In this document: positions 1 to 64,000 of the stretch, piece by piece | How the letters are laid out: every line of letters begins with the position of its first letter | Position numbering within the stretch: the first letter of the stretch is position 1 | Origin: Chamaelirium japonicum | Lineage: Eukaryota > Streptophyta > Magnoliopsida > Liliales > Melanthiaceae | Assembly (NCBI GenBank): GCA_947650365.1 | Contig: OX393552.1 | Span: forward strand, 22,316,012 to 22,380,011 | Length of the DNA: 64,000 bases | Direction of reading: 5' to 3' | The notes under the pieces: model-generated | What the model was told of the DNA's origin: nothing | Seen by the model: only the letters and a program-made list of their open reading frames with translations | Databases searched by the model: none | Made by a program: the position numbers and the translations under genes

Positions 1-843
1 CCCGTCTCTCTTCTCCTTGGCCCGAAACAAGGGAGCTTCGGTCCGATCCCAAGCTTGTTGGAGGCTTGGCTCCATCGGTTGGAATGTTAAGCTTCGGGCT
101 CCGTTAGATCGGGATAGTCGGCGGGAGCTGCAGGATCTCTACAAAAATTTACAAGCAGCTTCCTTCAAAACCACGCGGGATGAGATACGGTGGAATTGCT
201 CCTCTTCTGGGCTTTTCTCTGTTAGATCTTTCTACGAGCACCTCCTCCCTCGGGTTCAGCGTCACAGGCAGTCGAAGGCCATTTGGAGGACGAAGGCGCC
301 TTCTAAGATCCAGATCTTCTCCCTGCTGGCCTCGAGGAACAAGATTCTGACAAAAGTAAATTTGTTGAGGAGGCATCATCCCCAAGCGTCGGACGCTCTT
401 TGTACTTTCTGCAGCGCGGAGGAAGAAACATCATCGCATCTGCTGCTTGGGTGTCCTTTTACTAGGCAACTGTGGGATCACTTCGAAGGAAAGGCCGGAA
501 TCTTCTCGCACCCAAGGTCTCTGCGGGGCCTTTGGAGTTCTTGGAGGAGGAGGAGAGTCCCATCGGGGATTCGGAAGCCGTGGGATATGTTGGTCATGGC
601 GATCGTCTGGGTAATCTGGCTTGAGCGGAACAATCGGATTTTCAATGCTACTTCGGCCGGGCAGGAGAAGCTGCGGCAGTCAGTTACCTCTCTTTTCAGG
701 TCTTGGATTAGCCCTTGGCGAGACAAACTAGGGGAGGAGGCCCTTCTGCTTTGTAGTAATATTCTGACTTAGTTTTAATGGTTTCTGGTTGGGGTCCGCC
801 AAACCCTCCCTCCTTCAGGAGGGGTTCTTAAAAAAAAAAAAAA
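1..843 (+). mobile_element. 5'-truncated LINE (L1-type), 3' end
   Basis: This is the 3' part of a non-LTR retrotransposon that runs in from the left window edge. It holds the end of ORF2, a short 3' UTR with a C-rich/G-rich stem (about 802-828) and a poly-A tail at about 830-843. The same CCCTCCCTC/AGGGG stem next to the tail recurs in the LINE ending at 1908, so the two belong to related families. No target duplication can be tested because the 5' end is outside the window. Confidence 0.85.
2..772 (+). CDS. LINE ORF2 C-terminus with reverse-transcriptase zinc-binding domain (partial)
   Basis: The frame is open from the window edge to the stop at 770-772, about 256 residues. The central part matches the plant zf-RVT domain that follows the reverse transcriptase in L1-type ORF2: a 'GLFSVRSFY' start, an 'IWRTKAPSKIQIFSLLASR' block, then the metal-binding series CTFC ... 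H ... C ('SSHLLLGC'), followed by 'W..RR' and an 'IWLERNNRIF' block typical of the tail. Catalytic reverse-transcriptase and endonuclease regions lie upstream, outside the window, so this fragment cannot act alone here. The first in-frame methionine is not a meaningful start. Unlike the neighbouring copies it carries no frameshift, which suggests a fairly recent insertion. Confidence 0.85.
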   Translation, partial: PSLFSLARNKGASVRSQACWRLGSIGWNVKLRAPLDRDSRRELQDLYKNLQAASFKTTRDEIRWNCSSSGLFSVRSFYEHLLPRVQRHRQSKAIWRTKAPSKIQIFSLLASRNKILTKVNLLRRHHPQASDALCTFCSAEEETSSHLLLGCPFTRQLWDHFEGKAGIFSHPRSLRGLWSSWRRRRVPSGIRKPWDMLVMAIVWVIWLERNNRIFNATSAGQEKLRQSVTSLFRSWISPWRDKLGEEALLLCSNILT

Positions 844-844
844 T

Positions 845-1199
845 GATGCAGATGCAATGATGGGGAAGGATAAAAACTGCATTGATGTTCTTTTCCAGCG
901 GCATGTCATGGTTTATGTACCGGTGCAGCAGCAGCGTTTCCCTCGTTCAGGGAGGGCTGTTGGGGAATGTCTTCCTTCTGATGGTTTGGCGGGAGGTATT
1001 ATATGTATCAGGGGGCTTGGGATGGGCTCCGGTTTTTTAATTTTTTTGTTTCACCAAGTCTCCGAATTACAGTTCTTGTGTCGCATACTGTCCGGTTTGC
1101 GTGCTAGGGTGATGGCGTCCCCCATGTAATTTTTGGTCTGATTTTGGTAGCCCTCCTGATCATAATGTTATGACCACCGTCTGATGTACCAAAAAAAAA
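845..1199 (+). mobile_element. LINE 3'-UTR fragment with poly-A tail
   Basis: There is no coding signal. The piece ends in TGATGTACC followed by a run of A (1190-1198). The same terminal motif ends the 750-bp retroposon at 48892-49641 and the tiny insertion at 53363-53386, both on the other strand, so it is read as the 3' end of one LINE family. It sits between the tails of two other LINEs. The 5' boundary is set only by the preceding poly-A tract and is uncertain. Confidence 0.55.
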
Positions 1200-1908
1200 G
1201 ATATTTTTTCCAACTGCCTTACTATCATTAGTCATCAAGCGGATCGAGTCAAGTGGAAGTGGCATCCATCTGGAGTCTTCTCAATCAAATCCTTTTACAA
1301 AAATTTACTGCCCCAAGTGGAGAAGTTTTTGCCTTCCAAATCTATTTGGAAGTCTAAGGCTCTGGCGAAGGTAAAAATCTTCTCTCTGTTAGTTTCAAGG
1401 AACAAAATTTTGACCAAGGTTAACCTGATGAAGATGCATAACCCCCAAGTAACCGAATCGTCGTGCACCTTCTGCGGTCTGGTGGAGGAGTCCCCGTCAC
1501 ACCTCCTGCTCGGTTGCCCTACGGCGAAAAGGATCTGGGGCCATTTCGAGGCTATCGGTGACATCACATCCTCGAAATCTACGCGCTCTCTGGCATTCAT
1601 GGAGACGACGCGAGATCAAGAAGGAACTTCACAACCCATGGGATATACTGGCTATGTGTATTCTTTGGACCCTCTGGCTAGAACGAAATAGGCGCATTTT
1701 CCACCGAAAGGTGACAATGGAGGATGAGCTTCGTCGGTCGGTAGTGGCAACTTTTAAGATTTGGATTGTACCATGGGTGGAAAAATTCTCGGTAGAGGTG
1801 CGAGACTTATGTAACCGAATCATTATCTGATTAGTCTTTAATATAACTAGTTGGGGGTTACCTAACCCTCCCTCATCTTAGGGGGGGTTCTCTAAAAAAA
1901 AAAAAAAA
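1200..1908 (+). pseudogene. 5'-truncated LINE with frameshifted ORF2 zinc-binding domain
   Basis: The sequence encodes the same zf-RVT region as the LINE at 1-843: 'VFSIKSFYKNLLP', 'IWKSKALAKVKIFSLLVSR', a CTFC...H...C zinc ligand set, and 'WLERNRRIF' near the C-terminus. Coding is in one frame to about 1560 and then moves to another (1558-1830), so there is one frameshift just after the zinc-binding motif. The stop at about 1828-1830 is followed by a C-rich/G-rich stem and a poly-A tail (about 1894-1908). The reverse transcriptase core is absent. It is a dead copy related to but distinct from the copy at 1-843. Confidence 0.8.
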
Positions 1909-3351
<1,443 letters not shown>

Positions 3352-3407
3352 CACACACACACTTGGTGATTTGTTGTCGTGATTCTCAATTTCTATCCAT
3401 TTAGAAT

Positions 3408-5046
3408 TCATAAAACTAGAAATGTGTCTGCCACCACTAGCGATCTCTTGCAGATGTTTGCCACCTCTAGTGATCTATCTTTGAACATATGGTTGTTCCT
3501 CTCCAACCAGATAGACCAGCTAACCACCATTGCCAAAATGCCCCAAGTTGGTCTAACTGATTCCTTAATTTTGTCTCTCCTCCAAGAGGACCAGAGGATT
3601 CTGATATTCTGAGAGTAGGTAGTGATTCCCATTTTCATCAAGAAATAATCCCAAATGCTTAGTGAAATAACAACGGAGAAGGACGCGAGAAGAAGTCTCG
3701 TCTCCAGTACCACAAAAAAGTACAAAGGGTGATTTGAACATTTGGATTGTTCCTTTTGAATAGGTTGACCTTTGTTAGAATCTTGTTCCTAGCTACCAAA
3801 AAGAGAGATCTTGATTTCTTGGGGACTCTAGTCTTCCAAATTGGCACTGTCACGAGAAATATATTTCTATTAGAAGAAAGAACAAAATAGAAAGATTTCA
3901 CAGAAAATATGCCTGATGAGATCTGGTGCCGAGACGACCTATCTGGTCGGATATCAAGAAAAATTGGAGAGGAACTTAAGGAGATTATGAAGTTCAACCT
4001 AATAATATTCTAAAAGAGGAGCTGAAAACCTAATCCTTCAAGGCGAGTGACGCATAGATCGTCTGACGAGAGATCTCATTGTTGCTCGTTTCTTTGAGGT
4101 TAACTCATACTGAATTGGAAAAAGGGCACAAAGTGGGTGGTCTCCAAGCCATATATAATTCTAAAACTTGGTTTGAACTCCGTCACCAAAATTATCATGT
4201 AGCTTGACTCGAAGTTTTTCATTTAAATGACTTCCCTCCAGAACGTAGAGGTCTTCCCTGAGGACCTCGACCAGGATTTGAATTGGGGGAGAAACGACGA
4301 AGTACGTACCTAGACAAAAGAATAGATTTCCACTTGCCACTTTCTTTTTGTTGGATCCTCCACCACCACTTCTCAAGCATGGAAACATTAAATTTCCTAA
4401 TGTGTAGAACCCCATAAGTTATCTAACTCATTTAGTGCACAAACATGCTTCCATTTCATCATGTTATAGAATCCTGACAAGCCGGCATCCTTTTTTCAAA
4501 AGAAATCGTGTCTGGTCATGTCGGTCTTCACAATAACCCCAGAGGTTTTCAAAAGAAATCGTGTCTGGTTTTCATGTTGGTCTTCACAATAACCCAAGAG
4601 GATAAATAAATGGCTTCCGAGTGAAAGATACTTGCATTTTCATCCTTCCAATCACAAATCAATCTTCTGAATTCACGACTAGAACCATTAATGGAATAAG
4701 CTAACTTTAAATATCTAAGGCACAAAGAAACCCAACCAATCCATTCCGACCAGAAGTCTTGTGCCATAAGAAGATCAATCAACGAGTCTCATCTTAATTA
4801 CCCGATCAAAAATGTTCTCAAAATCTAATTTTAGAAGAACCCCTTCTTGATTTTTAACCCTGCGTCGCCGCTAGGCTATCTAGAATGAAACGTCCTTTGA
4901 TGAAAGTTGATTGCTAATCTGCTACAGTGCAGTCGAGAGAAAGAACTTAATCTATTGGCAATGACTTTGGCAACTATTTTGTATAGATATAAAGGTGGTT
5001 CGATAGGGATCCAATTACATACAAAGCACAGATCGAAGATCATAGT
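3408..5046 (-). pseudogene. Degenerate LINE ORF2 on the minus strand
   Basis: Read on the minus strand from about 5046 down, translated blocks match LINE reverse transcriptase: a 'LYLYKIVAKVIANRL' block (about 4950-5000), then 'GVLLKLDFENIFDRV' and 'MAQDFWSEWIGWV' with 'LAYSINGS' (about 4690-4860), the usual order of the fingers and palm start. After a poorly matching stretch, 3997-3408 gives the zf-RVT domain ('GIFSVKSFYF', 'IWKTRVPKKSRS', 'WSIWLERNNHMF') in two frames. The catalytic FADD block is not found, and the distance between reverse transcriptase start and zinc domain is much shorter than in a complete ORF2, so there is an internal deletion besides frameshifts. The element is cut on its 5' side at the hAT MITE that begins at 5055. 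Confidence 0.75.
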
Positions 5047-5063
5047 ACTTCAGGTAGGGATGA

Positions 5064-7201
5064 TGTTGGAAATAATTCCATGGTAGAGGCTCGCAGCGGA
5101 AACGATTTTGCGGTCGAAAGACCGTTCATGGTGCGCGTTACACGATTTAAACTTTTATTGAAACTAACCTACATATGTGTGCATGTGTATGCACGTGAAT
5201 CGAACACCCTAACGACAATCTAGCGTAATGATTAACTAGCATGCATGCAAATCATAATGCTCGCTAGATCTACATGTTAGATTACACATACCTTTCGTAC
5301 GGATCTTTTAACCGCGGAGAATTGTCTTCTTTGTCGATGGAGACGGAAGATCGTTCGCGAAGATGCCGATGGTACGATTGGAGACGATGCCTTCTTGTTC
5401 ACCTGATCTCACACGATGCACGGAACGTCGCTCTCGGATCTCTGAGTGCCTCCGAAGAATGACCCTTCTCCTTCTTTAGAACTCCACGCGAGGAAAACGA
5501 AGTAGCAAGCGGGAAACGGGAGATGGATTAGGGAGAGTACTAGAGAGATGAGAGGGTGGAGGGGGTTTGGTTTTTTTGCATCCCTATGGCCGGCCCCCTA
5601 TAGCCCTTTATATAAAGCCGGCCTACCCCCTTGGATAAGGATCCAAGGGGATAAAGATCTCCCACAATTATCTCTCCATTATCTCCTTTTTATCTCTCCT
5701 TGTATTTATCTGTTTTCCCACTTTTTAGGGCTCGATCTTAACCGATTCTAGGCACTATCCCTATCTATATGGCCGACCCCTATAGATGAGGGATTCTCAT
5801 CCCTACAACATAGGGCCGGCCCTAGCAAGGTCTCCCACTGCTAGGGTCGGCCAACAGTGAGGTCCGGCAGAGTGAGGTTTTTACCAAAATACCCTGATGC
5901 CTCATTTTGACCATTTCTAGCGTGCGATACATAGCGGCCATTACTTAAGTGATTTCTACTTGTTACCTACTATTAACTGAGGCCACCGAAGGGTGCCTCT
6001 AGCAAAGTCAACTAGTCAACTCGCAGCACATCCCGGTGCATCGCACCTATGCAGCGAAGTTCACTTATGGCTAGGGATTACTACGTGCGCCTCTGTACTA
6101 GTCTCGGGCATAACCCTTAGTACTCGCATGTAGTTACGCATCTACCGTGCTCTAGTGCCAAGCACACACGGAGCGCATACTTCTTTCTTCCTCTTAGTGC
6201 TTATGGTGTTCCGAGGAGATGGTTCAAGAACCGTATATAATGTTGATAAGGTGGAACCATCAGGGACCGGGGTTTATGGCTTCCAACTCAAGCTCGATCG
6301 ACACACTACCCGAGTGTACCATCGATCCTCTGAGCTCGAGTTAACCTGCGTAGCCACCTAGAGTGCGACACAGGCTGCACTCCAATTCACCCGGACTTAC
6401 TATGTTCTCCATCATACCCCTGCTCTTCGCTTAGTAGTGGTAAACCCGCTGTCCCTCCACTTGATGCCATGATTCACTTCGAGCGGTGGAGACTATCGTC
6501 AGACTCGAATGATCATATGACTTGGTTCCTTCCAGGTTGACCTATACATCGTACCTCTGATTACCCCGTCGAGTAATCGAACCCGGTCAACAGTCAAACT
6601 GATGACCACCAGGCCTGGGTTTGGTACAGTGTAAGTTACACCAAGGAACGCACCTCCCTTCAGGGGTGTGGATGGCCTGCAGGAGTGACACGCTAATGCA
6701 ACGTCAGCCGGGTAACCCAATACACCGTGGTTTTGGATCACTGCATACGGATCCTCACACATTGGTGCGCCAAAGCACCACACAACTGGTTAGTCCATCA
6801 GACGTGTTTCCTCAGGGTTTAGGACCGTTTTACCCTAAGTAGAAACACGGCTTAGTGTACCAGTGTCTGCTCACTGATCTGTACACCGTGTTAGTTCCGT
6901 TCAACCATAGACACTGTGCCTGGTGATGACCATGGTGAAGACTTCCCATGAACTGTCATCGCCAACAACTTATCATGATGAGGCGACCAACCTGATCATA
7001 GCTGTGAACTGATTTAGATTATATGGGACCAATCCACTCAGTCTTCAACTCAGTGGACTACCATATAACCATGGCTCTCTGTTCTTAAAAGAACACGTAA
7101 CTATGTTACGTACCAATATGCATCTCATATAATAATAACTATCAATCTTTATTAGACCAAAACATAAAGTTTTACAAGCTTAGAACATATCAATCCTAAC
7201 A
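5064..7201 (-). repeat. Copia 3' LTR
   Basis: In element sense this is the downstream LTR; on the plus strand it starts TGTTGGAAATAATTCC and ends CCTAACA, so it has the TG...CA ends. It is about 2138 bp against 2110 for its partner; the extra bases lie mainly around 5630-5660. A TATATAAA-like promoter motif (around 5608-5616) lies in the expected part. The many small reading frames inside do not resemble proteins. Confidence 0.93.
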
Positions 7202-7212
7202 ATCTCCCACTT
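7202..7212 (-). other. Polypurine tract of the Copia element
   Basis: On the minus strand AAGTGGGAGAT directly precedes the 3' LTR and follows the pol stop codon (7216-7218) by a few bases. This is the expected site for plus-strand DNA priming. Confidence 0.8.
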
Positions 7213-7215
7213 GGT

Positions 7216-10200
7216 CTAGCGTAGCAAAACGGTTTTTACTCCCATCGCGTCCACATGTCGCTCGAATGCCTTGGTAGGTATTGCCTTTGTGAAAGGATCA
7301 GCAACATTATCTGTAGATGCAATCTGTGTAACCGCTACTCGCCCTTGCTTTTGAAACTGCCAAATCAAGTGGAACTTGCGCTCGATGTGCTTCCCCTTTT
7401 GGTGATGTCTTGGCTCCTTTGCTTGTGCTACCGCCCCACTATTGTCGCAATAAAGCACAATAGGTAATTGAGCCTCTGGTACGCACCCCAAATCCGTAAG
7501 GAATTTCTTGAGCCATACCGCCTCTTTGGCTGCCTCGCACGCTGCAACGTACTCAGCCTCTGTGGTAGAGTCTACGATGCATTTCTGCTTTATACTCTGC
7601 CAACTAACCGCTGCTCTTCCTAACATAAACACAAAACCCGATGTCGATTTTCTGGATTCCAAATCTGATATAAAGTCAGAATCTATGTATCCAATCGGCG
7701 TCAGTTCTTGTGCAGTGTAAACCAACTCATAGTCCCTTGTTCTACGAAGGTACTTGAGTATACACTTCACTGCTGTCCAGTGATCTGGACCCGGATTCGA
7801 CTGAAACCGACCCATTATGCCTACTGCGAAACAGATATCTGGCCTTGTACAATGCATAGCATACATTAGACTACCTAATGCCGAAGCATAAGGTATCTTC
7901 TGCATTTCTGCTCTCTCCTCAGGTGTCTTAGGACATTGATCCTTAGACAGTTTTACACCATGTTTAAATGGCACAAAACCCTTCTTGGAGTTTTGCATGT
8001 CAAACCTAGCCATAACCTTATCTATATACGCGGCCTGTGACAGCGAGAGAATCATGTTCTGGCGATCACGTGTTACCTTGATCCCCAAAACATAACTCGC
8101 TTCACCTAGGTCTTTCATATTGAACTGGGTTGACAACCAGACCTTTACCGTTGACAATGTTCCAACATCATTTCCAATGAGTAGAATATCGTCTACGTAA
8201 AGTATCAAATATACCACTGTAGTCTTATCACTCCTCTTGTATACACATGGTTCATTCTCGTTTTGAGTAAATCCATATGACTGGATTGCCTGATCAAAAT
8301 GGATGTTCCAACTTCTAGATGCTTGCTTTAGTCCATAAATGGACTTCTGCAACTTGCAAACCAGATGTTCCTGACCCTCTGACTCAAAATCTGGTGGCTG
8401 CATCATATAAATGTCTTCTTCCAAATTTTCATTAAGGAATGCTATCTTGACATCCATTTGCTCGATCTCCCAGTTGTAATGGGCTGCAATGGATAGGAGG
8501 ATCTGAATAGACTTTATCATAGCTACCGGCGAGAAGGTTTTGTCAAAGTCGATTCCTTCTCTCTGGGTATAACTCTTGGCAACTAATCTAGCTTTATAAG
8601 TCTCAATTGTACCATCGAATCCTCTCTTCTTCTTATACACCCACTTACACCCAATAGGTTTAATATTGGATGATGGTGTAACAAGAGTCCAGACTGCATT
8701 ATGGGACATTGATGCAATTTCTGCCTCCATAGATTTTTGCCAGTCAGAGCCGTCAGAAGCTCTCACTGCCTCATCGTAGCTCCGTGGGTCATCCTCCTGA
8801 CCTTCTGGATCAACCAATAAGGTTTCTCCATAGTATCTGTCAGGAGCTCTGATGCTTCTCCCACTGCGACGAGGTGGTGGCTGTGTTACAGGATAAATTG
8901 GTTCTACAGTTTCTGGTATATTAATGTCTGTGATGTCAGCTCCCACTATGCTTTTGGATGCGCTCTCTGATCTAGTACCTAGTAGCTCATCCAGAACTAC
9001 CTTACTAGCAGGCTTATGGTCCATCATATAATCATGTTCTAGGAAAATGGCATTCGTTGAAACGATTACCTTCTTTTCCTCAGGATCATAAAATAGTCCA
9101 CTTTTAGTCTCTCTGGGATACCCTACAAACAGACATGCTTTGGACTTTGGCTCCATCTTTTCCCTCTTGTCTATCCGCACATGTGCAGGACATCCTCATA
9201 TTCTGAAATACTGTAGTGTTGGCTTTTGCCTTGACCACAGTTCTCTCGAGGTCTGAGGCACTGATTTAGACGGAACATGGTTCAGAACATATGCTACTGT
9301 CTGAAGGGCATATCCCCAAAAGGTCATTGGTAAATTGGCATAACTCATCATGCTGCGAACCATGTCCAACAAGGTTCGATTCCTTCTCTCGATACTCTAT
9401 TCTATTGTGGGGTACCTGGATCAATTAACTGGGATGTTATCCCATGCTCCATCAAATACCCTAGGAACTCGTCAGATAGGTATTCACCTCCTCGATCAGA
9501 TCGAAGGGTTTTTATACATTTACCTGTCTGCTTTTCTACTTCAGCCCTGAACTCTTTGAACATGTCAAAGAATTTCGACTTCCGATGCATTAGGTAAATG
9601 TAACCATATCTTGAGTAATCATCAGTAAAAGTGATGAAGTACTCATGACCTTCTATCACCTTGACGCTCATGGGTCCATATACATCTGAATGGATTAACT
9701 CCAATACCTCAGTGGCTCTCACTCCTTTACCTTTGAAGGCCCTCTTGGTCATCTTGTCTTCCAGGCAGGATTCACAGGTGGGAAGAATCTCCGTAGGATC
9801 TGTTTCCAGAAGCCCGGCCTTTACCAACCTATGGATCCTGTCTAAGGCAATATGCCCAAGCCGTAAGTGCCACAATTGGGTTAAATTCTCTGAAGGTTTC
9901 TTACGCTTAGATGAATTAACATTAAATGCTGAAGTTATTATGTTATCCTTTTCAAATTTAGGACTGACAATATAGAGATGATTCTGAACCATTCCTCTTA
10001 TTATAAAAGTTCCATTCAGCTTAAACGACACACCAGAAGCATCAAAATAAAATGAATAACCTTCATTAACGAAAGAAGAAACAGAAATCAAGTTACGTCT
10101 CAAGAACGGTACATAAAAAATATCTCTAAGAGTCAAAGTCTTATTATTCGAAAAACTAAGATTAACATCTCCAATAGCTTCAGCAGCAGCCACGGCCTCA

Positions 10201-10376
10201 GTTCCCATGCTCAAGGTCACCTCTCCATCAAGCAACCTTCTGCTTTCCCGAAACCCCTGAAGAGAGTTACATGCATGGTTAGTGGATCCTGAATCTACAA
10301 TCCAACTAGCAAAAGAACTATTACTTGAAAAAAATGATTCAACAAATAAGAGTTGTAGATTACCTTCACCAGCATT
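7216..10376 (-). pseudogene. Copia pol: protease, integrase, reverse transcriptase, RNase H (three lesions)
   Basis: The protease has the aspartic site 'VDSGSTNH' near 10280. It is followed by the integrase zinc region ('WHLRLGH' ... 'CESC') and a catalytic core with 'HSDVYGP' and 'SDRGGEY' (about 9400-9900). The frame is then broken: a TAG at 9402-9404 replaces a glutamine codon in the 'PGTPQ' block, a 1-bp deletion follows within about 25 bp, and a TGA near 9205 replaces a tryptophan codon. From 9180 to 7216 the frame is open for 654 residues with the Copia reverse transcriptase, including the catalytic 'YVDD' (in 'LILYVDDILLIGND'), and RNase H ('TTEAEYVAA', 'YCDNSGA'). The two stops fit C-to-T/G-to-A decay. 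The enzyme domains look conserved, but a full polyprotein cannot be made without bypassing the lesions. Confidence 0.93.
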
Positions 10377-11180
10377 CTAAGGCTTCTTGCAGTCCTTCTT
10401 CCAATGACCCTTTTGGCCACACCAGAAACACTTCGTGCCCGGTTTCTTTGATTCTCCAGACCCAGAGGCCCCAGCAGAGTCCTGCACAGGCACTGACTTA
10501 GGTTTCCTTTTATGTTTCTTGCCCTGAGGTTTACCAAACTTCTTGAAGGATCTGCGTTGCACGTGAAGTGCTTCGCCCTTCTGCTTGAAGCCATCCTCAG
10601 CTGCCTGGAGAGCTCCCAGAAGCTCTGCATTTGTCATAGCCAACTTGTTCAAATTAAAGTTGGTGACAAAGCCTTCAAAGGCTCCAGACAATGATGAGAG
10701 GAAGATGTCTGTCATTACCTCGTCTTCTAGCACAATGTCCATGGTCGCTAGTTCGTTCTCGAACCCAAACATTTTCATCATGTGTTCCCGAACCAGCGTC
10801 CCATTGGACATCTTAGTGCCGATGAGTTTCTTGATGGTAAGGTATCGCGTAACGCGATTGTGACCTTCAAACATCTCCTTCAGATACAACATCATGTTAG
10901 AAGCGTCGGGCATCTCCTCGACTTGTTTCTGCAGAGTTATTTGCAAGGATACTATAATATAGCATTTACATATTTCATTAGATTCCTTCCAGTCAGTGAA
11001 AGCCTTTAACTGTGCCTCTGTGGCATCGGGTCCTAGCAAATCTGGCTTAGAGTCATTCAGGGCTGTCATGTGTTTACCAATCCTTAGGACTAAGTACAGG
11101 TTGCACTTCCAGTCTTCATAGTTGGGACCGGTAAGTTTGTGGTCATTTAGGATAGCGGACAGGGGGTCTAACTTAGTCAT
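10377..11180 (-). CDS. Copia gag (capsid/nucleocapsid)
   Basis: The frame codes for about 267 residues if it starts at the methionine of 'MTKLDPLSAIL'; an earlier in-frame methionine at 11213 is less likely because family gag proteins begin just before 'LxxxKLTGPNY.DWK'. The N-terminal part matches the plant Copia gag domain, and the C-terminus has one CCHC zinc knuckle (CFWCGQKGHWKKDC) after a lysine-rich stretch, the RNA-binding nucleocapsid. The product would build the virus-like particle. The TAG stop (10377-10379) falls three residues after the knuckle, and the protease continues in the same frame without any shift. Most plant Copia elements have one uninterrupted gag-pol frame, so this is either a mutation or a readthrough arrangement. 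Confidence 0.92.
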   Translation of the reverse strand: MTKLDPLSAILNDHKLTGPNYEDWKCNLYLVLRIGKHMTALNDSKPDLLGPDATEAQLKAFTDWKESNEICKCYIIVSLQITLQKQVEEMPDASNMMLYLKEMFEGHNRVTRYLTIKKLIGTKMSNGTLVREHMMKMFGFENELATMDIVLEDEVMTDIFLSSLSGAFEGFVTNFNLNKLAMTNAELLGALQAAEDGFKQKGEALHVQRRSFKKFGKPQGKKHKRKPKSVPVQDSAGASGSGESKKPGTKCFWCGQKGHWKKDCKKP

Positions 11181-12913
11181 CTGAAAATAAAAGATTGAAT
11201 AATGAGAATGCATGAAAACTTATTTTATGGATTTTTAAAATAAGCTAATTATATCCATATGTCAATGCTACCCTTAAGCGAAGCCATCTCTATGGATTAA
11301 TTAACCATGTATGTAAGATCTCGGAGTAGGCTACACCTATCAGAGGGGGTAGTGTGCAGGTCTTCCGCTTACACGGGTCTTTCACTTGACCCTATCCAAA
11401 TCTGCCAACTAATGGCTTTGATGGACCATGGTTATCTTTTGGCCAGTACCACGTGATCACCGTTGTCTTCGCAACGAATACCTCACGTGTACTTAGGATG
11501 TTTATCCACAAGCTTAGGCAATTACGGCACGGGAATTCTAACGGCCCCCACGAGGGTGAGTAAAGCCTGAACACTTGGCACCGTAACTGCCATATCCTGA
11601 AGGAGATCACTAAGTAGCTTGGTATAGAAAAAACACAGCTCTCACCCGAGGGGGTTGTTGAGTTATGCCCTTCCACCCGAGCACGAAGTGATTAGCCGTG
11701 GAGGCCAGAGGATTTCTAAAAGTCCTCTCTTACATCCCTTATATTTATGTGAGGGTTATTTTGTGAGTATGAATTTATGCAAATGCAAAGGTAGCGACCT
11801 CCTAAATACTAGACCCTGATCACACCATGCTCCCACTAGCGTTCAAGCCCTTCGCCTAGCATTAATCATTCTCGGAATATCATAGTCCTTGCCTTGAGCG
11901 GATTTCTCCATTCAAGGGTCACATTACATATTCCGAGAATATCGATGCTCTGCAAAATTGGTTATCACGCTAATGCTCTAGAGCTAATCCTAGAGTCAGA
12001 CTCACTGGAAAGGACTCCCACTAGTCATGGCGCCTCGCTTATGAATTTGACAATTGATGTTCAATGGATCTCCATCTCATCTTTGATTTCGATGTTGGCC
12101 AAATAGGCACACCCGACTAGTCGGATGTTGACCTAATGGTGGCATAACCATATGTGATGGGATCCCACTAACATCAAAAGTCAAATAAATAATAGGCGTC
12201 ATCTAGCGGGATCCTATCCTCAAACAGTCGCTTGGACCGGAGGGGAAAGACATTCCTCTGAAAACTGATAATCATATTATCTCATCGGGGTTCGATATGA
12301 AGCATAAAGAACTAACAAAGAAAGCAACCATAAAGACTGAAATTAAGTTCAGGGTCCGACCCCTGAACCTAATTAGCACAGCGCAGGTCTCTAGCTTTCT
12401 TCGCAAAGTTCCTCGGTCCGGCTCCTCCGTCGCGCTCGCGAATACTTTACCGGATCGTCTTTATCCTCCAGGGTTCCGCTCATGCTCCCGATGGTGGATT
12501 TCTTTGGCACATCTTTCTTCTCGATCTGTAACCGAAAAAGTCTAGTACGCTTCGAGCAAGTACTCGCTCGTACACAATTTCCTAGAAAGAAAAGAAAACA
12601 CACCTAGAAAAAGGGTCATGGGAACCGAGGATGGTCAACCCCCATCACTCGCCCAATCTACGGCTCAATTACATATCAACAAACAAAGAGAGCAAATCCA
12701 GACAATGGCTAACTCGGGGTCCGACCCCCGGTAGCAAGCACAAAACATAGATCTAGATTTTTTATAGCGGCACCCGGCAAGAATGATTAATAGAACAAGC
12801 ACAATATATACTTATGCATGATCTAAGCGTAAGAACCCCGATGATCTCACGTATTCATCATGCGCACATATGTTGGTTTCATGAATAATCGTGAAACGCA
12901 CACCACTATTGCG
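11181..12913 (-). other. Copia untranslated leader
   Basis: About 1.7 kb between the primer-binding site and gag has no protein-like reading frame. It includes several short repeated motifs such as GGTCCGACCC (about 12352 and 12718) and would carry packaging or translation signals, but none can be named. Confidence 0.6.
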
Positions 12914-12925
12914 GCTCTGATACCA
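12914..12925 (-). other. Primer-binding site, initiator Met tRNA type
   Basis: On the minus strand TGGTATCAGAGC lies 2 bp after the 5' LTR. It is the standard plant sequence complementary to the 3' end of initiator methionine tRNA, used to start minus-strand DNA synthesis. It also fixes the element's direction. Confidence 0.93.
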
Positions 12926-12927
12926 AT

Positions 12928-15037
12928 TGTTGGAAATAATTCCATGGTAGAGGCTCGCAGCGGAAACGATTTTGCGGTCGAAAGACCGTTCATGGTGCGC
13001 GTTACACGATTTAAACTTTTATTGAAACTAACCTACATATGTGTGCATGTGTATGCACGTGAATCGAACACCCTAACGACAATCTAGCGTAATGATTAAC
13101 TAGTATGGATGCAAATCATAATGCTCGCTAGATCTACATGTTAGATTACACATACCTTTCGTACGGATCTTTTAACCGCGGAGAATTGTCTTCTTTGTCG
13201 ATGGAGACAGAAGATCGTTCGCGAAGATGTCGATAGTATGATTGGAGACGATGCCTTCTTGTTCACCCGATCTCACACGATGGACGGAACGTCGCTCTCG
13301 GATCTTTGAGTGCCTCCGAAGAACGACCCTTCTCCTTCTTCAGAACTCCACGCGAGGAAGACGAAGTAGCAAGCGGGAAACGGGAGATGGATTAGGGAGA
13401 GTGCTAGAGAGATGAGAGGGTGGATGGGGTTTGGTTTTTTTGCATCCCTATTGCCGGCCCCCTAAAGCCCTTTATATAGGGCCGACCTACCCCGATAAAG
13501 ACCTCCCATAATTATCTCTCCATTATCTCCTTTTTATCTCTCCTTGTATTTATCCGTTTTTCCACTTTTTAGGGCTCGATCTTAACCGATTCTAGGCCAT
13601 ATCCCTATCTATATGGACGGCCCCTATAGATGAGGGATTCTCATCCCTACAACATAGGGCCGGCCCTAGCAAGGTCTCCCACTGCTAGGGTCGGCCAACA
13701 GTGAGGTCCTGCAGAGTGAGGTTTTTACCAAAATGCCCTGACGCCTTATTTTGACCATTTCTAGCGTGCGATACCTAGCGGCCATTACTTAAGTGATTTC
13801 TACTAGTTACCTACTATTAACTGAGGCCACCGAAGGATGCCTCTAGCAAAGTCAACTCGCAGTACATCCCGGTGCATCGCACCTATGCAGCGAAGTTCAC
13901 TTATGGCTAGGGATTACTACGTGCGCCTCTGTACTAGTCTCGGGCATAACTCTTAGTACTCGCATGTAGTTACGCATCTACCGTGCTCTAGTGCCAAGCA
14001 CACATGAAGCGTATACTTCTTTCTTCCTCTTAGTGCTTATGGTGTTCCTAGGAGATGGTTCAAGAACCGTACATAATATTGATAAGGTGGAACCATCAGG
14101 GACCGGGGTTCATGGCTTCCAACTCAAGCTCGATCGACACACTTCTCGAGTGTATCATCGATCCTTTAAGCTCGAGTTAACCTGCGTAGCCACCCAGAGT
14201 GCGACGCAGGCTGCACTCCAATTCACCCGGACTTACTATGTTCTCCATCATACCCATGCTCTCCGCTTAGTAGTGGTAAACTCGCTGTCCCTCCACTTGA
14301 TGCTATGATTCACTTTGAGCGGTGGAGACTACCGTCAGACTCGAATGATCATATGACTTGGTTCCTTCCAGGTTGACCTATACATCGTACCTCTGATTAC
14401 CCCGTTGAGTATTCGAACCCGATCAATAGTCAAACTGATGACCACCAGGCCTAGGTTTGGTACAGTGTAAGTCACACCAAGGAACGCACCTCCCTTCAGC
14501 GGTGTGGATGGCCTGCAGGAGTGACACGCCAATGAAACGCCAGCCGGGTAACCCAGTACACCGTGGTTTTGGATCACTGCATACGGATTTTCACACATTG
14601 GTGTGCCAAAGCACCACGCAACTGGTTAGTCCATCAGACGTGTTTTCTCAGGGTTTAGGATCGTTTTACCCTAAGCAAAAACACGGCTTAGTGTACCAGT
14701 GTCTGCTCACTGATTTGTACACCGTGTTAGTTCCGTTCAGCCACAGACATTGTGCCTGGTGATGACCATGGTGAAGACTTCCCATGAACTGTCATCGCCA
14801 ACAGCTTATCATGATGAGGCGACCAACCTGATCATAGCTGCGAACTGATTTAGATTATATGGGACCAATCCACTCAGTCTTCAACTCAGTGGACTACCAT
14901 ATAATCATGGCTCTCTGTTCTTAAAAGAACACGTAACTATGTTACGTACCAATATGCATCTCATATAATAATAACTATCAATCTTTGTTAGACCAAAACA
15001 TAAAGTTTTACAAGCTTAGAACACATCAATCCTAACA
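12928..15037 (-). repeat. Copia 5' LTR
   Basis: This is the upstream LTR in element sense and would drive transcription of the element leftwards. Its ends match those of the partner LTR at 5064-7201. A TATATAGGG motif at about 13473-13481 is a candidate promoter. Diverged relatives of this LTR family lie at 58353 and 60864-63729. Confidence 0.93.
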
Positions 15038-15495
15038 GATGAAACTTGGATGGGTCAAACCCAACCAACCCGTGTTCAACCTGACATTGGATTGGGTTTG
15101 GGCAGGTATAGAATGGGTTGGGTGACTTGGGTTGGGTTGAAGAAAGGTCAACCCGATTAATATTTGGATGGATTTGGGTTGAGGGTCTGGGTTGACCAAC
15201 CCAATCCGAACCCGATATTCAAATATCTATATATTAATAAATAGATATAGTGTAGGTTTTGTTACCTTCTTCATGATTCACTTCATCAGGTAAGAGGGCA
15301 TGTATCGGATTCCTCATTTTTTTTTGTGAGCTACAAAATATTGAATTACAAACAATGTTTTGGTATAGGTATATAAACCATTCAAGTCCACCAGTGTACT
15401 TCTTGCCTTTATTTTATGATTTTCTTTCCTATTTATAAGTTTTTGTTAAAATTAAATCAAATCAAAAGTTTTATGCATTGATATGTTAGTGATAC

Positions 15496-15518
15496 GATTT
15501 CTCAAAAAAAAAAAAAAA
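15496..15518 (+). mobile_element. Very short poly-A retro-insertion (23 bp)
   Basis: The insert is GATTTCTC followed by 15 A. It is flanked by a perfect 13-bp direct repeat ATGTTAGTGATAC (15483-15495 and 15519-15531). Target duplication plus poly-A is the hallmark of LINE-type integration, and TTCTC-A(n) resembles the 3' end of the LINE at 1200-1908. Confidence 0.7.
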
Positions 15519-15934
15519 ATGTTAGTGATACTTCTATCTTTTGAACTAATAATTTAGTATAGACTAACTCTTTACATTATATTTATATCTTGGTAGTTCT
15601 TTTGTGAAACTTGATATGCTTGAATGTTGATTAAGTAGTTGTTATACTTTTGTTTAGAAAGAGTGAAGTATTTTTTATAATAGATACACATTAATTAACA
15701 AAGTCTGTATTTTAAAAATAAATTATTATATTTAATATGGTAGAGTTGGTATGATAAAAGAAGTGTTAACCCGACCAACCCAACAAACCTTTGGGTTGGA
15801 TTGAGAAGTCCCAACCCAAGGTTGGGTAGGGTTAGCCTATTAGGGTTAGGGTTGAGGTATACTAACTACGGTTTGGGCTTGGGTTAAAGCACCAACCCGA
15901 CCCAACTAGCCCGAGTTTCACCCCTAACTTCAGG

Positions 15935-17500
15935 AGTATGAACGGAGAGTTTGCACCGTTGGATCATCCAGATCAAGTGTTTATACTGTTGAATTGAACA
16001 AATCATCAGTTTGCACCATTGGATTGTCTGGACGACAGGCCGTCACTGTCAGATATTTGGTCATGTGGATTGTCATGTGAAGTTGTGAGATTGTCAATTC
16101 GACTTGGCTCACTCTATTCAGAGCGTGATTTACGGATATTGAAGATCGACATACTAGATATAATCGTCAGATCTGAAATCTGACAGCACCAGAAGATTCA
16201 GAACAATCGAATTATCTAACGAAATACCTTTTAATATTATTTTTAGTATTTATTTCTAGCGCTTTTATTTGTATTTTAGTTATTGGACTTGATAGGCACA
16301 TATGGTTTAAACCTGAGTCAGGAGCTAACTTGTTTTACAATCAATTAAAAGTTGGACTGTAGAAGGGGCAAAAGAGGCAGAGAAAAAAAATATATAAAAA
16401 ATTTGTACGGTGGAGGTGGGCCCGGACATGAATAGTAACCGTACGGTATGGGAGTCCTCTCCCCACCCACACGACCTCTCTCTTCTCTCTCTCTCTCTTT
16501 CCCTCTTTTATATAATCATCAATTCATCATATGTATTGGGGTTTTGCAATTATTATACTATTGAATCAATAAAGAAAGTTTTTTGCGCAATTGTGTGTTC
16601 TCATCGAGTTTGTGTAGATTGTGAAGAATTCATAGACCTGGAGCGATGCCTCCTTATATCTTTTTCTTCGACAAATCTCTCTCTATTTCACTTCAACCCA
16701 TCATCCCTAACCTCTCAAAGCATTCACCCATCATCCTCAACCTAAACTATTTGCAAACCATCGACTTTCATCGCAAGAAATCAAGAAAACCTCACAGCTT
16801 AACCAAAAATTTAGCTCAAACCCCTCAAATTATCTCTGAATTCCATGAAATTAGATCCTATAATTTCACCCCTTATCCATCCATCTTGCAATACCAAAAG
16901 TCTCAATTTCTAAGATCAGATTGAACCCTAATTGAAGTTAAACTTCAAATCTGGGGACCCAAGCCAGATTTGGGGAAAACCCTAGTTTCTCTTATTCGAA
17001 TCCTACGGACTTTGGACCATAGATCCCTCACCCCTAGGCCTATAATCTCTCCAAAATTTATTACAATCCAAAAAACTGAACCTATTAAAAGATGGAAATA
17101 CCCCTTGCTGCAAGGATTTTTAGCACATCGTTTTCATCTCCGAAAGTTGTGCATGATATCCATCATCAACCGATTCGTGCCAGGAAGTTCCATGTATAGT
17201 GCGAAGTGCAAATAGAGTCCAAGGAAACATCCAAAGTTCTAATCCCTTACTATATCAAACATCTGACGAACTCTGAAGGTAAGATTCCCCTACCCATCTT
17301 GTTTCCTTCTTGCTAGTTCTTGATTGTGATTTGAAGGTTGCTTTAGAATATAATTTATATGCTCTAAATTGAGATTTTATCAATGACATCATATTATCAT
17401 CTTCATCATATAGCTCACGAACCTATAAGAATGTTGTGGAGTGCATCATCGCATGCAGGTTTTAGGTTTCTTGAACATATTTTTTGATTGTGTCTCATAG
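15935..17500. other. Unclassified repeat-like region, no supported gene
   Basis: The stretch has LTR-like landmarks: a TATATAA motif near 16509, an AATAAA near 16568, a CT-rich leader and then a C-rich block to about 17280. No primer-binding site, LTR partner or recognisable protein was found. Reading frames at 16410-16924 and 16970-17215 have low-complexity translations and are not called as genes. Confidence 0.35.
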
Positions 17501-17504
17501 CATC

Positions 17505-18010
17505 CTAGTTGCCCCCTGTTAGATTGTCTTGCATCATGGCTTCTGATCCCTTCGTGACAAGGATAATCCACGAGTAGTTAACTGCATGATGTTGTACCTT
17601 CCTAAGAAACAACCCTGAGGGGAAACGACAAACACCTTCCTTCATAACCTTCCAATACCGCTGAAAAAAGTTCAAAAACCATCCAGACCCTATGCTCATT
17701 CGCTCTTAGAATCGAAGACTGCTTTCTTGAATTCCTCCTCTAAAAAATGATCATTTAAATTGAAATTTAGAGGGACTCTCTTCAACCCCAAGCTACCCCA
17801 GTCTAAGAGACCCTGCCTTGAGGCTCCTTGGCTGAAGTTTCTCTTGAAGAATTTATAAGCTCCGTAAAGGATATCCTCAGTAAAAGAAAGCACCTCCCAC
17901 TCAATTGGCCACGAAGATACAAAATTCCATCTCCTGTCATGGGGGTCCAATAGAATCATTCAATCCATGCTCAAAAGAATGGGGGCATGATCAGCAATCA
18001 TGAAGCCAAC
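17505..18010 (-). pseudogene. LINE ORF2 fragment, endonuclease-to-reverse-transcriptase linker
   Basis: On the minus strand the translation starts with an 'SDHAP'-like end of the apurinic endonuclease (about 17965-17990), a stop, then the linker ending 'HFLEEEFKKAVFDSKSE' just where L1 elements continue with 'APGPDGF'. A frame change follows and 'FFQRYWKVMKEGV' matches the next conserved block. The start of reverse transcriptase is missing. It is an internal piece of a dead LINE on the same strand as the copy at 3408-5046, though no continuity was shown. Confidence 0.7.
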
Positions 18011-18027
18011 ATCGATAGGATAGCGCC

Positions 18028-18290
18028 TAGGGGTGTGCATCGGTTCAAAACCAACCTATTTAGGTAAAACCCAACCCGATCCAACTTTGATCGGTTTTGA
18101 GGATTTTTAATCCGATCCAAACCAAACTAAGATTGGAATCCAATCCAATTAAAGTCGGTTTGGATTGGATTGGATGGTCGGTTTTGGCTTTTGCCCATAA
18201 GCTTATTGGGCTTTTTTGGCCTTATATTTGAAACCAGTTTCAACTTAAAAATTTAAAATTGTTGTCAATTGTTCCCTAGCCTTCAGAGTC
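18028..18290. mobile_element. Truncated hAT-type MITE
   Basis: It starts with TAGGGGTGTGCA and matches the first roughly 200 bp of the complete MITE at 59656-60198, including the GGTTTGGATTGGATTGGAT stretch. The other terminal repeat is absent, and sequence of another type (GGGTCGGGT-rich) replaces it. Confidence 0.65.
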
Positions 18291-18299
18291 CAGGCCAAG

Positions 18300-18679
18300 A
18301 GGTATGCATTATGCGACACGGTAGACCCGTTTAATAAAACGGGTCGGGTCCGGGTTTAGGATCTAGACACGGTAGACGCGGGAAGACCCGTTTAAAATTC
18401 AACGGGTCCTGTCGGGTCTACCCGTAATCCAATAATGTAGTATGTAGTACCAGCGGTCTTATCGGGTCAGGTCTGGTCGAGTCGGATTGGGTCGGATCGG
18501 GTCAACTGAATAGACCCGTGTGGTAAACGGGTCTAATGGGTCTTATCGGTCTACCAGTTTAAAAACGGGTCGGATACGGGTTTAGGATCTAGACACGATT
18601 AGTTCAACGGGTTAGGTCTGGGTCTAGGGGTTTTGGGCACGACCCGAAACTAGACCCGACACGAGCCATTGCCACCCCT
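18300..18679. mobile_element. Second hAT-like MITE remnant
   Basis: This GGGTCGGGT/ACCCGT-rich block ends GCCACCCCTA, the reverse complement of a TAGGGGTGGC hAT-type start. The left end and an 8-bp duplication could not be found, so it is a partial copy. Confidence 0.4.
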
Positions 18680-18751
18680 AATTTAGGGTGGGTTAGCCTT
18701 GCAAACCGTCCTATTCATGCAATTACCGGCCACCACCCATTACCTACCTTA

Positions 18752-18766
18752 TTTTTTTTGAACAAG
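18752..18766 (-). mobile_element. Very short poly-A retro-insertion (15 bp)
   Basis: The insert TTTTTTTTGAACAAG is flanked by a perfect 17-bp direct repeat ACCCATTACCTACCTTA (18735-18751 and 18767-18783). On the minus strand it reads CTTGTTC plus A(8), which fits the last bases of a LINE transcript. Confidence 0.7.
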
Positions 18767-19170
18767 ACCCATTACCTACCTTAGAGGTTCAATAATTTGA
18801 TGAAGATTGATGGGGATGTTATCTATGCCAAGTTGATTATTCTTACCGAAAATCATCAGATTCTATAATCTCTAGGGTACGTAACAAATATATTATTCAA
18901 ATTAATGGTTAAAATGAACGGTCGACACAACTTCAAACATTTGATGCGCCCCTAGATGTATGTTATCAAATTTGATGATTTTTGGTGAGGATGATCAACT
19001 TGCCATACATAGCACTCTCATCAAATTATGAAAATAAGAAAATAAAAAAGAAAGAACAGTGAAAAGGAAATTTCCTTCAACAATCAACAAGCGCTGATTT
19101 CCATCAACTTGATGCAATCATAGCAAAGTAACTTGTAAGTCTTGTATAATGCCAAACAACATGATTGGAC

Positions 19171-20153
<983 letters not shown>

Positions 20154-21397
20154 CTTGGTAGTAGAGCCTTTCCCCTGATCCTTTATCCATATAGTTAGGG
20201 TTTAGATCTAGTCTTATAATTGTCAATGGGTTTGTTCTAGATTTTTGTTCCTTTCTAGATCAATGAACACATTGACAATCTACAAGGGGATCATGAAGTT
20301 TTTTGATTTAATCCGCACAAATTATTGCTCCAATTTATCGGAAGTCCGTGGATCCGAATTAAAGCGGGTCGTGTGGCATAGTACGTCTCCGATATTCGGA
20401 ACAAACGGTTGTGTGCATAAGACTCATTATTTTGGGTCATAAAGAATTGTTACGGGTTATCTCAAATTATTTTCGTTGAATAAAGTCTTCCCCTTGGCGG
20501 TGCTATATGGATAATTGCAGTGATGTTTTTGAGGTACATATCAATTATTCATTGTGATAGGCATAAAGTTTGTGAATGCGTGTGTCGACCAAGCATCCGT
20601 TATGGATGTCATATATTAGATGCTTCCATAGGTTGCGATGGAGCTCCGAAACAGAGAGAGTGAAGACTGCCTTTTTTCTTTATATTTGTTGATGTAATTT
20701 AAGAGGTTTGTCTTCTTAACAGTGCTTCCAACTTGTACTATTTTGGGCTTGTAATATTCAACACTGTGGATGTTGTTGTTTGTAGTCTTGTATATGGTTG
20801 ATTGTTCTGTGATTGTCTAGGATGCACTAGTTGGTACTATAAGCCTAATTGAACAATTGATATGGAATTAAACCATTTGATTTGCATATTTTTATTTGAC
20901 TGAATCTGCAATGTGTTTGTGATTAGTCACGATCTAAAGATCTTTCGTGGGGAATGGCTCATGACTAGCCAAAGCATTCTGGATCATTCTCCATGAGTGA
21001 TTTATACAGTACGTCACTATGGTGTGTTGAATCACGTAAATTTTATCGGTCGTGACATTCCCTCTTCTAGTTGCATCAATATTAGAGGTTGTCTTTACTC
21101 ATAAGGAAGTGATCTCCAACACCATGCAATTAGGGCAAGGAGGTTAATTGTATAATAAGAAAGAGATGGTTCTTATACCCACAAGAAAAGAATAATTACT
21201 TAGACTCATTGTACAATTCACAGGTCCTATCGAGAAACATGAGTTTCTTATGGATAAATTAGTAAAACTCCTATGTTGAGCAATCTTTGCCCAAAAGAAG
21301 GTATGAGTTTTACTAACTGGTAATTAGCATGACCTAATCATCAGATAAATGATAATTTAAATATGCCTCGTATAAATGTGAGCTTTTTCCTTTTCCA

Positions 21398-22276
21398 ATG
21401 ACCTCGTCTTACATCTCAGACCTTATCGAGAGTCTTCTCTCCCTGTCCGAGGAGAATTTCTCGGACTGGAATGATAAGATTATTTTGGCATTAGATTGTC
21501 CGTATGGATCCTCCTATGGATTTAAAGGAGAAAAGCACTACATTCGACGTATGAACATACGAGAGTTGGGAGAAATCCAATCGTCTCATTATGTTTTTCA
21601 TCCAGTTCCGTATCAAAAAGGGCATCAGGAGTTCTATTCCTGATTGCCGACTGGTTAAAGACTACATGAAATCCTTGGCTGGGCAATTTAAAAGATCTGA
21701 CAAAGCCATGGTCAACACCCTAGTGGAAAAACTGTCAACCATGCGTCTGACTGGTGATAAAGGAATGTGAGAGCATATCATGCAGATGAATGATATTTCT
21801 GCACAATTGAGGCTTTGAAATCATCATCGACGAAACTTTCTTGATGCACTTTATCCTAAACTCATTACCCATGCACCCAGTACGGGCAATTTAAAATATC
21901 CTACAACACGCATATCACTAACTAAACAGCTAATGAACTATTAGCTATACATGCAAGAGGAGAGTAAGGTTGAGGCAAGAGAAGGTGGAGAGCATACACT
22001 TTGCATCTCGTAAAGCTACACAGACACAATCCAAGACACGTAAAGCTACCTACACTAAGAAAAACAAAGAGAATGGCATATCCATACAGAATAAAGATGA
22101 TGACACGAAGGTTCCCAAATGCTTCTTTTGCAACAACTGGGGACAAGTGAAGTACTGCGAGAAGTATAAGAAATGGCTTGCCAAGCAAGGAAAGCTTTCA
22201 GTTTTACTGTGTTAAGAATCTAACTACGTTAATTCTTATAAATATGACAAAAATTGGTGGATTGATTCTGACCATT
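21398..22276 (+). pseudogene. Copia gag fragment, plus-strand arm of an inverted pair
   Basis: The first 81 codons match the N-terminus of a Copia gag ('SLSEENFSDWNDKIILALDC'). After stops and frame changes come the blocks 'KSLAGQFKRSDKAMVNTLVEKL', 'MRLTGDKGM', 'HIMQM', a lysine-rich stretch and a zinc-knuckle remnant ('KCFFCNNWGQ'). Several stops and at least two shifts make it non-functional. Its closest relative in the window is the minus-strand copy at 22663-23530, with which it forms a long inverted repeat. Confidence 0.85.
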
Positions 22277-22662
22277 TGTAACTTATGCCCCAAACACACA
22301 AGATATTATCGGCTTTGCCTGTGCCCGCACGAGGACTTCCCAGGAGTTCACCCATCATAGTACTACTCTAGCTTGAGCATGCTTAACTATAGAGTTCTTA
22401 CAGGATCTGTAGCGGCGCATAATTTTAAAATGCATCTTCTATGTTTATGAGAGAAAATTATATAAGTAGCTCAAGATATCCTTTCTCTCCAGGCGATGTA
22501 GGGCTAACTTATAGCCATGGACACCTCACCTCACCTCATCCATTTTGGCATCACAGCCTCAAAAGTCTTGGCTAGCTATTGGCTATTGGATCTTGGTCGT
22601 CATAATCCACACCCTTTAAGGCCACATATCTATGTATAGGGTTAGACCCCCCATCACAGGGA
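22277..22662 (-). mobile_element. Broken Cassandra-type TRIM (one LTR plus part of the interior)
   Basis: It matches the complete Cassandra element at 62307-63035 from its TGTAAC end through one LTR (22277-22604) and about 58 bp of interior, then stops. The LTR holds a 5S rRNA-like segment on the minus strand at about 22328-22399. The second LTR is gone; instead the right arm of the gag inverted repeat begins. It forms the spacer between the two gag arms. Confidence 0.8.
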
Positions 22663-23530
22663 GAATCAATCCACTAATTATTGTCTAATTTATGAGAATT
22701 AACATAGTTAGATTGATAAAATACTAAAACTGAAACATTTCCTTGTTTGACAAGCCACTTTTGTAGTTCTCCTAGTCCTTCACATGTCCACGGTTCCTGT
22801 AGAAGAAGCACTTGGGAACCTTCGGGTCATCCTTTTTCTGTATGGATATGCCATTCCATTTGTTCTTCTTAGTGGGGGCAACTTTACGTGTCTTATACTG
22901 TGTAGCCTTATAAGATACGAAGTGCGCGCTCTGCACCTTCTCTTGCCTTAACCATACCTCCTCTTGCATGCACATCGTCAACAGTTCATTGACTATCCAG
23001 TTGGTGTTGTGTGTGTTGTAGTTAATTTTAAATTGCACATACTAAGCGGGTAGTGAGTTCATGATAAAGTGTACTAAGAAAGTTTCGTCAATGACGATCT
23101 TCAAAGCCTTCAGTTGTGTAGTAATATCACGCATTTGCATAATATGCTCTCGCATTCCTTTATCACCAGTTAGATGCATGGTTGATTGTTTTTCCATTAG
23201 GGTGTTGACCATGTATTTTTCAAAGCTTTTGAATTGCTCATCCAAGACTTTCATGTAGACTTTAACCAGTCGGCATTAATGAAATGAACTCCTGATGTAC
23301 TTTTTGATATGGGACTAGATGAACAATATACTGAGACAATTGGATTTCTTCAATCACTTATACGTTGATACGTCAATTGGCATGCTTTTCTCCATTGGAT
23401 CCATAGGATGATCCAAACGAACACTATAATACAAAAAGAATCTTATCTTTCCAATCCGAGAAATTCTCCCCGGACAGATAATGAAGGCACTGAGTAAGGT
23501 CTTAGATGTAAGACGGGGTAACTGAATATG
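22663..23530 (-). pseudogene. Copia gag fragment, minus-strand arm of an inverted pair
   Basis: Read on the minus strand this repeats the plus-strand gag at 21398-22276 in the same order: the 'NFSDWKDKI'-like N-terminus (about 23440-23480), 'EQFKSFEKYMVNTLMEKQ' and 'GDKGMREHIMQMRDITTQLKALKIVIDETFLVHFI' (23254-23042), then 'NWIVNELLTMCMQEE' and a zinc-knuckle remnant ('KCFFYRNRGHVKD', one cysteine replaced). The longest open part is better preserved than in the partner. The arm also includes non-coding sequence at both ends shared with the other arm. Confidence 0.85.
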
Positions 23531-23539
23531 CTAATTATA

Positions 23540-24110
23540 TGCTAGTAAAACTCAGACCTCCCTGTGAGCAAAGGTACGTTGCTCTTCGCAGGAGTTTACT
23601 TTTCACAATTGGTCTTGATTGTACTGCTTTGTTGCGACTACAGTTGGCCCCAAACCAAGGTCGAAGGGATAATACCTCGTGACTAGAGCAATGCAAGCAT
23701 TTACCAGCTTGTGGTTCCCCGAGGTTATTTGACGTGTTTATTATTATTATTTTTTGTATTTTTGAAGCTTTATATGGTGCTCTCTCCTTGAGCAGTAATC
23801 CAATCATTGAATCTTCACAATCGGTGATGGATCTGGGGGGCAGATTCAAAAGAGAACCCCTTATTATAATAGTATTAGTTATGATTATATAAGTCCCCCC
23901 TCCTCCCAAGGTTCGATTCATGCATCCGTCCCTATTCACAATGATCCCAATATTTCAGATGGTGCTGAGGTTACTAATATTAATTAATTTTTATGTAGCT
24001 AATTTCATAAATTTATTGTGCTTCATTCCATGGCTGAACCAAATGGTAAAATGACTAAATTTTATTTGATTGATCCCTAGTGATATCTTTGAAAGATATT
24101 TGCTGGCGCT
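23540..24110. other. Intergenic, no gene recognised
   Basis: A reading frame at 23535-23939 on the minus strand has no recognisable domain. Nothing else is supported here. Confidence 0.35.
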
Positions 24111-24112
24111 AA

Positions 24113-24560
24113 GGGTCTATTTGTATTCGGTCAACATGCTAATTAGTTAAATAAATAGTTTAAAAGCTTTACTTTGCGCGCTGCTGTTTAGATTCAAAAC
24201 ATTGTAGTAAAGTAAATGGCAGGAGGTTTACTAGTAGCTAAAGTTTTACTCGGAAAAAGCCAAGTAAAAACTTTTGATTTACTAGTATTTCAAAGACACC
24301 GTTGAGCCACGCCATGTCAGCAACGGCATAGCCGAGAGAGCATCTCCTGATGGATTTGGCTCCTCTCTACTGATGAACTTAGTTTTAACGGCTACAATCT
24401 ATGGGCCATGGGATGAGCCATAGGGGGATGCCACCGGCCGGTGCCGCCCGGCTTGCTGGCCGCTGTGCGTCGTGGTCGCCGACCACTACTCCTGTGGACA
24501 GCTGTGTGCCCCGCCATCCACCACCTGCCACCGACCACTGTTGAGCGGCCAATTGATGCT
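24113..24560. mobile_element. Partial Harbinger-like MITE, left end
   Basis: It starts GGGTCTATTTGTATTCGG and matches the left part of the complete element at 25376-28572 for about 340 bp, including TGGGCCATGGGATGA, then becomes GC-rich like that element's interior. The right terminal repeat is missing. Confidence 0.55.
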
Positions 24561-25372
24561 AATTATCATTTATTATCATGCACATAACGTCACTTTTTTA
24601 CGTAAAACTTTTATAATACATGTAAACTACATGATTTTGTTTGCACCATTACATAGAAGACTTTTTATATGAACACAATGACATTTGCTCTGCTCTCATA
24701 CATCTCATGCATGAAAAGTACAGAGCCCGATAATTCAAATTATCATTTTTATCGATAATCGCACCGTAACCTAATAAGCGTCATTTCATGTGTGATTTTC
24801 AAGGAATATTCGGTTCTCGACATTGTCAACTCAAAGGGATCATAACGAAGTAATGAATATTTTTACGGCGATTCGATGGAAAATGCACAGCTCGTTTGGA
24901 GATCATTTCTGAAAACAACAAAAAGAAGGATAATTGTGATAATCCAGCCGAGAGATGCATGACTTCATCGCGTCGACACATCATATGAATCAAACCAGAG
25001 GAAGATCCCAAGAATGCTAATGAGCTTAAAAGAGCATGATCATAAATTGCAAATATGGCATCAGACGTAGGGCGTACACTGATAACTAGCTGACAGGATG
25101 GCTGGCAATGGATGAACAAGCAAGGAATAAGAGATGACTTATTATCTACATTGGTTGACTAGAGGAAGACTACACGCTTGTAGATGATTGGACAATGAAT
25201 GCGATGATAGGTTCAGATGGCTCGGACAAGAATTCATTATCCTTTCTTTCTTTTTCTCTCTTCTCTTTCTTCCACCTTTTCTAGCTCTTCCAATTCTCAC
25301 TTTAATTTTCTATTCTACACCTCATCTACAATATATCCAAGTCCACCACAGCCTTGCATTGCCTTGGGACTC
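24561..25372. other. Intergenic, no gene recognised
   Basis: AT-rich sequence without a recognisable protein, RNA or terminal repeat. Confidence 0.35.
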
Positions 25373-25726
25373 TTAGGGCCTTTGCATTCGGTTAACAGGT
25401 AACTAGTAAAGTAAATGAAAGAAAAAGTTTTACTTTAATTTGGTCCTGTTTGGATTAAAGAAGCTATAGTAAAGTAAATGCAAGAGATTTACAAGTAGTA
25501 AAAAAGTTTTACTTTGAAAAAACTAAGTAAAACTTTTGATTTATTAGTAAAAGGCTTCGTTGATCATGCCATACCAGCAATTGCATGATCGAGAGAGCAT
25601 CCCACAATGGATTCGAATCCTCTCCATCGATGATCCCACTTTCAATGGCCACGTACAATTGATGGGCCATGGGATGATCCCTAGGGGGATGCCGCCACCA
25701 CTGGCCGCTATATACCCATGGCCACC

Positions 25727-28001
25727 TGTAACAACCCAAAATAAAATAATAATTTAAAAATCACTATTATTATAGATCACTATATGAAAATTTTTGATAC
25801 AAAATTTAAAATAAAAATTGGACAGCGTCATTGCGTCCGTCTCGTCGAAACGATTAAAAACCATATATAAACTTTTTTGTTTTGAACTCATTTAAAGTAT
25901 TAAAAAAATTAAAAGAAAAATGTTATATACATATATAAACATAAATAGCCAATAGAAGGATTCGAACTCAAGACCTTTTATTAAATTCTTAAAACCATTT
26001 CCACTAACCAAAAATCGCTTAAGATTTTTCTGTTAAAATATAGTAAAAATAAATGTTATTCTATAACTAGGAATATCAAGCGTCATCTGACCGTTCGATC
26101 ACAATCGAACGGCCAGAATACGAAACGACACATGGAATACCAATCGTCATCTGTGACCGTTCGTTTCCAAATCGGACGGCCAGAATACGAAACGGCAGAT
26201 TTACAATAAAGCCCCCGGAACTCTTCGTATTCTCGGGGGGCCTATATAAACCCCCCCTCCCACAAACATCTGCACAACAGTCCTCGCGACCAAGCGGGCC
26301 CCACCACCCACCGCCGACACACTCAGCTGCCGCCGCCACCGGCACCCGACGCCCGCCGTCGGCCACCCCCCGCCGCCGGTCGCCGTCCGCCGCCGCCGCC
26401 GGCCACCCCCGCCGCCGGCCGACGTCCGTCGCCGCCTGCCGACCGCCGGCCACCGCCTCCAACCACCGTCGCCGGTCGCCGCCGCCGCCGGCCGACCACC
26501 CTCCGCCGTCGGTCTCCACCGTCGGCCGCCACCCGCCGCCGCCGGCCGACCACCGCTTCCACCAACCCGGGTTGTTGGGTCGGGTATGTAATTTAAACCC
26601 GTTAACCCGTTCGGATTTTTAAATCTATTTATAAATTGCTGATGCAAAAAGGCTATACTTGATTTAGAACCCACAACCTCTTCTAAATCTATTCTAAAGC
26701 TCTTTAGGCTAACCAATAGATCCATTTACATCTTATTTTTATAAATCACCTATAATTAAATATATAGATTATCTATGTAAACTATATTGACCTTATCTTA
26801 TCCATACGGACTCGGAATTGAGTTCCGTCAGTGGCGTTGGATTCGTAATGACAAAATACACCTACTTAGATCATAAAATACCATAACCGACAATTAAAAA
26901 GTAAAATTACTATTTTACCCCTAGGGTAAAATGGTCATAACCTTTTCATTCTAAATCGGAATTGAGTTCCGTCTGCGGCCACGAGTTCCTAATAAAAAGT
27001 TCTACAAAATAAATATAAATTTAAAATATTTTGGAATTGACCAAAATGCCCCTAAAGAAGAAAACCCATTAGTTCATATCGGAAAATATTGGAAAAATCC
27101 TGGAAAAATTAAGATAAAAACTAACCGATTATTAGTAACATATTTTCAGGTTTTGAGCATACTAAAGCTTCCTTATCAGGAGTAAGAGTTTGCAACGGTT
27201 CAGGTAGGGGATTTAAACTCAGTTTATTCATGCTAATTATATACTATAGAATGTCGGTAATTTGATATGGAATGGTAAATTTTGAAATATATAATCACTT
27301 ATTGGGGTGTGGGGCTAGCCCTAGCTGAGGCCAAAAAGTACCTGGGTGTGGGGCTGTCCCTGGCTTGCGAGCCTAAAAGATAAATCCTGGGTGTGGGGCT
27401 GTCCCTGGCTGCGGGCCAAAAAGATAATCCTGGGTGTGGGGCTGTCCCTGGCTGCGGGCCAAAAAGATAATCCTAGGTGTGGGGCTAGCCTTGTTGCGGA
27501 CTAAAAGTACCCGGGTAAGGATTGAGATTCCTACCCTGGCCGGAAGAGCCAAAAAAGAAATCGGGTGATTAATGTTTTAATTATTTACTTTTCGTAGTCA
27601 TGTTTACTGCTTTCAATACATATTATTTAGCATGAACAAAACTAAGTCATTGGTGAGTCAGTGGATAGAACTCACCCCCCTACAGATGATGTACACCCTA
27701 CAGAGACAAACCCTGCACTACCCGAAGAAGATGAGGAGCGATCGGGATGCGACCCAGAAGGAGTTGAAGACCCACTCTACACTCCTTTCTATGACGATGA
27801 CGGAGCTGGATTATGATGTGTCAATATGGAAAGTCTTAGCTTTAGGCTTTCGATTTCAATAAATTGTATGAAACAATGATGTTTTAATGGATTGGCTCAG
27901 TAATTTCCATATTTGATGGAATTTATTTATATCAAGTTTTTATTCCTAACACCCCAGTATTATACGGGTTGAATTAATCCGTAAAATATCGGGGCGTTAC
28001 A
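25727..28001. mobile_element. Solo LTR, probably Ty3/Gypsy
   Basis: The 2275-bp block begins TGTAACAACCC and ends GGGGCGTTACA, and CCACC flanks it perfectly (25722-25726, 28002-28006). It contains a TATATAAA box at about 26243, a C-rich GCCGCC-type leader (26280-26570), a minisatellite (27305-27510) and an AATAAA signal near 27857, all on the plus strand. There is no coding region, primer site or second LTR, so loss by LTR-LTR recombination is the simplest reading. The Gypsy label rests on the TGTAACNCCCC ends and is an inference. Confidence 0.75.
27305..27510. repeat. Minisatellite inside the solo LTR
   Basis: About four units of 45-55 bp share GGGTGTGGGGCTGTCCCTGG and a GGCCAAAAAG motif. 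Units differ by small changes. Confidence 0.8.
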
Positions 28002-28572
28002 CCACCAGTCACCACCGCCCCATTGCACCATCGGCCGTCGTGCACCGCCATTGACGACCACCACCCCTGTCGACAGCCGCCCCACCATTATATCCACTAC
28101 TCGCAGCCGGCCACCGGCCACCCCCATCACCCACCACACTTGCGCCTACCACTGCCTGTCGTGCGCCGCCATTGCCGGCCACCACCCACACCGGCCGCCG
28201 CCCCGTCTTTCACCCCCGCTGCCGCCTGGCCACCACCGGCATAGCTAGCTGCTCCCCCCATCAACCGCCGCTCCGTTGTCTACCACCAGCCGCTAGCCAT
28301 CGACAAGTGTTGGCGGCGGCGGGCTGTGATCAGTGGGGGTGGTGACCGATGACGGGTCGGGTAACGACAACTAATGAGTGACTGATAAATTTACTTTTTG
28401 ATTTACTTTACTAGTCAATCCAAATAGATCGATATCCAAAAGTAATGATTTACTTTAGTGGTCAATACAAACGGTAAGAAGGAAATCAAATTTACTAGTA
28501 GATTTAGAAGATCTACTTGCCGATATCCGATTTACTAGCCTTTATTTTGCGGGTCCAAATACAAACAGACCC

Positions 28573-28887
28573 TTAGCATCGCACCCGGCCGACTCAACCC
28601 AACTAACCCATTCCTGTCTTAACCCATCCTAGGTTATGCATAACCTCCCTCAAGATCACGTCCAACTCATCACAGCCATCCGTTGCCCTAGCTATGCAAA
28701 CATCGAGCCCCCCTTTACCTCCTCTCCAATATCTCCCCAACCCCATCGATCTCACCCAACCGTATGTGAAACCAATGCAACCCGAGTTCCTCTTTTCCGT
28801 TCTTTTCTCTCACCCGAACCAAATCGCAGCCGTCCATTCCCTTTCAACTCCCTCTCTCTACCCATCGCAGCCCATGCACGCCGCCTC

Positions 28888-28964
<77 letters not shown>

Positions 28965-29305
28965 TATCTAGAAAGGTGGCGATCTCCCCCTCTTACCCGC
29001 GAGCCCTCGTAAGCTTCTCTCTCTATCTCTCTTCTCTGGGATTCTCCTCTTTCCCGATCTTTCTCTTTCCTTTCTCTCTCTTGCTCTAAGACTGATCATA
29101 GCCGTCCCTCCATCTCTCTCTCTAGATCACGATCACTCCCTCCCTTCCTTACCAAATCTGAAACCCGAGACCCCTCCTCACGATTCCAGATCCACCGCAA
29201 CCCATGCGATCTCAACCCCCTCCTAATATCTGAAACGAAATCCCAGACGTCCGTTTTGCCAAACGAATCGCACCCCCTCGCGATTCCTCTCCTCTTTCCT
29301 TATCC
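28573..29305. other. CT-rich intergenic DNA with (CT)n array
   Basis: A perfect (CT)n tract lies at 28892-28962. The surrounding C/T-rich DNA gives serine/leucine reading frames that are not credible proteins. No gene was recognised. Confidence 0.5.
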
Positions 29306-30432
29306 TGTTGGGTGTGTGTGTTAAAACCACACAAACACCTTGGGTTTTAGTCCCATATCGGTAAGGGGAGAAATCCCCTACCAACATATAAGGATTTGCC
29401 CACTTCCCCCCACTAGTCATCACACTAGAGGAGGGGCTCCACTAGCTCACACACACGCGCGCGTGTGTGCAGGGCCGGGCCGGGCTTGGGCATGGGCTGG
29501 GCGGCGCGTGTGTGTGCGCCCGCGGACCCGGACACGATAGCACCTCCGAAATGGGCTGGTCCGCACCTGCCCTATTTTTGTTTTTTGCTTTTAAGTCCTC
29601 CACCATTTATGATATTCCTTTTTGGCTACTAGCCGTTTTGCATGCGATCCGTTGCTGCATGCGAGCCGTTACGAGACTGCTCTCTGCGAGCTGTAACGTG
29701 CAAGGTTAATGGGCTTAATCGCAGCCCATTAACCGCTCCCCTCTTTCAGCCTCCCATTAACAGCCCGAGGCCTATATAAGGCCCGGTGCAGCCATGGGAT
29801 GGATACACTCCGAAAATCGGAATTCCTCCCTGCTTACTGCCTCTCTCTCCCATTCTCTCGTGCCGTGTTGCTGTGGTGCTGCCCCTTTGCTCCAAAGAGA
29901 CTCCCTCTCTCGGACCAAAGCCTTGCTGCGGTGCTGCCTCCCGGCTTCGAGAAGATCGTCATCGAGTCGCTGGGTTCCTGAAAGTCTACGAGGTTCGCAA
30001 AACCTTCTTGGAGTCGTACCGACGAGAAGGAGGTCGCCTGACCGGGGTCGCCGTATCTCCGAGAACAATTGCCACGAGACCCGCACGAGGGGGGCAATAA
30101 GATTCTTGGGACAGTGCTTAGCACGCTTCGACCACAGGCTAGAGTTTCTAACTCTTATTTTGTCCTAATATTAGATCTAAAATAATCGACTTGTATCTAG
30201 TAGAGAAATCTAAATAATTAGATATATTTTAGATAGACTGTATCTCCCTTTTAGAAAAGTTCGGCAAGGTGAATGACGGTTCCATAGAACCCGCTCTGCC
30301 TTGACAAACAATTTCTAAAAGAAATTTGTGACTTGTCCTTGTTTGCGAAAATAACATTTGCTAATCAATTTTAATATTAATAATTTGATTAAATCCTAAA
30401 TTTGCTAGTTTAGAACGATTAGATTTCCAACA
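29306..30432 (+). mobile_element. Copia-type solo LTR
   Basis: The block starts TGTTGGGTGTGTG and ends TTTCCAACA, and TATCC flanks it perfectly (29301-29305, 30433-30437). A TATATAAGG promoter box at about 29772 gives the plus direction; the GTCCCATATCGG motif near the start is common in Copia LTRs. No primer site, coding region or second LTR follows. Frames at 29340-30168 lie wholly inside the LTR and are not genes. Confidence 0.85.
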
Positions 30433-30564
30433 TATCCAACCACCCGAGATCTGATCATACTCCTCATCTCTCTCTTTCCTTAACGGTCTAAACTCAATAA
30501 CAGCCGCCGTGCAATCCCCCTTCTATCTCTCTCTCTCTCTTGATTCCACTGACCAACTTGTACA

Positions 30565-31190
<626 letters not shown>

Positions 31191-31194
31191 TAAA

Positions 31195-31462
31195 ATATGA
31201 TGATCACCCTTAAAATATCATAGGATGCTAGGATGAACCCTGAAGTCTAAGCTTTCCCCTAATACAAGTAATTTTTCTACAGATTAAATTGTTCTAGTCT
31301 TTATCGCATGCTTTGTTTTAATTGATTTAATTAAATTGCTTAGTTAATCTAATTAGACTAGAACAAATTTAATCTATAAAAAAAGTACTTGGATTAGGAA
31401 AAAGCTTAGATCTCAGGGTTCATCATAGCATCCTATGATATTTTAAGGATGATCATCATATT
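31195..31462. repeat. Fold-back element with arms of about 105 bp
   Basis: The left arm (31195 to about 31300) and right arm (about 31356 to 31462) are inverted copies, for example ATATCATAGGATGCTAGGAT on the left and its near complement on the right, with a loop of about 55 AT-rich bases. A third, partial copy of the outer arm is near 31560-31620. Transcribed, it would fold into a long hairpin. No transposase or duplication was identified. Confidence 0.75.
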
Positions 31463-31905
31463 GATTAGAATAACTTAATTAAATCAATTAAAACTAAGCA
31501 TGCAATAAAGACTTTACTAATTAGCATGTTAACTGAATACAAACAGATCTTTAGTGCTAACATTTTAAGGGTGATCGTTTATCATATTGACTAAAACAAT
31601 TCATCATAGCATCCAAGTCTAGGTTTTCATCAAATTTCTCCATCAGATTGACAGGGTCGGGAGTTACATATCAAATCCCAACAACGAGTATCTTTCACCC
31701 CCAACGGTCATATTCGAGCTCCTCTTTAAAGCTTTTAACCATTAGATTTGGCGTAGAATTATAGTGCTCCACATCAAAATTAGTTTTCATCAGATTTGGT
31801 GATGGGATAGAACACTCCATATCAAACTGAGCTTTTAACCCAATCCTACATAAAATTTGATGAAACTTTTGATGTACGATTAGAGATACCCTTAAGTGCA
31901 TATTG

Positions 31906-32020
<115 letters not shown>

Positions 32021-32084
32021 AAGATTACTGTCTAGCTTTATCAACCTGAGACCAGACTGGAACCGACTTGACATTAGTGCAGGT

Positions 32085-32690
32085 CGGGCCGAGTAAGGTT
32101 TTTGCCCAAGTCGGGTTTGGTTTGGACTTGGTAGAACCGAATTAGATCGGTTTTAGTTTTGGTTTGACCCAAACCCGAACCAACCCGGCTTGAGTTGCAC
32201 CTTAGTGCCAACCGCTTACTAATGGTTTTGTAGGGCATTAGTTAAGCCGACCTTGCAATGCCCGATAATCTCTGACATTTATTTAAATATGCTAATAATT
32301 ATGGATTAAGTGAAACATATGCCAAATTTCATGTGAAAAGCTTTAGGTAGCCGTTGGCCTTATGATTTCTTGTTTTAAATAAACAAGGCGTTAGGGTTTA
32401 AGTGTGGGATTCCAACATAGGATATAGAACTTTGGTTTCAAGTGGGATTGCCTCTTTACATAGGATAAGCCATGTGTTGTATAACCTAGGACGTGAGGTT
32501 TTTGAATCAAAATCGTGGTGTGATGCACTATCAAGGGTGGTTGCAGAGGACCTTGGGGAATCATAACTGAGAAAAAAATTTGAAGAGATTCTATTGACAG
32601 ACCAATATTTGCTCTCCAAACACGGTTTGAAAGTTTTCTTATTACAAATTTACCTCCAAGTAAAAAGATCAAAAAATTTAGTTTTTTTTT
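32085..32690. other. Degenerate repeat DNA, no gene recognised
   Basis: The first 130 bp are rich in GGTTTGG and CCAACCCG motifs like the hAT MITEs of this window, but no intact ends are present. The rest has no recognisable feature. Confidence 0.3.
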
Positions 32691-32699
32691 TTATTCTGT

Positions 32700-32890
32700 T
32701 CGAGATATGTTCGGTTGATTATAGCCGAACAAGATACAGTATGTTCGGCCGACCAGAGTCGAACATTGTATAGTACGTTTGGGCAATCATGGTTAAACGT
32801 ACATATTGTACCATGTTCGGGTGGTTGAACGTATTATACTATGGTCGGCCAAACATATTGTACCATGTTTAGCTCTGGTTGGCCGAACAT
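32700..32890. repeat. Diverged tandem repeat with TGTTCGGCCGA motif
   Basis: Four to five units of roughly 40-50 bp each carry a GTTCGG(C/T)(C/T)GA...CCGAACA-like inverted pair (for example TGTTCGGCCGACCAGAGTCG at about 32741). Units are diverged and their limits are approximate. Confidence 0.55.
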
Positions 32891-34888
32891 AGGATTTGGA
32901 CGCCGGTAGATAACGATGGGGAGGGGGAAGGAACCTATGGCGTATGGACGGGGGAGCTCGGGGAGGGGCAGAGAGTAGTGAGGAGCTCGTCGGAGCGGTT
33001 GATAAAGGAGGAAGGGTGTTAGAGTTTGGGTGGATGTTTGTAGAGTAATTTGGAAGAAGAGGGTAATATGGGATTTATAAAAAATTGGAGGTGTGCAGTG
33101 AGTAAATCTATAAAATTTTAAAATGGGGTTGTGTGTGAAGAGTATTTGGTGTGTGAAAAGAAATGTTTGGTGTGTCAATAGACCCACTCAAAAATTTGAT
33201 TGAACCCCAATGAAATTTACTCCCTTAGCCTCTTCAAATTACCTCCTTACCCTTTTGTTGCGTATATGGCGTAATGCCGCTGGTTGGTTGTAGTTACCGA
33301 TCGTCAAAATAGGTCGTCAAATTTTTTCTAGCTCATCACAACCTATGAAATACTAGAGAACAATCTGGTTTTGATGAAAATTTGGTGTAGGAATGGAGTA
33401 GCATCTTTGCTCTCCTACAACCGAATTCAAATTTGATGGGTCATTTGGTGTAGGATTGGAGAGGCCCTAATAGTTAATAACTGAATATACATTGTTGTAC
33501 ATACTGAATGTATACGTTGATCGAATATATCTCATGTTAATTTATATATTTTTACGAATTAAGCATATCTAGATAACAAAAATAATAGATGCAAGATAGT
33601 TCTTTTAAGAATATTGTATTTATGTGTTCTTTTGATTTTCTTTTATTTAGAACAAATGGCGAATTGACATAACTTGACCAAATATTATCACCAACAAAAA
33701 TGGTTTGATAATAATGAATTAATTGTAATTAACAACCATTACTAAACATTACACACAAGTTGTATACCATCAATTTGGGTCAGCTTTGTGGGTCTTACTT
33801 TTTTTATGAATTCCTATCAAGACCCACGACTTTCTTCAATATAGCATATGCAATATGCTATATGTTTACCTACTATAAAGCATATATAATGACTTAATTA
33901 TATACACTCTAATATGTAAACATATCACTTAGTTAGCCAATATCAATTTTTTTTAGAAAAATCAATATATCAAGAATTCTTGCTTATCGTCATTAAGATT
34001 TATATGCGGAATGTCTTCTCTAGAAGTTTCACTTTCATCTTATATATTCTTCAATAATAACTTATTGTTGCAGATTCACATAAAAGGATAAAGGCAAGAA
34101 AGAAGTATCTTATGAATTTTTGCATCGGTCTTCATAAAAAAAAACATGTTTGATGGAGGAATGCTCTACAATATCTTCAACTAGAGGAGTCGAAAAGTAT
34201 GAAGTTTTTAAGTCCTCATCATATATGATCCTTAGAGATTGGAGATCGATGAAATGTAAAAGATCGGTATCGAGATTCTAACATTAATTTTTTAAACATG
34301 CATGGGTCTGTGTTTACCTATGCTACCCTTTAGCCATGTACAAAGGTTAATCTTGAATAGCAGATCACATTTCACTTGGATATGATCATTCCTTTCTTCA
34401 TCTAATTTTATGATCTATCAATTTTCATTTCTAGTCACTTACAAAAATGGAAATGATTTCTACACCTTTTTTTTATGAATGTTTTAAATTTTTACTCTTA
34501 TACTTTTCAATTAATTTCCATTTTCACTTATAACACATCTTTTGGGCCAAAGAAATTAGTGAGGAAATTAAGTGAAGAAGAATCCGTTGAGAATATCTCA
34601 ACATGAGTGTTTATTAAATTAAATTTAATTATATTATGGGAGCAATTTTTTTAAAGATAGGGATATTTTTTATATTTTATACATACGAGTGTGTAAAGAT
34701 GTGTTCAAATCCATGTAGGTGCATTATGATATAAAAATGCACATCTTGTCCAGGAGATACACCTTTCTAAAAGAACGCCCTTCTAAAAATACACACCCTG
34801 TGAAATATAACCACTTGAAATATTTAAATAAATGCAGCATTCAGACTTCCAGACACATCAAATCAATATGAATTGCTCCCAATTTGGT

Positions 34889-34948
<60 letters not shown>

Positions 34949-35023
34949 TAGTTTTAGTGTCAACATGAGTTTTTCAGAGTTCTTCATTGTTGTAGAACAT
35001 AAACTCTAAGAAACCTTTATTGT
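32891..35023. other. AT-rich intergenic DNA with a (CT)n tract
   Basis: A perfect (CT)n array lies at 34893-34940. No protein, RNA gene or bounded mobile element was recognised elsewhere in this stretch. Confidence 0.4.
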
Positions 35024-35363
35024 TGCGACAATACTCTGAGTGTTCCAAAAGGCAAACCTCTTGAAGTGAAGAGAGTACAACATGTATATTAAAAAAGGCC
35101 GGCCTGCTCCTCTTACCAATGTGTGATTAACCGTTCAACACCCGCCTGCCCGTCTCGTAGAGTGTGTTCTAATGTTAGCGGATGTGATGGGGCCACTCAG
35201 GAGATGCTCCCAGCCCCAACTCTGATACCTTATGACAACACCTGATCCAAAAGGCCAACCTCTTGAAATGAGGAGAGTACATCGAGTATATGATTTGCAA
35301 CATCTAAGTTCTCCAAGAGGCTACCCCACTCCCCTTACCAATGTGGGACTAATTGTTCAACAA
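35024..35363 (-). mobile_element. TRIM element (miniature LTR retrotransposon)
   Basis: Short LTRs at 35024-35140 and 35233-35363 share GGC(A/C)AACCTCTTGAA and a CTTACCAATGTG block and end TTCAACA. The 92-bp interior carries, on the minus strand, a primer site GGTATCAGAG directly after the right LTR and a purine-rich tract (GGGCAGGCGGG) before the left LTR. ATTGT flanks the element perfectly (35019-35023 and 35364-35368). It has no coding capacity and would depend on another retrotransposon's proteins. It is a separate family from the Cassandra copies. Confidence 0.88.
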
Positions 35364-35368
35364 TTGTA

Positions 35369-36190
35369 TCCTGGAAGCTGGTTTGCAATTATCCCCTTAC
35401 CAAACTCTATCCGAGTGGTATCAAATTAAATCACGCTTTAAAGAAAGAGTATACAAAACGTGCCTCAAAGCCTACCTTCCAAATCCAGATTTTCAACTGA
35501 ATCTCATATGCTAGGCCTTTGAATCCGCCAATCTATTTTCCTCGATGTAGTAGAAATTGATCTTCCTATTTTGGAAGGAAATCAAACACATCCTTGCGAA
35601 TGATTTAACTTATGCAGGTTGATTTGTTTCCACTCACTTATGGTGTTAAGAGACAACCAAATGGACATTAAGATTGATTCATTTCTACAACCATTTGCGT
35701 CCAAAAGAATAGACTAAGAATCGCTTGGTTCACGAAGGAGCTAGTTATTGCTCTGTTACCAATTAACATAGCGGGATATCTAGGGTCGAGGTTATACTAT
35801 CCATGCATCTAGTTTCCTATCCGGATAAAAGCTATCCTGACGTGACACATGATCATAGTCATCCCTTTGCCTGCTAGTTAGGTTGAGTGTGATTCACATG
35901 TTGGGACTAAAAGTAACGAATAAATGATCAGATGACTCCTATCATCTTGCATGACACAATCATATTAGATCACGGATAATATTTTTTGAAACGCAAAAGA
36001 GAAACTAATGAAAAACAAAATCATAGAAGACAGAGTGTTAATCGGCAAATATTTTTAATTTAGAAAAGGGAGACTTAGCCTTAAGTCCTTTTAGTAGTGC
36101 TATATTAGATAAAGGACAACCAATGTTTCAATATTGCACCAAGTCCCCCCCGAACATTGCATGCTATAGCAAGTCCTTGTCCTTATTTAC
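35369..36190. other. Intergenic, MITE remnant, no gene recognised
   Basis: Around 35840-35925 a short block (GTGACACATGATCATAGTCA, GCCTGCTAGTTAGG) resembles the fold-back in intron 2 of the transporter gene (40068-40227). Nothing else is recognised. Confidence 0.4.
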
Positions 36191-36194
36191 CCTT

Positions 36195-36560
36195 ACCTCC
36201 TCACGTGCTACAGAAAGAGTATCCATTCGCTAATTGACACTGAGTGTAGCGGTTGCTACAGTGATTTCAGTATAGCTGCTACAATGATTCACTACAGCAA
36301 GAGTATCAATTCCATTTGGTAAGAGTATCAATTTAGCGAATTGTCTGTTGCTACAGTGATTTCACTATAGCAGCTTTAGTGAAATCACTGTAATTTCACT
36401 GTAGCAATCGCAACATGCACAGTGTCACCCGGTGAATAGATACTTTTGTTGATGACGAATGGATACTCTTTCCGGAGACGAATGTATACTCTTGCTACAG
36501 TATTTTAGGTGTAGTAGCTACAGTGAAATCATTATAGCAATCGCTACATGTACAGTGTTA
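36195..36560. repeat. Fold-back repeat upstream of the transporter gene
   Basis: Units such as GCTACAGTGATTTCA and its complement TGAAATCACTGTAGC alternate in opposite directions, and GAATGGATACTC is repeated several times to about 36625. The end of the cluster is about 230-300 bp upstream of the transporter start codon, so it may lie in the promoter. No coding capacity is present. Confidence 0.65.
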
Positions 36561-36858
36561 ATCAGCAAATGGATACTCATGCCAAAGACGAATGGATACT
36601 CTTACTAGAAACGAATGGATACTATTGTCGGAGGGACAGTTTTGTAATTTAAAGGTGAAAAAGTTAATATTTTCGATTAAGGACTTGCTCTACAAACATA
36701 TCCTTCGAGAAAGGATTTTAGCTAATATCCTAACAAACTTATATCCTTTAGCTTAAATAAAAACCTATGCAGCGATTTAAGACTAATTAACCCTTTAGAA
36801 AATTACATATACGTGGTCCGTCTTTTGGTACTAAATTCCAGATCGCTAGAAATCAGTT

Positions 36859-39800
36859 ATGGCCTGCTCTTCCTTGTTATTAAATCCCGTCACCACCTCC
36901 GCCCCTACTTGGTCTCCTCCAAGCTCTGCCTTCCCCTTCCCGTCACGGCCGCCCCTCTCTTCCGATCGCCGCCGGACCCCCGGCGCAAGGCGCCTCTTTG
37001 CCCGCACCCGCCGGAGGAGCCGACGCGGCAGGCCGGAGAAGGAGGGCATGGCCCCCTCCAGTGCCCCGCTGCCCCTCAGGCGGACCATCTACGACGAGGA
37101 GGCGGCGCTGAGGCCTCCGGAGCCTGACGGCGGCGAGATCGAGCTCTTCTATCCCGATCACAGAAGCGGTGAGTTCGAGCTCCCCCCCCTTTCCCTCTCC
37201 TCCCCGTTTCATTCCACAATTATCCAATTCGCTTAAAGGGGCGGTGGAGTGCAAATTGGTGCCTAAAGAGCTGATTCATGATAATATCAGGTCTGATATT
37301 CCTTATATAAGATCATCGATTTAACTCAAAAATTCTTTCTTTTATATCTCCTTAGAATATTCTCTCATGAAATTTCTTTGAATTATCTTGATGAATCTCC
37401 GCCATGTCTCCAATGAAACTCGGATAAGTAGGATAGATAGTGATATTAGAACACGGCCTAGAAGAAGGAATCCTGTTAACCAACCCTAAGCAAACTTAAA
37501 CCATTAGAGAGCACGAATTACCAAGACATGAGATTTGGTCCCGGTGCTCGAAAAGTTTGAAGCTTTTTGTGTGGAGAAATCATTATAACGTTGTTGAATG
37601 TTTTCTTACTAGGCCATATGATGAATGCAGTTTGTCTTCTTAGCTAGAGATTAGGGGTCGTTTGGTTCACATAATACAGTCTTGGAATCATATTCCGATT
37701 CCTTGGCATCTTATTCCTGGGAATCGGAATAGGATTCCGGTGTTTAGTTCGTGTAAGGAAAAGACCAGGACATAGGCCATAATCCTTATTCATCCCCAAA
37801 ATATGTTTGGTTCAACATAGGAATGAGGGTGGGAATCCTGGATTATGCCCATTATACCCTTCCATTTTCATTTTCATTTCCATTCCCATGTTTGGGTTGA
37901 TTAACCATGGAATGATAATTAACTGCAAAAAAAAAAAAAAAAAGGAATGAGAACTAGTGATGTGTGGGGGGAGTGATGACACAGTAACTTTTGGGCTAGC
38001 ACCGTGTTTGTTATTGGTAGATTTGAGAATTTGGGTTTGGGTTTGGAACTAGAAAAATAATTAAGGTTTGACTTACCAATTCGGGTTCGAATCGGTCGTT
38101 TCAGATCAAAATCTCGTGATATATAAATCATAGAATAACTACGAAATTCATATATACAATTCAAACTAATAGGACAATGATATGAACCAAAACCTAATAA
38201 GACTCGATTCAGGGCATAGTGTGGGTTCAGGGCTTTGGATTGGCCAAAGACCAAATCAGTTTATAGGTGAACCGATTCGGCTTCCGATGAACCCCAAACC
38301 ATGCTTATTGGTCTTCTTCCCTTTTTTATCAGTAGACTGCTAATAGAAAAGGGAAGAAGACCGATAAGAGACACGAGACTAGCACAAAAGTTACATGAGT
38401 CATCCACAAAAGTTACACACACGCACGCACGCACGCACGAGCCAGTGATGTTTGGGGAGTGAATGATTCGAGTAACTTTTGGGCTAGCTCCGTGTCTCTT
38501 ATTGGTCTTCAGCATTGGTTTCAAGCTCCAATTTTTTTATTTATAACCTCCTGCTTAGTTACACATTAGTATTTAGTTTGTTTCTAGTAGGGTGTTCATG
38601 AATAGATAGCAGTTGGATAGTTCTATCTTCGAATCTCTTAGGTGGCTTGTCCAATTTCTTCTCTACCTTTTAAGTGTCAATTTTGGTGCATGGATTTCTA
38701 TAGCATACTTCCTAGTTGGTGTTTCATACTTCGAATAATGCGCTATAACTCTCATTGGAGTTGTTTGGTCCATTTTGGCAATGTGTATTTGATAATTCTA
38801 AGAGATATAGACATATTATCCAGTAGAGAGAATTGTTGTGATCATTTTATGAGAATCTGTCAAAGCATTGTTCTTTTGAAGCTTAATAATTGACACATCA
38901 ATTTGACTTCTTTAAAACGTAGGGTTGGCTAGGGGTGCAACTTGGGCGGGTTGGACCCGTGCCCAACTCGAATTTTGGGCAGGTTTCGGTTGATGTATTT
39001 GAAAATTGGGTTGGGTTAGGGTTGAAAAAATACAACCCGAGTTTAATTTGGGTCGGGCTTGGGTTGAGGGGTCGGGCAACCCGACCCGACCTGAACCCGA
39101 GTACTCTTGTATATCTATTGAGTTTATGATATATAGGTAACAATCACAACCATCTCGAGTACTCATATGTTGAGGGTCCGTAGTCACAGTCATCCGTTTC
39201 ACCCAGTGCCATATTATTTATTAGCTTATTGCTCATCAAATAAATGCATTATCTAATGATCTAGTAAATTGCATGGATAGAAATGTTTAAAAAGTTGTAT
39301 GGTAGTGCTAGCAAGTAAAAGTTTTTTTAAAATTTTGATATTCAAAGGTTAAAATTTTAAACAAGTATACTCGAACTTGCACAACCCGATCCTTCCTACC
39401 AACTTGGGCTAACCCGAGCCCACCCGAGCATAGAAATTTTTGCTTGGGTTGGGCTTGGGCTAGGCATCTCGGGTTGGAGGTTGGGTTGGGTTGGGCTCGG
39501 GTTGGAGGTTTTAGTATTTGGGTTGGGCTTGGGTTGATCCTCAACCCGACCCAACCCGCCCGAGTTGCAGCCCTAGGGTTGGCGAACATGAAATATCTTG
39601 TTTTGGAGAATCCATTGAAGGCTATGTTTTTTTAAGAGCAGAACGCAAATCAAACTTTAATTTTACTTTAATCGAGATACCTCCTGCAGGTACTTCAGCA
39701 TCAAGGAATCAACTACTTCCAGTTAAAAGTGACGCATCAATGAAAGATATTGAGGGGGAGAAACACCCCTCAACTGCAAGTGTACTTAGAAAGAGCAGGT

Positions 39801-42800
39801 CTAAGGTGAACTCTTTAAAATGCTTTGGGGTTGACCTGTCCCCAGACAACATTGCAGTTGCTATTGTATATTTTGTGCAAGGAGTTCTAGGGCTTTCCAG
39901 GCTTGCTGTCAGCTTTTACATGAAAGACGATCTTCATCTTGACCCAGCAGAGGTATGCCTTCTTTTTGTCTCTTGATGTGAGTTTTATTTGTTTAAACCC
40001 ATTGTTCTGTAAAATATTTTTATTTAACTGTCCTTTGGGCCTTTCGTGTTTTCAATATCCTGCCAGTGCTTTTCTGCCAACCGCTTTGCCAATTTGACGT
40101 GGCACCTGATCACAGCAGTCCGTTTGCCTGCTTGTTGAGGCTGAGTGTGATTCACCGGTTGGGGCTGGGTGCAACGGACGACTGTGATCGTGCAACGTCA
40201 AGTTGGTAAACGGGTTGGCAGAATAGCATTTTCCTTTGTGTATCTATCGGTGCAGCTTTGTATTTTCTTTCTTAAAACAGTCAGTCATGTTTATATAAAC
40301 ATTTCTGACAAAGCATACTGCTGGTTTCTTGGCAAGTAAAAGGGGTGTGAGAATCTTGGAGTCCGAGATGTTATTCTTCATGGATAGAGATTAACACCTT
40401 CTATCTCATTTTGTTTAGACAGCAGTTATATCTGGTATATCTGCCTTGCCATGGCTGATCAAGCCTGTTTATGGGTTTATCAGGTTAGGCAAACTATTTC
40501 ATATCTGTCATTCTCTAGAATTGCTGCATCCTTTCATTGAACATACATGCGTAAATGCTTTCTTGGTGGCAGTGACTCCATCCCTCTTTTTGGCTACCGG
40601 AGAAGGTCATATCTTATTCTATCGGGGCTTCTTGGAGCACTTTCATGGAGCTTGATGGCCACTGTTGTTGACAGCAAGTATGGTGTGGCAATATGCATTC
40701 TTCTTGGATCTCTTTCAGTTGCCTTTTCAGATGTTGTAAGTGCCATTGGTCGCGTTAATTTGCAATTTGTACACCACTTTCTTTACGTGCTTATATTTGT
40801 CGGCATCGTAGCCATTCCACTTTTCAATGTATTACCTTTCCTTTGGAAAATAGGATTTCTTTCATACCTATTATGTGTTTAGGGTTTATGTTACAACTCA
40901 CAAGCACCTTTGTACATCATGTTTTGTAATAGCTTGCAGATTGACATCGTATGTGCTTCTTGCTGAAATCAACAATCATTGAGCTACAAACGTGCATTAA
41001 TAAGATTCTTCGATCCTTTATTTTCCTCGGACACCCGGATACACTTTTGAAAAAGTGGAATTTAATTAGATCTAGTCATGGTTGTCTTTACAGAACTAAA
41101 TCTCAGTAGTAGTTGAAGTTATACTAATGGTTCACTTATGCTTCAAATATTTGTTGGTTGAGCAGCAAGTGTTCACTGTAGTTCATAGCAGTGCTATATT
41201 TATCTCTACAACTTGCCTGTCTTATTCATCATCTTTATTTTCGTACTATAACAGATGATGCGCTTTGTACAGATTACTGACACATAAAATGCAGGTGGTA
41301 GATTCTATGGTTGTCGAGAGGGCTCGTGGTGAGTCACAGAGCACATCTGGATCTCTTCAATCTTTATGTTGGGGATCTTCAGCCTTTGGTGGTATTGTGA
41401 GCGCATACTTTAGTGGGTCTCTAGTGGATGCTTTTGGTGTAAGGTGGGTTAAGTAGATTGTGGATTACATAATACTGCTTCTTAGCTGATGCACATAATA
41501 AGCTTTTATTGTATTCTCTGTCTATGCAGATTTGTTTTTGGTGTGACAGCATTTCTTCCATTGATGACATCAGCAGTTGCCCTTCTTGTAAAGGAACAAG
41601 CTACGCCTTCTGCTGGAGAACATAATCCTTCAACTTCTGATCTGGGGTTTCTTGAAAGCTCCAAGCAACATGTCATGCAGCTGTGGGATGCTGTCAGGCA
41701 GCCCGACATCCTTTTGCCCACCTTATTCATATTTCTGTGGCAAGCAACACCACATTCAGACTCTGCCATGTTTTTCTTTACGTATGCTTTCCAACCCAGC
41801 ATAATTGTTCATTTTTTTTTTCATATTAATAGAATTGTCTTAATAAATATAAGCCACCAGCATTAGATTTTACTGCTAAATGTTTCCTTCAATGGAACTC
41901 GTTTGAATGATGGCACCTGATATCCTGTCATATAGATTATTGAGTGGCACTTAAAAAATCGCTGAGTTCTTCAAGTCATTGTTGGGCTCACACCTATGCT
42001 GATGACAAGCCCAAATGAGAAAGGTCGAGGGATGCCGTTAGTGATAATAATAAAGTGAATCTTAATTTGCTTTTTCTTAATGATAGGATGTCCTGTGCAA
42101 GTGACAGTGCTTAGCCATGTGATGGTCAAAATGAGCAAGGGTTAGCTAGAGCTCCCCCCCAATAAGTGATTTGTCACAATTTAATCTGATTGTTGAGAAT
42201 TTGGCAAGGATTAGCTCAAATATCTCTTGTAAGCAATGCATAGATTTGCACTTGCTAGGGTCTCTTAGAAGCAACTTGTCGCAATTACTCTTAGTCAGAA
42301 TGAGAGGAATACAAAGACTATGTTAAATAAATTGAGGGCAGTAAAAGAAGGTATACACTCGCACACAAAACACAAAGAGGGAGGGAGGGTGGTGAGGAAC
42401 GGAGAATTATATTAGTATTAATAAAAGGAGAAGGGACACTGGTAGTTTATTGTGAAAGAGTAGTGAAATTGTGGATGCATGACGAGGAGAGTGAAAAACC
42501 AAAGAGAAGGGAGAAAACTCTAAGGAAATTGGATGTCGAAAGCATATATAGTAGGGAAATATAAAATACCAGAAATGGATCTAAATTCTAAAGTATTGGT
42601 AGCTAAAGATGTGAAGTATAGAAGTAGAGATGTTTGATGAACTTGGAGCTCTTAAGTTCATATTATGTGGCAAGATTATTGATGCAATTATGCACCACTA
42701 GTGAGAGATGCAAGAGAAGACTGTATAGTCTATAAAAGCAATTTTAGGTGGGTATCGATGTTATAATTCAATAAATTCCGAAGAAAATTATATAAATAGA

Positions 42801-45800
42801 TGATTTTACATGTTTATTTAGTGAGAAGTTGAAGAGGATAGGTGGACAAGGGATCATAACTTGAGATCAACGTGGTCTATGATCTAGCAATACAAACATC
42901 CATAACCCCCCCCCCCCACAGATAAATCCGCACTTTTGGGTCCTTACATCCTTCCGTCCTTTTGCATGAGTTCCCATTTTACCCTTCACCTTATAAATTA
43001 ATCCATATCCAGTATTTTGAATCCTATGTCATGAAAACAAACACAAGGGCTAGGACCGTAATATGTCATTTTTACCCTTCCCGTTCTATTCCTACACAAA
43101 TCACAAATACCATCCAAGAATATTACCCTTTTGCCACTAATCAATTGAGTCTTATTTATCCATTTAAAAATCAAGGGCTATTATGGGAATAGATCCCACT
43201 AACCCATTTTTCCTTCCATCCTACCTTTTGTTTTCCACTTTGCCCTTCTCTTCGTTGCCACTAATCAATTGAATCTTATTTATCAATTAAAAAAACAAGG
43301 GCTATAATGGGAAGGGCAATCCCACTAATCCACTAACACATTCTTATTTCCATCCTATGCTTTGTTCCTTGTTTTACCCTTATCCATCCTATGTTTTAAA
43401 ACAACATCAAGTGAAATGTTTGGGTAGGGTATGGGCATTGGAACTCTATCCGATTAACTTTCGGATATGGGTATGAATACCCCAATACCCATGCTCGGAA
43501 CCCAAAACTTGTGACCCGACCCCGACCCGAAACATTTGGTATGAGTATGGGTATGGGTTGTACATGGCTTGGGTAGGGTATGGGTATAGGAACTCTACCT
43601 GGTAGGGTACGTATGGGTATAGGAACTCTACCCTATTAACTTTTGGATATGGGTATGGGTATGGCCCGTATGGGTATGGATACTTTAATACTTTTTACAA
43701 GGCCTAGATAAGGTATGGGTATGGGAACTCTACCCGATTAACTGTTAGGTATGGATATGGGAACAAACACAAGGGCTAGGACCGTAATATATCCTTCCCG
43801 TTCTATCCCTACACAAATCACAAATACCATCCAGGAATATTACCCTTTTGCCACTAATCAATTAAGTCTTATGGGAATAAATCCCCCTAACTCACTAACC
43901 CATTCTTCTTTCCATCCTACTTTTTGTTTTCCACTTTGCCCTTCTCTTCTCTGCCACTAATCAATTGAATCTTATTTATCCATTAAAAAAACATGGGCTA
44001 TAATGGGACGGGCAATCCCACTAATCCACTAACCCATTCTTCCTTCCATCCTACGTTTTGCTCCCCATTTTTCCCTTCTCAATCCTATGTTTTAAAACAA
44101 CATCAGGGAAATGTTTTGGTAAGGTATGGGCATTGGAACTCTACCCGATTAATTTTCGGGTATGGGTATGAATACCCCAATACCCATACCCGAAACCTAA
44201 TTGCCCCTCTAACTTGTGACCCGACCCCGACCCCGACCCCGACCCGAAACATCTGGTACGGGTATCGGTTGTACAAGGTTTGGGTAGGGTATGGGTATAG
44301 GAACTCTATCTGGTAAGGTACGTATGAGTATAGGAACTCTACCCTATTAACTTTTGGATATGGGTATGAGTACCTTAATACTTTTTACAAGGCCTAGGGA
44401 AGGTTGGTTTTAGGAACTCTACCCTATTAACTGTCAGGTATGGATATGGGAACAAACACAAAGGCTAGGACCATAATATGTTATTTTTACCCTTCCCATT
44501 CTATCCTTACACAAATCACAAATACCATCCAAGAATATTACCCTTTTGCCACTAATCAATTGAGTCCTATTTATCCATTTAAAAAACCAAGGGCTATTAT
44601 GGGAATAAATCCCACTAACTCACTAACCCAGTCTACCTTTCATCCTGCTTTTTGTTTCCCACATTACCCTTCTCTTCTCTGCCACTAATCAATTGAATCT
44701 TATTTATCCATAAAAAAAACAAGGGCTATAATGAGAAGGGCAATCCTCTAATCCACTAACCCATTCTTCCTTCCGTCCTACGTTTTGTTCCCCATTTTAC
44801 CCTCTCAATACTATGTTTTAAAACTACATCAAGGGAAATGTTTGGGTAGGGTATGGGCATTGGAACTCTACTCGATTACCTTTCGGGTATGGGTTGGAAT
44901 ACCCCAATACCCATACCCGAAACCTAATTGCCCCTTTAACTTGTGACCCGACCCCGACCCCGACCCCGACCCTGACTCCGATCCCGACCCGAAACATCTT
45001 GTACAGGTATGGGTATGGGTTGTACAAGGTTTGGGTAGGGTATGGGTATAGGAACTCTACCCTATTAACTTTTGGATATGTGTATGGGTATGGGTATGGG
45101 TACCTTAATACTTTTTACAAGGCCTAGATAAGGTATGAGTATAGGAACTCTACCCGATTAACTGTCAGGTATGGAATATGGGTATCTCCGAATCCCGATT
45201 GTCTCTCTAACTTGTGTAGATAATACAATTTGACATATACATATAGTGTACATATAACCCATATTTGGATCCTATGTTATTAAAACAAAAGCAAGAAAGT
45301 ATTGCATTCTTGCACTTCCCATCGTGGCCCTACAAAAATTATCAATATGCCACTATCATTATTTCATGTGTCCATACCCTATACTAAAATCTAAAATGAC
45401 TTTTTAATTTGTGTTTGTCTAAAAGGGTCCATAGATCAGAACTGTTGCACGTGCAACGCACATGCCCATTGCACTAGTGTGGTTTAAATAGAGAGATGGG
45501 TGGCTTAGTATGTTCAAACTCTGAATGGTAGCCAATTGTCGTCTTTTTAGATGAAGATCAACCCAATTGGCTGTTGCAGTTTGTAGAAATTAGATCACCA
45601 AACTGGGTGCTTGCAGCTTGCTGAAGCCTGACTTAACTTCCTCTACCATACAATTTATCTCCTTTTCCAGCCTTAATTTTTTATTTGGCACATGGATGTG
45701 TTGGTGTTGGCACCAGTATAATGGGAATCTGAAATTATTACAAGCACGATGTTAAGTTGAAGTATGTGTCATGCCCATTTGGGCAATGCTAGATGCTCAG

Positions 45801-46821
45801 TGATTCAAAGGCAAAGTATGCAACTTTAAAAGTCAATTCTTCTATCCTCTGTTTGATCTTTCCTGACAAGGCTGTCGTCCATAGCTTAAACAGATAGCCA
45901 ATTTGTCGACTTCTTCCTTAGACTTGCTTTTCTATGTCCATATGACAAGAAGTTGCTTTTCTGTACGTTTATCACTTCCTACATTTTTTCTTCAAAATTA
46001 ATTTTTTGATGAAGGTACATGTATCTTCTGTTTGTGTTTCAGCACGAATAAACTTGGCTTCACTCCAGAATTTCTAGGGCGTGTCAAACTTGTTACTTCA
46101 GTGGCCTCCCTAGCAGGCGTTGCACTCTACAATGCATCGCTGAAGAATGTTCCTTTGAGGAAAATCTTTCTCTTTACTACCATGATAGGTTCTGTCCTTG
46201 GAATGACACAGGTACTTATCATGCAATGTTCTAAATTCTTGAGAGAGATGAATCCACTTGCATGTTCGACTTGATAGATATTTAAAAATTCTACTCAGGT
46301 CATCCTTGTCACTGGACTAAATCAGCAGCTTGGCATAAGCGATGAGTGGTTTTCTATCGGGGACTCGTTGATTATAACAGTCCTTAGTCAGGTGACTATT
46401 TATATTGGAGCTGTAGTTTCTTGTGTAGTTCTGTATACTACTGATTTGAGAGCATGCTTGAATACTTGGTTGCTATCTTTATTTCCTTTTTTGTTGACGT
46501 CTTGAATGAAGAAGTGAACCATTATTGCAGGCTTCTTTCATGCCTGTTTTGGTATTAGCTGCAAGATTATGCCCTCCTGGCATGGAGGCCACGCTGTTTG
46601 CTACGCTGATGTCCATTTCTAATGCTGGAAGTGTCACCGGTGGCTTGGTTGGCGCTGGCCTGACCCAGTTTCTTGGTGTCACCAGGGACAGCTTTGGAAA
46701 TTTAGCTCTCTTAATTATTATTTGCAATTTAAGCTCATTGCTGCCTCTGCCTCTCCTCGGCCTACTTCCTGCAGAGAACACTGGCAAGATCACAGATATT
46801 GAAGAAACAAAGTCGAATTGA
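36859..46821 (+). CDS. Folate-biopterin transporter family protein, probably plastidial (nine exons)
   Basis: The product belongs to the folate-biopterin transporter family (BT1/FBT) of the major facilitator superfamily, related to the plant chloroplast protein and cyanobacterial Slr0642 that move folates across membranes. Exons are 36859-37168, 39690-39952, 40419-40483, 40573-40735, 41295-41443, 41530-41781, 46043-46211, 46299-46391 and 46531-46821. All introns are GT-AG and the phases join to 1755 nt, 584 residues. The first about 60 residues are rich in Ser, Pro and Arg, as expected of a transit peptide. The family motif '[15 protein letters not shown]' is in exon 4; '[14 protein letters not shown]' (exons 6-7), '[13 protein letters not shown]' (exon 8) and '[15 protein letters not shown]' (exon 9) are also conserved. 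About 12 membrane segments are expected. The chosen start is the first ATG in frame; length is near the roughly 560 of the Arabidopsis relative. Introns 1, 2 and 6 contain mobile DNA, yet coding is intact. Substrate is inferred from the family. Confidence 0.93.
37670..37908. mobile_element. Tourist/Harbinger-like fragment in intron 1
   Basis: The left end reads GGGGTCGTTTGGTTCAC preceded by TTA, typical of Tourist-like MITEs. The matching right end was not found, so the copy is incomplete. Confidence 0.4.
37916..37943 (+). mobile_element. Candidate very short poly-A retro-insertion (28 bp) in intron 1
   Basis: TAATTAACTGC plus 17 A lies between direct repeats GGAATGA (37909-37915 and 37944-37950). 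The 7-bp duplication is shorter than at the other sites, so chance is not excluded. Confidence 0.45.
38260..38506. repeat. Hairpin repeat in intron 1
   Basis: GGTCTTCTTCCCTTTT near 38312 returns as its exact complement near 38350, a 16-bp stem with a short loop. The block GTAACTTTTGGGCTAGC occurs twice in direct orientation (about 37984 and 38471) and once inverted (about 38376), and (GCAC)n lies at about 38423-38438. Confidence 0.6.
38930..39575. mobile_element. Non-autonomous hAT MITE in intron 1
   Basis: The ends TAGGGGTGCAAC and GTTGCAGCCCTA are near-perfect inverted repeats, and the 8-bp direct repeat GGGTTGGC flanks them (38922-38929 and 39576-39583). The interior is rich in GGGTTGGG/CCCAACCC motifs and has no transposase. 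It ends 114 bp before exon 2 of the transporter gene, whose splice acceptor is unharmed. Confidence 0.9.
40068..40227. mobile_element. Fold-back MITE in intron 2
   Basis: The left end GCTTTTCTGCCAACCG matches the inverted right end CGGGTTGGCAGAATAGC, and the arms continue through TGACGT(T/G)GCAC and GATCACAG(C/T). The loop is about 40 bp. A clear target duplication could not be assigned. A relative is near 35840. Confidence 0.7.
43038..45170. repeat. Tandem array of about 700-bp units in intron 6
   Basis: Three units begin near 43038, 43761 and 44450, each starting with ACA(A)ACACAA(G/A)GGCTAGGACC. Each unit holds, in the same order, a CACAAATCACAAATACCATCC block, a GCCACTAATCAATTGA block, and a GGTATGGG/CCCATACC-rich block with repeated GGAACTCTACCC. 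A fourth, more diverged start is near 45275. The period is about 690-720 bp. Confidence 0.85.
45444..45478 (+). mobile_element. Helitron-like 3' terminus in intron 6
   Basis: The perfect palindrome GTTGCACGTGCAAC (45444-45457) is followed 17 bp later by CTAG, then T, matching the hairpin plus CTRR(T) rule for Helitron ends. The tandem array just upstream may be part of the element. A matching 5' TC end near 42900 could not be fixed, and no helicase is present. Confidence 0.5.
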
Positions 46822-48875
46822 GGTTCCTGTTTTATGGTTATGCAAGATCAGCTCTGTTTACTGGCTGCCATTTCAGAGGTATGTCTCGGTTTTCCTTCTA
46901 ACTGGGGGCATCATTCTGAATGACACGGCAATCTGGCCGTTGGTATCATGCCAAAAAATAGAAAGAATTCTTGGTCCCCAAAGAAAATGAAGATGAAAGT
47001 TCAGCTTACAGATCAAACAAATCTCGAGTCCAGATTCTCTGTCTTTAACTTAATGTAACTGAATTCATGTATAGTAAAAGTCCCATTTCCTCTAAAAGAT
47101 TGGAGGACTCATAGCAAGCAGTCATCTATGATTAGAGAGAAACAAATGGTGACCTCAAAAATGGTCAACTTTCCAAGTGTAACATGTTATAAAAAGGAGA
47201 ATTATTAAATCTCAATTTTGGAATCAATTATATTCAATTTCCATCTTCTATAGTATGATTCTGGGTTCATCACTAAAATGAGTCTCAGACTCTCAGAGAG
47301 TAAAAGAACTTGTTTACTTGGGTATATCATGAAGAATTTGTCTTTATTTCTGCCCCCTTTTTTTAGCTTAAATGCTTGAGTGATTGAATGAGGCAGTATC
47401 ATGCTTGTTTCTTTTTTTTCTAATTGCATGAGCTTAAACTGCGTAACCGACAAGGTATGTTTCCCCACTCGCCAACTGGCCTTTTAGGCTTCTTTCCATA
47501 GGCCCATGGGCAGAAACACGGGGTGCGGGTGGGGGTGGAGGCCCCCCTGAAATTTTGAAAAAAATTCCAATATGCTTTGATGTTGCAGGGGTGGTTAGGG
47601 GATCATATGAAGTGCAGTGGGCAATGCTCCGCTCGTGATGTTTGATCAACGAAAAAAACCCACAGCCTGGGGTACATTTCAGAGCCAAAAAAGTGCAGGA
47701 GGAATTGATCATTCCTTGTCCTATCATCCAATGGTTAATATAGCATTGGCAGTTTTTTGAAACCTGTACATTTTGTTGGTTTATGAAGTCAAGTCCATTT
47801 GTCTACTTCCCCCCACTTTTAACCTTGTTTATCCTCTAAATTACATGCGTACCCCATTGTCATGCTTCTTGGATTAGAAAAAGTATTGCTTTTGTCTTCT
47901 TCTTTATGCAATAAACCTTGCTTATCCTCTGAATTACAAGAGTAGCCTAGTGTCACCTTGTGAATGTAAATCATAAAAATTGGATATGATTGGATGGTCG
48001 GACCCTATCTAACCAGGACCTGCAACATTTTTCGGTTTAGCGTTGTACTGAATCGTATATTACATAACCATATAGTTTAACACTAAACTAATTAGATTGC
48101 TTGAACCGACCGGTCAAAATAAACCGGTTCCATTATTTTATATATTAAAGGTCGATTTTATATATACAAAAATATTTATTTAATGTGCTTTGTTTACCTT
48201 TTGAATAGCTATTGAATCGATTTGGGCCGGATCGAGCACCATTTAGGCTCACTAAAATTGGTAAGGTGGAAAAAATATCATAACTTTTGGCTTGCCCCTC
48301 CCCCTAAAAGAAAATTTTGGCTCCGCCTCTGCATAGGCCTCTCTTGCCAAGTTACTTTGGTGAGGTTTGGGTACCAATTGTTGGGAGTTGATGTCAAGTT
48401 GACCATCAGCTAGGAAATATCTTGATGGGACAAGACGCAGATGATGATGGTGGTGGTCATGGTGATAGGGATGGCGGCAACGGTAAAATTTTGCATGCAC
48501 ATGCACATAGTTTTGCATAGAAGTCCTGAAAACTTTTCCATTCAGCGTCCTCAAAATATTATGATGTTCATCTAATGGTAATTCTTGTGTTAGACTGAAC
48601 TTACTGTAGCAATCACAGTAGTTTCCAAAAGTTTTGCTCAGAATGAACTGGAAGTCACTTGTTAAGATATCATTAGATGATGGCACAGGATTGGCATTGG
48701 CTATCAACAGCCGAGCTGCTATTAATTACTTCCCCTCCAAAGATAAGTTCTTTAAAATCAGCGTGAAACGATATTTATGTGATTCCATGAAACAAAAACA
48801 GTCAGCAACTCAGCATTTGTCGTTCGGTTTTCTCCTATCTGCTATCTATGATTTTGATACTTATTTTCATTTCTC
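46822..48875. other. 3' flank of the transporter gene and intergenic DNA
   Basis: The first 250-300 bp probably hold the 3' UTR, but no single poly-A signal is decisive. The rest has no recognisable gene; a frame at 48634-49062 runs into the retroposon at 48892 and lacks a known domain. Confidence 0.4.
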
Positions 48876-48891
48876 TTCCTCTTTGAGCTTT

Positions 48892-49641
48892 TTTTTTTTT
48901 TGGTATTCATCAAACGGGAGATCACAACCTGATCTTCAAGAGGCGCCACTGCCGACGCAATTACAAATCCACCACTCGGCGGATACCACCACCATCCCTG
49001 ACGGGAACAAGACCGCCTCCAGGCGGGGGAAGTTGCCAACACCAGCGCACCCAACCGACTAAACACAAAACTCTGCCCCTCTGACGGAGGCATCGCAGCT
49101 CCCGAACAAGGAAAAACGAGATCAGGAAAACGAAATAAAACAAACCTCAAAAAAACAAAAAAAAAATCAAAAAATTAGGTGATCTACCGCCATTAACTCC
49201 GGTAGACCGTCCAAGATGAGGGAGTCGCAGCAGCCCCACCCTTCCTCTGGCGAACACCACCGCCACTACAGCAAACGGGACCCATGCGCCGACGAGATCT
49301 GGAAATCCACCGACTCCAACAAGGGGGCTGGGGCTAAATCTACCCTCCGACGATAGATCCGTGCTCCCGACGCCGAGTGGAGGCCACCGCCCGATAGAAG
49401 GTCGCCTCGCAACACCGTCGACACGAGAACAAAAAGTCGGCCGCTCGGAGTAGCCCTTCTACAAGAGAAAGGAGAGAGGGCCAAATCCCATCCCGCATAC
49501 GTCCCACCACGTGGTCCTGGCCTCCCTGGAGCCGTCGCCAGCGTCCGAGGAGCCCAAGATCGGATCCACGAACCCTAGGTCAGAAGGAGGAAAAAAAGGG
49601 AGAGCAGAGCCGTCGCTCTTGGTTTACTATCGCACTATGGT
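48892..49641 (-). mobile_element. 750-bp LINE-derived retroposon
   Basis: A perfect 16-bp direct repeat TTCCTCTTTGAGCTTT flanks it (48876-48891 and 49642-49657). The plus strand begins with a T run, so the element lies on the minus strand with a poly-A tail preceded by TGATGAATACC. Its 5' half is GC-rich like a LINE 5' UTR and has no reverse transcriptase, so it is either an internally deleted LINE or a non-autonomous LINE-mobilised family. Frames inside it (for example 48842-49150 and 49266-49484) have no recognised domain. Confidence 0.82.
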
Positions 49642-49657
49642 TTCCTCTTTGAGCTTT

Positions 49658-50385
49658 CTTCACCCATTAACACTCCTCTTTTTGCATGAAGTGCATTTGT
49701 ACACCCCATGTGAACAACATGACATCTTGAGGTCTATTAATTCCACACCTTATTCCTCTCTCACCTTATGCATGATGTATAGAGTTCATAGGTCGAGGAG
49801 AAATGTTTTTTTCCTCTCATTTAAACTGATTACCCGACCTCCGATTGCCGATATTTAGTTTTAGTCCGCATTGAACATTTAATTTGATTAGAATTCTTGC
49901 ATGGTGTAGGTGTATACACAACACATTAGTTTATTACACACATTTATATATGTTACTTGGGCTGAATTTCTAGTAAAGCAAAGTGATGGGGACTAGACCC
50001 GACAATTGCACTCGCTCCACCTGCGACTAGCCCCTGAAGATCAAGTTATCGTGAATTTCTGGCGTATGTGTATACACAACTTTTCTTTTCTAATTTCTAT
50101 AATGGAGTATTTCCTTGGTCTATAGTTCTTCTGAATAAGGGGAGTTAGAAAGGTCCATTGCTGGACATAACAGAATGGGTTGGTTTTGGATTTAGGGCCT
50201 GAGCCCAAGATGGATTGAGTAGTAGGAAAGATAGAAGGGTCTTGGACCCATTTGCATGTTCACCATTAAAAAAAAATTTAAGACTGACATGAACCTTTAG
50301 GGATTGCTTATTCTGTTGAAACTGCAATTGCAGTCTTGCATTGCAATTGTTGAGAAACTGCCATCTCTATAGGCCTATTCGGAAT
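49658..50385. other. Intergenic, no gene recognised
   Basis: No recognisable protein, RNA gene or bounded repeat. Confidence 0.35.
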
Positions 50386-50388
50386 TAA

Positions 50389-50624
50389 GGTGCTCTTTGG
50401 ATAGGATTATGATTCTGGGATTCTTGGAACTCAAAATCTCCAAAAAGGGCTCCGGATCGATCCCCAAGCCTTGAGTTTGGGCTTCGGGAAAATGGCCCCC
50501 AGTAGCACGTATTGGGCTCTCCAAAGAAACGTTTTGGGATCCGGTGGCATCGAAACTGGCTCCCCGTATTTTTAAAGGATTTAGGCTCCCAGAATCCCGG
50601 ATTTGAAGCGTATCCAAAGGGGCC
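50389..50624. mobile_element. Tourist-like (PIF/Harbinger) MITE
   Basis: The ends GGTGCTCTTTGGATA and TATCCAAAGGGGCC are inverted repeats, and TAA flanks both sides (50386-50388 and 50625-50627), as expected for PIF/Harbinger. Length is 236 bp with no coding capacity. The 3-bp duplication alone is weak, but the terminal symmetry is strong. Confidence 0.8.
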
Positions 50625-50627
50625 TAA

Positions 50628-51439
50628 AGTGCGGAGAAAATATAATGAAACTGATTAGTTCCAAACAAAAAGCCTTGCCTAACCAACCACTTTTCATTAT
50701 TGGCCCTCTTTGACCTATTGATTCGAGACCCTGACAGTATTATGAGATATGATTCTCTATTGAGGACCTATTATGGTAGTTCTGTGGACAAACTACTGAG
50801 CCCTTTTATAAAGAATTTCAGCATTTTTTATGTTGTATGATGGCGGCTTTCTGATAGTTGGAAGTTATATATCTCATTAGTAGGTAGGAAAAGGACAAAA
50901 ATTCTTCCCATCGAATCTCATCTCTCGCGCCCTTGTTGGCGAATTTGTGGCGCCGTTGGTGGCGGATCATGTGGCCCGGGCCCTTGTGGCCGAATCAAGA
51001 AAATATATAGGGGAACTATAATGTGTTTTAAAGACGGAAATACTATAACCATGGCTTGACTAGCATTGGGGCACATATATATTGAAACCAAATATCTGTA
51101 AGATTTCAGACATAGTAGCAATGTTCTTTAAATGTTCAAATAATTCAAAGAATCCATTGTTACCCAAATTGCTCTCTCATTTATTTTCAAGCATTTATTC
51201 ACGACAAACTCAACAAATCGTGGTTTTTTATAAATTATCTAGGAATTATTCATAACATTTTCCTGAATATTCAGGTCTCAATGAAGCACCTATTGCATAT
51301 TGATGGACAACATCACTTGTTGGTATGATCTATATCTCCTGACACAAAACATGCATCTTTTCATGCACTTGCCTGCCACATAAAATATTACTTGTTCTTC
51401 ATCAATTAATTTTCCTTGCTACAAATTCATTCAATCAAA

Positions 51440-51440
<1 letters not shown>
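50628..51440. other. Intergenic, no gene recognised
   Basis: AT-rich sequence without supported features. Confidence 0.35.

Positions 51441-51526
<86 letters not shown>
51441..51526. repeat. Compound (TG)n(AG)n microsatellite
   Basis: About 32 bp of perfect TG repeats pass directly into about 54 bp of perfect AG repeats. Confidence 0.95.
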
Positions 51527-51528
<2 letters not shown>

Positions 51529-51552
51529 TGGTTTCTTGACAGACCATATTGT

Positions 51553-51572
51553 TTTGTTTTTTTTGAAAGGTA
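51553..51572 (-). mobile_element. Very short poly-A retro-insertion (20 bp)
   Basis: TTTGTTTTTTTTGAAAGGTA lies between perfect 14-bp direct repeats ACAGACCATATTGT (51539-51552 and 51573-51586). On the minus strand it reads TACCTTTC plus an A-rich tail, like a LINE transcript end. Confidence 0.72.
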
Positions 51573-51589
51573 ACAGACCATATTGTCAT

Positions 51590-53090
51590 GGTGTATTGGT
51601 GTGAGCCCATAGTAATGAACCAAAAGAATAAGCAAAACAATGATGACAAGGATTGGATTCATATCTGTGGGTGTCTCTGTGGATCACATAGAAGAGATCC
51701 TAAATGATTGAGGAGGGAAATCAGTGAGAGTTGGTTGGTGTTGAGTGACAGTCTCATGTCTGGGAGGGCAAGAGCATGTGGGGGTGCATGTGGGGTGGCA
51801 TCAAAGTATCAATGCCAAACTTTTAAAATCTATAGCTCCCAGATGATGATAGTGAGAGTCCCAACAAGCCCCCATGTGGTAATCATTGAGCCATGCATGT
51901 ATATCCATTGGTGTGGTGGACACCTAAAAATCTAAAATAGAGTGATAGGCTAAAATCTATTATGAGAGAGAAGCCATGGTATCAAGATAGGATAATCATG
52001 TGCCACTTGTAGCTTCTAAGAGCCCTAAGTGCTGAATAGTGTGCATTAAACTTTTTGAGTCCTCCTAGTTCCCTTAGGTTTTGTGTCTTTCGGCTCGTTA
52101 CCTTATAATTTGAGATGAATGCAATTCCCTATATTAAATCTTGTCCTTACTTCCTTGTCGCCCCGACTCTTTCCTACTCTAGAAAAACATTGGAAAATCG
52201 CTCCATGTTCGCATGAGCTTAAACTGTATAACAAAAAAGCCCTTTACCCGTCAACTAACCTTTACGTTTGCTGGCATATCTATCTCTTACTACGCTGCCT
52301 TTAGGTCTGTCAATGGACTGAATTTTGATTCGAATCCGATCTGTTAAGTCGGACATGGATGGTTTTTTTAATCCGATAACGATTAGAAACCGATAACGTG
52401 TTTGCTTAATAAATCAAATTTGGATTTAGGTTAATCCGAGCCGTTTGGGAACCCTATCCAAAAATTCATATCACAAAACATCATAATATACATGTGCAGA
52501 CACGCGGTTTTCAATGGGTTCAGCGTGTTTAGTTCCTTCATCTTATCATTGGGTTGTCCTTTCTGCGAGTGTTTGTCCATAAAAACTACAAATTTCATTG
52601 TTGAGCTGTATATGTGGCTAATGACTTGGTTCTTTTATGTTGAAGCTTAACATCTGATCAGATTACAGGACCCGCTATCCGGAAACTAAACAAATCGGAT
52701 ATAGATTCCTTAAGTGGATCCGATCGGGTTAAATTTTTTAATCAACAACTAATAAGTATTTATGAATATATTCTGTAAAAATTCATTTTTCGGTTAGTTC
52801 ACGAGATCCGTGAAATGCCACATATTTACATACATACATCAATAGTTGAGGAATTTTTCAGTATAAATTATGACACCAATTGTCACACTTGTTCTTCAAT
52901 ACTACAAAGCCTTTGCCCATCTGAGGCACCAATAAAGACTCTTGGCCTGCAGACATGGCTTCACTAAGTGCTCTCCAAGTAGGGCCATGTTCCTTCATTC
53001 ACACAAGATTCGAAGCAAGGCATGGGTGTCGAACCCTCGCTAGACGAGGTCACCGCTGCTGTGAGACCGGCATGGGCTTAAGCTTGAGAG
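51590..53090. other. Intergenic with degenerate repeat blocks
   Basis: GGTCTGTCAATGGACTGAAT near 52304 and the following GATCCGAT-rich stretch look like a decayed hAT-type MITE, but no right end or duplication was found. No gene was recognised. Confidence 0.35.
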
Positions 53091-53230
53091 TTGTTCGCCG
53101 GTAGCATGAGCTTAAGCTGCGTAGTTTCGTAGATTAAATCTTGCCTTTACATTCTTCGTCCAGACTCTTTCATAGTCTAGAAGAACCTTCGAGGGTTGTT
53201 CGCCGGTAGCATGAGCTTAAGCTGTGTAAC
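53090..53230. repeat. Local direct duplication
   Basis: TTGTTCGCCGGTAGCATGAG occurs at about 53091 and 53197, about 106 bp apart, each followed by CTTAAGCTG. A related ATTAAATCTTG...GCATGAGCTTAAACTG segment is near 52134-52230 and 47427, so this is a dispersed repeat. Confidence 0.6.
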
Positions 53231-53362
53231 AACTAAAGTAGGTTTCCCTACTGACAACGCCGCCGCCACCACCACCAGAACCGTGAGCGCGCGTGCACGC
53301 TCACGCACTGATTTCAGCTACCACAGTATATTGTATTCCATTGCTCATGTTCCTGGATAGGT

Positions 53363-53386
53363 TTTTTTTTTTTTTTGGGTACATCA
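53363..53386 (-). mobile_element. Very short poly-A retro-insertion (24 bp)
   Basis: A T run followed by GGGTACATCA is flanked by GATAGGT (53356-53362 and 53387-53393). On the minus strand it reads TGATGTACCC plus poly-A, the same end as the LINE tail at 1199 and close to that of the retroposon at 48892-49641. Confidence 0.65.
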
Positions 53387-53393
53387 GATAGGT

Positions 53394-54475
53394 GGACTAT
53401 GACATTGTGATCCTTAGGTCCTCATACACAAGGTCAGCAATGGCTGGAGAGAAAGTAGCCACTACTTAGAGTCACATGGGATGTTTTTTTTGCCCACTGG
53501 CTATATAAACACATTTTGCCCTATTTGATTGAGAATCGTATATGTGGCTACTGTTGTTTGCGGGTTTGTCTGTCCCCGATACTTCCAATTGGCCTTTTCA
53601 GTCGAAAAGTTCTTAATCGGTCATTTCGTGCTTGATACATTAACCCCATCTTCGGGGGATAAGACTTGGATGATGATGATGAGTTAGAAACGAATTTCCA
53701 TCACGTCTGAAGTCGATTGTTAGGCTTATTGAAAAGAAACAATCGAATCTTATACAAGTTATCCTCGATGCACGCACGATTCGGACTGGATATCTGATCC
53801 GTTAAGTAAACGGGCTATCGGAATCAGATCATCGGATTGAAAACTCTAATCCATATCCGTTGACGTATGGCTGGCAGCATCGAATCCCGGGTATGTCTTA
53901 CGCCATGTGGCGTATAAACGATGCGGTGCGCCCGTGGGCAGAGAGCAAGGCTTGGTCTTTGGTGAGGAAAAATAACTTTGTGCTCGTGTGGTTGGCAGGC
54001 TCGATCTAGGATAGGCATGACCTCTTTTAAAAAAAACATAGATTTAGAGCCACACACCATTAATAAATTGTAATTCATGGAGAAAACTCAGGCCAAGGTT
54101 CAAAGCTTCAAGGCCAGAATTATTTTGAGGAGTCAAGCTTGTTTCAATTGAAGCCAATCAGGGCCAAGCCAAAACCAAGGACCATGTCCACACATAGGAA
54201 TCCCTATGTGACAACAAGACAAGTAAAGCTAAGTAGAGAGAATCCAATTCCCCAAAGTCCCCCCCCCACCCCCCTCCTCCCCCCCAAGTTTTAAATGCTC
54301 ATCAGCCATCCCCCACCCCTTAAAACATGGAGCAGATTGTTGGCAGCTTTCTCCTCAACTCCCCCACCCCCACCACACACCCAACAACACTGAAGCTGAT
54401 AGTGATCTACAGTGATGAACAGTGCCACCATTGGACTCAAAAGTGGCATCAAACTCCCCCCACCCACTGAGTCAT
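53394..54475. other. Upstream region of the DUF1677 gene
   Basis: No other gene is recognised. From about 54257 the plus strand becomes strongly C-rich with several runs of CCCCC and CACCCCC up to the gene's start. Confidence 0.4.
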
Positions 54476-54477
54476 AA

Positions 54478-54487
54478 CTATAAAAAC
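54478..54487 (+). promoter_or_regulatory. Candidate TATA box of the DUF1677 gene
   Basis: ACTATAAAAACC lies about 125 bp before the start codon, in a C-rich stretch and at a spacing that would leave a short 5' UTR. Confidence 0.5.
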
Positions 54488-54608
54488 CTCCTCCTCCAAC
54501 CAAAACACTTCCCCCCCACCCCCCAAGAACTCTAGTCTTCTTTCTTCTTCTACCACTACTACTGCCATAATTCAGCTCTCACACCACAACCCACATTCCC
54601 CCCGGGCG

Positions 54609-54974
54609 ATGGAGATCGAGTCGGCGAACTGCGAGTGCTGCGGCCTGCGAGAGGACTGCACCCAGGACTACATCTCCGGGGTGAAGGCCGAGTTCGACGG
54701 GGTTTGGCTGTGCGGCCTGTGCGCGGAGGCGGTGAGGGATGAGGCGAGCGGGGGGCGGCGGAAGGGGCAAGGGGTGGAGGAGGCCGTGAGGGCCCACATG
54801 TCGTTCTGCAGGAAGATCAGGTGCAGCCCGGCGGTCCGGGTGGCCGAGGGGATGCGGCAGATGCTTCGGAGGCGGTCGGGCGACATGTCGACCCCGAGGG
54901 CGGCAGCCGAGCAGCTTGGGCGGTCGGCCAGCGGATCGCAGGTGGAGGGGGGGTCGTCGGTGCCGCTCTTCTGA
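54609..54974 (+). CDS. DUF1677 family protein (plant-specific, cysteine-rich)
   Basis: A single GC-rich exon encodes 121 residues. Residues 6-46 carry the family core: CECCGL..DCTQDYI followed by WLCGLC..AVRDE, with cysteines at 8, 10, 11, 17, 35 and 38 that could bind metal. Residues 57-92 carry the second conserved block, 'EEAVRAHMSFC' and 'VRVAEGMRQMLRRRSGD', followed by a variable Ser/Gly tail. Start and stop fit the family's usual short length. No signal peptide or membrane segment is seen. The biochemical role of this family is not established; I infer no function. A candidate TATA box is at 54478. Codon and GC bias contrast strongly with the AT-rich flanks and suit a real gene. No intron is needed. 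Confidence 0.92.
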   Translation: MEIESANCECCGLREDCTQDYISGVKAEFDGVWLCGLCAEAVRDEASGGRRKGQGVEEAVRAHMSFCRKIRCSPAVRVAEGMRQMLRRRSGDMSTPRAAAEQLGRSASGSQVEGGSSVPLF

Positions 54975-56047
54975 TCTTTGGAACTAGTGTTTGGTTGGAA
55001 TAATGATCAAATCCTTGGCTGTTTAGGCCTTCAGACCTTTGTTTTATTGTTGTTAAACTTCCATTCTGTAATTTAGAAGTTATTAATGTTCTTCTTATTA
55101 TTATTTTTTGAGATCAGTAGGTGTCTCGAAACCTTTTGGGCAATGGAGCCACTTAGGGCTCGGACTAATCCCTCCGGGAATGTGCACCGACCCTCTCAGA
55201 AGTATCTGTCCTAGGTAGGCCGAGAGGGGTTGGGGGAGGGGGGGGGGGGGGGATAGGAATTGAACCCACAACCTCCTCACCAAAGCATCAGTTTGGTCAC
55301 CAAAGCATCAGTTGTTCAACCATTATGTTGCTCACCAAAGCATCAGTTGTTCAATCATTATTTTGCATTTTTAATACAGAATCTTGGAACTTTTATTTTA
55401 TTTTTTCTACCATTTCATTGCCCACTTCTTTTGTAGCTTTTGTCAATATAGGTTCTTTAGAAAACCTTGATTTATTTCCTTATGCTTTGGGTCATCTCAT
55501 GATCTGTTTTTGAAAATCCACAGGAGTTTTGTGGGGTTTGTGTGTATCAAGGGCATGGGATCCTTTGAGGTTAAAGCTAAAACTGAATCACAACCGTCCG
55601 TTACAGCTAACCGGAACAGTGAATCGCACTTAACCCCAAATGGTATGTAAAAGAATATCTATGATATAGTTTTGGCTTCAACCTATCTGATCCTCTGATG
55701 TTAGCCTCAGAGGAACCGCGTCTGTTTTAAATTATATTTAACTGAGAAAATTAGGGGTTTTTACAACTCTTGGTAATAAAGCAAAGATTATAAGACTTTA
55801 CTTCTCTTGGTTAAAACTACTAGTGCAGACCTTTGGCAATGCAAGATGAACATCAACTATTGAGAGACCAGTCTCAAATCGGTTGATTAAGAGGACGGTG
55901 AGATCCTTATAAAGAAGTGCTTAAGGATGACTATGAATGAGTAAAAGAGAGTGGGGGTTGTTTCTCAATACTGTAGCCGCTATAGTAATAACCCTCCTGG
56001 AATATTAAACCCAATTAGAATGGGAGATAGACAGAGGAAAATGTACG
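54975..56047. other. 3' flank of the DUF1677 gene, no further gene
   Basis: The gene's 3' UTR probably lies in the first 120 bp. A G run of about 18 occurs near 55233-55251, and the phrase CACCAAAGCATCAGTT is repeated three times at about 55279-55350. Around 55567-55625 a short block resembles the fold-back family of 40068-40227. Confidence 0.4.
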
Positions 56048-56336
56048 TTATGTGCTTTTTAAAAAAACAAAATCAGAACTAAATTCTCGATGTTTTGGTT
56101 GATGGAAAAGTTGCGCAATAAAGATAGAATTAAAGTTGCGTATAATGGTGTGGAGATCAATAATCTGGAAGCAATTAAAAGTGTGTTCATCGGTCACTTT
56201 CGTACTTTCTTCAAAGCTAGAAACCTTCCTCCTATTCAAGTTGATTAGGACACACTTTACCCTACCAAACTTGAACCTATAAAGCTAGAGACCTTGAGTT
56301 GCCTTTTACTGAAGCAGAGATTCTTGTTGCATTAGT

Positions 56337-57211
<875 letters not shown>

Positions 57212-58352
57212 TGGGCTTCTCCATACCTTCTGGTCGAGGATTAAAGGAGATATTCTGAAGTTGATAAATGATTTTCATTCAGGAAGAGATTTCTTGGGAA
57301 AGATCAATTATTATTTGATTACCCTTATTCCAAAGTTCGAGGCGGCTAATCATGTGGTTGATTATAGACCAATCAGTATGATCAATGGCATCTATAAGAT
57401 TATTACCAAAACGCTTGCTTATCGCCTTAAGAGAGTTGTAGCGGACCTTGTGGATATCCATCAAACTGCTTTTATACAAGAGAGATCTATCCTAGACTCG
57501 ATTGCTTGTGCACAAGAAACCATCTTCAGTTGTAGAAGAAGCAAGGAAGAAGGAGTGCTGCTCAAACTAGACTTCAAAAAGGCATTCAACAGTTTCCATT
57601 GGCCGTTTATCACTCGTACTCTGCGAGCAAGTGGTTTTGGAGAAACTTGGATAAGATGGATCCACACAACCCTCTCCATTGCCAGAACTTCTGGCAACCT
57701 CAATGGAATTCCTAGCAAGCCCTTTCGGTGTATAGGGGATTGCGCCAAGGAGCCCCCCTTTCCCCTCTTCTTTTCATCATCATTAGCGACGTCTTGAGCA
57801 AAATGATATATAGAGCAAACCTCTCGGGCAGCATCGAAGGACTAGCAAAGAACAGAATATCCACTGGGATAACCCATATACAGTTTGCACATGACACCAT
57901 CACTTTTGTTGTGCAGAGTAATCACATATTATAACAATTAGATTCATCCTACTTGCATTTAAACTTTGTCGGGACTCAAAATAAACTTCTCAAAGTCCAC
58001 TATAGTTTACTTGGGTCACTTGGACGGAGTTGCAGAACAGCTCTCATAGTGCTTTGGATGCCCACCATCCTCCTTCCCTATTAGCTACTTGGGCATCCCG
58101 CTTAGAGATTCGGCACTCCATCGTGAGGACTAGACACCTTTACTAGAAAACTTTGAAAAGAGGCTGTCATCATGGATAGGTAAACATTTATCTAATGGCG
58201 GGAGACTGGTGCTTCTTAACACGGTTCTCTCAGCTCTACCGGTTTATTACATGTCCACTTTCAAGTTACATATGTTGGTCATAAAGCCCATTGATAAGAT
58301 CAAAAGGAACTTCCTATAGAGAGAAACACGAGAAACAAATAAAGGCATTAAC

Positions 58353-59560
58353 TGTTAGCGTCGGTGTGTCATTAGCGTGGATTTTCTAGATTAAGCATTA
58401 CTGAATAATAACTCTGGTTAATGAATAACTAAAATGGTATGTGTAATCCATATATAATAAGGACTCGAGGGAGCACAGTAAGCCACCGAGGTGCATGATG
58501 GGTCCATGCTTGGGAGACCCCGTGGACTAGTCCTGTGTAGACCTAAACTGTATTCATAGCTTTGGTGATGTTGGTCGCTTCACCGGGAATAAGCTGTTGG
58601 CAGGTAGAGGAATGTGGTAAAGTTTCCACCATGGGAGCATTGGATCTCCATTCACCTGACCAAGCACGATGATCGTATTGAACAGAAACCAGGACGATGC
58701 ACGGATTAGTGAGTTAGACATTGGTGCATTGACCATCTTATCATTTAAGATAATATATCCTTAACCCTAAGGAACCATGCCTACTAAGCTAAGCAATTGT
58801 GCAGTGTTTTGATGTGCCAACATGTGCGGATCTATCATAATCCAATACCACAGTATGTTGGGTTACTCAGCTGGTGTTGGAGTGGCATGCAACTCCTATA
58901 GGCTATCTGATATCCAGAAATGGATGGATGCATTCGATGAGTCATACTGTCCACATATTAAACCCATGCCTGGTGGTCATCAGTTAGACTGATGACAGTT
59001 CGAGTGCTAGGCATAGCACCAGAGTGTGTGGTGCTATGGTTAATAAGTCATCGAATCAAGTCAAGTAACCGATCAGGTCTGAAGGTGTTCCCCACCTTCC
59101 GAGTCGAGTCATGGCACCAGTATTGAAGGGACCAATGATTACCAGGTTAAAGTTAAGAACATGGATTACGAGGGAGTAATATGAGTTAGGGATTACTGGA
59201 GTATAGCCCATGGGACATATTAGGTTAAGTCGCAGGTTAATTAGATTCAGACTGATTGACGGAACTCTCGGTATGCTACTAAGACAGTCATTCAGGAATC
59301 CGGTTGGAACTAGAAATACTAAGCCTTAAAGGTTCCACCTTGTCGTCACATATAGGTATTGTAAACCATATCTAGTTAGGCTTACTAGATACGAAGTAGC
59401 GCGATAGAGCGTATGCCTAAACGCTGAAAGTCTATTCATATATGTGTATGAGCCATAGGGGTATTTTTGTTAATATATATTTATGGTCGTACATATATGG
59501 AATATGGATCTCATTTGAACCGAAATAATTCCATGAGTTTATTGACGAAATCGGATCACG
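58353..59560 (+). mobile_element. Diverged Copia LTR fragment
   Basis: It begins TGTTAGCG and follows the LTR of the 5064-15037 element in order, in opposite orientation: a GGTCGC...AAGCTGTTGGC block, TTAGTGAGTTAGACA, TAACCCTAAGGAACCATG and CCTGGTGGTCATCAGTTAGAC. Homology fades after about 59420, so only the first half of an LTR is clear. The start coincides with the break in the LINE, indicating insertion into it. The right end was not determined. Confidence 0.7.
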
Positions 59561-59571
59561 ATTTCATCGAG

Positions 59572-59575
<4 letters not shown>

Positions 59576-59632
<57 letters not shown>
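59576..59632. repeat. (CT)n microsatellite
   Basis: A perfect CT array of about 57 bp followed by CTCACTCTCA units. Confidence 0.92.
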
Positions 59633-59639
<7 letters not shown>

Positions 59640-59655
59640 ACTCTCACAGCCAAAC

Positions 59656-60198
59656 TAGGGGTGTGCATCAGTTCGAAACCAACCTTATTAGGCAAAACCC
59701 AAACCGATCCAACCTTGGTCGGTTTTGAGGATTTTCAATACGATCCAAACCGAACTGAGATTGGAATCCAATCCAATTAAAGTCGGTTTGGATTGGATTG
59801 GATGGTCGGTTTGGGTTTTTGACCATATTCTTATTGGGCTTTTTTCCCCCTTCTATTAGGACCTAGTTTCAACATAAAAAATAATAATTGTTATCAAATC
59901 GTTAGGCCTAAATAAGATTTTTAACCGATTTTGAGTCTCCCTATAATATTGCAAAGGTTGTTAGTAGCAAGGGTATATGAGGACATATGGTATATTTAAT
60001 AAAATATTATATGTATATACATTTGTCGGTTTGGATCGGCTTAGGTCGGTTTTAAATTTACAAATCCGGCAACCGATCCAATCAAGTCAATTTTTTTAAA
60101 ATCCAATCCAATCTGATCCATTGAGTGTGTCAAAACCGATCAAAATTGGTTGTTTTGGTTTGGTTTGGACAGTTTGGTTTGGATCCTGCACACCCCTA
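59656..60198. mobile_element. Complete non-autonomous hAT MITE
   Basis: Perfect 12-bp terminal inverted repeats TAGGGGTGTGCA/TGCACACCCCTA and a perfect 8-bp duplication AGCCAAAC (59648-59655, 60199-60206) define a 543-bp element. The subterminal regions are rich in GGTTTGG and CCGATCCAA motifs. No transposase is encoded. The partial copy at 18028 belongs to the same family. Confidence 0.95.
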
Positions 60199-60206
60199 AG
60201 CCAAAC

Positions 60207-60588
60207 AGTGGGTCTCTTCTATAAGGGTAATTGTGTCCTAAATTATAGGAGTGGGAACGACCGTATGTAAAGAGATAAGGGCAAGGGAATTTCGTGCCCC
60301 CCTCCTCTCCCTTGAATATACATGACTGACCAGCCCTTTAGGGATTTGACCAAGTCAAACCCTAGAAGGGGGATGGCCTTATGGGTCTCTTCTGCCAAAC
60401 CCTAGCTGCCTTCTCTTGCTCTCCCTCTCTCTTGTGTTTTCAGCCATAGAAAAAGAGAAAGAAAGAGAAGGAAAGGGAAGAAGAAGATAAGAAATAAGAA
60501 AAGATCCTCTAGTATAGGGCTACTTTGTCTTCTTCGTTGTAAGCCGACTGGTGGTGGGTGTGGGTGCAAAATCTAGCTTACGCCTAAC
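60207..60588. other. Intergenic or LTR-derived, no gene recognised
   Basis: Sequence with purine-rich and CT-rich stretches; it may be the right part of the LTR that starts at 58353, but no match to a known LTR segment was seen. Confidence 0.3.
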
Positions 60589-60750
60589 GGTGGGACTTGC
60601 CAGACCTGCCTGGAGCCCACGGAGATAACAGTGGAACCCGTCATCCCTGCCTGGGGCCCACGAAGATGATAGTGGGATCCTCCAGCCTTTCTTGGGGACC
60701 ACGAAGACGACAGTGGGACCCGCCAACCCTGTCTATGGCCCACGGACACC
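60589..60750. repeat. Minisatellite of about 55-bp units
   Basis: Three units, plus part of a fourth, share CAGTGG(G/A)ACCCG(C/T)CA, CCCTG(C/T)CT and GGCCCACG(A/G)AGA. Frames through it on both strands are repetitive and not credible genes. Confidence 0.8.
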
Positions 60751-62354
60751 ATCTGGGGTCTGGTAAATCCCTTCCGGATATTTACCAAAACTCCAGATAC
60801 TTTCAAAACTCTATAAATAGCGGACGTTGTAAATATTCCAGATTGGAATTCATTATTCCCAACTATTAGAGTTGGTGTGTTTTTAGCTTGAAAAACTCTA
60901 TTTTGATATATTATTAAAGGATAAATATTATTATATGAGATGCATGGTGTTACGTAATATAGTTACATGCTCTTTTAAGACAGAGAGTCATGACTACATG
61001 GTAGTCCACTAAGTTAAAGACTAAGTAGATTGGTCCCATGTAACCTAAATAAGCTCGCAGCTGTGATCATATTGGTCGCCTTATCATGTTAGGCTATTGG
61101 GGGTAGTAACAGTACATGGGTGTCTTCACCATAGTCACACCAGGCACAGTGTCTATAGTCAAACGAAACTAACATGGTGCACAGATTAGTGAGTAGACAC
61201 CAGTGCGCTAAGTCATGTTTCTGCTTAGGGTAAAACATTTCTAAACCCTGAGGAACCATAACTGATGGGCTAACCAGTTGTGTGGTGTTTTGACACACGA
61301 ATGTATGAGGGTTCAGTTACATGACCCAAAACCAAGATGTACCAGGTTACCTGACTGGCATCGCATCAGTGTGCCACTCCGGCCAGTCACATCAGCGTGC
61401 CACTCCTACAAACCATCCACACCCCTAACGGGAGGTGTATTCCTTGGTCTGACTTGCGTCGTATTGAACTCAAGCCTGGTGGTCATCAGTTGGACTGTTG
61501 ACCAAATCTGGTTACTCGATAGGGTAATCGGAGGTATGACGTACATAGTCAACCTGGAAGAAACTGAGTCGTATGAGCACTCAATTCTGATGATATTCTC
61601 CATCACTCGAGTTGTATCATGGCACCAAGTAAAGGGACCACGAGTTTAGCACTACTAAGTGGAAAGCAGGGCTATGTGGAAGAAAATAGTAAGCCAGGGG
61701 GAATGGAGTGTAATCTGTGTCGCACTCTGGGTGGTTACGTAGGTTAACTCGGACTAAGAGGATCGACAGTACACTCGGGGGGTGTTTCGATCGAGTTTGA
61801 ATTGGAAGTCATGAACCCTGGTTACTAAAGGTTCCACCTGATCGATATTATATACGATCCTTGCACGTACCATCTCCTCGAAACACATGGCACAATTAGA
61901 GGAAGTAGGAAGTCCAAGCCTACGTTCTGTGTGTGCTTCGCACTAGTGCACGGTAGATACGTAGCTTCGTGTGCGTACTAAGGGAAAACTCTATAATGGT
62001 ACGGTAGCACACAATGTCATCCCTTACCATAAGTGGACTCCGCCATATGGGTGCGAAGCACCGAGACATGTTGCGAGTTGACTAGTTGACTTTGCTAGAG
62101 GCACCCTATATATTTACTAAGGGCACCCTGGTGAATAATGAAATCACTAGTGCACTTCACTTATGTGTGTCATGCGACTTCTCGCGCACGTTGGATGACC
62201 AATTAGTGACACAGGGGCGTTTTTGGTGAAATCAAACGTCACTGTGTACTAAGGGGGCCGGCCCTACGGGTGTAAGAACATGCATGGCCGCCCCCTTGAT
62301 TATAGGTGTAACATCCGCCCCAAACATATAAGATATTGTCCGCTTTGTCCGTGC

Positions 62355-62432
62355 CTGCACGAGAACTTCCCAGAGTGGTCACCCATCCTAGTACTACTCT
62401 CGCCCGAGCACGCTTAACTATGGAGTTCTTAC
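62355..62432 (-). other. 5S rRNA-derived promoter segment in the Cassandra 3' LTR
   Basis: On the minus strand the order AACTCC, TTAAGCGTGCTCGGGCGAG, AGTAGTACTAGGATGGGTGA and GGGAAGT follows plant 5S rRNA from about position 40 to 100. The A box, the intermediate element (GTAGTA) and most of the C box are kept, so RNA polymerase III binding is possible. The 5' and 3' ends of 5S are absent, so this is not a 5S gene. Confidence 0.85.
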
Positions 62433-62765
62433 GAAATCCGTAGCGGCGCACGGTTTTAAAACACGTCTTCTATATTTGAGAGGGGAAATTATATAAGTTG
62501 CTTAGGATCTCCTTCTCTTCAGGCGATGTAGGGCTAACTCGTGGCCTTGTACACCTTACCTTACCTCATCTTATCCATCTTGACATCCCAGCCTGAGGAG
62601 TCTTGGCTCTTGGCCTATTGGATCTTGGTCGTCACAATCCACCCCCCTTAGGGTTACATGTCCTCGTGTAGGGTTAGACCCCCCCATCCCGAGGAGAACC
62701 GGCTCTGATATTATTTTGTAACATTCACCCCAAATACACAAGATATTGTCTGCTTTGCCCGTGCC

Positions 62766-62841
62766 CGCATGAGAACTTTCTAGTGTGATCACCCATTCTA
62801 GTACTACTCTCGCCTGAGCACGCTTAATTACGGAGTTCTTC
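62766..62841 (-). other. 5S rRNA-derived promoter segment in the Cassandra 5' LTR
   Basis: This is the second copy of the 5S-like segment, with more changes (for example GCTCAGGCGAG in the A box and GAATGGGTGATCAC in the C box). In element sense it lies upstream of the interior. Confidence 0.8.
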
Positions 62842-63729
62842 GAAATCCGTAGCGGCGCACGGTTTTAAAACGCGTCTTCTATATTTGAGATGGAAAATTA
62901 TATAAGTAGCTCAGGATCTTCTTCTCTCCATGCAATGTAGGGCTAATTCGTGGCCTTGTACACCTCACCTTATCTATCTTGGCATCCCAGCCTCAGGAGT
63001 CTTGGCTCTTGACCTATTAGATCTTGGTCGTCACAATAGGAGTGGAAAGCACCATATTAGGGGCCGACCCTATAGTATAGGACATATGGCTTTGACTTGG
63101 GGTTTTCAACCCCTAAAAGCTAGGAGACAAGGGAGAGAAGTTAGAAGCCCGACCCTAGCAAGTTGCACACACAACCTAGGGGGGCGGCCTCATCAAAAGG
63201 AGCAAGAGGAGAGGGCTGGTTGGCCCTATTGAAGCCATACCCGACCCCCCCCCCCCCCTCAAGTTCTCAATCTCTTTTCTCTCTCTTGTCTCCCTCGTTT
63301 GCAACTTCGTCTTCCTCACGTGGTGTCTTCGTAGACAAGAAGGGCTAACGTAAGGTGGCACTCAGAGATCCTTCATTGGTGTGCCGTGCATCGTGTGAGA
63401 TCAGGTGAATATTGAAGGCATCGTCTCTCACGTATCATCGGCTTCTTCGCAGACTATTTTCCGTCTGCATCGATAAAGAAGATAATTCTCCGCGGTTAAA
63501 AGATCCGCAAGAAGGTATGCAATATCCTAACTCGTAGATCTTGTGTAGAATCAAATTGTATGCATGCTAGTTATTCATATCGTTAGATTGCTATTAGGGT
63601 GTTCGATTCATGTGCACACACGTAAACACGCATGTAACTAGTTTAAATCGTGTAATGCGCACCACACATGATCTTTGGATCGGCAAATCGCTTCCATTGC
63701 GAGCCTCTATCATAGGATTTTTTTTAACA

Positions 63730-64000
63730 CCAAGTTCACTTTCTATTTTCTAGAGCTCTCTGAGCCTTCTAGTGATTAAACTCTAGTGAAGCCTACTCCA
63801 CCCTCTGTCTACTTGTATAAGCACTTCTCGGCCTATCAAGTAGCTTTACTTTTTCAGAGATAGTGGATTCAAAGATTGAATCTTATCGCACGGAGACTTA
63901 GGCTTCAGCCGAACTTCGTCACCACATTTTGTGTTAGCTCTCCTTCTCTCTAGCTCTTTCTCTACTCAATAGTGTTAGTGTGACAGCTCAGCACGTGATA
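63730..64000. other. Flank of the solo LTR, no gene recognised
   Basis: No primer-binding site, coding region or repeat partner is visible before the window ends. Confidence 0.4.

Follow-up and report, generated by a model that had tools for sequence, protein, structure and literature searches.

Two segments of one Copia retrotransposon family that face each other across a broken Cassandra element raise the question of whether such a locus feeds small-RNA silencing or is merely the debris of an old rearrangement, and of how the inverted arrangement came about. The locus lies within a 64,000-nt stretch of the Chamaelirium japonicum genome (contig OX393552.1, positions 22,316,012 to 22,380,011), hereafter the window. 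An initial annotation had placed inverted Copia gag fragments around a Cassandra spacer, and BLAST and alignment confirm this layout at essentially the same coordinates: two leader/gag segments, tail to tail, with the Cassandra piece between them. The parts of the locus are as follows.

19171–20153, + strand: 5′ LTR at the head of the truncated Copia element to which the + arm belongs; it matches LTR parts in 12 of the 16 fetched loci, and its ends were set against L012 and L013.
20156–20167, + strand: PBS-like site, TGGTAGTAGAGC, directly after the LTR, where L012 and L013 have TGGTATCAGAGC; we take it to correspond to tRNA-Met.
20168–21397, + strand: leader of the + copy, aligning with the leader of family copies; the portion from 21265 is also present in the − arm.
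21265–22270, + strand: + arm (BLAST, alignments), the end of the leader plus gag, stopping at the gag/protease boundary.
22271–22276, + strand: 6 nt between the recognizable + arm homology and the Cassandra LTR terminus (junction comparison).
22277–22604, − strand: Cassandra LTR (3′ LTR in the sense of the element), aligning with both LTRs of the intact 62-kb copy and with genomic copies.
22321–22434, − strand: degraded 5S rRNA-like segment in the Cassandra LTR (Rfam RF00001, 30.1 bits, E = 0.00028, below the gathering score of 38).
22605–22665, − strand: leftover Cassandra internal domain, PPT side; its last 4 nt are shared with the − arm (AGAA/TTCT).
22662–23597, − strand: − arm (BLAST, alignments), an inverted copy of the leader/gag segment of the + arm, stopping in the leader.
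23598–24105, no strand assigned: flank beyond the − arm, for which neither the window, the 16 loci nor the scored genome candidates gave a match.

When the arms were aligned, as the initial annotation had suggested, 747 of 928 columns were identical (80.5%), with 86 gap columns; BLAST joins 21401–22269 to the reverse of 22662–23519 at 80% over 873 columns (E = 0), with a further 70-nt piece from the leader. The match between the arms is not a chance similarity. The homology had been described as reaching both Cassandra borders, which holds to within 7 nt: a gap of 6 nt intervenes on the side of the + arm, and the − arm and Cassandra overlap by TTCT. Positions 22272–22276 would be the 5-bp target duplication, if any existed; no second copy of them adjoins the broken Cassandra end. 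The − arm resumes at most 7 nt from the Cassandra insertion point.

The + arm represents the start of a Copia copy that retains its 5′ LTR, with a TATA-like site at 19703; both this LTR and the PBS-like site had been overlooked. The copy keeps only the 5′ LTR, leader and gag, with neither pol nor a pair of LTRs: within the window the 5′ LTR matches only itself, and the pol-side stretches of 11 relatives (of the 16 loci) have no match between 20.1 and 58.3 kb. In the relatives, about 2 kb separates gag from the 3′ LTR. Farther away, the pol-side stretches of three of the 11 (L009, L015 and L021) match the window at 6.0–6.9, 13.9–14.8 and 58.4–62.2 kb, which we take to be different repeats lying within or next to those copies. 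Assignment to Copia-type gag rests on the related copies L010 and L015 rather than on the broken gag of the window itself: Pfam family PF14223 (Retrotran_gag_2) was found on the gag piece of L015 (E = 7.3e-08), and the scan of the L010 piece returned no family. One of the two gag pieces thus supports the earlier placement of both arms in the same Copia family. Gag is broken in both relatives, which were the two translated, and L010 also contains an RVT_2 remnant below the cutoff.

The spacer, 22277–22665, is a minus-strand Cassandra with one LTR and about 60 nt of internal domain, from which the PBS and the other LTR are absent. As in Cassandra, a 5S-bearing TRIM, the LTR includes a 5S-like segment and the internal domain is short; unlike an intact element, the spacer copy lacks the PBS and 5′ LTR, and its 5S score falls below the Rfam threshold. 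The yardstick was an intact Cassandra at 62307–63035, bordered by ATAGG on both sides (62302–62306 and 63036–63040); by comparison, the spacer offers one LTR and a partial internal domain instead of two LTRs, PBS, PPT and target duplication. The best genomic matches of the LTR reach 81%–85% (best 40 of 5924 first-look candidates scored, at least 80 matches). The spacer is a truncated relic of the Cassandra family, and the earlier reading of a broken Cassandra with a 5S-like segment stands, albeit with the subthreshold score given above. Its LTR terminus lies beside the + arm and its internal break is joined to the − arm at TTCT; gag and the Cassandra internal domain and 3′ LTR are both in sense on the minus strand.

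A tree of the two arms and 12 of the 16 loci (L020, L022, L023 and L024, broken or partial, were left out) joins the arms as sisters with support of 100/99, on a shared branch of 0.05 followed by 0.13 each. Sixteen states occur in the two arms and in no other row; the next best of the 91 pairs has five such states. In genome searches with either arm, the other arm ranked top at 80% among the candidates scored (best 40 of 145 and best 40 of 166), and within the same candidates the next full-length matches reached 76%–77%, the shorter ones 79% over 757 bases, 80% over 342 bases and 84%–88% in pieces below 80 bases. The end branch of the Cassandra LTR measured 0.15 among nine rows (0.048–0.13 for the other eight) and 0.14 among 27 rows (median 0.02), the latter comprising 24 LTRs from 11 of 19 Cassandra loci, taken from plus-strand matches longer than 300 nt, the spacer and the two 62-kb LTRs, with unsettled bootstrap. 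Since 0.14 is close to the 0.13 of the arms, the parts look about equally old, given an error that we estimate at roughly 0.01–0.02 and a Cassandra branch that indicates no more than the maximum age of the insertion.

Does the locus act, or has it acted, on the Copia family? In silencing hairpins of the Mu killer (Muk) type, the arms form long, near-perfect double-stranded RNA. The initial annotation had proposed that a transcript through the locus would fold into a hairpin and could serve as such a trigger. Folding of a transcript spanning 21265–23597 upholds the first part, with imperfect pairing: 788 of the 1006 bases of the + arm are predicted to pair with the − arm, the longest stack being 45 bp including G-U pairs. 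At 80.5% identity, near-perfect double-stranded RNA is not to be had from these arms; only one 21-mer, and not a single 24-mer, occurs in both, and the longest ungapped run in their alignment is 19. When k-mers from the gag parts of the arms and from 12 of the 16 loci were compared with all 16, only 12 of 853 and 28 of 846 gag 21-mers of the two arms matched any of the other family loci, as against 100–268 for 11 ordinary copies and 10 of 865 for L021. Judged on these 16 loci, the expected sequence match to the elements to be silenced is not found. Read on the plus-strand transcript, 50 of the transitions between the arms keep a G-U pair and 57 break pairing, next to 74 transversions; the changes show no bias toward keeping G-U (50 versus 57, binomial p = 0.56) and hence no sign of selection for maintained pairing. 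The G-U comparison and the guide-match counts speak against a maintained hairpin.

Read-through by polymerase III from the 5S segment was considered as a driver of the hairpin and rejected. TTTT occurs at 22430–22427, right where the 5S model match begins, and TTTTT at 22253–22249, beyond the LTR end, about 70 nt past the 5S-like segment and 181 nt from the beginning of the model match. A transcript from the 5S promoter would meet this TTTTT shortly after leaving the LTR and would cover only about 22 nt of the arm instead of running through it. A hairpin transcript would have to originate in the Copia 5′ LTR or in a neighbour. The upstream 5′ LTR, with its TATA-like site, has the right orientation for a transcript that would cross both arms and be diced into siRNAs directed at Copia copies of this family, and the predicted fold would accommodate it; yet the paucity of 21-mers and 24-mers shared between the arms or with the family, the even balance of G-U changes and the broken gag of both translated relatives make an active trigger very improbable. 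The silencing reading is therefore weak and the suggested analogy to Muk is not borne out. Muk in maize is likewise a rearranged, inverted transposon copy whose transcript can form a hairpin; that hairpin is reported to be transcribed, processed to 21–22-nt RNAs and nearly identical in sequence to a MuDR terminal repeat (PMC8224964), whereas the present arms are 80.5% identical and have few 21-mers matching the other family loci read.

How unusual is the arrangement? Across 224 kb (the window plus 16 loci chosen for the Copia family, and hence a rough background), inverted pairs 150 bp or longer and less than 1 kb apart occur outside this locus only as two Cassandra–Cassandra pairs in L020. 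Among 19 Cassandra loci of 3.4 kb each, with 1.5-kb flanks (L034–L052, the best-scoring copies and thus a non-random set, with L036 and L043 both overlapping one array), L042 (367 columns, 77%) and L047 (305 columns, 81%) contain shorter inverted pairs that are not Cassandra and have small spacers, and L041 holds an array of inverted repeats; close inverted repeats are therefore not rare in this genome. In none of these 19 other loci do inverted repeats of other sequence flank a central Cassandra: the inverted pairs that straddle it in L038, L046 and L050 match Cassandra to Cassandra, and in L047 Cassandra appears inside one arm of another inverted repeat, off centre.

Several origins deserve consideration. 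The gag segment might have been doubled tail to tail first, with Cassandra inserting later at or near the centre and losing its 5′ LTR. The arms are sisters and end at the same gag position, as fold-back duplication demands; however, Cassandra would need to land within a few nucleotides of the midpoint of a repeat 2 kb long, after which DNA would have to be lost exactly up to the other arm, the centre point carries no exceptional hairpin in 13 relatives, and the Cassandra branch is not shorter than those of the arms (0.14 versus 0.13), so that this order appears unlikely. Several relatives do have a quasi-palindrome, GATTCCGGATC, at the junction (junction view of 14 of the 16 loci). Fold-back at the gag-end hairpin was nonetheless rejected as the main cause, its stability being unexceptional (6% to 47% of 32-nt windows are at least as stable in 13 of the 16 loci). 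Slightly more doubtful are two independent, opposite insertions of one Copia subfamily, each later truncated, with Cassandra between them. Close inverted repeats elsewhere (L042, L047) and the presence of Cassandra in another family copy (L020) would fit, but the two copies stop no more than 7 nt apart in gag, each arm finds its best genome match in the other among the candidates scored and is its sister in the tree, the 5′ LTR is single in the window, and pol-side matches of the 11 relatives lie only outside 20.1–58.3 kb. We give least credence to a reverse-transcription chimera, in which cDNA synthesis switched from Cassandra to Copia RNA and the product inserted beside a resident Copia copy. 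The sense-to-sense fusion with its TTCT overlap fits such a switch, and template switching has been proposed for Cassandra arrays (PMC7215508); sense orientation, however, is an even chance anyway, and landing at most 7 nt from the homologous position of a sister copy would be left unexplained.

We consider it reasonably likely, from the sequence features above, that a single truncated Copia element was rearranged here long ago, by Cassandra insertion and a template switch, and has since decayed; on this reading the locus is a relic, which probably arose as Cassandra landed at the gag/protease boundary or later. In this account, a Cassandra TRIM would have inserted on the minus strand at that boundary and, then or later, a strand crossing its internal domain would have switched at the 4-nt match (TTCT/AGAA) to the opposite gag strand, copying about 0.94 kb back beside the insertion point and generating the inverted gag copy. 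Cassandra PBS and 5′ LTR, along with Copia pol and 3′ LTR, would have been lost, and all parts would afterwards have drifted under no visible constraint. What the data show directly is the layout, the arms as sisters, comparable branch lengths and no trace of constraint on pairing; order and mechanism, including the switch and its timing, we infer. The most economical version, slightly favoured over two separate events, is one-ended Cassandra integration in which the free end was repaired with the sister strand at that site as template. That a single aberrant event of this kind, with one-ended joining of Cassandra cDNA and annealing of the broken end at the 4-nt match, made the inverted target duplication part of LTR-element integration itself is a tentative proposal, possible but doubtful; with no similar case among the 19 other Cassandra loci, it would be uncommon. 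The favoured account leaves the partner at the outer end of the − arm and the loss of pol unexplained. The flank at 23598–24105 has no match in the window, the 16 fetched loci or the best 40 of 1825 genome candidates scored, all of which, except the window itself, matched a repeat starting at about 24105.

Inverted duplications formed by template switching are a known general class, and the present copy resembles them in being joined at a 4-nt match; unlike in that class, its breakpoint falls no more than 7 nt from a retrotransposon insertion. We found no report of an inverted duplication at a retrotransposon insertion among the titles and abstract openings consulted. Nested plant LTR elements often lie between GAG and AP, one of the more frequent nesting positions according to PMC6911290, and Cassandra likewise sits at the gag/protease boundary, although the host element does not continue beyond the site and an inverted copy of gag follows instead.

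The locus likely has no present role beyond transposon debris, an absence of function that we infer. Inverted transposon copies can seed heritable silencing, so each candidate is worth checking, and this case shows how sequence alone can separate a decayed inverted pair from a likely live trigger, through arm divergence, guide match to the family and the G-U direction of changes. If one-ended integration is true, new hairpins would arise from nested insertions; if it is general, it would provide a route from retrotransposon insertion to hairpin-forming inverted repeats that may seed siRNAs.

The inverted pair of Copia gag fragments around a Cassandra element reported in the initial annotation is correct as observed, and its anatomy now extends to a 5′ LTR and a leader. 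A Copia leader/gag segment is present twice, tail to tail, with a truncated Cassandra, a 5S-bearing TRIM, between the copies.

Features of the locus and of related elements in the window
19171–20153, plus strand: 5′ LTR of the Copia copy carrying the plus arm; parts matched in 12/16 fetched genomic relatives
21265–22270, plus strand: plus arm, leader/gag, the front of a Copia element that retains its 5′ LTR, a PBS-like site and a leader
22662–23597, minus strand: minus arm, inverted leader/gag, with its outer end in the leader at 23597
62307–63035 (62302–63040 with target duplications), minus strand: intact reference Cassandra, 5-bp ATAGG on either side
10377–11213 (gag), 9402–10235 and 7216–9180 (pol pieces), minus strand: candidate Copia ORFs, by ORF reading

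Aligned for divergence, as the initial annotation had proposed, the arms are identical in 747/928 columns (80.5%; 86 gap columns), with little variation along their length: blocks of at most 100 columns range from 77% to 86%. The spacer Cassandra LTR, on the minus strand, runs from a proper terminus, TGTAAC, at 22277 to 22604, beyond which ~60 nt of the internal domain survive; neither the PBS nor the second LTR is present. The polymerase III-type 5S segment ascribed to the spacer is present, but scores only 30.1 bits against the Rfam threshold of 38, which the segment of the intact Cassandra at 62 kb exceeds (51.6 bits; its LTRs are 86.7% identical to each other).

In a phylogeny that also included 12 of the 16 relatives, the two arms are sisters (support 100/99); their common branch measures 0.05 and each terminal branch 0.13. 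Eleven of the remaining rows radiate as a near-star with terminal branches of 0.058–0.12, and L021 has 0.19. Sixteen states are exclusive to the two arms, the runner-up among 91 pairs having five. Among the 40 of 145 and 40 of 166 first-look candidates that were scored in the 1.52 Gb genome, where the window lies at G000:C4:22316012-22380011, the top match of each arm is the other arm (80%). Full-length matches follow at 76%–77%, with shorter ones at 79% (757 bases) and 80% (342 bases), and pieces of <80 bases at 84%–88%. The end branch of the spacer LTR, an upper bound on insertion age, is 0.15 among 9 rows (other eight, 0.048–0.13). In a 27-row comparison with copies picked by score, it is 0.14 against a median of 0.02. 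Because these values lie close to 0.13, the three parts appear to be of similar age, given wide errors.

The Copia copy carrying the plus arm has no second LTR in the window, where its LTR matches itself alone. Homology to it stops at 22267–22271 in 12 of 14 relatives reaching the gag end, and at 22259 and 22281 in the remaining two; unlike this copy, the relatives continue beyond gag. L010 and L015, both translated, carry a reduced pol; from the gag end to the 3′ LTR they span ~2 kb, as do L011, L013, L014 and L019 (2.4 kb in L012), and such copies perhaps constitute a non-autonomous, gag-bearing deletion family. In L015, Pfam recognized a gag of Copia type (E 7.3e-08); it assigned no family to the gag piece of L010, but in that locus gave an RVT_2 remnant under its cutoff. 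Pol-side stretches of 11 relatives have no match within 20.1–58.3 kb, LTR parts being matched at 19.2–20.1 kb; those of L009, L015 and L021 match at 6.0–14.8 and 58.4–62.2 kb, which we take for putative other repeats. Another relative, L020 (G000:C114:430500-440499), has been hit by Cassandra several times, in either orientation and once within gag. The long minus-strand ORFs at 7216–11213 belong to a candidate Copia element much better kept than that of the arms. The 0.5 kb outside the minus arm (beyond 23597) matches nothing in the window, the 16 loci or the 40 scored of 1825 genome candidates, although a single-copy flank is not implied, as these 40, window aside, all match a dispersed repeat from ~24105. 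Direct repeats at 24106–24435 and 25381–25696 (74% identical) belong to a dispersed family with 1825 first-look candidates genome-wide, 40 of them scored. An ORF at 39518–39976 resembles a membrane transporter, putatively of the folate-biopterin type, and is perhaps part of a host gene.

The proposal that a transcript from the Copia LTR crosses both arms and acts as a silencing hairpin is not borne out by the sequence. Such a transcript would span both arms and is predicted to fold (2333 nt; MFE −1183 kcal/mol), with 788/1006 plus-arm bases paired to the minus arm and a longest stack of 45 bp including G-U pairs. However, the arms have a single 21-mer in common (at 22071) and no 24-mer, and few of their gag 21-mers (12/853 and 28/846) or 24-mers (2/850 and 7/843) match any of the 16 family loci, compared with 100–268 and 57–213, respectively, in 11 ordinary copies and 10/865 and 1/862 in the divergent L021. 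Nor do arm-to-arm changes prefer G-U pairs (50 vs. 57). Mu killer, the analogy drawn initially, is described as transcribed, diced to 21–22-nt RNAs and nearly identical to a MuDR terminal repeat (PMC8224964), whereas 21-mers of the arms rarely match the 16 family loci. Supply of the hairpin transcript by the Pol III segment is unlikely, since it runs into TTTTT at 22253–22249. A weak residual silencing role is possible; the locus represents an old, rearranged remnant of element families that are already known.

Both joints lie within 7 nt of one and the same gag position. On the plus side, gag ends in GATTCTG (22270), followed by six nucleotides and the Cassandra terminus; on the other, it ends in GATTCT (22662, minus strand), which Cassandra internal sequence GGTTCTCC overlaps by TTCT. 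Given the proper terminus on one side and the overlap on the other, the first resembles a joint made by integration and the second a joint made by microhomology. Nesting between GAG and AP is described as among the more frequent positions in plant LTR elements (PMC6911290), so a Cassandra at the gag/protease boundary is ordinary; the unusual feature is the minus arm restarting at the insertion point. By plain arithmetic, the odds of a restart within 7 nt by chance are near 0.0075, if every start position up to 1 kb to the left or right were open to the inverted copy. Probably, one Copia copy underwent inverted duplication around a nested Cassandra, and the result is now a relic. In a more specific version, which we consider possible but less likely than not, Cassandra would have integrated at one end only and its free end been repaired by copying of the sister strand, leaving the inverted gag copy; both joints and the equal ages would then follow from a single event. 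Two alternatives would each require an additional coincidence: that a Cassandra-bearing copy underwent a template switch later, or that Cassandra landed in an existing palindrome.

Among 19 further Cassandra loci, taken as the best-scoring copies, none has a Cassandra centred in an inverted non-Cassandra repeat, but close inverted repeats without Cassandra at the centre do occur (L042, L047, L041). In L047 (382–703/855–1157 + 1895–1952), Cassandra is apparently inserted within one arm. Cassandra copies inverted relative to each other in L038, L046 (up to 97% over 265 columns) and L050 are hairpin candidates, putatively younger than the pair studied here.

It is very improbable that a switch during reverse transcription fused gag to Cassandra: on the minus strand the fusion is sense to sense, as such a switch would yield, but landing beside the sister copy would be left unexplained. 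Since the helper element of Cassandra is described as unknown (PMC10886601), a fusion of this origin would be a clue.
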